Below the pieces are notes generated by a model. That model made no database searches. It was not told the origin of the DNA and saw nothing but the letters and a program-made list of their open reading frames with translations. Positions 1-64,000 of a stretch of DNA of 64,000 bases are shown here, piece by piece. This DNA is from Echinarachnius parma (lineage: Eukaryota; Echinodermata; Echinoidea; Clypeasteroida; Echinarachniidae), in NCBI GenBank assembly GCA_037951105.1, contig JBAMJV010003285.1:62001-126000 (forward strand). Direction: 5' to 3'. The translations under genes and the position numbers were made by a program. Each line of letters starts with the position of its first letter. The stretch's first letter is position 1.

Positions 1-559
1 ATCAGGAAACTCTTGTCTTGGCTGTCAAAATACTACATCTACATAGAACAACTATTTTATAGGAAGTAACTTATAATAACTAAAGAGAAAACAAATTCTG
101 TGCAAAACCCTACATTATGTTGATGGAAAATTATCTCTTTTCATCCCATTATTGTTACTCTTCTTATCTTCTTGTTAATGTTATACTCCTGTTCAAATTT
201 CGCATGCCTGCATTGGTAAAGTTTCTCTTGTTACCTTCAAATTCGGTGACAAGTTACATTTTTAGCGTCCTGTGGATAAGGTTTCTGAACTTAATCTGAC
301 TTATATTTTGTTCATGCCTAGGAGCAAAGGAGACCGTCTTTAGAAGTTTTGATGACGTCATGCAACATCTATGCAATGTAGGTACATGTACTGCAAATAA
401 GTCAAATCGAGCGGTATGTTTGGAATGGGTGCTGAGGGCTTTCAAATTCCTCATCGCACTATGATGTAGAACACTTGTTATAAGAACGCACACGAAGTAT
501 AACAATCATATTCCTCTGACTATATATATATATCCACCTGTACCGCGTACATGTCATGC

Positions 560-566
560 ACACACT

Positions 567-598
<32 letters not shown>
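560..598. repeat. CA microsatellite
   Basis: Uninterrupted CA dinucleotide run. Nothing gene-like is seen in the rest of 1-1103. Confidence 0.95.
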
Positions 599-599
<1 letters not shown>

Positions 600-1103
600 T
601 GCTTATCAGTGTGTTTGGGCCACTCCTCTCTTATGCCATTATTACCCATCCATAAACCCACCGCGGCACCCATGATTCAACACACACAGCGGCACGCTCG
701 TTTGACATGTCATACAACAGAGATTGTATAGAGGGTTATTAGGGTGCAGTGCTAGTGGTGGTGGCTTCGATCTTGGCTTTCTAGGGGGATTATAGTATAC
801 TGTTGAGCACACCTGTCAAATTCTTGCATTTACAAATGATTTTACTTGCACACTATCTCAGATTTAGTGCCCTGAATTATTTAGACGGTTATCCTACTGC
901 TAGTGCACTGGACAAGTAACATCATTTGCGAGACACTAGTTCGTATTCCAAGTAATATAATCACCTTTCTGAGGAAACAAGATTGGAATAACCTACACCA
1001 AAGACATAATCATCCAGGGGCCAGGGTGCAGGACATTGATAGCCAACGTGTAATAACAGTTAGAGTGTACTGCCAACATCCCTGCTAATTGTTTTAATAA
1101 ATT

Positions 1104-1223
1104 ATGAGTATGAACAAGATCAGAGACCGGTTGTCGGCCATCAAATTAGAGACGGATGATGTCAATGAAGAAGTCCGCAACCTCCAGAAAGAAATCGGCG
1201 ACGAGACGCAACGGGCAGATGAT
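1104..1223 (+). CDS. TPM: Tropomyosin exon 1b-like (first coding exon)
   Basis: Forty codons beginning MSMNKIRDRLSAIKLE and ending at donor GTGAGT, phase 0. An in-frame TAA at 1098-1100 with no acceptor in between forces translation to start at 1104, or at the second ATG at 1110. The similarity is to the vertebrate short-isoform start exon (RKIRSLQEQADAAEE type). Confidence 0.85.
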
Positions 1224-4200
1224 GTGAGTTTTGTTTTGTTTTGTAAATATTCTGTAGCTATCAGAGATCATTAACATGATGAATGTATTTAATTGAATCA
1301 TAAACCTTAAAAGAATTATTATAATTACTATACAAAATATCACTCATTTGTTGATACGAGACAGAAAGAGATACAATCGATTGTAATAGTCATAATTAAT
1401 TGTAAGACTGATCATGTGTTCTAAATGCGCATATCTGATTGGTTGAAACAGGCAAATTTTCTGACGTACAATTAATAATTGATTGTATTTCTTTCTGCAA
1501 CGGGCCCTGGAATCTGCAATTTTCTTCTTTTCAGATTAAAAAATATATATATAATACAAAATGTCTGTTATAATTTTAGCATGCAGCAACATGATCATGA
1601 GGATCCCCAATACTATTTGAACTTAAATGTTATTGTACACTAGTCACTATGTATTGTTAGCATGCAACATGTGAAATGAAAGTGAACAAAACATAATTTA
1701 AAATATAAATAATTGTGTACATATAGTGTAGTTGACTAGTTGTCACAGAGTCACATAGACCGTCAAAGTGGTTGGAAGATATTTCCTGAACAGCTCAGCA
1801 GGCAACAGTATAATGCTGGTTACAAAGTCATTGTTAGTTGTTAATGAGGGTTCAAGAAACCTAGTGTGATGCTATCCAGTAACGTGTGTCAATGTCCAGT
1901 AATCTTGTCCGTCTCCCTTCGCAATGTTATTCAACTTGGTAAGAATAAGTGAGTCCTCGGGATAAGTGACGTAGCCTGGTCGGACTGATTTTTTTAATTA
2001 TTTTTTTTATTATTATTATTATTTTTTTTTGGGGGGGGCACACCTTTTGTTTTGGTGAAAGACTTGACACGGATTTTCCCCTTATGTTCATATTGTTTTT
2101 GTTCAATTATTGGGGGGGGGGGGGGGGTGCCGGAGAGCACATCCCTCCCCCCCCCCCCCCCCATCATGTCGCCCTGTCACTACTCACTCATAATATGCAT
2201 GTTTTGTGAATTACAAAAGAAAGAGTGGAGTGATTTCCAGTTTGCAATAACTAGCAATATGTAATTAATCCATGTCACATTTTCTTTGATGGTTGTAGGC
2301 TGAACAGATGGTGAAAGAATTGAACAGTCGTCTCCAGGTGCTCGACGACAAGAAGACCGACACCGAGGAGGAGCTGAAAGAGATGAAGGCCAGGATCGCT
2401 GAGATCGAGACCGATTCAGATGAAAACTCCAGGTGAATTTATAGGACCATCTAGGTGTATATGCATGCTATTGCTTGGCATTCTCTTTCAAGACGTGTCC
2501 ATGACATCAAAAAAAGAACAGATAGTCTATGCAATCCATTTTTTGGGGGTCATGTTGTGGGCAATGTCTCGCAGGCCATGATCGCTGAGATCGAGTCCGA
2601 TTCAGATGAAAACTCTGAAGGTGAATTTGTAGGACCGTAGGTGTATGCTATTGCTTGGCAATCTCTTTCAAGACGCGTGCCCGTGACATCACAAAAATCA
2701 CAACGGCTATTCCCCACATAATGCAGGGTTGTGTAAATGGGGGGGGGGGGGCTGGAGGAGGACGTACGTTGCCCTCGAAAGACTTGAAAATGCCAGTACT
2801 TTCCCAACTTCTTTCAATATTTTCTGTTGTTGACAGGCTAAAAATAAGATATTTTTGTTACCCGGGAATCCGGGATACCAGATTGCCATAATATCCTCTT
2901 CAAATCATAAAGTGTACCAAAAGTACTAAGCCTGGGTCGGAACGGACAGAATACCGGAATCCGTCCGGTGTGTGCGTGTTCCGGTTTTGTTTTCTCCATT
3001 CCGGTATTCCGATGAAAGTCGCGGAAAACCTCTTTTTCCTTAAAAATTCATATTTTGTAGTAGAAAACTATCTGAAGAAAACAAATGACAAAAAAGTACA
3101 AGAAAGACGATGTCGAATGCAACTTACAACGACAAGAAATCTGCTGCGTTTATTATGACAGCCGATCTAGCGCGGTGCGGCGAGTACGGCATACGATCGA
3201 CATCGTAGACTAGCTACCCCGGCGCGCCCTGCAGCTGCTATCAGTCAGAGCTGCGCCGTACCATGTCACCCGTACGTGTATCATACTACACATGTACGTA
3301 ATACTGCACATGGATCAAACGATTCTCAAACGTTGACATCCAGTCCGCCCTCTATCGGTACTAAACTAATGCTCCGATACAGCCCGCCATATCACTCATA
3401 TACTTTGCGTGCAGGTTATGGGTCTCATGCCGAAACTATGGCAGACCTTCTAGTGCGTGTTCGTTCCGTATCATTCATTGGCAGGTTTTTTTTTAATCGG
3501 AATACCGGATTCCGACCGGCACAACACCGGCGGATTCCGGAACAAAAAAATTCCGACATGACTCAGGCTTAAAAAGTACTACCCCTCTCTGGGTGATGTT
3601 GGGAGAAATTATATTCAAACACTTGGCTGCATTTTGACCAATGGCATGGCTAGAACATTCTTATTAAATCACTAATCAGCAATAAATGCTAAATATACAT
3701 TATTCAATGTTTTTATGCCTCTGCAACGAAGTAGCCGGAGGCATTATGTTTTCGGGTTGTCCGTCCGTCCGTATGTACATCTGTACGTCGGTCCGGACCG
3801 TACGTCCCGTTCTCGTGATCGCGTTATCTCAAGAACCGAATGACGGATTCTCACCAAACTTGGTTCATGTATGTATCTTGGGGTGCCAATGAACTGATTA
3901 TATTTTGGGGTCATGAGGTCAAAAGTCAAGGTCACAGGGCTCATTATATATGCAAAAGAAAGCTCGTGATCGCGTTATCTCAAGAACCAATGGAAGGATT
4001 CTCCCCAAACTTAGGTCATGTATGTATCTTGGGGTGTCAATGAACTGATTAGATTTTTTGGTCATGAGGTCAAAGGTCAAGGTCACGGCTCATATATATG
4101 GAAAAATAGCTCATAATTGTGATACATCACTCATCAGATCTGGTATACAGATTACTATGAAAATTGAGTTGACAAATTCAGTGCATGGTAATTTGGGCTT

Positions 4201-7200
4201 AAAATATATAAATCGTGCAATGGCGGAGGCATCCTTTTCGACTGCGCACAGTCGAAGATCCATCTACCGTAAAACTCTGTGTATATGACGCACCCGTGTA
4301 TAAAACGCACCCCCAACTTTCACAGCAAAAAAAAAAAAAAAAAAATGCTTATACCACTGGTCTAGGGCATGCCAATAGCTTAATGTTGAATTTAGCCAAC
4401 GCTCGAAATTAGCACAGGCCCGATGGCCCGGGGCCACCAAAAATTGCTGTCGGGCCAGTAAAAAACTCATAATTCCAATGTTTGCTGGCCCGATCGGGCC
4501 ACCATGTGTTGAAACAATTGTGCACAATATTATGGTTCTTATTGCAAATTTGATACCTCACAGAAAATACTTGATTTGTGGTTTAAAAAGAGAGGAAAGA
4601 GAGGTCAATAATGAACAGTTTTGTGTGATTTTTTTTCTTCTGCCGACAGCTTAGAAAAGGCGCAAATTATTATAATTAGCATTATTTCTGCCCCGCCCCC
4701 CATCCGATCCCACATGTAAAATTTGTACAGCATGTTCCACTTGGGATAGGTAGAAGGATATCAAATTAATTCTGTTATCAGTTCAGTTTGTATATAAAAC
4801 TTGAATAAATAATAGGAAATATCAAGAATAATATTTGCTATACTTGCGGAAATAAGTTAAGAGAAATGTTGTCCGATTTGTAAAAGTTTAATTTGTGTTT
4901 TTTTCCATTCTGTTTATCCCCACACCCCCGTTTTGTGAATGGAGCTTTCCAATTCCAAATATGGAATGTAAAAACATGTAGTGAGTGTGCATGCAATTTA
5001 CGTGAGCATAGAAAGTTTACGATCAATTCATCAATGTTTGACACCAAAATTTCAACAACAAAAACCCACAATTTGAAAATATTTAATTTATGTGAGGTTT
5101 ATAAACAATAATCCATGGAAAAGCGAGGTTAAAAGTCTGAAATGTAAGAGGATATTTTAATAATCGATCAAATTTGGTTCGCATGTAAAATTCAACATAG
5201 CCTATGTTGTGTCTGCATTGTCTACGTCTTGTGTTGTCGCCGATGTTGTGACTGTGTCCGTAAGTTCACGAAGAATTTATAAATGTTTGACTAACAGTTT
5301 TACAAATATAGCACCACAATTTGAAAAATGTGTCATTCATGACAGGTTTCAAAACAATATTCTACGGAATTGTGAGATTAAAAGTCTGATATATAAGTAC
5401 AAATTTCCATTATCAATCAAATTTGTTATGCATGTAAAACTCAATAAATCATGTTTGCCGTATTCGAAATCGGATACAGTAGATCGGTGACTTGTCAATG
5501 TTCGCAGCCGATGAATCGGCTTTTTGACTTACAATTATTAGCTTAAAACACCACAATTTAAAAACATGTTATTTGTCTGAGATTTTCACATGACATTTAC
5601 ACAGAATGTTGAGGTCAAATTTGTATAATAACAGTGAATTTTCCACTTTTCCACAGTTTTGAATGTGCTATGAAGTCGAAGATCCATCTACCGTAAAACT
5701 CTGTGTATATGACGCACCCGTGTATAAAACGCACCCCCAACTTTCACAGCAAAAAAAAATTTTAAAAAATGCTTATACCACTGGTCTAGGGCATGCCAAT
5801 AGCTTAATGTTGAATTTAGCATTCATCAACATCATTTTCTCACATAAAAATAGTGGTTAGTACACAAATTGCACATTTATTGAGCAGTAACACTGGTGCT
5901 CATAAATATTCATATTCATATTCATGAATATTCATGAGCACCAATACTCACTAAATATAATGAAATTTTCTAAATTTACTAACAACTATTTTTAATTATG
6001 AGCAAAATTTATAACCACTGGTTAGAAAATTGCATATTTAATTAGTACTGCTGCTCACGAATGTATGAATATTCATTAGCAGCAGTATTACTGCTCAATA
6101 AACTTGCAATTTTTACATCTGTAACCAATATTTTTTGTGTGAGAAAAAGGTATATCTTCCTGAATGCTACAACTGACAGCAAGCTCTTGTCATGCTCTAA
6201 ACCATGTGTATGCACATTCAACATGACTACAGGGTGTCAAAAAAAAAAAAAAAAAATTTTCGACGGAAAAAAAGTGTGTCTTATACACGGAGTTTTACGG
6301 TAGTTTAAATGTATTCTTAGAAATTAATATCATCATTCTTCTTTTTACAGATTCAACAGAGTTCTTGAGAGCCGGGGATCCAAGAATGATGACAAAGTGA
6401 GTGTATTTCCATCTCATCCTATTTTTACCCAACTGGTCCCCAAAATACCTGTGAGAATGCATTTTTAGCAATATCAAATGGTCTTCAATGAGTTAAATTC
6501 TTGTAATGGTGCCCCTTTTCATCATGAAATGCACTCTATACTCTAATATAATACTATAATAGTTAGGTCTCATTGTTTTAATTATGATATGTTGAATAAC
6601 ATGGATGAGATCATGAGAGTGAGGATCTAATTTATGCTTTTGATACAGTGTATACAGTATGTCAATTAGGGTAGTCAGATTTCACATTGATGCAGGAGTA
6701 TCCAGTGGCATAGCTAGTGTCGGACTGATTGGGGGGGGGGGGGGGGAGTGGGCCAGTGGGGGCACACATATTATTGTGGGTGCATACATTATGTATTATT
6801 TGTTACAGATATTACCCTGAATGTTGTCTATTCTTCTGATATACTTTGATTGAACATTTTCACACATTACCTAGTGGACATATGATGACATAAATGGTAC
6901 CCTGGGGTACCAAACGAATATCCACCATTTTGTTTAATTAATTATTTATTTTTTAGGGCTGTACCGGGGTATAGCGTGCATGCAAGCGCGCGCTGTACTG
7001 CATGCACAACGCAATACGGTTGTGCTTTAAGTGGACACAAGATGGCGCTACACAACGCGGTACCCCGGGGTACAACGGTACCCCGGGGTACCGCGTGTGT
7101 CATCATATAATGATTAAAAAAATACACATATCATCAACCATTCGTCATTTTTTGCATATGTCAACAAAGTTACTAGATCCCTTTAATAATTTATTTTGAT

Positions 7201-9716
7201 TGATTCAAATATATTTTGATGCTGTACGAAGCAATCATTACTTTATCTTTTTTATCGCACAGGCCAGGTCTTTTGTCTTATGTGCATTTATCGGAGCCCT
7301 GTGAACTTGTCCTTTTTGATATATCTGAAGGATGTTGTTTCAAGTTGTTATTTATCAAAACCTTGTCAAATTGTAAAAGAATTTTAAAGGAGTGAACCTG
7401 TTCCCTTCGAGATTCTGAAATCCCCATATAGACTTTGTACATTGGAATCCCCATAGACTTTGTACATTGAAATCCCCATAGACTTTGTACATATAATCCA
7501 CCCGGTTCCTGTAAGCAAGGGGTTAATAGGACTCATTTGGCAGAAACTTCATGTTTTGTAGCCTTTTTTATACAACATATGGTTACCGTTATGTGATAAT
7601 AATAATAAGGTGCAAAAATACTGCTGAAAACTGCTTATCTACTAAAATAATGCCTTAATAATATAACGCGCTTAGAGATTATACGGTTTCAGTCTTTCAG
7701 ATTAGGTGCACATTAAAAAAAAACATATTATTTAAGGGATCTAGTCACTTTTTTGTACTTTGCAAAAAGTGATGGATGGTTGATAAATTGTGAATTGTTG
7801 TGATCTGATATGTCCACTGTGTAATGTGTGAAAACTTCACGTAAATGGATATTATATGGCCAAGTAATGAGCAAAAATACAACGTGATATTTCTTGATTA
7901 AGCAAGCAGGAACAGCTACCAGTACCAGTAATAAATATAGTTGTTGAACTTGATGGTACCCTCATAATATAATTTGTATTTTGAATATGTCAAGCTAAAA
8001 GTTTGATTGTAGGGAATATGGCTTAATGGAATCACCCATATATATGCGTTTGTACAATGTAACGTAATTACTTTTCAAAAGATAATTTGTAGTTCCATAA
8101 AAGGCCTTGTGACCAGCTGATAAGCTAAAAGATAAAATATTAAAACAAGAAACAAAACACATTGTGATCCAACAGGGGAGGGGGGGGGGGGGGGGGCAGC
8201 AAAATGCTCCTATGCTTTCACTCTATCCAAATTTAGTTTCAGGCCATCAAAAGTGAAGAATCCTGATTTTACCATGGCTAAAAAAGGTTACAGTACATCT
8301 GTACGTTCTAGCACAACGATGGCCTGCTTATTATTGAATTAAGAATTAGAATGCTAAAGTGGTCCTTATCATGGCTTCAATCAGTTTACTACAGGAAATC
8401 AAGTCAAGCTTTCCTTGTTTGTTTTTCACATTCTTGTTCAATCCAAAAGTCAAACAATCCTTTTCTCTCACGTACCCCAGAGAGGTAGACCTCCTCTCTG
8501 CCTACCCCCCCCCCCCCCACACCACCACACATACACACACATGCACACACACACACACGCACACGCACACACACACACACACACACACATACCCCACCAC
8601 CACCACCACCACCATCACCCAAACATGAACATTTTGGAAAATGTCAATATCCAATTAGATTTATAATCAAATGGTCAGTCAATTGAATAGGGTGGCCCAA
8701 CAAAAACGGAACGGGGCACTTCCCAAAATATAGAAACAAAATGATTATGGCCGTCGGATGGAGTGTCCTTTCCGATGAAAAAAGATACCAAGAACAGTAA
8801 TATTGGACGAGTAGTTTTTGTTGTAGGACGTCGTAAGTGAGACCATGTCAGGTTCCCATTTTTGTCATTTTTTACCCAGTCACTGCCTGATAAATCGCAC
8901 TTCCTGCCCATAATAGCATTGAACAAGTATGCCCATTCTCTCGGCACACAGCTGAATGCACACTAACAATGGCACGCATATTGCTCGTTGTTCGATGATT
9001 ATGACGGGCAGTAAGTGCGATTTATCAAGGACTGCCTCAAAGTGGCAAAAATTGACAAAAAAGGGAACCTGACATGGTGTCACTCACAGCACCCTAATAC
9101 AAAAACTTCACGGCTAAATTGACTGTTCTTGGTATCGTTTTTCATTTGAAAAGACACCCTATCCGATGGACGTAATCATTTTGTTACTATATTTTGGGAA
9201 GTGCCCCGTTCCGTCTTTTGGGGGCCACCCTGTATAGTTCAATTGTATTTACACGTAAAGTTCTAATGGTCACTCAAACGATCTTCTCTTCTCCCTCTCC
9301 CCCACCCATATGTTGATGTCCAATGATGAATCTACAATCCCCATTGGTCAATCTATGATGGAATGTCTCTAATGGTCAACCAATTGGTCACTCTGTGTAG
9401 CTGACCGAACTGTTGAGGGTGGTGACTCGGCAAACAGAGGACATTGATAAGTTGGACAAACAAAACAAAGAGGTGAGTGAGTTCAGTATTAAAAATCTGG
9501 AACACACAATTAGTTCTAACCAGAATGCAAAGTTGTGAACCCGGAGGAGATTGTATCTTATAGTTATAAGTAGTCAGTGCAGATTGTATCTTATAATGCA
9601 GTAGTACAGGTAAACAGGTTATACCAGGTACAATATAGCCTATACTGAATGGTACTGTCCCTTATAATCTTTCAGGTTATGATTATGACTGATTATTATT
9701 TTTATTATTACTTTTA

Positions 9717-9760
<44 letters not shown>

Positions 9761-12700
9761 CATTATTATTAGTATTATTATTATTATCATTATTGTTATC
9801 ATTATTGTTATTATTATTAGTAGTAGTATTATTAATAGTATTATTAAATATTATTTGTATGACCCTAGCCTTGGGGGTTGAATTATGAATTCAAATATGT
9901 TGATATATTCATAAAATATATAAGCATAATTTTCAAAATTATCAGACATCTGATGAACAACATTGCCCCATGTTTCTAAATCTGTGCTTGCGTTGTGAAA
10001 TTCTTCCTTAAATGAGATTTTATTATTTAGGAGTGATAATTTTGCAACATGACACAATTTCATAATTGTGGATTTGAGGCCATTAAATGTTTGATTAAAC
10101 TCTTCTACAAGTACAGTAGTCTCAGGTAAATGGGATAATGTTAAAAGGGTTTCCTATATATTTCACTTTAAATTAATAATCCGGTATAAAAGTGTAAAAT
10201 ATACCTTGCAAAAGCCCATCTAAGCCTATTTAAAGGGAACTACCACCCACAAAATAATAGTCTTATAAATGAAATGTACATGTACATTATACTAATAGTT
10301 TTAGAAGTGCATTCCACCTAAAAGTTAAGAAAAATTGGTATCGAGACAAAATATATAACTTGAAAAGCAGACGAAGACAAACTTGTCTAGGACGTAGGAT
10401 CTACAGGGCTTCTATTGTCTCCAAACGTATGAGGGTGTAGAATTGGCGCACTTGCAAATGTTTGGCGCTTACAGAACCTGTTGCTTCCATGAGTACCATC
10501 GGCCCTGTTGGTTCTGTGAGTTTCGGTGATTAATTGCATTGTTTATGAATAACACAAACCTTTGCAAAGTGTATTTGATATCAAACAACGGTAACAAAAC
10601 ATATAATCCTGTGCTGTTCTTTGCATGGTGGTCCCCTTTAAAAAATGATTCATTGGTTATTGCCATTTTTTATCCTTAACAGCTTCAGGAAAGGACACGT
10701 GATGTAGAGAACGCGTTGGAGGATGCTGAAGAAAAGGAGCAGCAACTCAAAAGGTAGTGTGAACATTTGCCATAAAATCTAGATATTGAAATTTCAATAT
10801 TTTTGCCCTGATGAAGATTCTGCTTGGATTGAAAGCTAGGCTCCTTAAAGTGGCAAATTTTTTTAGTAGAAAAAAAGTTTTCAGCAGCTCTTTCCTTCAT
10901 TAAAATATCAATTGTTGAAATGTTAAAATTGTATGTATTTAACCATTTATTGTTTGTTTTTGTGTTATGTGCTTGATTATTTTAAAAATATAAAGATTAT
11001 ACAAAATCGAAAATAATATCGCTAGTGATATTCGTTTGTCTCGCAATGTATGGTCAACATGGAATCTAAAAGATCACGACGTTTCGTATGCCGCTGCAAT
11101 ACTTTGTCAAGTGATATAAAATAATGTAAACAATCGTGTTTTATACTCTCGAGCGGCTCCAAACCGCGTTATCTCGCATGAGCGAGTGCGTTCCTAATTG
11201 GTCCATAACGGGCAAATTCTTGACAAAGTATTGCAGCGGCATACGAAATGTCGTGATCTTTTAGATTCCATGTTGACCATACATTGCGAGACAAACAAAT
11301 ATCACTAGCGATATTATTTTCGATACTATATCCGCAATGAGTAATATATTTACCATTATACAAAATACTCACAAATATAGACTACAATCAAGCAGGTATC
11401 CGCATAAACTATACCATTATTATCATTTTTCCACAGCATCGTAGAGGAGCACACAGAAGAGCTGTACCAGCTGAGGAACAGTGTGACATCACTCCATGCC
11501 TCCGATACCAAGATGACAATGTCAGAGAAACAACATCTCAGCAAGATCACAGACCTGTCAGAAGAACTCAAAGAGGTGGGTGCATCTTTCCACCACTATG
11601 GGCAGACATACTGTATGTGACAGGATATAGCAAAACCCTGCTTTTGTTGGTACAAATCAAAATTTAGAGGTTCAAGCCAAGAGAAAGGCCCTTATCATAA
11701 GCTTTCATTTGATGCCTTCTTCTAAAACATCGGACAATATTTGGCAATATTTGTTTCAATTTTACAAACAATAGTCTTTTACATACATTATGTGAACTTA
11801 AAATGCCAATTTCTTCAAAACATGAATACCAACAAAAGTGGTGGACTTTCCATGTATCATGGCGTTGAATATCGCTAGACTTTCCAATGGTCTATGCAAA
11901 GCATGAAGCGTGGCGTTGAACAGCGCCAGACTTTCCAATGGTCTATGCAAAGCATGAAGCGAGGCGTTGAATTTCCAATGGTCTATGTAGTCTTTCGGAG
12001 GAGACTTTAAACCGTCGGTCCCGTGTATGGGAGAACCAATCCTCATGCACGCTAAAGAACACATCTTATTTTTCGTAAAGAGCAGGGAGAAATCCCGGTG
12101 GGATCCCGATCCGATCATGCCTGATCGATCGGGATCGTTTCTGCCGATTTCCGATCATGCAGAAAAATCGGAAGATCGGCAAAAAAAAAAAAAAAATTGT
12201 TTTTTTTTTCTTTGGAAAATGATCCAAAAAAACATATTTTGGGAAAATAAATGAATACCAAAGCAACATATATCCATATGAATAAGCCCAAGTTAATATT
12301 GTATGGGTATGCTTTCATTTCAAACTGATTACCTCTCCTTTTACAAAATTACTCACGGTGATTCTGAAAGGTTACTAAGCTCAGTCCCATGTGATTAATT
12401 TGCTACATGTAGCACGGCATTGAATAGTGCTAGACTTTCCAATGGTCTATGCAAAGCATGAAGCGAGGCATTGAATAGCGCCAGACTTTCCAATGGTCTA
12501 TGCAAAGCATACATGTAGCACGGCGTTGAATAGTTCCAGACTTTCCAATGGTCTATACAAAGCATGAAGCGAGGCGTTGAATAGCGCCAGACTTTCCAAT
12601 GGTCTTAACAAAGTATGTAGCACGGTGTTGAATAGCGCCAAACTTTCCAATTTCCAATGGTCTATGCAAAGTATGTAGCACGGTGTTGAATAGCGCCAGA

Positions 12701-15700
12701 CTTTATCAGGTATATATTTGAAATAATATCTTTTCGGCAATGTGTAGATCATTGTAAAAGACCCAATTGTTTTTATAATATTCTTACACATCGTTAAGTG
12801 GACATTACATATAGGAAACTTGATCATGTAAAAAGGTTAATATGTTCTATGATTTCTTACATGTCTTTTTTATTGCCATTAACACTCCCTGTTATTTCTT
12901 TTCTGTAGACTAATATGAGAGCCGAGCGTGCTGAAGATAACGTCAAGGCCCTTTCAAATCAAGTAGCCGCTATGGAAGGTAAGAAAACATTAATACATTA
13001 TGTTTTCGGGTTGTCCGTCCGTCCCGTTTTCGTTCTCGCGATATCTCAAGAACCGGTGACGGATCAATTTAAAACTTAGTATGAGTGTACATATTGGGGC
13101 GACAATGATCTGATTAGATTTTGGGGGTCATGAGGTCAAAGGTCAAGGTCACAGGGTGTAATATATATGCACAAATAACTTGTAATGGCAAAATCTCAAG
13201 AACCGAATGTCAAATTTCAATCAATATTGGAATGTGAATGTATCTTAGGCTATGGTCACAACTGAGAGCGGTGACCGACCGATTTGTAGCCTGCTCGGTC
13301 GCCGATGGAATTTAGGCATCGCCCAATGATTTTTGGAGAAGTCAAGAGACTGTAGAGCCCCAGCGATGCCTGGGCGGTGCCCTGTCGATTTCCCGTCGGT
13401 CGCCGGTCATTTTTAGGTCAAAACTGGGCGAAATCGGGGAGCTTCTCCGCGTGTCGTCCCGGCAGTGACCGACTGATGACCCACCGATTCCCGGGCGGTT
13501 TCATACCGGCCACTGGCTGATTTTTAAGAAATCTTCCGGCGGCCGGCCGGTGATCGGCGGGGCATCTGCGGGTGTCCTGTAGGCGTACCGGCGGCGGCCC
13601 GCCAAAGGTCAAGGTCACAGGACTCAATATACATGCAAAAATAGCTTGTAATGGCAAAATCTTAAGAATTGAATGTCAGATTTCAATCAAACTTGGGTAC
13701 CTGAATGTATCTTAGGGAGCCAATAAAGCCATACAATTTTGGGGTCATGAGGTCAAAAGTCAAGGTCATATGACTCTATATACATATGCCGGCCTCGGGT
13801 GCAACCTCTGCACTCCTATCCGGTAGCTAACCGTACGACAAAAAGAAGTAAACTTGAAGACCACAGAGTTGAACAGTTGTACTCTTTTATTCAAGAACTA
13901 CTTCAACATCTTGACGCAGAAAGCGTTGAAACGGGTGTCGTACATATGGTAAAACTGTAAGATACAAAGTAATAAGATACAAAGTAATAACAACGTATCT
14001 GTCATACGTGCGCATGAGTCGAGATAAAAACAATCTTGTCAAACATTTATCAAGAATCTAATTACTCAGGTTTTAGTCATAAAAACCGTAATCTATGCAA
14101 GTATATAACACACAAACATTTCATAATGAGCCCTATCATATTTACTAAGTGTAGCCAATTCACCATTAAAAACGCAAATTCAGTATTTATACAATAATAC
14201 TTGAGTTGCAGTTTACAAACTGAATCGATAGTTTATATCTATACAAAGTCTAACCATTTTAATGGTTTTCAACTCAACATCCAAGTATACAGTTGCAAAT
14301 TTGGCGCCACTGGCCTTCCATACGTGCCTATTCTTAAATTATACAGATTCTGGCACAGGCGGCCAGCCATACTTTCCTACGATGAAATGAGACAGGATTT
14401 AGCAGGAATGTCGTATCAAATTCCTTAACCAGACATGGCATAAAACATTATTTCAACACAAACACACATTATCACATTTAAACAAATCTTTCTCATATAC
14501 ATATCTAAATGCACTTACAGACTTGTGAACTCCCAAGCTATCCTTCCATCCACACATGGATCTCTGTCACTTGTATCCCGCAGAACTACAGAAGCAATGC
14601 AATGAAATACGACCGTATAAGCAAGTACAATTATAATGAATAATGGCAATGCTGTGCCCATAACTCCGAGTATCTGCGATTTCACTAATCCCCATTTTTC
14701 ATACAAAATCCATCCAAGGAGCTGCCCTTTTGTGACTGTAATTATACTTTCAAATGAATCTACAAATAAATGCACCTTCAAAATAGGTGCGAACCAGACA
14801 CTTTTGCGTTTGGCACGACACTGCAATTTGTCTACCAATTACAATCCAGAAGCACTAAAGAACCTCAATAACTTGTCCTTCTTAAAGTTAAACGAAATGT
14901 CATACAACGTGAAATACAGATAGTAAGCTATGCATTTATCATTATTTAACTACGTTGACCAACCAAATAAATTGTATGGGCTATAATTAAGAATGCCGGA
15001 ACTAATGGATTCAACACACATTGTGCGGTGTAATCTATTTATACGCAATGTAATATACGTCGCACCACTTATAAAACTTTCTTCTTTCACATGAATAAAA
15101 ACTAATTAAATTCTCTTTTAACTACGAATTATCATGAAATTAGGAACTTTAAACTTACGAAGAACCATCACGATGTGCCACTCCATTCCAATCTTCTGAG
15201 AGGCCAACAACGGTCTACTAACATCAAATTTATTAACGATTTACGGCATTAGAAAGTTGATGATCGTACAGTCGCGTCGAGCCGCCATGCTTGTTGCTAT
15301 GCACCCTTTCCCGTTATGGCAGGCCAACAAGAACAAAATGCGTATGGCAGCACAATACATGCTTAAATAGCTTGTATTATAATGGCAAAATCTCAAGGAC
15401 TGAATCTCAGATTTCAATCAAACTTGGTACCTGAATCATATTAGGGGACTGATGCAGCCATACAATTTTGGGGTCATGAGGTCAATGTTCAAGGTCACAG
15501 AATTCATAGATGCGAAATAGCTTGTAATTGTAAAAACTCAAGAAATTAATGTCAGATTTCAATCACACTTGGTACCTGAATGTATCTTATGGAGCCAATG
15601 TAGCATTGCAATCTTTGGTTCATGAGGTCAAAGGTCAAGGTCACAGAACTCATACATGTATATGCCAAAATAGCTGGTAATTGTGATATCTCAAGATCTG

Positions 15701-16675
15701 GTTGATGAATTACCATCAAAATTGAGTTTACAATACTTATTAATTTAGTGGATGTTAATTTTGGCTTGATAATTGCGTGATAGCGGAGGCATAATTTTTG
15801 ACTGCGCGCAGTTGAAGATCCATCTAGTTCTTAAATGTTTGACATTTTTAGTTTTGACAAATGTTTTTGTGTGCTTTTGTAAATATCAAGGTCTTCTCTT
15901 GCATTTTGGAGGCTGTGTCATTCTCTGCCTCTTTGAACTTCATTGTGCACTTCTTGGAATCTGTTATCAGTTGTAGAAATCAAATGTGGAATAAATTCAA
16001 TTCAATTTAATTCAAATGTCATTGTTACTGGATACATTAACGAATAATACAAATTCAATCTTTTATAACAAATTGAATTAATTTGTATACACTTGCATTT
16101 TTACAAATAATCTTAAAAGCATAGCATCTTCTTTGGCTGTGCTTATCTTTCATTGTCAATTCAGATAAGAACATCTATTAAAGGGACTTAGTAACATTGT
16201 CCAAATCCTCAAAATAAATTTTTCATTCTAGCGGTTCCCTCATACCTTGTTTTATTCGTATTAACAATAAAATCATGGGACAGGTTTTGGTTTTTCAAAT
16301 TTCCCTTTCGTTACAAAGATATGTACGATCGAAGTATTCAGATAAGAAAAACTCTGGGCGAGTTTTGTTCTGTGTACAAAGTGAGTGCAGGGAGTTATTG
16401 AATATCACTTTGCATTTTCGCTCATTACTTGGCCATGCAATGTCCATTTGGCTTGAAATTTTCACACAATACCCTGTGGACATATGAGATAACAATAATA
16501 TACATTGCATCAACCATTCATCATTTTTGCACATGTAAACAAAGTTACTATATCCCTTTAATGTTGGTTTCATAAAATTTCTCTCTCAACAGATGAGCTA
16601 GACACTTGGAATGAGAAGGTCCGGAGCGCACAGGGCGAACTGGAGCAGATCTACTCGGAGATCAACGAGATCTAG
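1104..16675 (+). CDS. TPM: Tropomyosin, short (low-molecular-weight type) isoform, 8 coding exons, 244 aa
   Basis: Coding segments: 1104-1223, 2299-2432, 6351-6396, 9401-9472, 10683-10753, 11437-11575, 12909-12978 and 16593-16675. Phases agree throughout and give 244 aa plus TAG. Tropomyosin is a parallel coiled-coil dimer that polymerises along actin and controls myosin and cofilin access. The protein is almost all charged heptad sequence. Its C-terminus starts DELDTWNEKVRSAQGELEQ, lining up with the tropomyosin end DELYAQKLKYKAISEELD. Downstream of the first exon it has exactly 204 codons, the number in the common part of vertebrate tropomyosins (exons 3-9). The 40-codon first exon resembles vertebrate exon 1b, which starts short isoforms from an internal promoter, so long-isoform exons 1a and 2 may lie left of the window. 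The sequence is quite divergent, so it may be a tropomyosin paralogue. Family assignment is strong; isoform naming is inference. Confidence 0.9.
1350..1508. repeat. Foldback MITE, family with 54392-54536
   Basis: Ends agaaagagatacaatcgatt and tgattgtatttctttctgca are inverted copies. The copy at 54392-54536 has the same ends. Confidence 0.75.
2029..2162. repeat. Paired poly-G and poly-C runs
   Basis: G runs at 2029-2038 and 2111-2127 are followed by a C run at 2147-2162. The last two could pair or adopt G-quadruplex structure. Similar runs occur at 2739, 6730, 8176, 32157, 45226, 54936 and 63396. Confidence 0.9.
2299..2432 (+). CDS. TPM: Tropomyosin exon 3 equivalent
   Basis: 134 nt, the same length as vertebrate exon 3. 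It encodes AEQMVKELNSRLQVLDD onward, matching the AEADVASLNRRIQLVEEE region. The acceptor is TTGTAG and the donor GTGAAT, ending with two bases of a split Arg codon. Confidence 0.9.
2575..2690 (+). pseudogene. Relic tandem copy of the tropomyosin exon 3 end
   Basis: The stretch GCCATGATCGCTGAGATCGA through the donor and about 60 bases of intron repeats 2388-2500 nearly exactly, with a small insertion (GAAG) before the donor. No acceptor is present. Confidence 0.85.
2929..3572. repeat. Foldback element, long inverted ends
   Basis: Starts aagcctgggtcggaac and ends ttccgacatgactcaggctt. The subterminal parts (ccggaatccgtccgg, ccggattccgaccgg) are also inverted. Confidence 0.75.
3715..4266 (+). 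mobile_element. Helitron-like non-autonomous element, copy 1
   Basis: Begins TATGCCTCTGCAACGAAG with a short hairpin (cggaggc), then a CCGT run and about 120-150 base units with the nuclear-receptor-like motif. It ends in the gtcgaagatccatcta tail, cut by the next element. Confidence 0.7.
4267..6300. mobile_element. TA-flanked DNA transposon relic, about 2.0 kb
   Basis: Terminal inverted repeats CCGTAAAACTCTGTGTAT and ATACACGGAGTTTTACGG are flanked by TA on both sides (4265-4266, 6301-6302). No transposase frame survives. Its left end plus the preceding repeat tail is repeated inside at 5680-5822. Confidence 0.7.
6351..6396 (+). CDS. TPM: Tropomyosin exon 4, first part
   Basis: 46 nt between TTTTTACAG and GTGAGT, encoding FNRVLESRGSKNDDK. 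It corresponds to the GMKVIESRAQKDEEK region of vertebrate exon 4. Together with the next exon it totals 118 nt, the vertebrate exon 4 length. Confidence 0.85.
6845..7190. repeat. TTAA-type MITE, interrupted; fragment also at 7732-7900
   Basis: The end gttactagatccctttaat and internal ggacatatga block match the family at 16180-16562 and 28055-28436. A palindrome of ggtaccccggggtacc units is nested inside. Confidence 0.6.
8503..8620. repeat. Compound simple repeat, C run, CA and CAC
   Basis: A C run, then CA/CACG dinucleotides, then CAC trinucleotides. Confidence 0.95.
8689..9233. mobile_element. Tc1/mariner-type foldback MITE, copy 1
   Basis: Two roughly 270-base inverted arms starting gggtggcccaacaaaaacgg, ending ggggccaccctgtat. 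Related to 23049-23600 and 60923-61438. Confidence 0.82.
9401..9472 (+). CDS. TPM: Tropomyosin exon 4, second part
   Basis: 72 nt (24 codons), phase 0 to 0, acceptor TGTGTAG, donor GTGAGT. It encodes LTELLRVVTRQTEDIDKLD and five more residues of the coiled coil. Confidence 0.85.
9690..9850. repeat. TTA trinucleotide microsatellite
   Basis: About 160 bases of imperfect ATT/TTA repeats in a tropomyosin intron. Confidence 0.95.
10229..10650. repeat. Old copy of the AGGGTACCACC MITE family
   Basis: aaagggaactaccaccca at one end and tggtggtcccctttaa at the other. The middle (cgcacttgcaaatg, gataacacaaacctttgcaaa types) matches 18749-19161 and 27338-27773. Confidence 0.7.
10683..10753 (+). CDS. 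TPM: Tropomyosin exon 5 equivalent
   Basis: 71 nt, exactly the vertebrate exon 5 length, encoding LQERTRDVENALEDAEEKE and on to a split codon. The acceptor is CTTAACAG and the donor GTAGTG. Confidence 0.87.
11008..11330. repeat. Foldback element, family with 47244-47565
   Basis: Inverted arms of about 120 bases: ataatatcgctagtgatatt ... aatatcactagcgatattat, each carrying gatcacgacgtttcgt or its inverse. The 47 kb copy has the same arms. Confidence 0.85.
11437..11575 (+). CDS. TPM: Tropomyosin exons 6 and 7 as one exon
   Basis: 139 nt, equal to vertebrate exon 6 (76) plus exon 7 (63). It encodes SIVEEHTEELYQLRNSVTS through DLSEELKE. The acceptor is TTCCACAG and the donor GTGGGT, phase 0 at the end. 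Confidence 0.9.
11866..12710. repeat. Minisatellite of about 56-base units, two blocks
   Basis: Units such as gcgttgaatagcgccagact, ttccaatggtctatgcaaag recur about three times at 11866-11985 and about six times at 12412-12710. About 425 bases of other sequence lie between. Confidence 0.88.
12909..12978 (+). CDS. TPM: Tropomyosin exon 8 equivalent
   Basis: 70 nt, the vertebrate exon 8 length. It encodes TNMRAERAEDNVKALSNQV and on to AAME, parallel to the AETRAEFAERSVTKLEK region. The donor is GTAAGA. Confidence 0.9.
12990..15835 (+). mobile_element. Helitron-like element, copy 2, with two insertions
   Basis: The 5' part begins in attatgttttcgggttgtcc (terminal hairpin lost) and the 3' end is cgaagatccatctag followed by T. 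A GC-rich insert (about 13252-13600) and a 1.56 kb insert (about 13790-15350, the nested antisense unit) interrupt it. Confidence 0.75.
13870..15310 (-). CDS. Possible nested antisense gene, 3 exons, 127 aa, unknown function
   Basis: On the minus strand, ATG at 15186 opens segments 15186-15159, 14831-14519 and 14376-14334. Their junctions are GTAAGT/GGTAG and GTAAGT/TCGTAG, and the phases fit to give 127 codons and TAA. A minus-strand AATAAA lies at 13891-13886, 440 bases past the stop. The predicted protein has a basic N-terminal part (KLQCRAKRKS, residues 11-20), one strong hydrophobic helix (about residues 65-93, core LPLFIIIVLAYTVVF) and a Cys-containing tail, which suggests a single-pass membrane protein. 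I do not recognise the family. A 15-codon upstream ORF starts in a good context at 15288. The unit lies inside a broken Helitron-like repeat, within the last tropomyosin intron. It could be chance splice sites in mobile DNA. Confidence 0.35.
16180..16562. repeat. TTAA-flanked MITE
   Basis: TTAA-AGGGACTTAGTAAC at the left and GTTACTATATCCCT-TTAA at the right. An inverse-orientation relative is at 28055-28436. Confidence 0.75.
16593..16675 (+). CDS. TPM: Tropomyosin terminal coding exon (exon 9 equivalent)
   Basis: Acceptor TCTCTCAACAG, then DELDTWNEKVRSAQGELEQ, then IYSEINEI and TAG. The 27 codons match the length of the vertebrate C-terminal exon, which forms the head-to-tail overlap with the next dimer and contacts troponin T in muscle forms. 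Confidence 0.9.
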
Positions 16676-18150
16676 ACGAAACGTGCCAATCGATCCAAAT
16701 GTCTGTAGATTCAAGCGTCTCTTCCTTCCTGTAACTCGGCACAACAATTTTTATATGGTTTCTCCGAGTCTTTGTGTCATTGCTATTGTCCTCTAAAAAA
16801 TAGGGGAGGTTCCTTTAAAATATACAAAGTCATAATCAACAAGCTGTTCTATATTATTTCCTGCATAATGTTATCTTTGGAAGATCCTGGAGGACTAAAC
16901 TAAGGGTTTGAGACTGCATAAATATGTAGAACAACAAAATATTATACCTTTTTTACATGATTGATTTTGCTTCATGCACTGCAAATCGCTTGCTTGTATC
17001 AGGCAAAATATTTGACATGATTGCTACTACTGAGTTGGTAGGACATGAATTTGAAATTTTGAATATCAATGAGCAAGGCTTGGGATATGTAGGAAATTAT
17101 ATTTCAATTATTATTTTTATTCGATTTGATTTTAATAAGTTATCAACAGATTACCGACGTCTGTATCATGTATGAAGGCAATCTTCCCTGTCATAGCATT
17201 TGATCATATTTCAAGGAAGATATGCATAGATAATATTTGTGTGAAAGATAATCATTTACTTATTGGAAGGTGTTGCTTGTAAATTATGTATTTTGTAATC
17301 AATACTGCCATTTGTTTGTAGTCTAGCAATCATTTTTATCACTCAATCATGTATTTTAAGTACATTTATGCATGAAATGTTTTAAAAGTTGGATTAGAAT
17401 TCTTATTTGATACGTTCACACTATAAAGCATAGTTGATATTTAAAGAGCTAATGTTTTTCTTTACAATGCGTTTTAGAATGTAATGATAGTAAATACATT
17501 TATTTACAGGGTCCATGCTCACAATCTGTTTTACTTCAGTCTTAAATTGCAGTAACAGTTTAATAGGTGACTCTTATTTCCAAAAATTCAGCTTATTTAA
17601 GATACTGCCTATTATGGACAACATTTGAGTGGAAGTGATTATATTACAAATTGCTTCTGTTAAAAATGTAATATTTGATTCTGTAAAAAACTGCTACCTT
17701 TACAAATGTACTATTTTATTCATAAACCAAGCATAATGCTTCTAACAGCAGTACCTAATGCTTTGTGAAACTTGTAAAAAAAATAGCTTGTAAGTCTGTG
17801 AATGTTGGACATTGGTAGAGGTTGTGATGATTGTGTTGATTATTATATAATAATAATGATGAGAATTTAATTATGAAGTCACTTTTGATTAGGCGATACT
17901 GCTGTAATATATATGTAGAACAGTACAAATTATAGTCTATAATTTAGATACTTTTATGTTTGTAACTAATGATCTAGTACTTATTTTGATATTAGTAATG
18001 TCTTAAAGACATGCCAAATTATGTTTAACAATGTCCGTTGAAATTACCTTTTAATTTTTGGGTTGAACATAATTTGTATCTTCCTGTATGGTTTTAAACT
18101 GATACAATTATGCTTGATGTGAACAAATAAAAAGCTGCCGTGTATGCAAA
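16676..18150 (+). other. TPM: Probable tropomyosin 3' UTR
   Basis: AT-rich, non-coding sequence with no recognised repeat follows the stop codon. A canonical AATAAA at 18126-18131 with a T/GT-rich stretch after it is the best poly(A) candidate. The exact end is not shown by sequence. Confidence 0.45.
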
Positions 18151-18748
18151 TTTTGTATTATAGTTTGAAGGGAGTTTGCACTTTTAAGGGTCTATCTTTT
18201 ACATTCTTATTCATAGTAGTATATTTTTTCAAACTTCACTAATGGACAAATATGTTTATTGCAAATCTAATTGATTGTTAATATGTTATGTATGTTGTGT
18301 TGTAAATCTGTTAGTAAGCAAACTATTCATTCATGATACAAGCTGTCATTCATTTCTATCGGCTGCCATAGGCTCAAAATTCTAATTCTATCACCACTTT
18401 TGTCTTTTTATCAAAACGTAAATTTAACCAGTACTAATAATGAATCACAACGATGATTGCTTTTGTGATTTTTGTATACGTTATTTCTTTTTTCAATAGG
18501 TTTTCCAAGAACATTAGAAGATGATGTGAAATGTATGTGTTATACAGTGAAACCTCATTATCATTGGGATTAGCCAAATAACCTTGTTATAAGAAGGTTT
18601 TGTTGTATCAGAGCTCTTTACAACAAGGTTTCAATGTAATCAAATGAATCGTGCAAGTTAAGTGGATTGCATTCGTCGGATCAGGATGTTATATCCAATC
18701 CATGTTCTCTTTATTTTTAGAGTTGCTCTTTTAATAATTCCAGTTAGA

Positions 18749-19161
18749 GGGTACCACCACCCAAAAATAATATTCTTATTATAGAAAGGTACCATCTTTA
18801 GTATTCCATTCCTTCAACAAGTTCACAAAAATATGTTTTCAGAAAAAGAAAAAAAAATTGGAAAACGCATCACCATTCTCAACCATGCGTTCATGCGGTC
18901 TGAATTGCGTAGACTATATGCACTGCAGAGCGAATGAATCATCCGGGAATCTATTGACGTACGCGTGTAAGCATTGGCGCACTCGCAAATGCTTGGCCCG
19001 TATGGACCCAGGAAATAGCAGTGGTTCCGTAAGTGGTGGAAATTAATTGCTTTGTTTATGAATTACACAACCCTTTGCAAAATGTTGGGTATCTATTTGA
19101 TATCACAAAACGGTACCAAAACATATAATAATGTGTTGTCCTTTGCCTGGTGGTACCCTTT
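18749..19161 (+). repeat. MITE with AGGGTACCACC ends
   Basis: Ends agggtaccaccaccc and ggtggtaccctttaa; a minus-orientation copy is at 27338-27773 in a hexosaminidase intron. Confidence 0.8.
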
Positions 19162-20102
19162 AATTTGTTCCAGAATTCATTTAATTCCATTCTATCAGGT
19201 GTTGAAAGCTATTTGTTTGTTTTTGGTTTGCAGATGATCATTCCATCATTGATTTCCATTCTTTTTGCTACAAGATTCATGATTACTTGGTTACTGCAGT
19301 ATAACATACACCTAGCATATTCTTGCACATTCCAATTATATATTTAGCATTATTTCCATCTATTTCCTGATTTTGTTGTTCCACAATTTAGCTTTGAGTT
19401 TTCTCATGAAAACTGAAGAAACAAACATAGTATAATATTGTAGTATAATATGCAATGTGTTTTCCTTCTTGCATTCATGCATGCTTAAAACATGATGTTC
19501 AATAGTATATTGCATAAAATGAATTTAAATATAAAAAGCATGTATTCACTGGCTTTAATTCTACTGCCATACATTCAAAGGTGCATAAATTCAATAATGA
19601 AATTCCCAATTTATTCACATTCATCAACTTGATAAAACTTCAAGGTATATAATTATGAATAATCATATTATAATTTGTCAAGTATCCGAGATTAGTCCAC
19701 TTTGCTAAAAGCTACCTGTATTCAGTACAAGTATTTGGAATTATAATATCTCAAAAATTGTTACCCATGACGATATTCAAAATTGTTAGAGAGTTGCTTT
19801 GCCAAATAATATGTAATAAATTAAATAGTATGCAAGGTAATACTGATAAGGGTGAGTAAAGTATTAAGAACATGGATTTATCTAACATACTAGTATAAAG
19901 GGTCTTCTGATTGCTTTATATGTTATATATTTTGTCAAAATAATTATATTACAATGTTCTGTACTCTTTGCATAAGACAAACATACAATAAGTGACTATA
20001 GTCATTACAAACCTAATGTCGGGCTGGAAACATCAATTATAGAAATTGTTATTCTCTCTAGCCCTAGGAGTAGTGCTGTGAAAATAATTTTACAAGACAT
20101 TG

Positions 20103-20440
20103 GCCCGGATTCACAAAGCAGGTTTGTAGGAGGTTTGTACAAACCATGGTTTATCCATGGACTACATCTATGGAGTGCTGCTCGTATACTAGTAAAAACA
20201 GTTTATAGTTTCTAATGATATGACTGTTAGTGCTTGCTAACCAGCAAATTTCACCATGTGAGACAAACATTTATTTGGTGCATTTTTTTTTTTAATGTGT
20301 ACCATCAACATTGTTAACAAGTAAGGAGTTTACATTCTTTCTCCATCAGTTTACAAATGGCACTCCATAGATGTAGACCATGGATAAACCATGGTTTGTA
20401 CAAACCTCCTACAAACCTGCTTTGTGAATCTGGGCCATTA
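20103..20440. repeat. Foldback element with about 80-base inverted ends
   Basis: gattcacaaagcaggtttgt through catggactacatctatggag is repeated inverted at 20355-20435. Confidence 0.88.
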
Positions 20441-21198
20441 TGTATATCTACTCTCCCTTGTGTAACATGCATGTATGTAATGTTTCATATATTGGTGCTG
20501 TCTAGTGTATCCAAGCTAAATATTGTAGTAGCAAGTGAAAACATAAATAATTGAAGCTTTTCTTAGTACTTTCTGGCATAGATCTAGAGTCCTAGACACA
20601 TTTATTTTGCCTAGCTTATCATTATACAGCTATCCTTTTTTGTTTTTTGTATTTTCTAGATGATAACTAAATTTATAGAGAAATGTACTAAACTAGGCCT
20701 AATTTAGGTAGAGATATTTGTAATATTTAGAAGGTTGTGATATTATGCTATTGTAAATTTCCATCGGCTTGCATGATTATGATTATTAAATGATTCCATC
20801 TAGCTTTTAAAACTGTTACCTTTATATTGTGTCTTTTTCACTTTTTTATTAGTGTATATCTGGGTATTATGATCATGTATAGTGTGCGGTTTTGAGTTTG
20901 AGATGATGGAGTGATCAGATTAATATGTTTTAAATGTAATGCTCAACAGGGAATGCAACCTAGTCAGAAATAAAAGACTCTAAATGGGGTTTAATTTTAT
21001 AAATAGCATTTATAAGCATGACTTCCTAAACTACCCTTTTTTTAATGGAAAATTCATTTTAGATGGAAAATGCTCTATATGAATTCATTATTATTATTGT
21101 TATTCCAGTATACCAATTTCATTATTGAAACCAGTTGGGCGACTGGTTTCGACTAGTAGGCTACCAGTTGGCAGCTGTTTTCAACTTTGTTTTTTTTC

Positions 21199-21330
21199 AA
21201 GCTGATGATGATGATGATGATGATCGATGATCGATGATCGATGATCGATAATGATGATGGTGATGATGATGATGCTGATAATAATCATAGTTATAATTAT
21301 GATGCATGATGATGATAATAATACCAACAA
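21199..21330. repeat. GAT/GATC simple repeat
   Basis: A GAT run with an inner gatcgat block. Confidence 0.93.
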
Positions 21331-21559
21331 AATACATAGGCCTAATTGAATAACTAAATACTAGCTTCGATCATTGAGTTCAAAACCCCTCCATGCCCAG
21401 TCAGAAATAACAACATCTTAATTTATAAATTTTACTGTATACCACCATCTAGGTGGAAATTGTCAGTGAGAATCGGTACAAAAAATCCGTCGAAACGGAT
21501 TGATTTGGTTCAGGTTCACTCCACACCCCATCTACACCCGCCCCCTATTCGGGCCCCTC

Positions 21560-21714
21560 TTTTGATCTAGCGCGTCAGGTCACGTGAAGGTTTGCAACAA
21601 TCGGTCACATGATGCTCATTTGTATACACCTGTTCTAGCGGTTGAAGTGGCTACACAACTTCCGCGTTTCGTCTCTTGTTGGTTGATCGAGTGACGAGTT
21701 CAGACACAAATCAG
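21560..21714 (+). promoter_or_regulatory. HEXB: Probable hexosaminidase promoter and non-coding first exon with CLEAR-like E-boxes
   Basis: GTCACGTGAA at 21579-21588 matches nine of ten positions of the CLEAR element GTCACGTGAC, which TFEB/TFE3 bind at lysosomal genes. A second related site, GTCACATGAT, lies at 21604-21613. Both are about 100-135 bases before a good splice donor (CAG, then GTAAAA at 21715). That donor could end a non-coding exon splicing to the acceptors near 24.3-24.9 kb. The region is relatively GC/CpG rich compared with its surroundings. The transcription start is inferred. Confidence 0.5.
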
Positions 21715-23048
21715 GTAAAATACACCTTCGTAGGCTAGATTTCAATCTAATTTCTAGACATCCATCAAACTGGTACTCTTGTTGGCCGTTGGTCTTCTTT
21801 ATTTTCGAAAAATGTATACATTATATATTCGAACTTACGGAATAGTTATGCTTGGATGTTCGCAACATATAATCACTGCATTTCGCTGTTCATATACTCA
21901 TATACGGTTCTTCAGTTGGATGTGCACGGCGAAATTAACAAGTCACTTTGTTGCGAAACTGTTTCAAATATACGCTGTGCTACGGGCATATTATCGTGCT
22001 TAGTGTGTAATGATAGCTGGGGAATTGGCGCAAATAAGCCCAAATCCACGATTTATAATGGCTTTAAGTGTATAAGCAGGTATTGCAATATTATGCATTA
22101 ATCCATTATGTTTACTTTTTCTAGTCATGCATGTAAAACGCTGTTTTAATGAAAGCACTGACATTTGTGTTCGGGGAATATGTATCTATCTCTCTGTTTG
22201 CATGTGTTCTAAGTCTTAAACTTGTGAAATGAGAGAGAGAGAGATGATGATGTTTTGCAAAAATGCAGTGAGTTTCAATTGCTTTTGAAAAGACATTTGA
22301 AATCTAAAGAGTACCGGATTCCACATCTACAATGTATTGTAAATGGTCCTGGTAGGACCATTTACTGCCCAGAGTGGTAAAATCTATGGGACACAATTTG
22401 AACTACAAACAGAGAGAAAAGAACAGCCTATCTAAAGTCAACAAATCCATACCTAGATTTTATGATTTTATGATTGATTGTACAAAATTTCATTTTCAAA
22501 ATGATAAGTCATACTTACAAAAATCGTCATATAAGTTCCATTTGTTTCTCTTCCTGCTCGATGTCCCATCGTAAACAAAGATCGCCCGCAACGTGCGGAG
22601 GCCGCTTATTATTGTCCAAAACAAGCGCACTCGCGATGTGCAAGCATGCCCGCCGTATCCGATTTCGGATACGCCCGTGTCAGAATTCGGATACGGTGCC
22701 ACGCGTGGTGTGGGAAGCTTGCGGGAATTACATGACAGTCATCCAGATAGCAGCAACACTTCCGAGGAGAGCACTCCTCTCCTTTTTGATTTTCCAAAAC
22801 TGCAGATTTTTCCTTTTTTTCGACATTTGAAGAATAATTTGGATCATTTTGGTAAGTTCAAATAACACTTGTATCATTTTTAGGGCCAGTTATGATTGAT
22901 TTTGCTGAATCTAAGTTCAGAATTTTGCGTGAAAATTTGACAAACTTTTTCTGTACTGGCCCACATTGTTCCCGTACAGGGCAGCATAGCTCTGCTCCCT
23001 TGTGTGCCGGATTCCAAATTACACTTTGCTCACTACATATGAAGTATA

Positions 23049-23600
23049 CAGGGTGGCCCAAAAAAAACAGAAACGGGGCACTTCCCAAAATAAAGTAACA
23101 AAATGAACATGTCCATCGGATAGGTTGTCCTTTCCAATGATAAACGATACCAAGACAAGTAATTTTGGACGTGTAGTTTTTGTTTTAGGGCGCTTTGAGT
23201 GAGACCATGTCAGGTTCCTTATTTTGTCAATTTTTATCAAGTCAGTGCCTGATAAATGAGACTTACTGCCCGACATACCATTGAACACGCGAGTATTCCG
23301 CGCGCCATTGTTAGTGTGCATTCAGCTGTGTGCCGAGCGGTGCCGAGAGAATGGGCATAATTAGTCAATAGTATGACGTGCAGTAAGTCTCATTTATCAG
23401 ACACTGACTTGGTAAAAATTGACAAAAATAGGAACCTGACATGGTCTCACTCAAAGCGCCCTAAAAACAAAAACTACACGTCCAAAATTACTTTTCTTGG
23501 TATCGTTGTTCATTAGAAAGGACATCCTAGCCGATGGACAGGTTCATTGTGTTACTTTATTTTGGGAAGTGCCCCGTACTGTTTTTTTGGGGCCACCCTG
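23049..23600. mobile_element. Tc1/mariner-type foldback MITE, copy 2
   Basis: 552 bases, CAGGGTGGCCC ... GGCCACCCTG, with TA on both sides (23047-23048, 23601-23602). Arms of about 270 bases are inverted throughout. Confidence 0.88.
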
Positions 23601-24264
23601 TATATTTGCATTTGCATTTACAATTGGGCAATTGGCACTCTGCAGTATCAAATATTTTCTTATAATTTTCTGGCATTTTTCATTTTTCATATTTTAGAAG
23701 TTTCAATCACAGACATCTCAAGTCAATGAGTACATACTGTACAATCCTTGGTCAAATGGACAAAATGTAGATATTTTACTTGCAACAGCCAACAAAACTG
23801 TTTATTAATTTGTTGTGCTTCGTCTAATTTCTAGAGCCTGTTTCATCATATTGTTGGCATGTCATGATCTGGTCTAATATCATGGCTATTTGTCATCCCA
23901 TCTTTATTTGATCTTCTCCCATTTCACTCTTCATTATTCTACTCCTTATTCTATCTCCAATATTTCACCATTTCATCATTGTACTCATATCCTTCCTTTC
24001 TCTTTTTTTGTTTACTTTGTTCCGTTTCATATAGTCAAGATTATAGGGTATTTTTGTTCATCATTTTTATTCGTTATATATTTGAATTAATGAGAAACTG
24101 TTATTTTTTTATATTTCTCATGATGTGGGCTCTCCTTGGAAACGTATCGAAGCTTGGAGGCTTATAGAGCACATACTCAGATCTGGATACTTGGATAGCC
24201 AGTCAGATCTTCTTTCTCAAACTTCAGCCAAATTCAATAATTTCCACTGTAAAGGTTAAATTCC

Positions 24265-25140
24265 ATTGCAGATTTGAAAATAAGTCCTACAAGGAACCAT
24301 TTTCAAGATGTGGGTCTCCCTTCTCTTGCTTCTTGGAACCTGGATGACATCCTGCCAAGCCGACCTGAGCAATCCGAGAGGCCTTGGTGTTGAAAGCGGT
24401 CGGTCATGTGTCCCGTCCTTCAACATCAAAACACAATTGTTATTATTAAATCATTTTAAGTTTAACAATTAAATTCCATTACAGATTTGAAAACAAGTCC
24501 TACAAGGAACCATTTTCAAGATGTGGGTCTCCCTTCTCTTGCTTATTGGAACCTGGATGACGTCCTGCCAAGCCGACCTGAGCAATCCCAGAGGCCTTGG
24601 TGTGGAAAGCAGTCATGTGTCCCGTCCTTCAACATCAAAACACAATTGTTATTATTAAATAATTTGAAGTTTAACAATTAAATTCCATTACAGATTTGAA
24701 AACAAGTCCTACAAGGAACCATTTTCAAGATGTGGGTCTCCCTTTTCTTGCTTCTTGGAACCTGGATGACATCCTGCCAAGCCGACCTGAGCAATCCCAG
24801 AGGCCTTGGTCTGGAAATCAGTCATATTTCCCCATCCTCTATTAACATAAAACACATTGTTTAATCAAATAATTTTAATTCTAAAAATCAAATTCCATTG
24901 CAGATTTCAAAACAAGTCCTAGGAGGAACTATCTCAAGATGTGGGTCTCCCTTCTCTTGCTTCTTGGAACCTGGATGACGTCCTGCCAAGCCGACCTGAG
25001 CAATCCCAGAGGCCTTGGTGTGAAAAGCGGCCACGTTTCCCGACCTCTAACTAGAGCCTCCCAGGGGTCACCATGGCCGATGCCACAGAGCCTCGCTGTG
25101 TTCCCTGATGTCTACACTTTGGTTGGAGAGAGTGAATTTA
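24265..25140 (+). repeat. Four tandem copies of the hexosaminidase signal-peptide exon
   Basis: Copies start with ATGTGGGTCTCCCTT at 24308, 24521, 24730 and 24939 (spacings 213, 209 and 209 bases). Each has its own polypyrimidine tract and AG acceptor. Copies A-C keep an open signal-peptide frame but then run into intron-like sequence and a stop, with no convincing donor. Only copy D continues into the mature protein. Confidence 0.92.
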
Positions 25141-25141
25141 C
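24939..25141 (+). CDS. HEXB: Hexosaminidase coding exon 1 (signal peptide, functional copy D)
   Basis: This is the last of four tandem copies and the only one that runs on into mature protein sequence ([20 protein letters not shown]) and a good donor, AC then GTGAGC. The upstream acceptor is TTCCATTGCAG. Signal peptide: a hydrophobic Leu run followed by SCQA. Confidence 0.9.
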
Positions 25142-28100
25142 GTGAGCATAAAAATTCACCTGATTTTCATTGCTACTGTCCTAATTCAATAATACATGTT
25201 TGGTTGAATTTTATACTAAACCAATAAACCAAAATGAGTGCTTTGGGCCCTCCAAATTTCAGTGATGCTATTAAAATTCCATTGGCCCAAATGGGCAACC
25301 AAATATAAACAGAATTGTTAATGTTTTTTTTTATTATTTTAGGTCCACCAGATTCAGGATTCGGCCCATTAGAATTTGACAAATCTTGTTTTTACTTGCC
25401 CAACTGGGCCTCAAGGCAAAGAATTTAATATAATATATTTAATAAAAAAATTTTAAAAACTACAGCCATCATTTTATGAATTTAACTTTTTCCTTATTTC
25501 TGTATGTTTACAAGTATGTGCAGTGGAAGTGCTCATTATTATGAGACCTATTTCCCTTTCATAACGGAGAATCAAAAGTACATGTACTCTGGTTACCCTG
25601 AAATAACAAGATTTCAGATATAATCAGATAATTTTCATGGTCCCATACACTGTGTTATAACAAAATTTCACTGTATAAGATGCACAGGGAGGCAATCTTT
25701 TTATGCCTCCGCCAACGAAGTGGCCGGAGGCATTATGTTTTCGGGTTGTCCGTCCGTCCGTCCGTCCGTCCGTACGTCCCATTTTCGTTCTCGCGATATC
25801 TCACGAACCGGTTGACGGATCAATTTCAAACTTGGTATGAGTGTACATATTGGGGTGACAATGATCTGATTAGATTTTAGGGGTCATGAGGTCAAAGGTC
25901 AAGGTCACAGGACTCAATATATATGCAAAAATGCCTCGTTCTCGCGATATCTCAAGAACCGGTTGACTGATCAATTTCAAACTTGGTATGAGTGTACATA
26001 TTGGGGTGACAATGATCTGATTAGATTTTAGGGGTCATGAGGTCAAAGGTCAAGGTCACAGGATGCAAAAATGCCTCGTTCTCGCGATATCTCAAGAACC
26101 GGTTGACGAATCAATTTCAATCTTGGTATGAGTATACATATTTGGGTTGCAATGATCTGATTAGATTTTGGGGTTCATGAGGTCAAATGTCAAGGTCACA
26201 GGGCTCAATTTGCAAAAATGTCTCGTTCTATATTATATATCTCAAGAACTGGTTGACGGATCAATTTTAAACTTGGTATGAGTGTACATATTGGGGTGGC
26301 AATGATCTGATTAGATTTGGGGGGGTCAAAGGTCAAGGTCACAGGACTCTCAAAATATGTGAAAATGGCTTGTAACATTTGGCAAAATCTCAAGAACTAA
26401 ATGTCAGATTTCAATCAAACTTGGTACCTGAATGTTTCTTAGGGAGCCAATGTAGCCATCAAAGGTTGGGGTCATATGGTCAAGGTCACATGACTCAAAA
26501 TATATGAAAAATATAAAAAATGTATTGATTCAGTGCATATCAATTTTAGCTGGATATTCAAATCGCGTGATAGTGGAGGCATAATCTTCGACTGCGCGCA
26601 GTCGAAGATCCATCTAGTTTTTAATGTTTTTTTTAAAATCACTTTTCTTTTTATTAAAAGGTTCACGCCCGCAGCTATAAAGTGTGATGACCTGTACAGT
26701 GCATTTGACCGGTACAATGACATCATCTTTTATGGCAAGCGACAGGTGTCAAAAAAGCCTCGATCCTCACATCCAAGGAAGGCATTTTCGGACACAGAGC
26801 TGAGTGGACTGCAAGTAGACATACAGAATCCATGCACAGCATACCCAGTGCTTGATTCAGATGAAAGCTGTGAGAAAGTTATCTAATAAATGCTTTTATT
26901 TAATCACTAATCTGTTTGCTTGATGATCCCATAACCTCTGGAGCTCTTCACTAAGAGTTTTATTACAATTTCTTCAACTCTATATGCACTTTCAATGCCA
27001 ATTAATACTCTGGCAGTGGCGTAGCGTGGTCAGACTGATTGGGGGTGGGGGCACACTTTGTGTTGTAATTAAAGTGCATTTCCCCGTGTGTTTTTTACTT
27101 TTTTAAAACAAATTATTATGATTGTACTGGGCTGGTATCTATTATTTTGAAAATTCAACCTACACATGCTTTTTTAAATGTGGGGGGGGGGGAGAAGTTA
27201 AATGCTGAACATTATGTTTTCCCAGAGTATTGTTAATGTCTTGATTTATTTAAATTGAAGCAACAAACTACCAAAAAAGAGTTATTGAATATAATATATA
27301 TTGAACTAGGTAGCCATAACTGTTTAGAGGGGACCACCAGGCAAAGGACAACACATTATTATATGTTTTGGTACCGTTTTGTGATATCAAATAGATACCC
27401 AGCATTTTGCAAAGGGTTGTGTAATTTTCATAAACAAAGCAATTAATTTCCCTTAATTTCCACCACTTACGGAACCACTGCTATTTCCTGGTTCCATACG
27501 GGCCAAGCATTTGCGAGTGCGCCAATGCTTTCACGCGTACGTCAAAAGATTCCCGGATGATTCATTCGCTCTGCACAGTGCGCTCTGGCTCTGCACGCAT
27601 ATAGTCTACGCAATTCAGACCGCATGAACGCATGGTTGAGAATGGTGATGCGTTTTCCAATTATATATTTTTTTCTGAAAACATATTTTTGTGAACTTGT
27701 TGAAGGAATGGAATACTAAAGATGGTACCTTTCTATAATAAGAACATTATTTTTGGGTGGTGGTACCCTTTAACATATTTCTGATTGGAGGGTGTAATAG
27801 TGTAGATATTTATGTTTTCCCTCAGATAATCTGGATGTTGCTGCCCCATTTGCAACACTGACTGCTAGTACAATCTGGGGAGCGTTGAGAGGTGAGAACT
27901 TTAATCCAACTTATTGCATTTTGGTTAGATTTTGAGTTACAGTATACATTGGTAATTTCAAATAAGGGCTACCATATGTTATCAAAAGCAAGTTCTGCTG
28001 AAATATTTGACCTCATTTCCTGAAGGTTTTCACAGCTTTTGTTTTTATTCTTAAAGGGATCTAGTAACTTTGTTGACATGTGCAAAAATGATGAATGGTT

Positions 28101-31100
28101 GATTCAATGTATATTGTTGTTATCTGATATGTCCACTGAGTATTGTGTGAAAATTTCAAGTTAAATGGACGTTATATGGCCGAGTAATGAGCAAAAATGC
28201 AAAGTGATATTCACTAAATCATTGCACTGACTTTGTAAACGGTTTCGACGATCCAGTGGATAATTTGACATCTGAATACTTCAATTGTAAATATCTTTTT
28301 AACAAGTGGGAAATTTTAAAAACTGAAACCTGTCCCATGCTTTTATTGTTAATACGAATGCAACAATGTATGAGGGGAATGCTAGAATTCCAATTGGATT
28401 TTGAGGATTTGGACAATGTTACTAAGTCCCTTTGATGATAATTACAATTTTGCTTTCTGCATGTTGTATATATAATTATTTGAGATGATGATGTCATAAT
28501 GTAGTGTAACAGAGTATTTATATTGGTTGATTACCATTGCATGTTACTATAGCAAGTCAAAATGCATCAAAGTATATCCTGGTATATATTCAAAACCAAA
28601 CCATGCACTATTTTGTATAACATGATGTTCATACTTTTTAAGTACAATTGACATTGAACATTGCATTTGTTTCATCTAGCAGGACTATTAAACATAAAGA
28701 TTGACTTTGTAAATTGTAAAAAAAAACCCATAGAAAGCAAAGAAAACAAAGAATTGGCATTTAACTTAGCAAATATTTAAATCTTTTGACTTTGACTTTG
28801 AATTGGGCATGGTTTATTGTACTATAAAACCCTAAAAAGTCCAGGGGGAAGGGGGCGTTGACAGTGTAAACATGAACATCTACCATTGCTTAGCTCCAAG
28901 GATGGTGAGATTATATTTCAAACAAGAGGTAAAGAATCATGGTGATTTTTTCAATAATATTTGTTGTTTCTTTCTCTTGATTCAATCTTTCAGGTTTGGA
29001 AACATTCAGCCAGTTAATATATGAGGCTGATAATGGTCTGGTAAGTGCACCACTAGCATTCCAAACATTGATTTGTATCAGTCTTTTACCACTATGGTTG
29101 CATTGGGCTAGTATGCTCCCTGGGGAGTTGAGAAGGTGCACAAGATGATTGTGAAGATTGTAAAGTACTGTGCGTTAATGAACAGGGGTAATTGTGCACC
29201 GCAAGTGACATCTGTGTGCATAATAAAGGCAGAATTATTATTATTGAACTTTTATTTGTATTAATATTATCATCTGTGCCTTTACAAGACTCAACAATAT
29301 CTTGTTTTTCTTTTCTGGTGGTCCAGTTGGGCTACTGCTAGTGAAATATACAATTTTTCCTATTTTATTGGCCAAATCGGTGTTTGGAAAAGACATTCCT
29401 CAAACAGAGCAAAAGCATTCCAAAGTCCGCCTTATTGGCTGGGCTCATTGTGCAAGTAAAGGTTGCATTAATGGAAATTGTGGTGGCTTTATAAGCTCAC
29501 TTTATCATGTTCAGGGGTTTAAATTGGGCCAGTTCTAATTTTTAGCCTATTGCTTGTAATATTGTTTTCATCCTAGTCTTTTATATTGTTTTAACCTTTG
29601 TCTTTATTGTTTTTCTTTGGTGCATTTTTACCATTTCTACAAAAAATGTGAATGATTTTCTCTTCCAGCTCTTGGTGAACAGGACAACAATTGCAGATAA
29701 GCCGCGGTTCAAGCATCGTGGATACATGGTTGATTCATCCAGGCATTATCTCAGCATGTCCTCCATCTACAAGTCTCTGGTAGGTTTTATTTATCTATAA
29801 GTGAAATGCAGTGCCTGACAAATTCACATATAGACTAATGATTGCATTCTAATAAAGGCGTCCAAGTTCATAGAGCAATCTGGAGGGTTTTAGGTTAGAA
29901 TCAAAATATGTTGGAACTGTCTTATTTCTTGAAACTTTGATGCTGTGCCATGTTAAAAAAGAATGAATTTTAACCCATTCATGACTGGTCCTGGAAAATA
30001 CTCGGGCTGGAGTCTATGGAGAATACATGTACACGTTATAGCAAAATCAGTCAGTCCAGAGTGGGTTAACCCATCAAGGACGAGAGCTATTTTAAGGCAA
30101 AATTTATCATTGTTTTTCCTCTACAAATTGGCAACTCCTAATTTTTTTTGACCGATCAATGACATAAAGTAATGATCATTTAAGACAAATATGAAGTGAC
30201 TTTGCCACAAAGTTGCCAATTTGAATGGCAATATCGGTTTTTAAAATATCACAATGTGTTGCCAATTTAAGGATTTTTCTAAATTATAGTGATTTACGCA
30301 ATAATAAAAATCATTAAAAAATAACTAAAGCAGGTAGATTAACAAAATAGGGCTCTAAAAATAGAGGAATTTATGCTCTTTCTTCCTGTACACTTCACAT
30401 AACTAGTCTTCTTCTTGTTCAAGTGTAGGACTACCAAACCACAAATATGTGGGCCTTAGGCACTGATGGGTTAAAACCATTTAAAAAAAACAGAAGAAAA
30501 TAACCTTACAAAATATGTAAAACTGTCATTGTAAAAGAAAATACAAAATTGTGTGTAAACATTTATTTTGTACAATTGGCAACACTGCTTGGTTGTATTA
30601 AACACAAACTGTATAGGAATTAGAAAGATGTTAAGTATAATGTATTAACAAGCTGACAATGTGTAGTTATATGCATACTGGCACATTTTTGCCAGGGGAT
30701 GTCTGTTACCCAATTACTGTCTTTCCTGTTTTTCACCTGACAAGAAGGAAAAAAAGGTTCTTTCACTTAAGAGTTCCCCGAAAAATAGTACTTTTTATGA
30801 TTTTGCATGAATTTGTTTAAAAATCATATGGTTTTGACCCAATATGACATGCTCTTTGCCCGAATATTGACATTTTCAGAATCCTCGTAGCTCCCACCCC
30901 CTCCCCCCACCCCCTCATACACCTATGTTTGTAGTTATGCCATAGTCATGTTTGTATTGCCTCTCTTATATATTCTGTAGGATGCACTGGCTTACAACAA
31001 GTTCAATGTGTTCCACTGGCATATTGTGGATGACCAGTCTTTTCCCTACGAGAGTGCTGCTTTTCCCATCATGAATCAAAAGGTAAGAGCAATAATCCAG

Positions 31101-34100
31101 AATTTGTTTTGTGGAAAAAGAAGAATACATGTATACTGATAATTGTAGGATGCAATTGCAATCAAGTTCAATGTGTTTCATTGCCCTATGGTTGATGACT
31201 AGTCATTTCCATGTAAGAATGCTTCTTTTCCTACCAGAAGTCATCAGATGGGCCTCATCATACGTTTTGTAAAAAAAAATTTTTTTTTAATTGAATACTC
31301 TTTTTATGCCTCCGCCAACGAAGTGGCCGGAGGCATTATGTTTTCGGGTTGTCCGTCCGTCCGTCCGTACGTACGTCCGTCCGTCCGTCCGTACGTACGT
31401 CCCGTTTTCGTTCTCGCGATATCTCAAGAACCAGTTGACGGATCAATTTCAAACTTGGTATGAGTGTACATATTGGGGGTGACAATGATCTGATTAGATT
31501 TTAGGGGTCATGAGGTCAAAGGTCAAGGTCACTGGACTCAATATATATGCAAAAATGCCTCGTTCTCGCGATATCTCACGAACCGGTTGACGAATCAATC
31601 TCAAACTTGGTATGAGTGTACATATTAGGGTGGCAATGATCTGATTAGATTTGGGGGGGTCATGAGGTCAAAGGTCAAGGTCACAGGGCTCAATTTGCAA
31701 AAATGTCTTGTTCTATATCTCAAGAACTGGTTGACGGATCAATTTTAAACTTGGTATGAGTGTACATATTGGGGTGGCAATGATCTGATTAGATTTGGGG
31801 GGGTCATGAGGTCAAAGGTCAAGGTCACAGGACTCAAAATATATGAAAAATATTTTTTTTTTATTAATTCAGTGCATATCAATTTAGGCTGGATATTCAA
31901 ATCGCGTGATAGCGGAGGCATAATTTTCGACTGCGCGCAGTCGAAGATCCATCTTTTTTTTTTTAGGATGCAATTGATGCATTGTGGTCATTGGCAAATT
32001 GTTGATGACCAGTCATTTCCCTACATAATATTTCACTACATAATATTTCACTACATAATATTTCACTACATAATATTGTTTTGTTAATTATACATTTGTT
32101 TATTTATTTATATATCAATTCATTTTTTGGGAGTAGGGTGTATGTTTGTGTGTGTGGGGGGGGGGGGGGGTGGGGGTGGGGGGGAGTAAGTATTGACTAA
32201 ACTGTATGAAAACGAAATTCATTAATACATTTCATTAATGAAATAATGAAACTGTTTACTGCTTTCAGAATGCATTTGACCAGCATCACGTGTACACGCG
32301 GGAGAACGTCAAGCAGGTGATCGAGTACGCCCGTCAGCGAGGGATCCGCGTCGTGCCCGAGTTCGACACCCCCGGCCACACCCAGTCCTGGGGCGCCATC
32401 CCCGACCTCCTTACCCCCTGCTACGATGCCAAGGGGCAACTAACGGGGGCGTTTGGACCCATTAACCCCACCCTGAACTCCACGTACGAGTTCCTTAAGA
32501 CGTTCTTTGCCGAGGTGGTGGATCTGTTCCCCGATAAGTATGTCCACATGGGAGGGGATGAGGTCAGCTTCGCTTGCTGGTAAGTCACTTGCATTTGTGA
32601 CCTTACACCACAAAACGACCGTTAAGTTGCGGTAGTAGTTTCTCTTTTATTAACTGAAATAGTCAAATATTGTTTAAAATATGACATTTAGAATTTTGAG
32701 TATTTCCTGAATGTAGGTATCTTAATCTACCTTCTGTTAAATCTTGAGCATCAGAAATTATGTTTGGCTCTCATTTGAGGGAGTTTGCTTAGTCCAAATA
32801 TGACAAATTATATAGCATTTCAAATATTATAATGACTTCTACTGTGGAAATCAGCACAATCATTTTCCCCGACTTATTGCTCATTTTGAGGTGAAAGGTC
32901 ACATGAATGACCTATCTAGGATAGTTGCAGAGAGCAACTGTATTGTTCCACTCGAGTTGATCAGGCAATTATGAAAAACCAGACAAGAGGACATGATTGT
33001 CCCCAATATCAAGATCTGACATGGCACTCTGATTTATTAACCTTTTCAAGACAGGTCCCTGAAAAAAAGCCTTTCGGGGTTTCGTTTAGGTTTTATGATA
33101 ATCGTTTAGTTTATAGTTTATCTAAAAACCTGACAAAAAAATAACTGAAACAAAAGTTAAGCCCTAACAGTAGTTAAATTGAGGCTAGGAACTAAAAATG
33201 AAATATCTCCTTAAAGTACACATTTGCCCAGGTAGCTAGAAGAGTACCACAGGTTGATTGCAGTAAAATAATATACAAATTATGTATTTTTCTTACTACA
33301 CATTTCCTGCATTTAATGTATCTCCATTTTCCACAGGCAGAGCAACCCATATATCACAGAGTTTATGCAGGCCCAGCAGTTTGGCAAGAACTACAGTAAG
33401 CTAGAACAGTACTATGAGCAGAGACTACTAGACGACATGGCCCAACTCAAGGCAGGCTACATCGTCTGGCAAGAGGTCATCGACAACGAGGTCAAGGTGA
33501 GTGAATGTATTGCCATGGTTACATTTCTAACGATTGTACAAATCGCTATGGTTACATATTCTTCAGCAGCTATAGTAAGCTGGAACAGTCCTACGAGCAG
33601 AGACTACTAGACGACATGGCCCATTAGTATACAGAAATAATTCAGTGCATGTTAATTTGGACTTGATAGAAAAGTCGCGTGATAGCAGAGGCATCATTTT
33701 TGACTGCGCGCAGTCAAAGATACATATATTTTTTTAATGCCGTGGTAGCATTATATTGTAATAAATTATTAAAGTGATCCATTAACTCTATATTTTTTCC
33801 CAAATCTAATGTTTGAGACTTCAATCATATACCAATTTAACTGGAAGATTCTTGTAAGAATTTCATAGAAAGGATTAAATGTAACCTAGTGAAAACAGAG
33901 AAAATCAATGTCTTGATTTTATCCCGATCGTTCGCGTGAAGTATCCAAATTCGAATACTATGGACGATTGAGTATCCAAATTTAGATACTCTTGACTACG
34001 GTTGGAAACCATTTACACACGCTCTTAAATTCAATCTTAAATATATCCATGATTATGGAGACATTTGAAAAATGAAAACCCATTTCATTCTTCTGTTAAC

Positions 34101-37100
34101 ATAAGCCAAACAACAAGGTACAAGAGAAGTGGGTAAGCTCCAAGTGATTTTGGTTGAAAGTGTACAAAGTTAATGGATCACTTTTAATAAGAATGCTGAC
34201 ATTTTTCTAGGTGCGATCCGACACGGCATGTCCATGTGTGGAAGCAACCGTATGTAAGTGAGTTATTCAACGCCACAGCCAAAGGATTCAAGACACTATC
34301 ATTTAGCAATCCATTAACCTAATGAGTAATTTTGGCGTCACAACATGTATTGTTAATTGAACCCTTGGATGATTTGGATTGAAATAACGTGAGGTCAACT
34401 TTAACTCTCTTTATAATGATTAGTGCTGTGCATCCATTTTGTGTAAAATTATATATGAAACATGAACAAGGAATGCTGATATTTTTCTAGGTGCGACCCG
34501 ACACAGTTGTGAATGTGTGGAAGGAACCATTTGCAAGCGAGTTATTCAACGTGACGGCCAAAGGGTTCCAGTCGCTGCTATCGACCCCGTGGTACCTCAA
34601 CTACGCCGGTAATCCATATGGACAGGACTGGAAAGGATACTACCAGGTGGAGCCGACAAACTTCAATGGTGCGCAGTTTATACCATAACTGGAACCGTTA
34701 TGCATGTGCATGCATGTGCTTGGAAATCTGTGCTGCCTAATACACAATTAGTCAAACCTGCTTTTGTTTTGTTCCGCTTCTTTCTCCCCCATTGTTGCTA
34801 CTCAAGTGATCCATTAACTTCATAAGAGATGTCCAAAAAGAGATATTTGAGACTTCAGTCATATACCAACATTATTGTATGAACAGTGGCGTAATGAGCA
34901 AAAACTTTGGGGGGGAGCTAAACAAAATCCGCATCGCCACCGGATATTGCGAGGGAGCGAAGCGACCAAGCCCAAAGGAGCGAAGCAACTGAGCGGGGGG
35001 AGGGGGGTGTCCCCCCTCCCACGGTAGGGAGCTTTTGCATTTTTGGACTTGAAACTGTGCAATCTGGTGCATACCTGGAAAGGAAATTCTGATTTGACGA
35101 CATATAGTATAATAATACGTGTGGTTTGCGGTTGCACCATGTAACATAATGTGCGTTAGTGCGTCATTATCGTCATGATTCTTAACCAGAAGAGGTTATG
35201 ATTGATTCATGAAGAAAAACAAAAATGCACCCCAAAAATAATATTCGCAAAGTGACATATTCAGTTCAAACAGTGCATCAAAAGCATTATTTTATGACAA
35301 AACAACATGAACATTGTATTCCAGATGTATACAAGACCGATTCCCGAGGGAGCGAAACGATAACCGAGAGGGGGAAGGGTGATGGGAGGGTGTGATGGTA
35401 GGTGACGCCAGTGTGTATAAATAATCTTCTGAATGATGTGTGATGGTTTCATAGAAGAAGAATATTGTTTACCCTGTGAAAAAAAGTGAAAATTGATGTC
35501 AGATTTTGTCACCTACTGCCCATTTATTTTGACAGCAATTAAAAGGCGTTTCTGGAATGCTTTTCATTCAGTCATAAATATCTCCATGATTAGGGAGATA
35601 TATTTGAAAAATCAAAACCATGTCATTCTTCTTTTACCATGAGCCAAACAACACGGTACAAGAGAAGTGTGAAAGCTCCAAGTGATTTTTGTTGAATTAG
35701 AAATAGTTAATGGATCACTTTTAATAAAGACCTTGCTCTTTTTATCCTCATTTGCTTGAATTCTCATTAGCACATTAAATTTAACCTCGGGTAGAACCAC
35801 ATAATTTGGTGGCATTTTAACAATACATTGGCCAAATTAACCCATCCATGGGTTAAATTTGTTATGAACACCATTGTGTTGAATTTAAAGCATTATTTGA
35901 AAAGAACCCGAGGTAAACTGAAACCTGATGAGAATTTCTGCCTAATGTTTTGTATCTGTTGCCAACCTCTTTCAAAAGTGTTTTCCACTGTTCTTTGTTT
36001 CGTATGTCTTATTGTTTCCCCTCCCCCCCCCCCCCCAACTCTGTTGTACATTTGTGGAAGGGTATTTCCATCACCATATCCGACAGGGTTTTCGCACGCA
36101 CGTAATGCCCCCTTTATTCGATATAGTGAATCAACATTAAAGACTTTGTCGCCCGCCCTTTAGGTAAATCCCAACGCTGCTGTGCATGTGTTGAATGGTA
36201 ATTAATAGAGGGAGGGAGCAAATGTCAGCCTATCGGACAGGGCTTATTAAAGCGCACTCGTAATGCCCCCTTATTTTTATTTTTTCAAAACTTTGTCGCC
36301 CCCTGTAGGTAAATCCCGACACTGTTGTTCATGTGTGGAGGGATAACTGGGAGAGCGAGGCAGCGAATGTGACACAAAAGGGATTCCACACTATCATATC
36401 ATCCCCTTATTACCTCAACCGGGTGGTTAGCCCCTACTCACGGTATTGGCGTGACTTGTACACCACTGATCCACAAAATATTAATGGTATGTACTAAGAT
36501 TTTACAAATCTTAAAACATGACCCTAGAAACCATTTAAACACTTTTGCATATTCATATGTTCCCTTTATACCTTAACCCTATTCTAACTGGGCTATTTCA
36601 GACCAGGTTTTTACTGGGGGGGGGGGTCAATTTGACCCCCCCCCCCCCCCACCTAAGATCTCGAAGACGGATTGTCCGATTCACGTGAAATTTTGCATGG
36701 AGGTACATTGAAGTATTAGCGACGCGTTCATGTTTTCGTTTTAAACGATCCAATGTTAAATATGCAAATTATGCACATATTCATTACCGAAGTACGCTAA
36801 TTTATGCCGAAATCCTCTTTTTGTCTGTAAATCACTAAATATTGCGATAGCCAAAATTTTCTTTACGTATTTCTTTGTTTTGGGAATTTCTTATGTATTT
36901 CTTTGTTTTCGACTTGTTTTTTTGTTTTTTAATGGAATAAATTATTGACCATCATCCAACCATTTTTAGCCCCAAATTAAATGATTGCAGTGATTAGAAT
37001 GAAAAATAATGAAAGTTTTGTGTATTCTAGGAACAAATCAATTTACCGATTTTTGGGCTGACGATCACTTACGAAAGGTCACGTGACTTTAGAATGGTAT

Positions 37101-40100
37101 ATCTGGTCGTCGCAAATTTGGTCTCAAAAGTTGCGCAAGACTTAAATGAAAAAACTCATGAAGTCGCGCGGCAATATCTGCGCGCGTTGCGGAATGATCG
37201 CGCTAAAGTCGAGGGGGGGTCAAATTGACCCCCCCCCCCAGTTAGGATAGGGTTAAACCGGTTGGTTAACCCCTACTCACAGTATTGGCGTGACCTGTAC
37301 ACCACTGATCCACATAACATTAATGGTATGTACCAAGATTGAATGAGAATATTAGTATAATAATATATACCCTGCAATAGCAAACAAGAATGCTTCCAAT
37401 GCTCATATTATTCCCCCTTACCAAATAACTGTGAATCTATCCTGTACTCACCGTATTTGTGCAACCTTTATACTATTGATCCACAAACTATTAAAAGGTT
37501 CAATGTATACTGTATACACCAAGATTGATAAGGGTACACGCAAATATAAATTTCGCTGACACTCCTGTAATACCCTTGTTTTGGAAATTCAATTTTCGTC
37601 TAAACTAGATTGCTATTCTGCACATTAAACATGTATTATAGAAAATAAAGATCACAAACAAATAATATTTCCTTTTATGTAAGGTCCTGTTAATCTGTTG
37701 AGTAGTATTTATTTGTGTATATTTATCGTAAAGTGTTGTCCTCAACTTTTGCTAGTTTGCCCCCCTATCTTCGTATTGTGTTCCATTTATGTCGGTTGTA
37801 ATAGCTTTTCAGGCCATTGCAGTTTAACTGTACGTCATGTATTTGTTTAACAGCCTTGAATGCTTTATACTAAATAGCCACCATCATTTTAACAACTATT
37901 TTCTAACAAAATTTGTTTCTTTCATTGCATTCTCACTTGCATTCATGCTTTACTACCACATATTTCCTTGTTGAATTTTTAATGGGAAAGCTCTAATTAT
38001 TGAAGCTCATATATCTTAGTTAAAATATATTTTCATATATATATATATATGTCCATTCAATTTTGTACTTTATTTTTTGTATTTATCATGTGTGCACTCT
38101 TATTGCAATGTTGTATTGCTGCTTTTTGCTAGGTATTATTGTTTTAGTTAAATACAAATTCCCTCTTTACTTAGCATTAAATATAATTTTCCTGTTTAAC
38201 CTATTCAGGACTAAATAGTAACTTTAAAAATTACAGGCCACGCCATGTTACTTTGGCTACTACCACATCTACAAAGTACATGGTCCACTCGGGTGGACCA
38301 TTTACACGCAATATACGCTAATACACGGGAGATTAGCATACTGCCCATTCGTACACTGTACCGATCATCGATTGAACGCTATGTGTTAGGACGCATCGGT
38401 AAGGAAAACAGCCGGGAATTAGTCTCTTTTTTTTCTACATTTTGCGGTTTTTTTTCTACATTTTGCGGTCTTCAAAACAACAGAGTCGGTAATTATTATC
38501 AAAGTATATGAATTGTGGATCACATAAACAAAAGTTTTTTTGCATTTGCTGGTAAATTGAGAAATCGTCCGACAAAAATTGTTTTCGTTTTGGATAATGC
38601 AGCAGGCGGAAGAGGTTGATCTCCACACAACACTATTGTAATGTACCTAGGTGTGGCTACTACTAGTATTTTAAGGAAACATCAAGCACATTCACAATTA
38701 GAAAAAATAAGGTTTTGCTCATAGGTAGTAAGTATGGTGAATACATTTGTAGGAAATACTTGGTATTGAACTTCTTAAAAACAAATTTTCCTGATCAAGT
38801 TTATGTGAAGCACAAATTCCAGCTTATTATTCGAGTTATAACCCGCTCTTTATGACTGTTGGATAGCAAAACAGCAATGATCGAATGCTATATTTTGGGC
38901 ACAACAAAATAGAAGATTTATATGATTACATTTTCTTATATCACTGTTCTTAACCCTCTAAGTGCTACTTGAGTCATAACATTCATTAAATTAGAATTGC
39001 AGATCTGCTGATCATAAATAAACATACCTTGAAGGCCACACCTCACCATCTTCATCGTGAGAGTTGACAGTTTGGTGTGGTAGGGTTTAGTTGGTCCTTT
39101 TGAGCCCATTTTAAAAACCCAACCCATTTAAGAAAATTAAAATGCACACAATAGACAAGTGCGTGCGCTGAACACATTTTGTAGGCACTTGACCTCTTAC
39201 AAAGCTTATATTCCTTGTAGATGAACGGGAGGGGGGGGGGTGGATTTATTAAGCTATTCATGAAGACTTTTCCAAAATAACTCTTATCAAGTAGGTTCTT
39301 GCAATCTGTATTTCATGAACTTTGTGATTTTTGTTGTTGACAGGCACTGAAGCGCAGAAGGCACTGATCATAGGAGGGGAGGTGTGCATGTGGGGAGAGT
39401 ATGTAGACTCGACCAACATCATCCAGAGAACGTGGTAAGATTCTGTGGGTCAGCCATTTATAAGGATTTATTTTCTTTCTGGCCGCTACCCTCTCAAATA
39501 TGTACCCTTTTTTATACTACGTATTATGTAATTTATTTTAGTATGTGTTTTGTCGTTATTCGTGTTTCAATCGTATTTTTGTATTTTTTATGAGTGAAAT
39601 AAACTGGAAATGAAATGAAATGATTTACTCTACGTTTCACTCATTCAGGACTAGTCTCCCAAACACTGGGGCTTGGGTCCATGGAGAATGAGTGTTATAC
39701 CAAAATCAATCCGTCTTCCTTTGGTTATAAACTGGGTTCCAAAAGAAACTTATCACTTCTTCAGAGCGACACACATTAAAATCCAAAGCATAACAAGTAT
39801 TCATAATTGGGCATAGAATAGATATAATACTCCTTAGCAAGCTCATCTACAAAAATTATGTTTGCTTTAATCAACAAAGAATAAAATAAGGTGAAATCGC
39901 AAGAGGTCATTTTTCAAAAATCACAGATTCTGCGAGCAGTTTCTGAAACCGCTCGCTTTCCGAGCACAGAGCTCGATACGGACAATAGCCAGTCTAGTTA
40001 CATAACCCGCTTTGAAGTTGAATGAATAGCTATTGAAAGTTCTGAATAGACCGCCTTTCGTGGAGGTTCGCAGCGAGCAGTTTCTGTGATTTTTGAAAAG

Positions 40101-41593
40101 TGACCTGTAGTGATTCCACGGTATTTTTCTCTTTTTTGGCAAAAGCAAACTTGTAATTTGTGAGATATGCTTCATAATGAGAATAATAGCTTATCTGTGT
40201 CTAAATATGAATCAATTTGGTGCTATGGATTTTAGTAAGCGTCGCTCTGAAAAAGTGATAAGTTTCTTTTGGAGCCCAGTTTAGTTTGATATTTGGTATC
40301 TTCATCGTTAGATGCAGATACGCTAACTGGATCTCCAGTGTCATATTTTGTATCATTAAAAGCTATGCCATTTCAAATACGTACCCTCCCAATGAAAACA
40401 ATTCATGTGTAGATATATAGATAGATGTGGTTTATTTTTAAATGTAAACACAGAAATTTAGCTTCCACTGGCTGACAAATTAAAATAATATTACATTTCC
40501 ATGGCAAAATATGAAGAATGAAGTGCACACTATGAGTAGAAAAAATACAGTAATAGAAGAGGAGGTATATTAAAGAGGAAATGGGAAATGTTTGTATCAA
40601 CTTCCATGAACCAAACACTCATTTTGATAATCATTTTCATTACTCAGGCCGAGGGCAAGCGCTGTAGGAGAGCGTCTATGGAGTGCCAAGGATGTCACCT
40701 CTGTTACTGAGGCGGCCCCCAGGCTCCTGGAGCACAGATGTCGTATGGTCAGGTGGGTCAACACTCGGCAACATCTTATTCCCAGTGCTTTAGTCGAGTC
40801 TATACTCGACTGCTGTTGATGGTCTCGTGACTTGGAGCCGAGTCACAATGTAAAACAAACGGGAACATACTATTTTCGTTGGGGACTCGGACTCGGAACT
40901 TGTGGACTCGAACTACAGCCCTGCTTATTTCTAATTCCTCCCTCCCTCGAACCCCTCCCTTCTCCATCATAACCAAATATCAGCTTAAACCCAGAAGCTT
41001 TCTTTTTCTTGCAGAAATGTTTACACTTTGAATGATTTTGAAGAAAAACAGCAATTCAACCACATACATGTATAATCTCATTCACCTCTCAGAAGTACAT
41101 TGATGATAGTAAGTACATGTATGGTGGAACCTTGTTATACAGAGCTATGAGATAACAAAATCTACTGTAAACAAGGCAATTTTCATGTCCCAGCCTGTTA
41201 TATTCTTCTTCTTTTTTACCCTGAGATAATAAGGTACCCAAAGACCTTGTTATTATGAGGTGTCACTTTTTTTTATGAAGACCAAGCTTCACTCAGAGGG
41301 CTGCCGAAAAAAAGTAGGGAAAGTTAGACCAGCTTCTTGACTACGAGTTATAAAATTACATGTTCTTCTTATTCATTCATCCCCTCCCCCTTGAATACTA
41401 GGTATTACATAATGATCTTACGCCAGTGGTTTTAACAATAGTCACAAACATATGCGTAATCAAATTATTGAAACCGGTGGGGAAATAAATTCTTCCGTTT
41501 CGTTTTTTTTCTTTGCTTTTGCTCCCTAGACGTGGACTGCAGGCGGAGCCTGTGACGGGACCATCTTTCTGCAAGTACGAATATGAGGATTGA
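24939..41593 (+). CDS. HEXB: Lysosomal beta-hexosaminidase (GH20), 12 coding exons, 548 aa
   Basis: Coding segments: 24939-25141, 26661-26869, 27826-27891, 28994-29040, 29669-29779, 30981-31082, 32269-32579, 33337-33496, 34491-34668 (or alternatively 36309-36486), 39344-39434, 40648-40752 and 41530-41593. All phases agree. The enzyme removes terminal beta-linked GlcNAc/GalNAc from glycolipids and glycans in lysosomes. The protein has a signal peptide ([18 protein letters not shown]), an N-terminal GH20b domain, then the GH20 barrel. Visible active-site features are SRHYL with Arg200 (HEXA Arg178), EFDTPGHT, and the Asp343-Glu344 pair in HMGGDEV (HEXA Asp322-Glu323). The length fits human HEXA (529) and HEXB (556). 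It probably represents the single ancestral gene. I use HEXB because GFM2 is its tail-to-tail neighbour. Codon GC is high in exon 7. Confidence 0.95.
25703..26618 (+). mobile_element. Helitron-like element, copy 3 (most complete)
   Basis: TATGCCTCCGCCAACGAAG with a cggaggc hairpin, a CCGT run, then four units starting at 25785, 25937, 26077 and 26223. It then has gcggaggcataat (inverse of the start), the 18-20 base hairpin TTCGACTGC-GCGCAGTCGAA (one mismatch here) and a CTAG end followed by T. Confidence 0.75.
26661..26869 (+). CDS. HEXB: Hexosaminidase coding exon 2
   Basis: 209 nt encoding [19 protein letters not shown] through LDSDES. The real donor is the GTGAGA at 26870, inside an apparently longer open frame: splicing there restores DESY, as in HEXB, and joins in phase to exon 3. 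Confidence 0.9.
27338..27773 (-). repeat. MITE with AGGGTACCACC ends, minus orientation
   Basis: Reverse-complement relative of 18749-19161, in hexosaminidase intron 2. Confidence 0.82.
27826..27891 (+). CDS. HEXB: Hexosaminidase coding exon 3
   Basis: 66 nt after TTTTCCCTCAG, encoding the stretch that ends [10 protein letters not shown]. It aligns with the VWGALRG motif of HEXA/HEXB. Donor GTGAGA. Confidence 0.9.
28055..28436. repeat. TTAA-type MITE
   Basis: TTAA-AGGGATCTAGTAAC at the left and GTTACTAAGTCCCT-TTGA at the right, in hexosaminidase intron 3. Confidence 0.75.
28994..29040 (+). CDS. HEXB: Hexosaminidase coding exon 4
   Basis: 47 nt encoding [16 protein letters not shown], almost identical to the GLETFSQL motif that opens the GH20 catalytic domain. 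Donor GTAAGT. Confidence 0.92.
29669..29779 (+). CDS. HEXB: Hexosaminidase coding exon 5
   Basis: 37 codons containing [19 protein letters not shown]. The Arg in SRHYL corresponds to HEXA Arg178, whose loss causes the B1 variant of Tay-Sachs disease. Phase 0 at both ends. Confidence 0.93.
30981..31082 (+). CDS. HEXB: Hexosaminidase coding exon 6
   Basis: 34 codons including [20 protein letters not shown], the conserved FHWHLVDD region. Acceptor TTCTGTAG, donor GTAAGA. Two decayed copies follow downstream. Confidence 0.93.
31149..31243 (+). pseudogene. Relic copy of hexosaminidase exon 6
   Basis: The acceptor TTGTAG is followed by gatgcaattgcaatcaagtt and caatgtgtttcattg, parallel to exon 6. 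In-frame stops (GACTAG) and small changes show decay. It begins about 65 bases after the real exon. Confidence 0.85.
31312..31953 (+). mobile_element. Helitron-like element, copy 4
   Basis: Same start, CCGT/ACGT run and about 145-base units, and the ttcgactgcgcgcagtcgaa hairpin end. It lies between two relic copies of hexosaminidase exon 6. A 3' fragment of the family lies at 33640-33720. Confidence 0.75.
31967..32026 (+). pseudogene. Second relic copy of hexosaminidase exon 6
   Basis: TTTTAG, then gatgcaattgatgcattgtg and gttgatgaccagtcatttcc, repeat exon 6 with an internal deletion. A Helitron-like element separates it from the first relic. Confidence 0.8.
32152..32185. repeat. G-rich run close to hexosaminidase exon 7
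   Basis: Almost pure G over 34 bases, about 85 bases before the acceptor of the catalytic exon. Confidence 0.9.
32269..32579 (+). CDS. HEXB: Hexosaminidase coding exon 7 (catalytic Asp-Glu)
   Basis: 311 nt, strikingly GC-rich. It encodes [18 protein letters not shown], then [19 protein letters not shown] and [12 protein letters not shown]. The catalytic Glu344 codon is at 32560-32562, preceded by the Asp that orients the substrate N-acetyl group. The donor is GTAAGT after TG. Confidence 0.95.
33337..33496 (+). CDS. HEXB: Hexosaminidase coding exon 8
   Basis: 160 nt encoding [18 protein letters not shown] through [14 protein letters not shown]. The VWQEV motif is a GH20 hallmark. Donor GTGAGT. 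Confidence 0.93.
33566..33626 (+). pseudogene. Partial copy of hexosaminidase exon 8
   Basis: The block agctatagtaagctggaaca through gacgacatggccca repeats the middle of exon 8 almost exactly. It then runs into the 3' end of a Helitron-like repeat. It has no acceptor or donor of its own. Confidence 0.85.
33772..34190. repeat. MITE with AGTGATCCATTAAC ends; relative at 34803-35728
   Basis: aaagtgatccattaact and agttaatggatcactttt form the ends here and in the second copy. That copy is interrupted by a G-rich insert (about 34885-35535) containing gagcgaagcg motifs. Confidence 0.75.
34211..34321 (+). pseudogene. Relic copy of hexosaminidase exon 9a, frameshifted
   Basis: It follows the same TTTTTCTAG acceptor as exon 9a and shares the stretch from GTGCGA to the AAAGG(A/G)TTC region. 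One extra base near 34228 breaks the frame and the 3' half is missing. The preceding intron sequence is also duplicated. Confidence 0.85.
34491..34668 (+). CDS. HEXB: Hexosaminidase coding exon 9, version a
   Basis: 178 nt after TTTTTCTAG, encoding [34 protein letters not shown] and [16 protein letters not shown]. It keeps the Trp of PWYLN (HEXA Trp392), which lines the sugar pocket. The donor GTGCGC is weak. It is closer to vertebrate HEX than version b at this Trp. Confidence 0.85.
36164..36200 (+). pseudogene. Relic copy of hexosaminidase exon 9b start
   Basis: A CTTTAG acceptor and GTAAATCCCAACGCTGCTGT closely repeat the start of exon 9b. The copy collapses within about 35 bases and soon reaches TAA/TAG. 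It is part of a roughly 145-base tandem duplication that includes upstream intron sequence (cgacagggtt...ctttgtcgccc). Confidence 0.8.
36309..36486 (+). CDS. HEXB: Hexosaminidase coding exon 9, version b (alternative)
   Basis: 178 nt, the same length and phase as version a, after CCCCCTGTAG with donor GTATGT. It encodes [20 protein letters not shown] and then [10 protein letters not shown]. The pocket Trp is replaced by Tyr. Because 178 is not a multiple of three, including both versions would break the frame, so only one can be used per transcript. Confidence 0.8.
36520..37332 (+). pseudogene. Relic copy of hexosaminidase exon 9b, split by a TTAA-flanked insertion
   Basis: The part at about 36525-36576 (ending catatgttccctttatacc) aligns with the middle of exon 9b. 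The part at 37257-37332 encodes a near copy of its end ([17 protein letters not shown]) with the same GTATGT donor. The element at 36577-37252 sits between them. Confidence 0.8.
36577..37252. mobile_element. piggyBac-like non-autonomous element
   Basis: 676 bases with CCCTATTCTAACTGGG and CCAGTTAGGATAGGG inverted ends and TTAA duplicated on both sides (36573-36576, 37253-37256). TTAA plus CCCT ends are piggyBac hallmarks. No transposase frame. It sits inside a relic exon. Confidence 0.8.
37395..37497 (+). pseudogene. Older relic copy of hexosaminidase exon 9b
   Basis: Degraded similarity to the second half of exon 9b (tgtactcaccgtatttgtg, ttgatccacaaactatta), with no intact splice donor. Confidence 0.65.
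39344..39434 (+). CDS. HEXB: Hexosaminidase coding exon 10
   Basis: 91 nt encoding [20 protein letters not shown] and [10 protein letters not shown]. It matches the [20 protein letters not shown] motif of HEXA. Acceptor GTTGACAG, donor GTAAGA. Confidence 0.95.
39728..40283. repeat. Foldback element
   Basis: ctgggttccaaaagaaactt and aagtttcttttggagcccag are the outer inverted ends; inner gagcagtttctg blocks are also inverted. Confidence 0.83.
40648..40752 (+). CDS. HEXB: Hexosaminidase coding exon 11
   Basis: 105 nt completing [19 protein letters not shown] and ending [19 protein letters not shown] is diagnostic of the family. Acceptor TTACTCAG, donor GTGGGT. Confidence 0.95.
41530..41593 (+). 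CDS. HEXB: Hexosaminidase terminal coding exon 12
   Basis: After GCTCCCTAG it encodes [20 protein letters not shown], then Asp and TGA. It resembles the family end RRGVQAQPLNVGFCEQEFE. Confidence 0.93.
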
Positions 41594-44500
41594 TCCATGC
41601 GGTCTACAGCAGCTAAGTAGAATACTTCAATACTGCTACTAAGTAAAATAATGCATTTATCTGGTGCATTTTTCATTTGAAATGTTCAAATGCGCTTTAC
41701 CCTGTTGGTCTCACTACACTTTGACTGTGTTTATGCATGATTGTTCACAATTTTGCAACAAAGGAGGGTAATTTTCAAAATTTTGTAATGAGAAAAAGGG
41801 TATATAATTCATGACAATGTTTGTGGTAATTACAAATGTGGTAAATTTTTCATGGCAATATTTTAACATTTTTTTTAATTAGTGTAAATTTTGGTGTTAA
41901 AAGGGGGTTTAATTTTCTGAAAATATTATCGAACCGCTGTGAACAGAGGATGATTTTTACTTCGAGAACATTCATGTGTTACATCTTTGAATATAAAGTG
42001 AGACCACCAGGGCTTGTTCTTTCACCATTGTAACAAGAGAACTCATATACCCAAGATGCATTCTTTTACTAATGCACAGTTCAAAATGACCACTGACCTG
42101 CTGGCCTGGAGCATAACCAAAATTAACTTTGGGGTACTTAATAATAATGGTGGCTACTTGTATAGCGCACGTTCCGTCTTTCGACGCTTGCGGCGCATCA
42201 CTATTATTACCCAGGTCATCAGATACATACTGCACTCAATACTTAATTTCACTAAATATATTACCAAATGTGACGGAGGAAATCAATATCAACAAACTTT
42301 TAATGTTCTTTGGGCCACCCAACTCACCATAATTTGAATTCTTATTTGGCATGTCCAACTGGGCCACCTGGTTAGTTACCCATGCAGGACTGGTCCCAAA
42401 ATGGACTTGGGTCTATGGAGAATACATGTTACAGAACAATCAATCAGTCCTGGAAGGGTTAATAATTTCTAGGAGAAAAAACCTTGCCAATATCTCTGAA
42501 ATACATGTACCACCTCCATTATTTGTTTTTGTCACTCATTTTTTCTTTCTTCTGTGAACTTAGATTAATGCTTAATTAATTGATATTGAGTACTGATTTA
42601 GCTATGTGCATTTACACCCACCGCAGAGATTATTGGGACTTGGCAAATGATTGTACTTTTTTTTCATTATACATTGAAAGATTTAAATATTTGGTAACAA
42701 TTTCTAAGTTATCTCGATCAAGAAATTATAGCCTCAAATGCATAGTAATAACAGTGATTTCACAAGCAAAGGGTGATGAGCAAGCATCTGAAGGGTGTTT
42801 CACAAAGATTATAAGTTGAACTAACCTAAGTTGGACCCAACACTTATGGAAAGCCACTTGTAGCCTTGGAATAAAACATAATTTAAAAGCAAGAAAATAC
42901 AAGTATTTGAATCTTCCAACCAACATTTATATCAATAACTTCAAGGCTCCTTGATAATAACAAATATTACTGATTTCAATCAGAATGTATGCCTTGTAAA
43001 AGAACTGTTCAAACAATTTCACAAAGAAACTAATGGCCTTCCATAATAGTTAGGTCCAACTTTAGAGTTAAGTTAAACTTTGAATCTTTGTGTATTAAAC
43101 ACCTCTAGTGATAGTCGCAATCTCTGACGGGAATATTGGTTTACACTCCATTGAATGACTGCTTTCTATTTGTACTATAACTATAATTTCATTGAAGTTC
43201 CTTGCTAGGTGAAAGTTTTTGTCTTAGAGGTAATAATGTATCATTATATGAGTAAAAGAGATGGATCGGTGGTGGTTCAATTGATTATTCAAGATTGACA
43301 TTGATGTATTTTATAACTGTCTTTCATTCTACGAACATTCAACATTTACATATTGATCTATTGAGTGATTTTGTATTTTACATTTTTACTATAACATTTG
43401 TATGATTATGATTAATACATAGTTAAGAACATTATGTAAACATTCTGTTTTTGTACTGACATTTCCATTCTTGTATTGTAGTTACCCTCAAAGTGTTCAG
43501 ACTGTATTAAGTTTATTTGTATGTGATGGTATTTGCAGTGATGTGTCTTTCGTGAAGTTCACATTCTATGTTTGCAGTCTAACATTCCTTTATTAGCTTC
43601 ATGAAATGTAAATGTTCTGGGGAAATATTTGTGTACGTAAATTCTAAAATGCATAGATATGCTTTCTGTAATATGAAAAATATATAACAGAATTTGATAT
43701 TAAAATAGAGATTGCAAAGTCTTCATTGGTGTACTCGTGCTGAAATTGACAAGGATTGTTGGAAAACTACATTACATTTACCATGAGATTCATTATGCAA
43801 TCATGCAAGTTCATTCTTGCACTAAATGTTGGCGATACAAAACTCTAGAAACTTCAGCCGAATACAAAATATGTCAAACATTGTATATTTAATTGTAATA
43901 GTCACATTATTGTAGATGACGTTCATTCAACTCGAGTTGACTACATCAGATATGTAAAACATAATTTAAAATATAACACACATTAAAATGTACTTTTAGA
44001 GTCAATATAAAGGGGCCTGAGATTTTAATCCTAGAAGAATCTTCTTCAGAGGCAAAACAAGATGAGAGAAGAGAATGAGAAAGATCAGGCCCCCCCCCCC
44101 CCTATTGTCTCTCATTTCATTACACAGGCCATTTTGTAGTAGTATGTTTCTTCTTAATTTCTCACTTTCTCAAAAAAAATTATAAACAAGACAATGTTGA
44201 TGTTTTGATACAATATCTCTGAGAATGGCAAGAAAGCTTTCAGTAAATGTTATGTGTACTCTTTAAATACTGATATGCAAGTAAATTTTAATTTTGTTAC
44301 AATGTATATCAAAATATATTTGTAAACTATGTCATTATCTCTATTTTGATAATTTTTTTCTCATCAAATCAGAGATGCCAACCAGTACGATTTAAACGTT
44401 GTGTGATCGACTGAACCAACTTTTGTTATTAACCCAAACATCCATCTATTTTTATTGCACAAATTGGCTTTGTGAAGACATTTTTTTCTATTTTTCTCCC

Positions 44501-45533
44501 TCGAGGTTGGCTGTAAATGTTAATGAAAGAGCAAACATTTTACTTGCCTGTTCTTACCAGTAAAACATTTTCCTGACATTTTAGGAAATAGGATTTTTTT
44601 TAAGGATATTCTGTCAAATGCATTCTTTGAAAGATCTTTTACCCATTTTTAGCGAGGGTTAGGACATTAATGGTTCTTTCGATACGAGGACTGGAGCTGC
44701 CCGATTGCTTTCTTAGCAGCCACTAGGTTTACTGGCTTTTGGCCCTGGGCTTTCCTGACATTGTTTGGAACCAATGCCCATGGTAATGAATACCTATGAC
44801 ACCACACTTATTTAGACCTCGTATCAGTATAATGTCAGCTTGTAACTTGAGAATAATAAAAATATAATGAAAATATGTTTTCATTTTATAGTCAAACTGT
44901 TCTGGTCATCCAAGAGACTCCAATGTCTAATGTCTTCTGTTTTGTGTCAAAGTAAGACTCCTGGGGGTGTTTCACAAAGATCCTAAGTTAAGCTTAACTC
45001 TAAATTGGACATGGAAAGCCGTTAGTTTTTTTAAAAGTCCTTTGAAAAGGCATTCAATGTTGTTACAATTCATAAATATTTTTCAATTATCAAAGAGATT
45101 TCATGTTCTTCATGTAAAATTTATGAAAAGTCTAAAATACTTGCATTTTTGCTCTTGAGTACATGTATATTTGGTTCCAAGGCTACAAATGGCTTAAAGT
45201 TCAACTTAGAATCTTTGTGAAACACCCCTCCCCCCCCCCCCCCCCCCCCCCCCAGTTCCGTTTTAGTCATCATAAGACTGTCGGCTGGTAGCTTAAGAAC
45301 TATCATATCATAATGTCTTCATTTTATATTCAAATTGAGACTCCATTATAAGACCTGCACTTGCTTGGACATCAGCTTGACATAATGCTGTTTTCATTGT
45401 CAAATTAAAACTCCATAATAAGATCTTGTTTTTCTCCTGCCATGGCGCAAGCTAGTTGCTTGTAGCTTGTAGAGAACAAGTATAAAAGAATGTCTTCTGT
45501 TTTTTAGTCGAATTGAGACTCCGTACTGTTTTA
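41594..45533. other. Region between convergent hexosaminidase and GFM2 stop codons
   Basis: No coding exon is seen. It must hold both 3' UTRs. AATAAA occurs at 42870 (inside a MITE) and 44855. Two foldback MITEs and long poly-C runs (44091-44102, 45226-45253) are present. Confidence 0.6.
42792..43110. repeat. Foldback MITE family GGGTGTTTCACAAAGAT
   Basis: gggtgtttcacaaagat at one end and its decayed inverse at the other. Relatives at 44963-45230 and 46290-46525. Confidence 0.78.
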
Positions 45534-45662
45534 TCATAAGACCCCAGTCAGTTTCTTAATGACCATGTCTTGCTCCTGCTGCGACATCAGCTTGTAGCTT
45601 GAGAATTCCAGTGAACAGGAGGCTGTGCCCGATGAAAGAGAGCGCAGAGCTGTCGAGTAGCC
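45534..45662 (-). CDS. GFM2: GFM2 terminal exon
   Basis: 42 codons and TGA, starting [20 protein letters not shown], then [18 protein letters not shown]. Human GFM2 has [20 protein letters not shown]. Acceptor CACACAG. Confidence 0.92.
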   Translation of the reverse strand, partial: GYSTALRSLSSGTASCSLEFSSYKLMSQQEQDMVIKKLTGVL

Positions 45663-48600
45663 CTGTGTGAGATATGGAAGGCAAATGGTGACATACAATT
45701 ATTGACTGCTGCATTTAATTTATGCATGTCAGGAGCATGTTGAAATTATACATGTATGCCCAAGGAGATCTCAAAACCAAATTTCCTCTGATCCAGTGAA
45801 AAGTATACACTGGGGTTCAGGGCAATCGAACCCCTAAAACTCATAAAAGAGCCACACAAATGTGCATAGAGTTCAATGCTCTAGCAAAATACAAAAAAAA
45901 AGTATGTTATTTTAGACAAAGTATAAACAAAACAAAACAATAAATTGATGTATGGAGAATTTAACATTAACAAAAGTGTCAAAACAAATACAGTAAGTGG
46001 GAGTTAAGAAGAAATAAAAAGTACACTTTTACCATCATTTCTGAAAGGGGCGTTGTTGCTACGACAACTCTGCTTTCCATTCTGTTTTCAACATCCAAGA
46101 CGTGTCCTCTCCTCCTGGAAAGGTCACCAAGAACTGAATGAAGTCTGTCCTCATCAGTCATCACCTGCACAAATAATAATATAATTATACAGCTGTTTTA
46201 GGAAAACACTCTTCTAAGAATACTCAACAAGGCATACTGTACTTGTGCACTGTCCTTCAGTATTCTTAGTTATGTTTCAATCCTGGGATGGTGTATCACA
46301 AAGATTTTAAGCTGAACTTAAGTTTCTTTGTAAAATTGTTAAACAAGTTCTTTGCACAGGCCTACAATGTTTGTAATCCCTTTTCTTTTATGTGAAATTT
46401 TGTTGAAAGTTTGTTTAAACATTACTTAAATATGTTTAATTCTGAAGCTACCAATGGCTTTGCATAATTTTCAAGTCCAACTTAGTGTTAAGTTTAACTT
46501 GGAATCTTTGTGACACACTCCCCAGGTCTGTATTCTGTTTTCAATATCAAAGTCATGTCCTCTCAATACAACTGAATGAAGCATGTTTTTATATGTCATT
46601 ACCTGCCCCTAACAAAATATTTTTTTAGGACAACACTATTCCACAAAATAATACTTGACTTGTTGTACTGTAAAATTCCTCCATTTATTTTTTCTATTTT
46701 CAATATCAAAGACAAGTCCTCCTGATACATCACCAAGAACTTAATGTTGTCAGTTTTCATCTGTTATCACCTAAACTAGATAAAATACAAATGCCTTAAA
46801 TCATCAGGGAAGTATTCATTTGTTCACCAGATGATAGTTAGATTTGTGGCCTGGTGGCCCTGTTTGGCAAGTACAATTTTGCTTGAATGAAATTTGTATG
46901 GGGCCTGGGGCTCATTTTTGGTAGCTGGGCCTAGCGGGCCAGTGCTAATTTCGAGCACCGAGTTGTGTCACTCACCTCAACATTCATGACAGGTTCTAGA
47001 ACGTTCCCTCCAGCCTGCTGCAATGCATTGTGGACTGCCTGTGATGTGCATGCTGCCACCATGGTTGACGATGTGCCAGGTGCAACGTGCATTTCAGTGA
47101 TTCGGACAGCGACGCCCAGAACTGGAAAACCTATCAATGGACCTTGACAAAAAACAAAAACAATCAACAACTTTATTAAAGATTCAAATAATTCATCTTT
47201 TAATGCTAAATATATTACTCATTGCGGATATACATGTAGTATCGGAAATAATATCGCTAGTGATATTCGTTTGTCTCGCAATGTATGGTCAACAAGGAAT
47301 CTAAAAGATCACGACGTTTCGTGCGGCGCTGCAACACTTCGTCAGGTGTGATAGAATCTACTGTAAGCAAGCGTGTTTTATACCAATTAGGAGCGTACTC
47401 GCTCGTTGGAGCCTACCGCCGGGTATAAAATATGCTTGCTTACAGTTGATTCTATCACACCTGACGAAGTGTTGCAGCGGCGCACGAAACGTCGTGATCT
47501 TTTAGATTCCTTGTTGACCATACATTGCGAGACAAACGAATATCACTAGCGATATTATTTCCAATTCATCTTTTGTTTCCAGATTTTAAAAAAAGAATAA
47601 CTTTACAACTTAGTTTAATAAAAATTCACAGCTGTATGATCACGAAAGTACATCCAGACTTGGGTCATTTGATCCATCACAGTGGGCCTATGCTAATTTT
47701 GAGCATTGCTATAGTCGACAATGGCACACAGAGAGTTAGCATAACTACCTTGTTGGCAGGCTGACATGGCGCCATCTTTAGCAGCTGCTTCCATCTCATC
47801 CAGAGTCACTCGAGGCTCCCCCTCCTCACTGACAACTTCTATCTGGACGGGCGCGTTGTGGTCATCCAGGGGCCGCACTGAAACGGACACTAAGGCCTGA
47901 TGGTGTCTCTCGCCTAGGACCTTGTCAATGGACGCTGGAGAAATGAAAAAGAACAGCTGTTAAATCAGATAAAAAAGAAACATCAGCTCTTTGATTCAGT
48001 TTGTGGTATTTCGTGCAACAACTTCAATCTGGACGGGCGCGTTGTGGTCATCCAGCGGCTGAACTGAAACAGATACTGTGACCTGATGGTGAAAAATAGA
48101 AGAACAATCATTAGTCAATAACTTTCATGAGAATTGAGCAGCTCTTTGCTTTGTGCTGTTGTACAAAAGTGTTTGGTACACTAATGACACGAATATGGAA
48201 CACTTTCTATCTGGAAGAGTGAGTTGTGGTCATCTAGTGGCCCCACTGAAACAGACACTGCCACTGCGGTGTCTCTTGCCAAGGACTTTTTCAATGGCCG
48301 CTGTGAACAATCTGAAAAAGTGCATCTGTTACTCAGACACTGAAAAATCAGCAGCTCTTTGCTGGATTTGTTTGTATATAAAGATTTTAACTACAATAAT
48401 GAAAATGGAAAATTAGATTTCTAAATCCTAAAAGGAAAGGAAAACATGCTTTATAAGCATAAAGACCACATTTCTTATACGAGTGGTCTTCATCGACAGA
48501 TCTGACTGTATATTGCATACCTTTTCCAGAAGCTGACAGTCTGATGGTCTCCCTGTAGCTAATCTGCAGTGGACCCAGCTCTACATCAATCTTGTACTCC

Positions 48601-51600
48601 TTACGAATCCTGTCCTGAATAATGTCCAGGTGCAGCTCCCCCATTCCAGATAACACCAGCTAGAAGAGACAAGAACAAAGAATATAAACGTACAAACCAA
48701 AACAGCTCCCAGATTATGCATGACTGATGGTCTATCTACATGTATATCTAATTAGCCAAGCCTCCACACTGACTTTATTTTCTACTCGCCCGTGCGGGCA
48801 AGTGAAATCATGCACTTTCAAATTTTACTCGCCCGCACAGAAAATGTACTTGATAGTCAAATAACAATGCGAGAAATTAAAAACATTGTCCTCGGTCGCT
48901 TGATCTACTTGAGAAATTTCTCTCTTGTTTACAGATGAGATTTAAGCAAAACGAAACTTACAATTTTCTCTTGTAGATGGTAGTTGCCTGATTGGGCAAC
49001 CGAGCTTGACCATTTATGAAATTTGACTTGCCCGACATCAATTTTTAGCTGCCCTGGGCAACAGGGCAAGTGCTAGTGTCGAGGCTTGAATTAGCAGTGG
49101 ACCAAGCTCTAACAAACAAGCCCATAAATCTTGTACTCCTTACATCTATTAAACCACCTGCTCATAGAGACCACTTATTGTGCCTCCCATGAGTTGTCTT
49201 TATAGACAGTTTATAGTGCAGAAATCAAGGCTTAATATCTAAAACAACCACTATTCTTTTACTTCTAACAAGATGTTAACATGTAAATGTACATACTCAA
49301 TAGTTGAACACTGATCTGTAAATCGTGTCTATAAAGAATAACCTACACTGTTTATGTGACTGGTCTTTCTAGACAGGTTGGTCTGTATACATACCTGGCC
49401 TGTGTCTGGATCCGTCTTGACCTTCAGACTGGGGTCCTCTCTCTGAAGACACTCTAGGGCCTTCTCCAAATCTGATGGAAGAACAAATACAGTGAATTCG
49501 TTTGCATCAAGTTCTGTCTATTTATAGTCACTGTGAAGCTACACATTTGCTAAAGACGCCAAATAAAGGTCTGTTCTTAGATGGTGAGTTTTATTTGGTG
49601 CTGTTGGTAAGCAAGCACCACCAGCAGAGCTGCCAACCTCTAGAACATGAAATCAGTACTCTCAAGGCTCAAAATCAGTAATATGGGGAAGAAATCAGTA
49701 ATTTCCTACGCGGCGCTAAAGTGAAGGTATTTCACATGTATCACAAATAAACAAAACAAATAAACAAATGGTAAGAGAATTAATGATAGGGAGATTAGAC
49801 TGGTAGAGCCAATCACGACGGGGTCACCAATGTAGAAATGGTTGTTGTATATGGTCACAGACATCCGAAGGCTTTCATCTTGACAATGGTTTGTAGACTA
49901 ACGACTAACATGGCACTGCCCTGCTGATTCCAATTGAAAAAACGGACAGATATCGGATATATGCGGGGGAAAAAAAAAAAAAAAAAAACTAGATGGATCT
50001 TCGATTGCGCGCAATCGAAAATTATGCCTCCGCTATTACGCGATTTTAATATCAAGCCCAAATTAACACGCACTGATTTAATTTTTTTTTTTATTTTTCA
50101 TATATTTTGAGTCCTGTGACCTTGACCATATGACCCCAATCTTTGATGGCTCCCTAAAAAACATTCAGGTACCAAGTTTGATTGAAATCTGACATTTAGT
50201 TCTTGAGATTTTGGCATTACAAGCTTTTTTGCATGTATAATGAGTCCCGTGACCTTGACCTCAACCTCATGAACCCAACATTTTATGGCTACGTTAACTC
50301 TTCATGATACATTCAGGTACCGAGTTTGATTGAAATCTGACATTCAGTTCTTGAAATTTTGCCATTACAAGCCATTTTCGCATACGTATTGAGTCCTGTG
50401 ACCTTGACCTTTGACCTCATGACCCCCCAAATCTAATCAGATCAGTGGCACCCCGATATGTACACTCATACCAAGTTTGAAATTGATCTGTCAACCGGTT
50501 CTTGAGATATCGCAAGAACGAGGCATTTTTGCACATACATTGAGTCCTGTGACCTTGACCTTTGACCTCAGGAACCCCAAAATCTATTCAGATCATTGCC
50601 ACCCCAATATCTACACTAATACCAAGTTTGAATTTGATCCGTCAACCAGTTCTTGAGATATCGCGAGAACGAGGCATTTTTGTATATACACTCAGCAAAA
50701 AAAGAAAGTGAACACTTTTTCAAGTTCATATTTTTCATATAAGATTGTATAGAAAACAAATAAATTATGTATCAAATTAAAGGATATTTAATTGTTTTTC
50801 AACCTGGTAGGTGAATACAAAGTGAAACTTTACGCATGAGTGAACACATTCAATTGTCTGTTCCAAGGTGCAAAAGTAAAAATTGCAAAATTGCGCAAAA
50901 GATTTAAAAGTCATATTGTACAGAAAAGTTCAGCAAAACACGATAGAGATTTGCATGGTTCATTGCACTTGAAGCTACAGGTCAAGGTGCTCGCCATGTG
51001 TCAACACAAACCATAAGAAATCGACTCCATGCTCAAGGAATCAAATCAAGAAAAGCAGCAATAACCCGCTTTCACACTTGCACACAGAAAAGCAAGACTA
51101 GTGGGCAAGGAACCATGTGAGATGGACAAGGGTTCAATGGCGCCGAGTACTCTTGACAGATGAGTCCCGTTTCTGTCTGCAAAACAGCGACGGCAGAATT
51201 CATGTTTGGAGGAGGAGGAGGAATGAGCACTTCAAGGATGCTTGTGTCAAGGAAGTGCAGCAAGGACACAGAGGGAGTATCATGGTATGAGACAGCACGG
51301 ATGAGGACCGTACAGAGATGGTCATCCTCAACGGCAACTTGAATGCAAAACTGTACATCAGTGACATCCTCCAACCCGTTGTAGTGCCATACGTGGAGAG
51401 GAATCCGAAAACCATCTTCAAGGACGATAACGCACATCCTCATCCCGCTCGAGTTGTCCATCAGTTTTTGGAGGAGCACAACATCGAGCGAATGGATCCC
51501 TGCTCAGCCTGCTTGCCCCATACGAACCCTATCTAAGCCATATGCGACCAACTAGGAAAGGCCGTAAATGGGCGCATCCGACCTGGTGACACCCTTGAAG

Positions 51601-54600
51601 ACCTGGGTCGGTATACCTGACCGCGAGGAGTGGAGAAACCTATCACAGGAGAGAGTACACGGAGTGATATCCAACATTCGCCGTTTAACAGTCATGGTGG
51701 CCCAACAAGATATTGACTTTAAAGAAAGAAACACTGCAAAGAAAAAAAGAACCTGACTCTAAACAAACAACGATTACTCTTTTTAATAATTTTCTTTTCA
51801 AGTGCAATGAACCATGCAAACCTTTATCATGTTTTGTTGAACTTTTCTGTGCAATATGAATGTTTATATTTTTTGTGCAATTTTGCAGTTTTTACTTTTG
51901 TACCTTGGAACAGACAAATGAATGTGTTCACTCATGCGTAAAGTTTCAATTTGTATTCACCTACCAAGTCGAAAGCCAATTAAATACCCTTTAATTTGAT
52001 ATATAATTTGTTTATTTTTCATAAAATCTTATATGAAAAATATGAACTTGAAAGTGTTCACTTTCTTTTTTTGCTGAGTGTATATTGAGTCCTGTGACTT
52101 TGACCTTTGACCTCATGACCCCTAAAATCTAATCAGATCATTGTCACCCCAATATGTACACTCATACCAAGTTTGAAATTGATCCGTCAACTGGTTCTTG
52201 AGATATCGCGAGAACGAAAACGGGACGGACGGACGGACGGACAACCCGAAAACATAATGCCTCCGGCCACTTCGTTGGCGGAGGCATAAAAAAAGGCATT
52301 CCGTACTCCCGTAATGGTTGTCAATTTCCGTACCAATTACGGAAAATCCGTACTAGTTGGCAGCTCTGCACCAGCCGTATCATAAGAAAATGGCAAATGC
52401 GATTTCCGCTTTTTACTTGTCTCCAAGCAGCACTTCATAGATGTAAACCATGGTTTACATAAATCTTCCTTCCCCATTAATAAAACCTATTATTATTGTT
52501 ATTATTATTCAAGAATTAAAAGCAAAAACTATACCATCTTGGTAAGCCTGTGACGGGGGCTCGATGGTACAGAAGAAGACTGGTTCGGGAATCTGGATGG
52601 TTTCCAGGAGAGGGGCATTGTGGGTATCGTCCTGCTGGTCTCGCCTCTGTCGCCCTCTATCCTCGTCCTCCAGCCGATGTCGGAAGCTCTTCTTGGCAAG
52701 GTTGTAGGCTGCTTTGGACGCCACCAAGGTGTCCCCTGTCACTGTCTGTTGCAAACAAAACACACAATGGCACTTTTAATAGTATGTAGTCGTTGTAAAT
52801 TAAACTGCACAATATATCTCCCTTTTCTCCCTTTTTTTCTTTACTACCAACAGAAAGTGGCATACGTTCTCTTGATGTGTTCTAAAAACCTTCTCTTCAT
52901 AAAGCCGCCAAAATGAGTGCATTAATTTTAGATTAAATATTTTAAAAATCAATCATCTTTATCAGTGACATAAGTTATTGATATTTTTTTTTTTTTTACT
53001 TCAGACAAGCAAAATATATGACTTCAAGCCAAGTTTTGTGTCCTGGTTTTGATCACTGAAGGGAGTTGTTTTGAACAGTACAACGTTTGCCATGAAATAT
53101 ATTTGGAGCCATTAAACTTTTATTTCGGGCCACCAAAAATTGTGAGGAAATTATTTTACAGACCAAACTGGGCCACTACCAAAAAAAAATAGTATCAAGA
53201 CCTGCAGTTGTAATGATGTACATCCTTGGTTGAGAAAGAGAAGGGCGCTAAGGGAAGACGTCACAATTATATATAGCGGGAGGCAGCGGAATCCTGCAGT
53301 GGCCCGCGCGTGAATGATGTGCGCGACGCGCTCTCCTGAAATTCGTTCTGGCCGCAAGGGAACGATGCGTCATCGCGCGCGAGAACAAAACAAGCATTTT
53401 TAGCGCGCACTAGCTGAGCAGGACGCCGCGGCCTCCCGCTTGGAACGAATTTCGAGTGCGTGCAATTTACAACTGTGCGCAAAACCATTCCAAGCGGGAT
53501 CCTGCGGTAGGACGGCAGTGATAATTTTGATGCCTCCCCTAAGTCACTATTTGTACTTCATAGATGTAGCCAAGTAGAAACCAAACGTAGCTCTCTTATA
53601 AATCTGATGAATACTCCAAAAAATTAGACATAACAATTTCCTGAATATTTTGCAATACACAGAGGAGGCTCCAACCTTCAAGTTGGTTTAATATGCGTAA
53701 TTAAATTTAGACAACAAATAGACTTAATGCCCTTCTTACTCTCATTTTACTGAAATGTAGTTATCCATCATAATTTGTGACCGGCTACAGCAAAACCCTG
53801 CACTTGTCAGTAAAAATCAAAATGCAAATTTTAATACTATTAGAAAGGCCTCATCACAAGCTTTAATTTGATGCTAACTAATTGGTCAATAATTGGTGAA
53901 GATATGATTGTTTCAATTTTACAATCATAGGTCTTTTACACACATTCTGTGAACTTAAAATGCCAATTTCTCCAAGGCATGAATTACCGACAAGTGCAGG
54001 GTTTTGCTATAGCCGGTCACATTTGGTAAATGGGAAAGCACCATTGACTGACCTGTTTCAAGCCAACAGCAACTGCAATGTTGCCAGTTCCCATGGCAGA
54101 TACCTCTTGATAACTGTCTGCCAACACATACAACAATCTGCTCACCCTCTCTCTGCAACATAAAGGTGAGATGGCAAATTTTCCATCACGGAAAATAAAT
54201 CAATAATAACGAAAGAAAACTAAATTCTTCTAGCAAATTATACTGTACATAATTTTGAAACAGTGGAAAATAGTGAAACACAAAAATGAGAAAGCTCATT
54301 TCACATAATTTAGCAATGCCTGACAGCGTTAATTTCAAGAAAACTAAAAACTAAAAAATTGGCTTTTGCATGATTCCAAAAGTGACATCAGGGCCCCATT
54401 GCAGGAAGAGATACAATTGATGGTAAGTTACGATTCTAGGTCTGAAAATGTGCGCGTTTCAACCAATGAGATTTGCGCATTTGGGACACATCATCAGATT
54501 TACAATCGATTGTATCTCTTTCTGCAACAGGGCCATAATCATATAGATATAAATCAAAAACAGCAAAAAAATATTTGTTTACATTTAAGAAGTGATTGCT

Positions 54601-57600
54601 TTTCTCATTTTCCTTGGGTGGTCACTTTTCTTGTGTCCCTTGGGTGGTCACTACACACAGGCTGCCACTATACACAGGTTTGACTGTACTATCTCTAAGT
54701 GAACTCACGTGCAGTGCCTGCTTGCATTGTAAATGGCAGACTGTGGCTTCATAGTCCCTGAATAAACCCTGAGGAACACAAGAGGGCCTCGCTGTCTGTC
54801 ATGAACTATCTTGAATGCATACGCACACAGGTCCTTTCCATAGACCTGTCTGGAGAAACACACAATCATCAACATATGAACAAGTTGCTTTTCTTAACAC
54901 CAGTGAATTGGATAATATTACATCTGTTGAATTAACCCCCCCCCCCCCCCCCCTCCCCCGATTCATATATAGAAAGGACATTCAGCTTGGTAAGAAGTCT
55001 GAGACTAGACTAATTTATTACAAATGTATCCATTATGTGCATTTAACCTGTTCCCTTGGAGTTTCTGAAATCTCCATAGACTTTATACACAACCCACCCG
55101 GTTGCAAAAATCGAAGGGTTAAGAACAAATCAGCAGACTGGATTCTCTATTAAAAAGTATTGTGATCAGCGTCAACAATGGCACCGAGAGGGTTAAGAAG
55201 CATGGACGTTGATACTCACACATGGTGATCCTTCCTGAATGTGGGTGATGGAAGGTAGGTACTGACAGCGTCCATCAGCAACTGCACTCCCTTGTTCTTG
55301 AGGGAACTGCCACACAGGACGGGGACTCCTGACTGGGCAATGGTGATCCTTCTGATGGCACTGTTCAGCTATAATAATTACAAAATACAAATAAAAAGAT
55401 TTACACAATACAGGGTTTCTTCAACATCAATAATCTTTAGTGCAAATATGAATACAAATAATCTACTCCTTTTTTTAAGGGAACTTCCACACATGACAGG
55501 AACCCCGGACTGTGGAATGATGATTCATCTGATTGCACAGTTAAGCTTTTATTAGAAATGGACAATTATTCTATTATTCAGAGCTACATGTACATGTACA
55601 ACAGTAGATAGATTGTATTACAGATAAACGCAAAGTAACCCCCCAAAATGTTCATACATAGTTTTACTCCAGTCTAAATACCAAGTAACGTAGACTTGAG
55701 AAGAAATGAGACATGCTTCCCATCATGCACCTATATGCAGTGAGATATTGAGAATCAAACAATAAATCATTTGGGGACATTGTTAGGTGACAAAGTTGTG
55801 GTTACTGTCCAACAGAGTGCTATCCCACCCCCTCTCTCTCGCTTTGGCATGGCACAAGATTCTAATTGTTTGTGCACATCATATTTAAAATCTAATTTTC
55901 CTAAGGCTCAGGACATCAGCTACTCATGACCTCGTTCGATGTGATGCGTATGGTTCCCTGCAATTTGCTCCATTTCAACTTCACATAAACCGACCCGGAA
56001 CAAACACTAACCCTAACTCTAAACCTAAACCTAACCATAACTCTTACTAAATCAATAATGTGGCAATAAATCTTCAGAGCACTTGTTGCTGGAGAAAAAT
56101 GGTGTCATCGATGTGCATATATCATTAAACTAGTGGCCATGCGGCACTCTGTGATGCAGTGCGTGCGCGCATACGATCCTGTAACCAGTAATCCCTTGCG
56201 CTCTGAGTCTTTTCAACGAGTGTATTATTGCATAAATAAACGTTGCACACAGTGCGTACAAACATACTGTATGCGCCATTGACTCATTGAAAAGTTTTCC
56301 TGTGATCCGGATTTAGAGCGCAATATAGATGGTATTAACTTGCCGATTGGTTTACAGCCATTTGGTCTACTCCCATTTCGTCTATTAGAAAATTATAAAT
56401 TCGGGGGCTTATGATTATAATTATGGATTATGATTAGGGTAAGGGGAGTGGATTAGGGTTAGGGTTAAGTTTTGGGTTAGGGATCGTGTTTGGAGTTGGG
56501 GAAATTGAAGTTGAAGGCATCAGGTAGTAGACCAACTGAGTGTAGACCAAGCGAACATAAACCATATGGATTTAGATGACACAGAGTTTGCAGATGTAAT
56601 ATAGAGGTGGTCAGATGTAAAGGAGTGTAATAGCATAGACCAAGTTTTTGTGTTCATTTTCAGAGAGGATATGACCTACCTCTTTGGGGTTGACAAGCAA
56701 AGGATCAAAGCTCCCAGCACTCAGCATTTTATCTGCAAACTCATCATCAAGATCAGCAACCTACACAAAAATGAAAAAGTAAAATCAAACATCTATAGAG
56801 TGGTGAAGTGATGTCATAAATGATGTCATAAACATTTTTTTTTTTTTTTTCAAATTTGGACTTCATTTTCAGAAAGAGCATAACAAATAATGTCCAAATA
56901 CCGAAAATCAAAGGAATAGGTTACATATTGGCCGAGACATGCCCATCCAAATTATTTTTTTTGTCAATGGGCAATCAGTGTTATAGTGCACTGGTTCCTA
57001 AATTTAGGAACCAGTGCATTATAACACGATTGCCCACTGAAGTAAAATTCATTCGGATGGGCATATCTCAGCCAATACGTAACCTATTCCTTTGATTTTC
57101 GGTATTTGGACATTATTTGTTATGCTCTTTCTGAAAATGAAGTCCAAATTTGACAATTTTTAAAAAAAGTGTTTTTATGACGTCATGGCTTCTGTACTCT
57201 ATTGTGAGAGACAATTGAGAGACTGCTTCCAATCCTAGCAGAATCTTTGTCAAAGGCTGTAAAACATATATTTATTTTCAGAAATGTGGAGGTATGTAAA
57301 ACATGCAGACGATAAATTTACCATACACTTTGTCAAATAATACTTCTTGGACCAGTTTGCAAAAAGAAAAATAATATAGATATAGCTTCAAGCCTCAACA
57401 AACCAGTGAACAAATATGCTCAGAATAGTTTTAGGTTTGCTAATTCAACTAACTCGAACATAACTTTGTTAGTCCTCAGACATTGACACAAGTGATCCCA
57501 GAAGTGTTGAGAAATCATAAATTCCTTTCAAAATTGAAAACAGCAATCATCATATCAGTTTCTTACCTGTTCAACCAATTCCACCCTGGCTTTGTGGGCT

Positions 57601-60600
57601 TGCTCCACAAGGCTGGGGTCACCAGATGTCGAGACGGGAAACTGGAGGAAGGTTGAACCATCATCCCGTCCTTTACTGGGAGGATGCCATCTCACTGTAT
57701 CCATGGAAACCAAATCAACGATGCCTTCAAACTTCTTGGACTGTCCTACTGGAACCTGAGTATGCAGGATAAAAATAACATGAGGATATTCATGTATTTT
57801 GCATTTAATGCTAAGTCTTGTAGGGATTCAATGCCAGTTACTGCACTTTTATCCAAATTTTATCCAGGGAATAATAAGCATCTTACACTACATACAAAGT
57901 GCTAATATAGTCAAATTCTAACGTATCACCATGTTTTATCAGAAATATCTCACTTGCATGATTTTAGCAATGTTTTGACTATATTAGTGAAATTGTATTT
58001 AACACTCTTTGTCATGGAAACAATGTGTGATATGACACACATTGTTTCCATGACAAAGAGTGTTAAATACAATTTCACTAATATAGTCAAACCTGTCTTA
58101 GTGGTAACTTGACATAGCGGCCACAAAAGTAATCTCCTGCAGAGGAAAACAATGATATGGAACCCGTCTACTGAGATCACCGGTCTACAGTGACCACATT
58201 TCTTGTTTCACTTGTTTCACTGGTCCATGAAGAAGCTTTGGCACGTATTTATTCAAGATTGTCTTTTGTATGTCACTGATATACATATTTAAGAGCATTG
58301 TTTCACTAGAAAATTAAAAATGATATGGTTTGACTATTTATGACCATGTTTTATCAGAAATAACTCACTTGCAGCCAAAGTGGTGTAGCCTTGAGTTTGT
58401 CCCTCATGGACTGAATGCGCAGGTCTACAGACCCACCAGGTTTGTCCATCTTGGAAAGATACACAATCATGCCCATGGTTTTACTTTTAGCATCGTATTA
58501 CAGTTTTTCCATGACAAAAAGTGCAAATGACTAAAAACAATTTCACCAGTATAGTCAAACTCACTTGCAGCAGAAGTGGAGTAGCCTTGAGTTTGTCCCT
58601 CATGGACTGAATGCAGAGGTCCACAGACGCACCAGGCTTGTCCATCTTGTTGAGGAAGGCAATCCTGGGGATATTGTGACGGTTGGCCTGCTGCCACACT
58701 GTCAGGGTCTGGGCCTGGAGAGACAACATTGGCACCATGAATGATTCTTGTTATTTCAGAACAATGAAACCCAAGCAAAATGTTGCTTTCATAGGCTCTA
58801 AGAGATTAGGAGGAATAATCTCTAGAAGGTTAGAGCATAATTGGGCAAGAACCAAGAAAACAATGGCATTGCACAGGACCACCAGTGGTACCAGGTTTGG
58901 CCATCTTGTTGAGGAAGGCAATCCTGGGGATGCTGTGACGGTTGGCCTGCTGCCACACTGTCAGGGTCTGGGCCTGGAGAGACAACACTGGCACCATGAA
59001 TAATTATGTTATTAAATCATCAGAAAAAGTGAAAATATATCTTTTATGTTTTAAGAATTGCAAAAGACAAAGATAACATATTTACAAATTAATTCCACAC
59101 TAATGTCTGACCACAAGGGAGTGGAGGTATTAGCCAGATTAAAAATACACAAGGAGTTGAAGACCGCTGATAGTCCTTCGGGATTACTTACATAGTCCAA
59201 TAACTATTATAGACCTCAATCTAAATACAATTCATTCCTCTGGACTTCGAGTAGGACGATGATGAGAACTGATGATTGCTGATTATGTTACTTGTTTTGG
59301 GTAACTTACAAAAGTCTACAAACTTTTCTAATCTAGCTCCTCTGAGCTCAGACAAGAATTGAAGAGTGCTGATTATGGGAGTTTGTTTGAGTCACCTGCA
59401 GTTATATACCTCAAACTAAACAAATTCATCTTGACTAACAGTAGGAACATAACAAGGACATCAAAATGTTGTTTGCAGCGAAACAAGCTCTTGAGCAATA
59501 AAAATAGCTAAACTCACCTCTACTCCAGCTGATGCATCTAGCAAAGCCACAGCACCATCCAGCACCCTCAGAGACCGCTCTACTTCTATGGTGAAATCAA
59601 CATGACCTGGGTGGAAGAAATTCGGCAAAAAATTGTGTGTCAAAGATGAAGCAAGTTCTTCTTATCAATGACTAAAAAAGGGTTCATAAAAATGTTTAAA
59701 TACAGTACAAATGATACTGTATAATAATTTCCCTCACATTTTTTTAAAATTTGAAACTACTACAGAATGTATCAGTTCTTGCATATTAGTTAAATGTATT
59801 AAATCATTTGTTGAATTTAATAAATGACCACTGCCTACCATCTCTCTCTAAGGGAATCACATACTTCATGTGGAAATCTGTTACGTTTGCAAGATAGTTA
59901 TTAAAACAGGTGTGTCAATAAGGTTTGTCCCAAGGTTTTCACTTCTTACCACATTTCATCAAAGTTCTGTACATTTTCTCTTCAAATAAACAAAGCACAT
60001 GGTGTCAACGCTCACAATAATGATACAATGCAACTTCTTGCAATTAATTGCAATTATTTGAAGACACTTAGCAGGAGAAGCAGGAGAATTTACCAGATGT
60101 GTCAATGCATTATGTCCTAGGAGGAGGTCTTTCCAAAATTTTACAGCTGATGCTGTTGTGATAGTAAGGTCCCATTCCATTACAAAATTGCCCAATTTGT
60201 TTTCCCACACAGCTCAATTTTTAAGAGGCAGGGAAGCACTGTCTAAAATGACTACATGAAATGTACATTCTTTTTTTCTTTTTGCTTCAAGTATAATATT
60301 TTACAATTATTTGTCCGAATTCAATAATCAATCAACAGGACAAGTTACCAGGTGTATCGATCAGGTTGATCCTGTGATCTTTCCAGAAGAAGGTGACAGC
60401 TGCCGATGTGATGGTTATACCCCTGTCTCTCTCTTGGGGCAGGTAGTCAGTGACGGTGTCACCGTCATCAACATCTAGGGTGCAAACCAAAAAAGAGGAA
60501 AGATTGAAATCACAATATTACAAATTCAATAATTAAAAAGCAGTGTTGGGGGAAGGGGGTATCTTATACAATTGTCCCTATTTTAGGGCAAGTTATCAGT

Positions 60601-61975
60601 GACTATGCACACTATCACCAGCATTGTAGGGTTACAAAAATGGAGAAAAAGATGAAAATACATACTCAAATTAGGTTCAACTAAAGACATTATTCAATTA
60701 TAGTACATCCTTTTTCATAAAATATGTGTGTATAACATCTTTCTCCCAAGATCTAAGTGAGAGCATTTTGGGCACCAGACCTGAATGGGTTAAAAACCCA
60801 TTGCTAAGCCTAATGAAATAACAACATTTCCATATACAGTAAAAACCTGTATATAGTGACAACCTAATGGACAAGAGAACCTCTACAGACAGGTGGTCAA
60901 TATAAACAGGTTGGCTGCTATACAGGGTGGCCCCCAAAAAACGGAATGGGGCACTTCCCAAAATAAAGTAACAAAATGAACATGTCCATCGGATAGGGTG
61001 TCTTTTCCATTGAAAAACGATACCAAGAATAGTAATTTTGGTTGTGTAGTTTTTGTTTTCGGGCGCTCTGAGTGACACCATGTCAGGTTCCCATTTTTGT
61101 CAATTTTTACCAAGTCATTGCCCGATAATTCGCACTTACTGCCCGTTATAGCATCGGACAACTGTGCCCATTCTTTCGTTTCACAGCTGAATGCACACTT
61201 ACAATGGCGCGCGTACTGCTCTGCTATAACGGGCCGTAAGTGCGAATTATCGGGCACTGACTTGGTAAAAATTGACAAAAATGGGAACCTGACATGGTGT
61301 CACTCACAGCACCCTAAAACAAAAACTACTCAACCAAAATGACTGTTCTTGGTATCGTTTTTCATTGGAAAAGACACCCTATCCAATGGTTATTTTTATT
61401 TTAGGAAGTGCCCCGTTCCATTTTTTGGGGCCACCCTATATAGACAGGTGGGTACGTACTCACTACAAAACACACAGAGATGGGCAAAGGGTATATTACC
61501 TCCTAAATGTCTGGTGGTTCCAGAGTAGTACAGCATTCGTTCAGTTGTCGTCGTCTTTCCAGCATCAATATGGGCCATGATGCCAATGTTACGCGTCTTC
61601 TCAATATCTGTGCTACTTCCATCTTTGCCTTTGCCTGAAAAACAAAACAAATACAATGCTCCAGGAAATAAAAATGAAATCATCAATTAAAATGCTACTC
61701 ATGATTCTGACGGATATATCTCTTTTTTTGTAATAACAAAATATATACTTTTTTAGAATTCATAATTATGAACTCAAACCCATTGTGAACAGCTATTAAG
61801 TTGTTTCACCCTTTTTTGCTATTGTTTATGTTTGTCCAGTTGTTATTAATTTTATTTACAAAATAATACACTGCGAATAAAACAAATTAGTATTAAATTA
61901 TTATTAAAATTACATCAACTCACCTGTTTTATGTCTTTTCTTTTGAAAAGATGTCAACCTCAGTCTCCTTGCAAT
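45534..61975 (-). CDS. GFM2: Mitochondrial ribosome-releasing factor 2 / elongation factor G2 (EF-G2mt), 17 exons seen, 748 aa
   Basis: Exons in order: 61975-61924, 61634-61500, 60474-60349, 59606-59518, 58714-58565, 57755-57567, 56760-56680, 55368-55222, 54845-54709, 54152-54053, 52745-52535, 49471-49395, 48659-48521, 47934-47749, 47142-46976, 46164-46033 and 45662-45534. All junctions are GT-AG and in phase, giving 748 aa plus a missing N-terminus (human protein 779 aa). The product is the GTPase that splits mitochondrial ribosomes with MRRF after termination. G1 [13 protein letters not shown]2 RGITI, G3 DTPGH, G4 NKMD and G5 CGSSLKNKG are all present, followed by domains II-V. Similarity to human GFM2 (for example [44 protein letters not shown]) separates it from GFM1. 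It is convergent with hexosaminidase. Confidence 0.95.
46033..46164 (-). CDS. GFM2: GFM2 exon, domain V
   Basis: 44 codons encoding [20 protein letters not shown], then [20 protein letters not shown] and SEMM. The RRG motif and VLGDL match domain V. Two relic copies lie just upstream in the gene. Confidence 0.93.
46530..46775 (-). pseudogene. Two relic copies of the GFM2 domain V exon
   Basis: 46530-46615 and 46685-46775 each repeat the order ttttcaatatcaaag, gtcctc, aactgaatga or equivalents, then tcattacctg, seen in the real exon at 46080-46170. Both are mutated and out of frame. Confidence 0.8.
46976..47142 (-). CDS. GFM2: GFM2 exon, domain IV
   Basis: 167 nt encoding [20 protein letters not shown], then [20 protein letters not shown] and VLEPVMNVE. 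It corresponds to human GPLLGSPI through VLEPLMNLE. Confidence 0.93.
47244..47565. repeat. Foldback element, second copy of the 11 kb family
   Basis: Same arms as 11008-11330, almost identical on each side, in a GFM2 intron. Confidence 0.87.
47749..47934 (-). CDS. GFM2: GFM2 exon, domain IV
   Basis: 186 nt encoding [20 protein letters not shown], then PLDDHNAPV and [11 protein letters not shown]. Domain IV reaches into the decoding region. Relic copies lie at 48018-48085 and 48205-48312. Confidence 0.92.
48018..48312 (-). pseudogene. Two relic copies of a GFM2 domain IV exon
   Basis: 48018-48085 (tctggacgggcgcgttgtgg) and 48205-48312 (gttgtggtcatctagtggcc through ttcaatggccgctg) repeat the exon at 47749-47934 with deletions. 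Confidence 0.82.
48521..48659 (-). CDS. GFM2: GFM2 exon, domain III-IV
   Basis: 139 nt encoding [20 protein letters not shown], then [26 protein letters not shown] is the domain III signature. Donor GTATGC. Confidence 0.94.
49086..49145 (-). pseudogene. Relic copy of the GFM2 SGMGELHL exon 3' part
   Basis: gcagtggaccaagctctaac and aatcttgtactccttac repeat 48560-48610 with an insertion; no splice sites. Confidence 0.7.
49395..49471 (-). CDS. GFM2: GFM2 exon, domain III
   Basis: 77 nt encoding [20 protein letters not shown], then DPDTGQ, nearly the human [18 protein letters not shown]. Donor GTATGT. Confidence 0.93.
49989..52288 (-). mobile_element. Helitron-like element, copy 5 (minus), split by a Tc1-like element
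   Basis: Begins (plus view) ctagatggatcttcgattgc and ends ttcgttggcggaggcata. A 1.4 kb transposon sits at a TA inside it. Confidence 0.77.
50689..52080 (+). mobile_element. Tc1-like DNA transposon, 1.39 kb, long inverted repeats, dead
   Basis: TA duplications at 50687-50688 and 52081-52082 flank inverted repeats of about 285 bases starting CACTCAGCAAAAAAAGAAAG. Between them lies a transposase relic. TDESRF (first catalytic Asp at 51159) and [11 protein letters not shown] (second Asp at 51426) are visible. The N-terminal DNA-binding part is mostly missing. An in-frame TGA lies at 51288. The third catalytic residue, the Glu of NPIE, is a TAA stop at 51534. It cannot make an active enzyme. Confidence 0.9.
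52535..52745 (-). CDS. GFM2: GFM2 exon, domain II-III
   Basis: 211 nt encoding [20 protein letters not shown], a charged linker ([17 protein letters not shown]), then [18 protein letters not shown]. The charged linker also occurs in human GFM2. Confidence 0.93.
53265..53515. other. CpG-rich patch in a GFM2 intron
   Basis: About 250 bases dense in CG (gcgcgcgagaac, gacgccgcggcc) in AT-rich surroundings. Ends are loosely inverted (gcggaatcctgcagt, agcgggatcctgcggt). No gene recognised. Confidence 0.55.
53777..54030. repeat. Foldback MITE next to a GFM2 exon
   Basis: tgtgaccggctacagcaaaa and ttttgctatagccggtcaca are the ends. A truncated relative lies at 11614-11845. Confidence 0.85.
54053..54152 (-). 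CDS. GFM2: GFM2 exon, domain II
   Basis: 100 nt encoding [20 protein letters not shown], then [13 protein letters not shown]. It is the second half of domain II. A foldback element ends only about 24 bases beyond its donor (GTCAGT). Confidence 0.92.
54709..54845 (-). CDS. GFM2: GFM2 exon, domain II
   Basis: 137 nt encoding [20 protein letters not shown], then [27 protein letters not shown] is the first half of the domain II barrel. The acceptor is chosen as CAGACAG, 4 bases inside an alternative AG, to keep the frame. Confidence 0.92.
55222..55368 (-). CDS. GFM2: GFM2 exon with G5
   Basis: 49 codons: [37 protein letters not shown] and so on. GSSLKNKG is the G5 loop. A partial relic copy lies at 55479-55550. 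Confidence 0.93.
55479..55550 (-). pseudogene. Relic copy of the GFM2 G5 exon
   Basis: aagggaacttccacacatga through tctgattgcacagttaagct aligns with 55301-55371. An internal change destroys the frame. Confidence 0.8.
56680..56760 (-). CDS. GFM2: GFM2 exon, GTPase domain
   Basis: 27 codons, [20 protein letters not shown] and LLVNPKE, parallel to human [15 protein letters not shown]. Donor GTAGGT. Confidence 0.93.
56832..57172. repeat. Long near-perfect inverted repeat, 340 bases
   Basis: Arms of about 165 bases meet at cctaaatttagg near 57003. The outer parts tttggacttcattttcagaa and ttctgaaaatgaagtccaaa are exact inverses. Confidence 0.93.
57567..57755 (-). CDS. GFM2: GFM2 exon, GTPase G' insertion
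   Basis: 63 codons beginning [20 protein letters not shown] and ending ARVELVEQ. Both junctions are phase 0. It matches the GIVDL region of translational GTPases. Confidence 0.93.
57975..58093. repeat. Almost perfect 119-base hairpin
   Basis: gactatattagtgaaattgt ... acaatttcactaatatagtc around gtgtgatatgacacac. An arm-like sequence recurs at 58505-58560 beside the G4 exon. Confidence 0.93.
58374..58455 (-). pseudogene. Relic copy of the GFM2 G4 exon, 3' half
   Basis: Near identity with 58573-58650 (gtgtagccttgagtttgtcc, ctcatggactgaatgcgcag), then loss of similarity after the guanine-binding motif. Confidence 0.88.
58565..58714 (-). CDS. GFM2: GFM2 exon with G4 (NKMD)
   Basis: 50 codons encoding [20 protein letters not shown], then [10 protein letters not shown] and [12 protein letters not shown] gives guanine specificity. 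Two decayed copies flank it, and this is the only copy with an intact frame and both splice sites. Confidence 0.93.
58880..58990 (-). pseudogene. Relic copy of the GFM2 G4 exon, 5' half
   Basis: It repeats the acceptor and first half of the G4 exon (ctgccacactgtcagggtct), but the G4 Asp codon reads Ala (NKMAK) and the second half is gone. Confidence 0.88.
59518..59606 (-). CDS. GFM2: GFM2 exon completing G3
   Basis: 89 nt encoding [20 protein letters not shown], then [10 protein letters not shown]. The G3 Asp-Thr-Pro-Gly is formed across the splice. Donor GTGAGT. Confidence 0.95.
60093..60185 (-). pseudogene. Relic copy of the GFM2 G2 exon, 3' part
   Basis: taccagatgtgtcaatgcat, then tctttccaaaattttacagc, matches the order of the real exon end at 60347-60425, strongly decayed. 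Confidence 0.7.
60349..60474 (-). CDS. GFM2: GFM2 exon with G2 and start of G3
   Basis: 126 nt encoding [19 protein letters not shown], then [10 protein letters not shown] and NLIDTP. Donor GTAACT. Relic partial copies lie on both sides. Confidence 0.95.
60560..60640 (-). pseudogene. Relic copy of the GFM2 G2 exon, 5' part
   Basis: ggcaagttatcagtgac and atcaccagcattgtagggt match 60440-60485, decayed. Confidence 0.7.
60923..61438. mobile_element. Tc1/mariner-type foldback MITE, copy 3
   Basis: cagggtggcccccaaaaaac to ggggccaccct, with TA at both sides, in a GFM2 intron, ending about 60 bases from the P-loop exon. Confidence 0.85.
61500..61634 (-). CDS. GFM2: GFM2 exon with P-loop (G1)
   Basis: 135 nt encoding [20 protein letters not shown], then [12 protein letters not shown]. 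The AHIDAGKT P-loop binds the GTP phosphates. Donor GTAATA. Confidence 0.95.
61924..61975 (-). CDS. GFM2: GFM2 exon: basic N-terminal segment
   Basis: 52 nt encoding [17 protein letters not shown], an Arg/Lys-rich, acid-free stretch as expected for a mitochondrial targeting region just before the GTPase. Acceptor ATAACAG, donor GTGAGT. The start codon lies further upstream. Confidence 0.75.
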
Positions 61976-62162
61976 CTGTTATAAAAATCAAATTTCAGAA
62001 AATTGTTCAAAAGGGGGAAATGGTTACCCTATAAGCAAACTCATCAGTTTGAACTTTTAACACACTTTTAGCATTATAAGGGGCTTCTTATACGCATAAC
62101 TTTAAATTATTAAATGTTTACTTCAATGAGATGTAACTTCAATGTTAATTGCATTTTTAAAA

Positions 62163-62460
62163 ATTTTGCTTAGAAGTACTAGTATTCATTCCAACTAACT
62201 TTACACAGATTCTTTTGTTAGGACCAGTATTTTACATAAATTGAACTCTCACATTTTTAAGTCCTTCCCGTGCCAATTTGGCACATAAGGCGGCGCCTAT
62301 CTCCGATTCATTTTTGCTTAGAAGTACTAGTATTCATTCCAACTAACTTTACACAGATTCTTTTGTTAGGACCAGTATTTTACATAAATTGAACTCTCAC
62401 ATTTTAAAGTCCTTCCAGTGCCAATTTGGCACATAAGGCGGCACCATCTCCGATTCATTA
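62163..62460. repeat. Tandem duplication of about 150 bases
   Basis: Two head-to-tail copies of gcttagaagtactagtattc through ggcacataaggcggc, nearly identical. No gene found in 61976-63790. Confidence 0.92.
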
Positions 62461-63393
62461 GCCCTAGGCCACACATCTACTATATGTAGCGAAAACTACA
62501 GAAGGGGGCCAGTCCTCTGGTAACTCTGTATTAACTTTCCCTTCTCCGTTCTATAAATGCTGAGTGCCTGGCTAGAAGTAATTTATATTTTTACATACAC
62601 ATCTTTCTTTTTGTAAATTTGATAGAATATCCCTTGTGCTGTTCAAAATGTGCTCAATAAACCTGTTCAATTCAATTCAAAGTTCAATAAATGAAAACGG
62701 GGAAAAGGGAGTTGTTCTGCACAATATTGAATGTGGGTGTAGAGTGTCAGTGAAGTAAATGTCAGTTGTTGTTATTTATGGGTCCCATATTGTTTTTTTC
62801 AGGGAGGGGTGGGTTGTTAGACACTAGTATGCCCTTTGTTTCATTTGCTATATAATACACATTTATTATTCTTCTGTTTATTGCTTTAATGCTTTTTTCC
62901 TCACACATTCAGAACTGCAAACAAGTGGTTGGGCATTACATTTAACAAGCTAATATCCGCTTTGCTAACTGCAAATTGAAACGCTATATAAATGTAATAT
63001 ATTATTATTATTTTATTAAATAAATTGAATTTCAAATTGTACAGCTTGCCTGATGCCCTGTGATAAAAGAAGTTGTTGTTTTATCATTCAATTACAAAAA
63101 AAATTTGCCAAAAAATTAATATTTGGTATCATAAATCATAAATATTTAATTGGGTGAAAGCAATAAAGCATAAATCAAATCATTCAACAATTGCTAAGCA
63201 ACGGGTGACACTTTGAACAATGGGGAATTCAAGGGCGCCTAATCGTGGTTTAGGTCCCTCTCTCAGCTCCGACTGACTGAGGGCACTCCGTCCGTGTACA
63301 AATTTTAGTCTATAGTCTTATCTATGGAAGTGGAATTAGGTCCCCGTCTGACATCTGTGACGAAATGAACACTAGTGAATGGAAGGGGTGAGA

Positions 63394-63427
63394 GGGGGGG
63401 GGGGGGGGGGGGATGGGGGGGTGGGGG
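63394..63427. repeat. Poly-G run
   Basis: About 30 nearly uninterrupted Gs. Confidence 0.93.
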
Positions 63428-63792
63428 GACTAATAAGAGAATGCCAACAAGGGACTAGATACTAGATAGTAGATACATACTGTACTTCACAATTTTTAAG
63501 AATAATTTGGTAAGTTTGCTTTTCATCTTTTGTGCTCATTTTTTATTATTTTATAAATATTGTAGTATAATAATATATCCATCTGACATATAACAAAAAT
63601 ATATATTAATTTTGTGCAAAAATTAAAGGGAAATGCTCGTAGTGGGAAACGCCCCACACACAAAAAATTATATGAACGCTATTATTACCTACCATGTCAA
63701 AGAATATAATTTTACTAATATGGGATTATAAACATTTGGCCAGGAAACCACCTACTAATGGATATATTTGCAAAATTATAAAACTGATTTAC

Positions 63793-63874
63793 AGTAAATT
63801 GACCGCCAACGCGGAATCGTGAATACGCTACGTGAAAAAAACCACGTGGTCCGCACATGGTTTCCGGTCTGCAT
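63793..63874 (-). CDS. Candidate GFM2 first exon (low confidence)
   Basis: On the minus strand ATG at 63874 opens MQTGNHVRTTWFFSRSVFTI, rich in Arg and hydrophobics and free of acids like a mitochondrial presequence, up to a possible GTAAAT donor. The phase (1) does not fit the next known exon (needs 0), so another small exon or another start is required. E-box-like CACGTG motifs nearby (63843, 63928) could belong to the promoter. Confidence 0.22.
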
Positions 63875-64000
63875 GTAACGATGCTTATTAATAATTATTA
63901 TATTACAGCTTAGGTTCGGATTTTACCACACGTGACAAGCCTTTTTTAGATACTTATTCAACAATTATCAAATTGATCAATTATTTTGGCCAATATAAAT

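Follow-up and report, generated by a model that had tools for sequence, protein, structure and literature searches.

The window, by which we mean the whole 64,000-nucleotide stretch of Echinarachnius parma DNA that was analysed, contains on its + strand what its sequence identifies as a complete beta-hexosaminidase gene of the HEXA/HEXB type (GH20). The gene has 12 coding exon positions from a start codon at 24939 to a stop codon at 41593 (+), and all of its internal exon borders are AG / GT. Position 9 is occupied by two versions, 9a and 9b, and the joined 12-exon GT-AG model encodes 548 residues without a stop when either version is used. The coding features are as follows.

24939..25141, + strand: coding exon 1, with the start codon, the signal region and SPWPMPQ
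26661..26869, + strand: coding exon 2
27826..27891, + strand: coding exon 3
28994..29040, + strand: coding exon 4, with LETFSQLIY
29669..29779, + strand: coding exon 5, with DSSRHY, which we take to be the region of human R178
30981..31082, + strand: coding exon 6, presumably the region of human D207
32269..32579, + strand: coding exon 7, with the catalytic GGDEV
33337..33496, + strand: coding exon 8, ending in phase 0 at AAG/GTGAGT and joining 9a or 9b
34491..34668, + strand: exon 9a, 178 nt, with PWYLNY (Trp at human position 420, N-Y at 423-424)
36309..36486, + strand: exon 9b, 178 nt, with PYYLNR (Tyr at human position 420, N-R at 423-424)
39344..39434, + strand: coding exon 10, entered in phase 1
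40648..40752, + strand: coding exon 11, with GERLWS
41530..41593, + strand: coding exon 12, stop codon included

In the PDB the product matches a HEXB chain best; E is 6.8e-114 when a 282-residue piece of the 9a form serves as query and 8.6e-108 with the 9b form. A profile search of the assembly gave a GH20 match above the Pfam cut-off at exon 7, where GGDEV contains the catalytic D-E pair. Equivalents of the pocket residues W373, W392 and Y421 of human alpha are all present: YIVW lies in exon 8, and 9a and 9b each contain VW and YLN. Among the best 120 of 7089 database proteins, the residues aligned with human W392 and Y421 are present in all 120. Active-site roles are assigned to D322 and Y421 of human alpha in the accessible part of a published study (PMC3377590). 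Apart from an odd fish protein (P0001), the closest database proteins are those of the sea urchins Diadema setosum (76%), Lytechinus pictus (74%) and Strongylocentrotus purpuratus (73%).

An earlier note on this DNA had described 9a and 9b as two intact 178-nt exons running from phase 0 to phase 1 with acceptor and donor sites, and this description is exact to the base; each exon is open, with AG before it and GT after it. They also encode clearly different proteins, as the note had stated, with 28/59 residues identical, and the motifs that it had read as PWYLN in version a (PWYLNYAG) and PYYLN in version b (PYYLNRVV) are both present. The DNA of the two exons is identical at 104/178 positions (58%), and the identity is concentrated at codon positions 1 and 2 (79/118) relative to position 3 (24/59; Fisher p=0.0012). 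Both exons taken singly score below the Pfam GH20 cut-off of 22.3 bits (9b, 18.0 bits over residues 3-41; 9a, 13.1 bits), and in phmmer searches the 9b form aligns with the human HEXB and HEXA chains across the whole exon. With a generic donor matrix, the donor of 9a (ATG/GTGCGC) is the weaker at 1.7 bits and that of 9b scores 3.6 bits, which places them at the 95.9th and 98.9th percentiles of all GT dinucleotides in the window. The two thus have the anatomy of a mutually exclusive pair, namely adjacent homologous exons of equal length and phase, each with its own splice sites. Joining both exons breaks the frame, as the earlier note had reasoned: translation ends after 474 residues instead of 548, with the stop 11 wrong-frame codons beyond the shared codon. 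With neither exon, translation ends after 410 residues, and double inclusion and double skipping are both unproductive. A tandem exon duplication would account for the two exons. Since double inclusion and double skipping both shift the frame and bring an early stop, a productive message most likely contains exactly one of 9a and 9b, and messages with both or neither would be expected to be lost to nonsense-mediated decay. One-at-a-time use of 9a and 9b in Echinarachnius parma is likely, where we infer the use of 9b itself from the sequence.

Apart from this pair, seven or more partial exon duplicates lie within the gene: exon 6 is represented twice, exon 8 and 9a once each, and 9b three times. 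They agree with their parents at 77-93% of aligned positions; all are incomplete, and several are gapped or interrupted by stops.

31144..31231, + strand: broken partial copy of exon 6, 71/91 identical, with gaps and an in-frame stop
31980..32024, + strand: short partial copy of exon 6, 39/46, with one gap
33570..33623, + strand: partial copy of exon 8, 50/54, lacking splice sites of its own
34191..34292, + strand: 5' half of 9a, duplicated together with its acceptor, 85/102, with a one-base gap and no 3' half
36137..36225, + strand: copy of the 5' part of 9b with its acceptor, 69/89, with gaps and stops
37256..37340, + strand: young duplicate of the 3' part of 9b, donor included, 78/85; it has an open frame and lacks the 5' part and the acceptor
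37445..37494, + strand: older partial copy of the 3' part of 9b, 39/50

Repeats are found in the gene as well. Related elements at 33771-34187 and ~34804-35723, with the ends AAGTGATCCATTAACT / AGTTAATGGATCACTT, flank 9a together with its relic and resemble a foldback or MITE-type element. On the two sides of 9a lie inverted arms (33771-33804 and 35688-35721) that are 76% complementary; these arms, a candidate for RNA pairing that loops out one exon, look like the ends of two copies of the repeat element. A perfect 30-nt inverted repeat with G/C runs lies at 36613-36642 and 37213-37242, 570 nt apart; the recent 9b relic at 37256 follows shortly downstream. The segments 25870-26400 and 31290-31990 give near-identical peptides from their reading frames and probably represent a dispersed repeat that occupies two of the introns of the hexosaminidase gene.

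The partial copies of exons 6 and 8 are what a decayed larger duplication might leave, and 9b could accordingly be part of a second, overlapping or assembly-collapsed copy of the gene. However, a GH20 search and a search with exon 9b in the assembly (1.2 Gb, 14,790 contigs; best 5 and best 7 candidates scored, respectively) found no second locus, all matches but one at chance level (E=8.2) being to this gene. Within the window, tblastn found no second intact set of the remaining exons, and the gene model of Diadema described below splices 9b within the same gene. A second gene copy as the source of 9b was found in neither the window nor the assembly searches, and we regard this explanation as very improbable.

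The annotation of Diadema setosum provides evidence on 9b in another sea urchin. Isoform X2 (P0065, 505 aa) does not differ from isoform X1 (P0002) until exon 9 ends, after which 39 unrelated residues follow. This tail is exon 9b in the wrong frame, as the joining of 9a to 9b must give: it equals the wrong-frame translation of the 9b of the window at 21/40 positions at zero offset (stop included), against 0-5 positions for six other offsets. The two translations also share their stop. When the Diadema 9b was decoded in its proper frame, it was compatible with the 9b of the window at 35/40 sites, which is an upper bound on identity because the decoded sites are sets of possible residues. The 10,000 shuffled controls fitted at 7.6 sites on average and at no more than 18, and the 9a of the window fits at 27/40. 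The decoding forces no stop, and it excludes Trp at human position 420 (C, F, S or Y). Exon 9b is therefore present at the same place in another urchin. The earlier note had named its reading frame in relatives as a check, and the Diadema frame, decoded from protein, is apparently intact over the 40 readable codons.

This isoform is the only sea-urchin gene model found with 9b, and it holds both exons and encodes a truncated protein. Since the Diadema gene model joins the two, their exclusion is not absolute in annotation. In this respect the urchin gene departs from pyruvate kinase M1/M2, a case of tandem mutually exclusive exons that it otherwise resembles in having neighbouring homologous exons of like length and phase; the choice alters enzyme properties in pyruvate kinase and would do so here. 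A search for 9b-bearing proteins by region gave one candidate, which was not significant, and a search among short proteins with a short query gave none; both used a protein database clustered at 90%, and this clustering may hide 9b isoforms.

The exact 9a+9b composition and early stop of Diadema X2 are also what would be seen if 9b were a regulatory poison exon, included jointly with 9a to halt translation and so adjust the enzyme level, without any enzyme of the 9b type being made. Such an exon needs no reading frame of its own, yet 9b keeps its frame, Trp 392, Y421, N423 and a fitting length, and there are full-length sea-cucumber proteins in which exon 9 is b-like (P0010, P0011). We therefore consider a purely regulatory role of 9b unlikely.

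The alternative that 9b is decaying or already dead, being an old exon copy that the gene has ceased to use or uses only in error, draws on the seven or more partial copies, which indicate that duplication and decay are routine in this gene, and on the protein database searches, which found no 9b-only protein. In neutral simulations the frame was still open in 7-9% of cases at the observed 74 changes and in 16-22% at 37; because 7-9% stay open, the open 9b frame by itself is modest evidence. On the other hand, the divergence of 9b from 9a exceeds that of every relic from its parent, and 9b is nevertheless whole, with both splice sites, and the fit of the Diadema 9b at 35/40 decoded sites and the codon position-3 bias also speak against decay. 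Since the seven relics are closer to their parents and yet partial, and since the Diadema 9b matches, 9b is probably no dead copy, and we give this alternative a low probability. Coding constraint on both exons is indicated by the Diadema decoding, the codon-position bias and the partial-copy controls. Two functional alternative exons, 9a and 9b, are very likely on the basis of these sequence comparisons.

Where the two versions differ was determined by alignment to the human HEXA chain 2gk1_I, with the offset of the human numbering derived from the lengths of the chains and from known residue numbers. The earlier note had taken Trp392 as the difference between versions a and b. Residue counting on this chain rules this out: the tryptophan of VW is Trp392 and is kept in both exons, and PWYLN corresponds to W420-Y421-L422-N423, so that the Trp of this motif is Trp420. 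Trp at human position 420 is present in 118 of the best 120 of 7089 proteins, the exceptions being P0010 and P0011 with Phe. The equivalents of N423-R424 are LNR in 9b and LNY in 9a, and the pair of human alpha is found in the 9b form only. The same N-R pair occurs in 14 of the 120 proteins, namely in P0007, P0010, P0011 and P0022, which have echinoderm b-like exons, in nine fish or frog proteins and in one further protein. The alpha-specific IPV398 loop falls in a gap of 9b against HEXA, and beta is likewise without the loop.

In humans, two versions of this segment are carried by two genes, HEXA and HEXB; in the urchin both are neighbouring exons of one gene. According to the accessible parts of two papers, N423-R424 of human alpha admit acidic substrates and D452-L453 of beta do not (PMC3587417, PMC8162980), and in the former, alpha residues of this segment were moved into beta to build hybrid enzymes (PMC3587417). 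By alignment, human HEXA exon 11 and its HEXB counterpart form the same enzyme segment (~residues 383-443), and the portion of the source at hand places HEXA codon 393 within exon 11 (PMC3377590). As far as these partial sources describe it, HEXA exon 11 carries the residues that separate alpha from beta specificity, of which 9b has the N-R pair. The swap would keep the catalytic D-E pair and the equivalents of human Trp392 and Tyr421 and would alter the wall of the substrate pocket, notably at human positions 420 and 424 (W and Y in 9a; Y and R in 9b). The 9b form may tolerate or prefer negatively charged sugars, such as sulfated amino sugars and sialylated lipid, in likeness to human alpha through R424, and the 9a form may handle neutral sugars. 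Because residue 424 of 9a is Y and not acidic, the contrast between 9a and 9b is milder than that between human alpha and beta. A different substrate range of the two forms is plausible from these residues, and 9b may work like alpha at the N-R site, which is not a claim that it is an alpha subunit.

Variation confined to exon 9 is also seen in other animals. The best 120 of 7089 database proteins give 7140 pairs, from which the 119 pairs with P0065 were dropped, as this protein is without the flanking sequence. In 629 pairs, identity over exons 7, 8 and 10-12 was 80% or more, and in 261 of these exon 9 was more than 20 points lower; the same test gave 0/332 for exon 7, 0/425 for exon 8 and 0/466 for exons 10-12. 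These pairs are non-independent, and fish pairs are most among the rows listed. Pecten maximus X1 and X2 have 20 differences, all in exon 9. The same confinement to exon 9 holds in Mya arenaria for P0032 against P0036, P0039 and P0052 (21-22 differences) and for P0036 against P0039 (23), as well as for Poecilia formosa X1 and X2 (30). In Seriola dumerili, P0086/P0087 and P0116/P0118 differ in exon 9 and are identical in exons 4-8 and 10-12; N-terminal differences are present too and are probably gene-model variants. The sea-cucumber protein P0006 agrees with P0010 and P0011 at 88-89% in the flanks and at 51-53% in exon 9, P0010 and P0011 agree with each other at 91% and 86%, and the crinoid proteins P0005 and P0007 agree at 83% and 51%. 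P0006 and P0011 were assigned to sea cucumbers from their flanks. Because they are intron-less frames (533 and 538 residues) on short contigs of 2.7 and 3.0 kb, they presumably are assembled transcripts.

The earlier note had also held that vertebrates use two genes for what the urchin would do by splicing. This is incomplete, since two versions of the exon also occur within HEXB as annotated in teleosts. Teleost isoforms can differ in exon 9 only, as in Poecilia formosa X1/X2, like the urchin pair. Among the teleost HEXB proteins listed, X1 has N-R or N-H in 4/4 and X2 has D-Y in 11/11, although the labels are no rule, for Scophthalmus "isoform 2" (P0093) has N-R. The urchin pair departs from that of teleosts in setting N-R against N-Y and in a further change at W420. 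Seven shark HEXB proteins labelled "isoform X2" (P0060, P0062, P0063, P0068, P0073, P0107, P0120), listed among the 120 without X1 partners, have N-V or N-Y at human positions 423-424. The bivalve isoforms of Pecten maximus and Mya arenaria are identical outside exon 9, like the 9a and 9b forms, but none has the N-R pair, and their exon-9 versions may be separate duplications. One HEXB-like protein of Mya arenaria, P0019, contains two different exon-9 segments in one chain, which is either a gene-model error or real double inclusion. In the hemichordate Glandiceps talaboti, isoform X1 (P0030) reads GWYLNH and agrees with other hemichordates at 54-56% in exon 9 and 81-82% in the flanks; its exon 9 may be another alternative version.

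Annotated isoforms of scallop, clam and fish carry one exon each; Diadema X2 and Mya P0019 carry two. The alternative-exon reading of the earlier note is supported as far as two functional exons are concerned, by 9b in Diadema and by isoform differences confined to exon 9 elsewhere, and its mutual exclusion is likely, with one Diadema model containing both. We consider it quite probable that the only hexosaminidase gene found in the assembly has two functional exon-9 alternatives derived from tandem duplication, that one of them enters each productive message, and that the choice alters the substrate pocket.

The age of the pair was addressed with exon-9 trees of 59 residues. A first, smaller FastTree placed the 9b of the window beside the hemichordate Glandiceps (support 0.86), and IQ-TREE with more sequences placed it among the b-like exons of other echinoderms (sea cucumber, brittle star, crinoid; ultrafast bootstrap 79). 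Since the two trees differ, the place of 9b is unstable. In the IQ-TREE analysis, the echinoderm a-types except Antedon fall in a clade of 22 with the D-Y vertebrate HEXB (94). Fast constrained searches gave uneven likelihoods, in that a looser constraint scored below a tighter one, and eight of the nine constraints (C1-C4, T2-T5) were therefore redone with full searches; the constraint for an a-type clade (T6) gave p=0.03 in a fast constrained search. Echinoderm monophyly (AU 0.39), vertebrate monophyly (0.29) and both together, the pattern expected if the pair arose separately in the two groups (0.30), were not rejected, and an origin of the pair within urchins alone (AU 0.29) or crinoids alone (0.125) is compatible with the data. 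An origin within sea cucumbers alone was rejected (AU p=0.015, full search). That urchins, sea cucumbers and crinoids each acquired the pair independently was rejected by AU (0.015) but not by p-KH (0.06) or p-SH (0.06). One tentative scenario, which we think rather doubtful, is that the division of labour between vertebrate alpha and beta goes back to alternative splicing: the HEX gene of an ancestral deuterostome would have had N-R and neutral versions of the exon, of which echinoderms and teleost HEXB keep both and HEXA and HEXB fixed one each.

The earlier note knew of no report of this kind, and our literature search of open-licence papers, mostly at listing level, likewise found no alternative exon 9 in any hexosaminidase. 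A study of reef fish includes hexb among genes differentially spliced during a heatwave, and its accessible part does not state the event type (PMC8933327). Since the isoforms are already in public annotation, the novelty is in recognising and reading them. Exon 9 holds the residues that, in the accessible part of the source, most decide whether a human subunit can cut GM2 ganglioside and sulfated sugars (PMC3587417). If animals swap this exon by splicing, nature has repeated the hybrid-enzyme experiment in which alpha was put into beta. If true, this would provide natural exon variants for understanding the enzyme and would make the origin of the HEXA/HEXB split directly testable.
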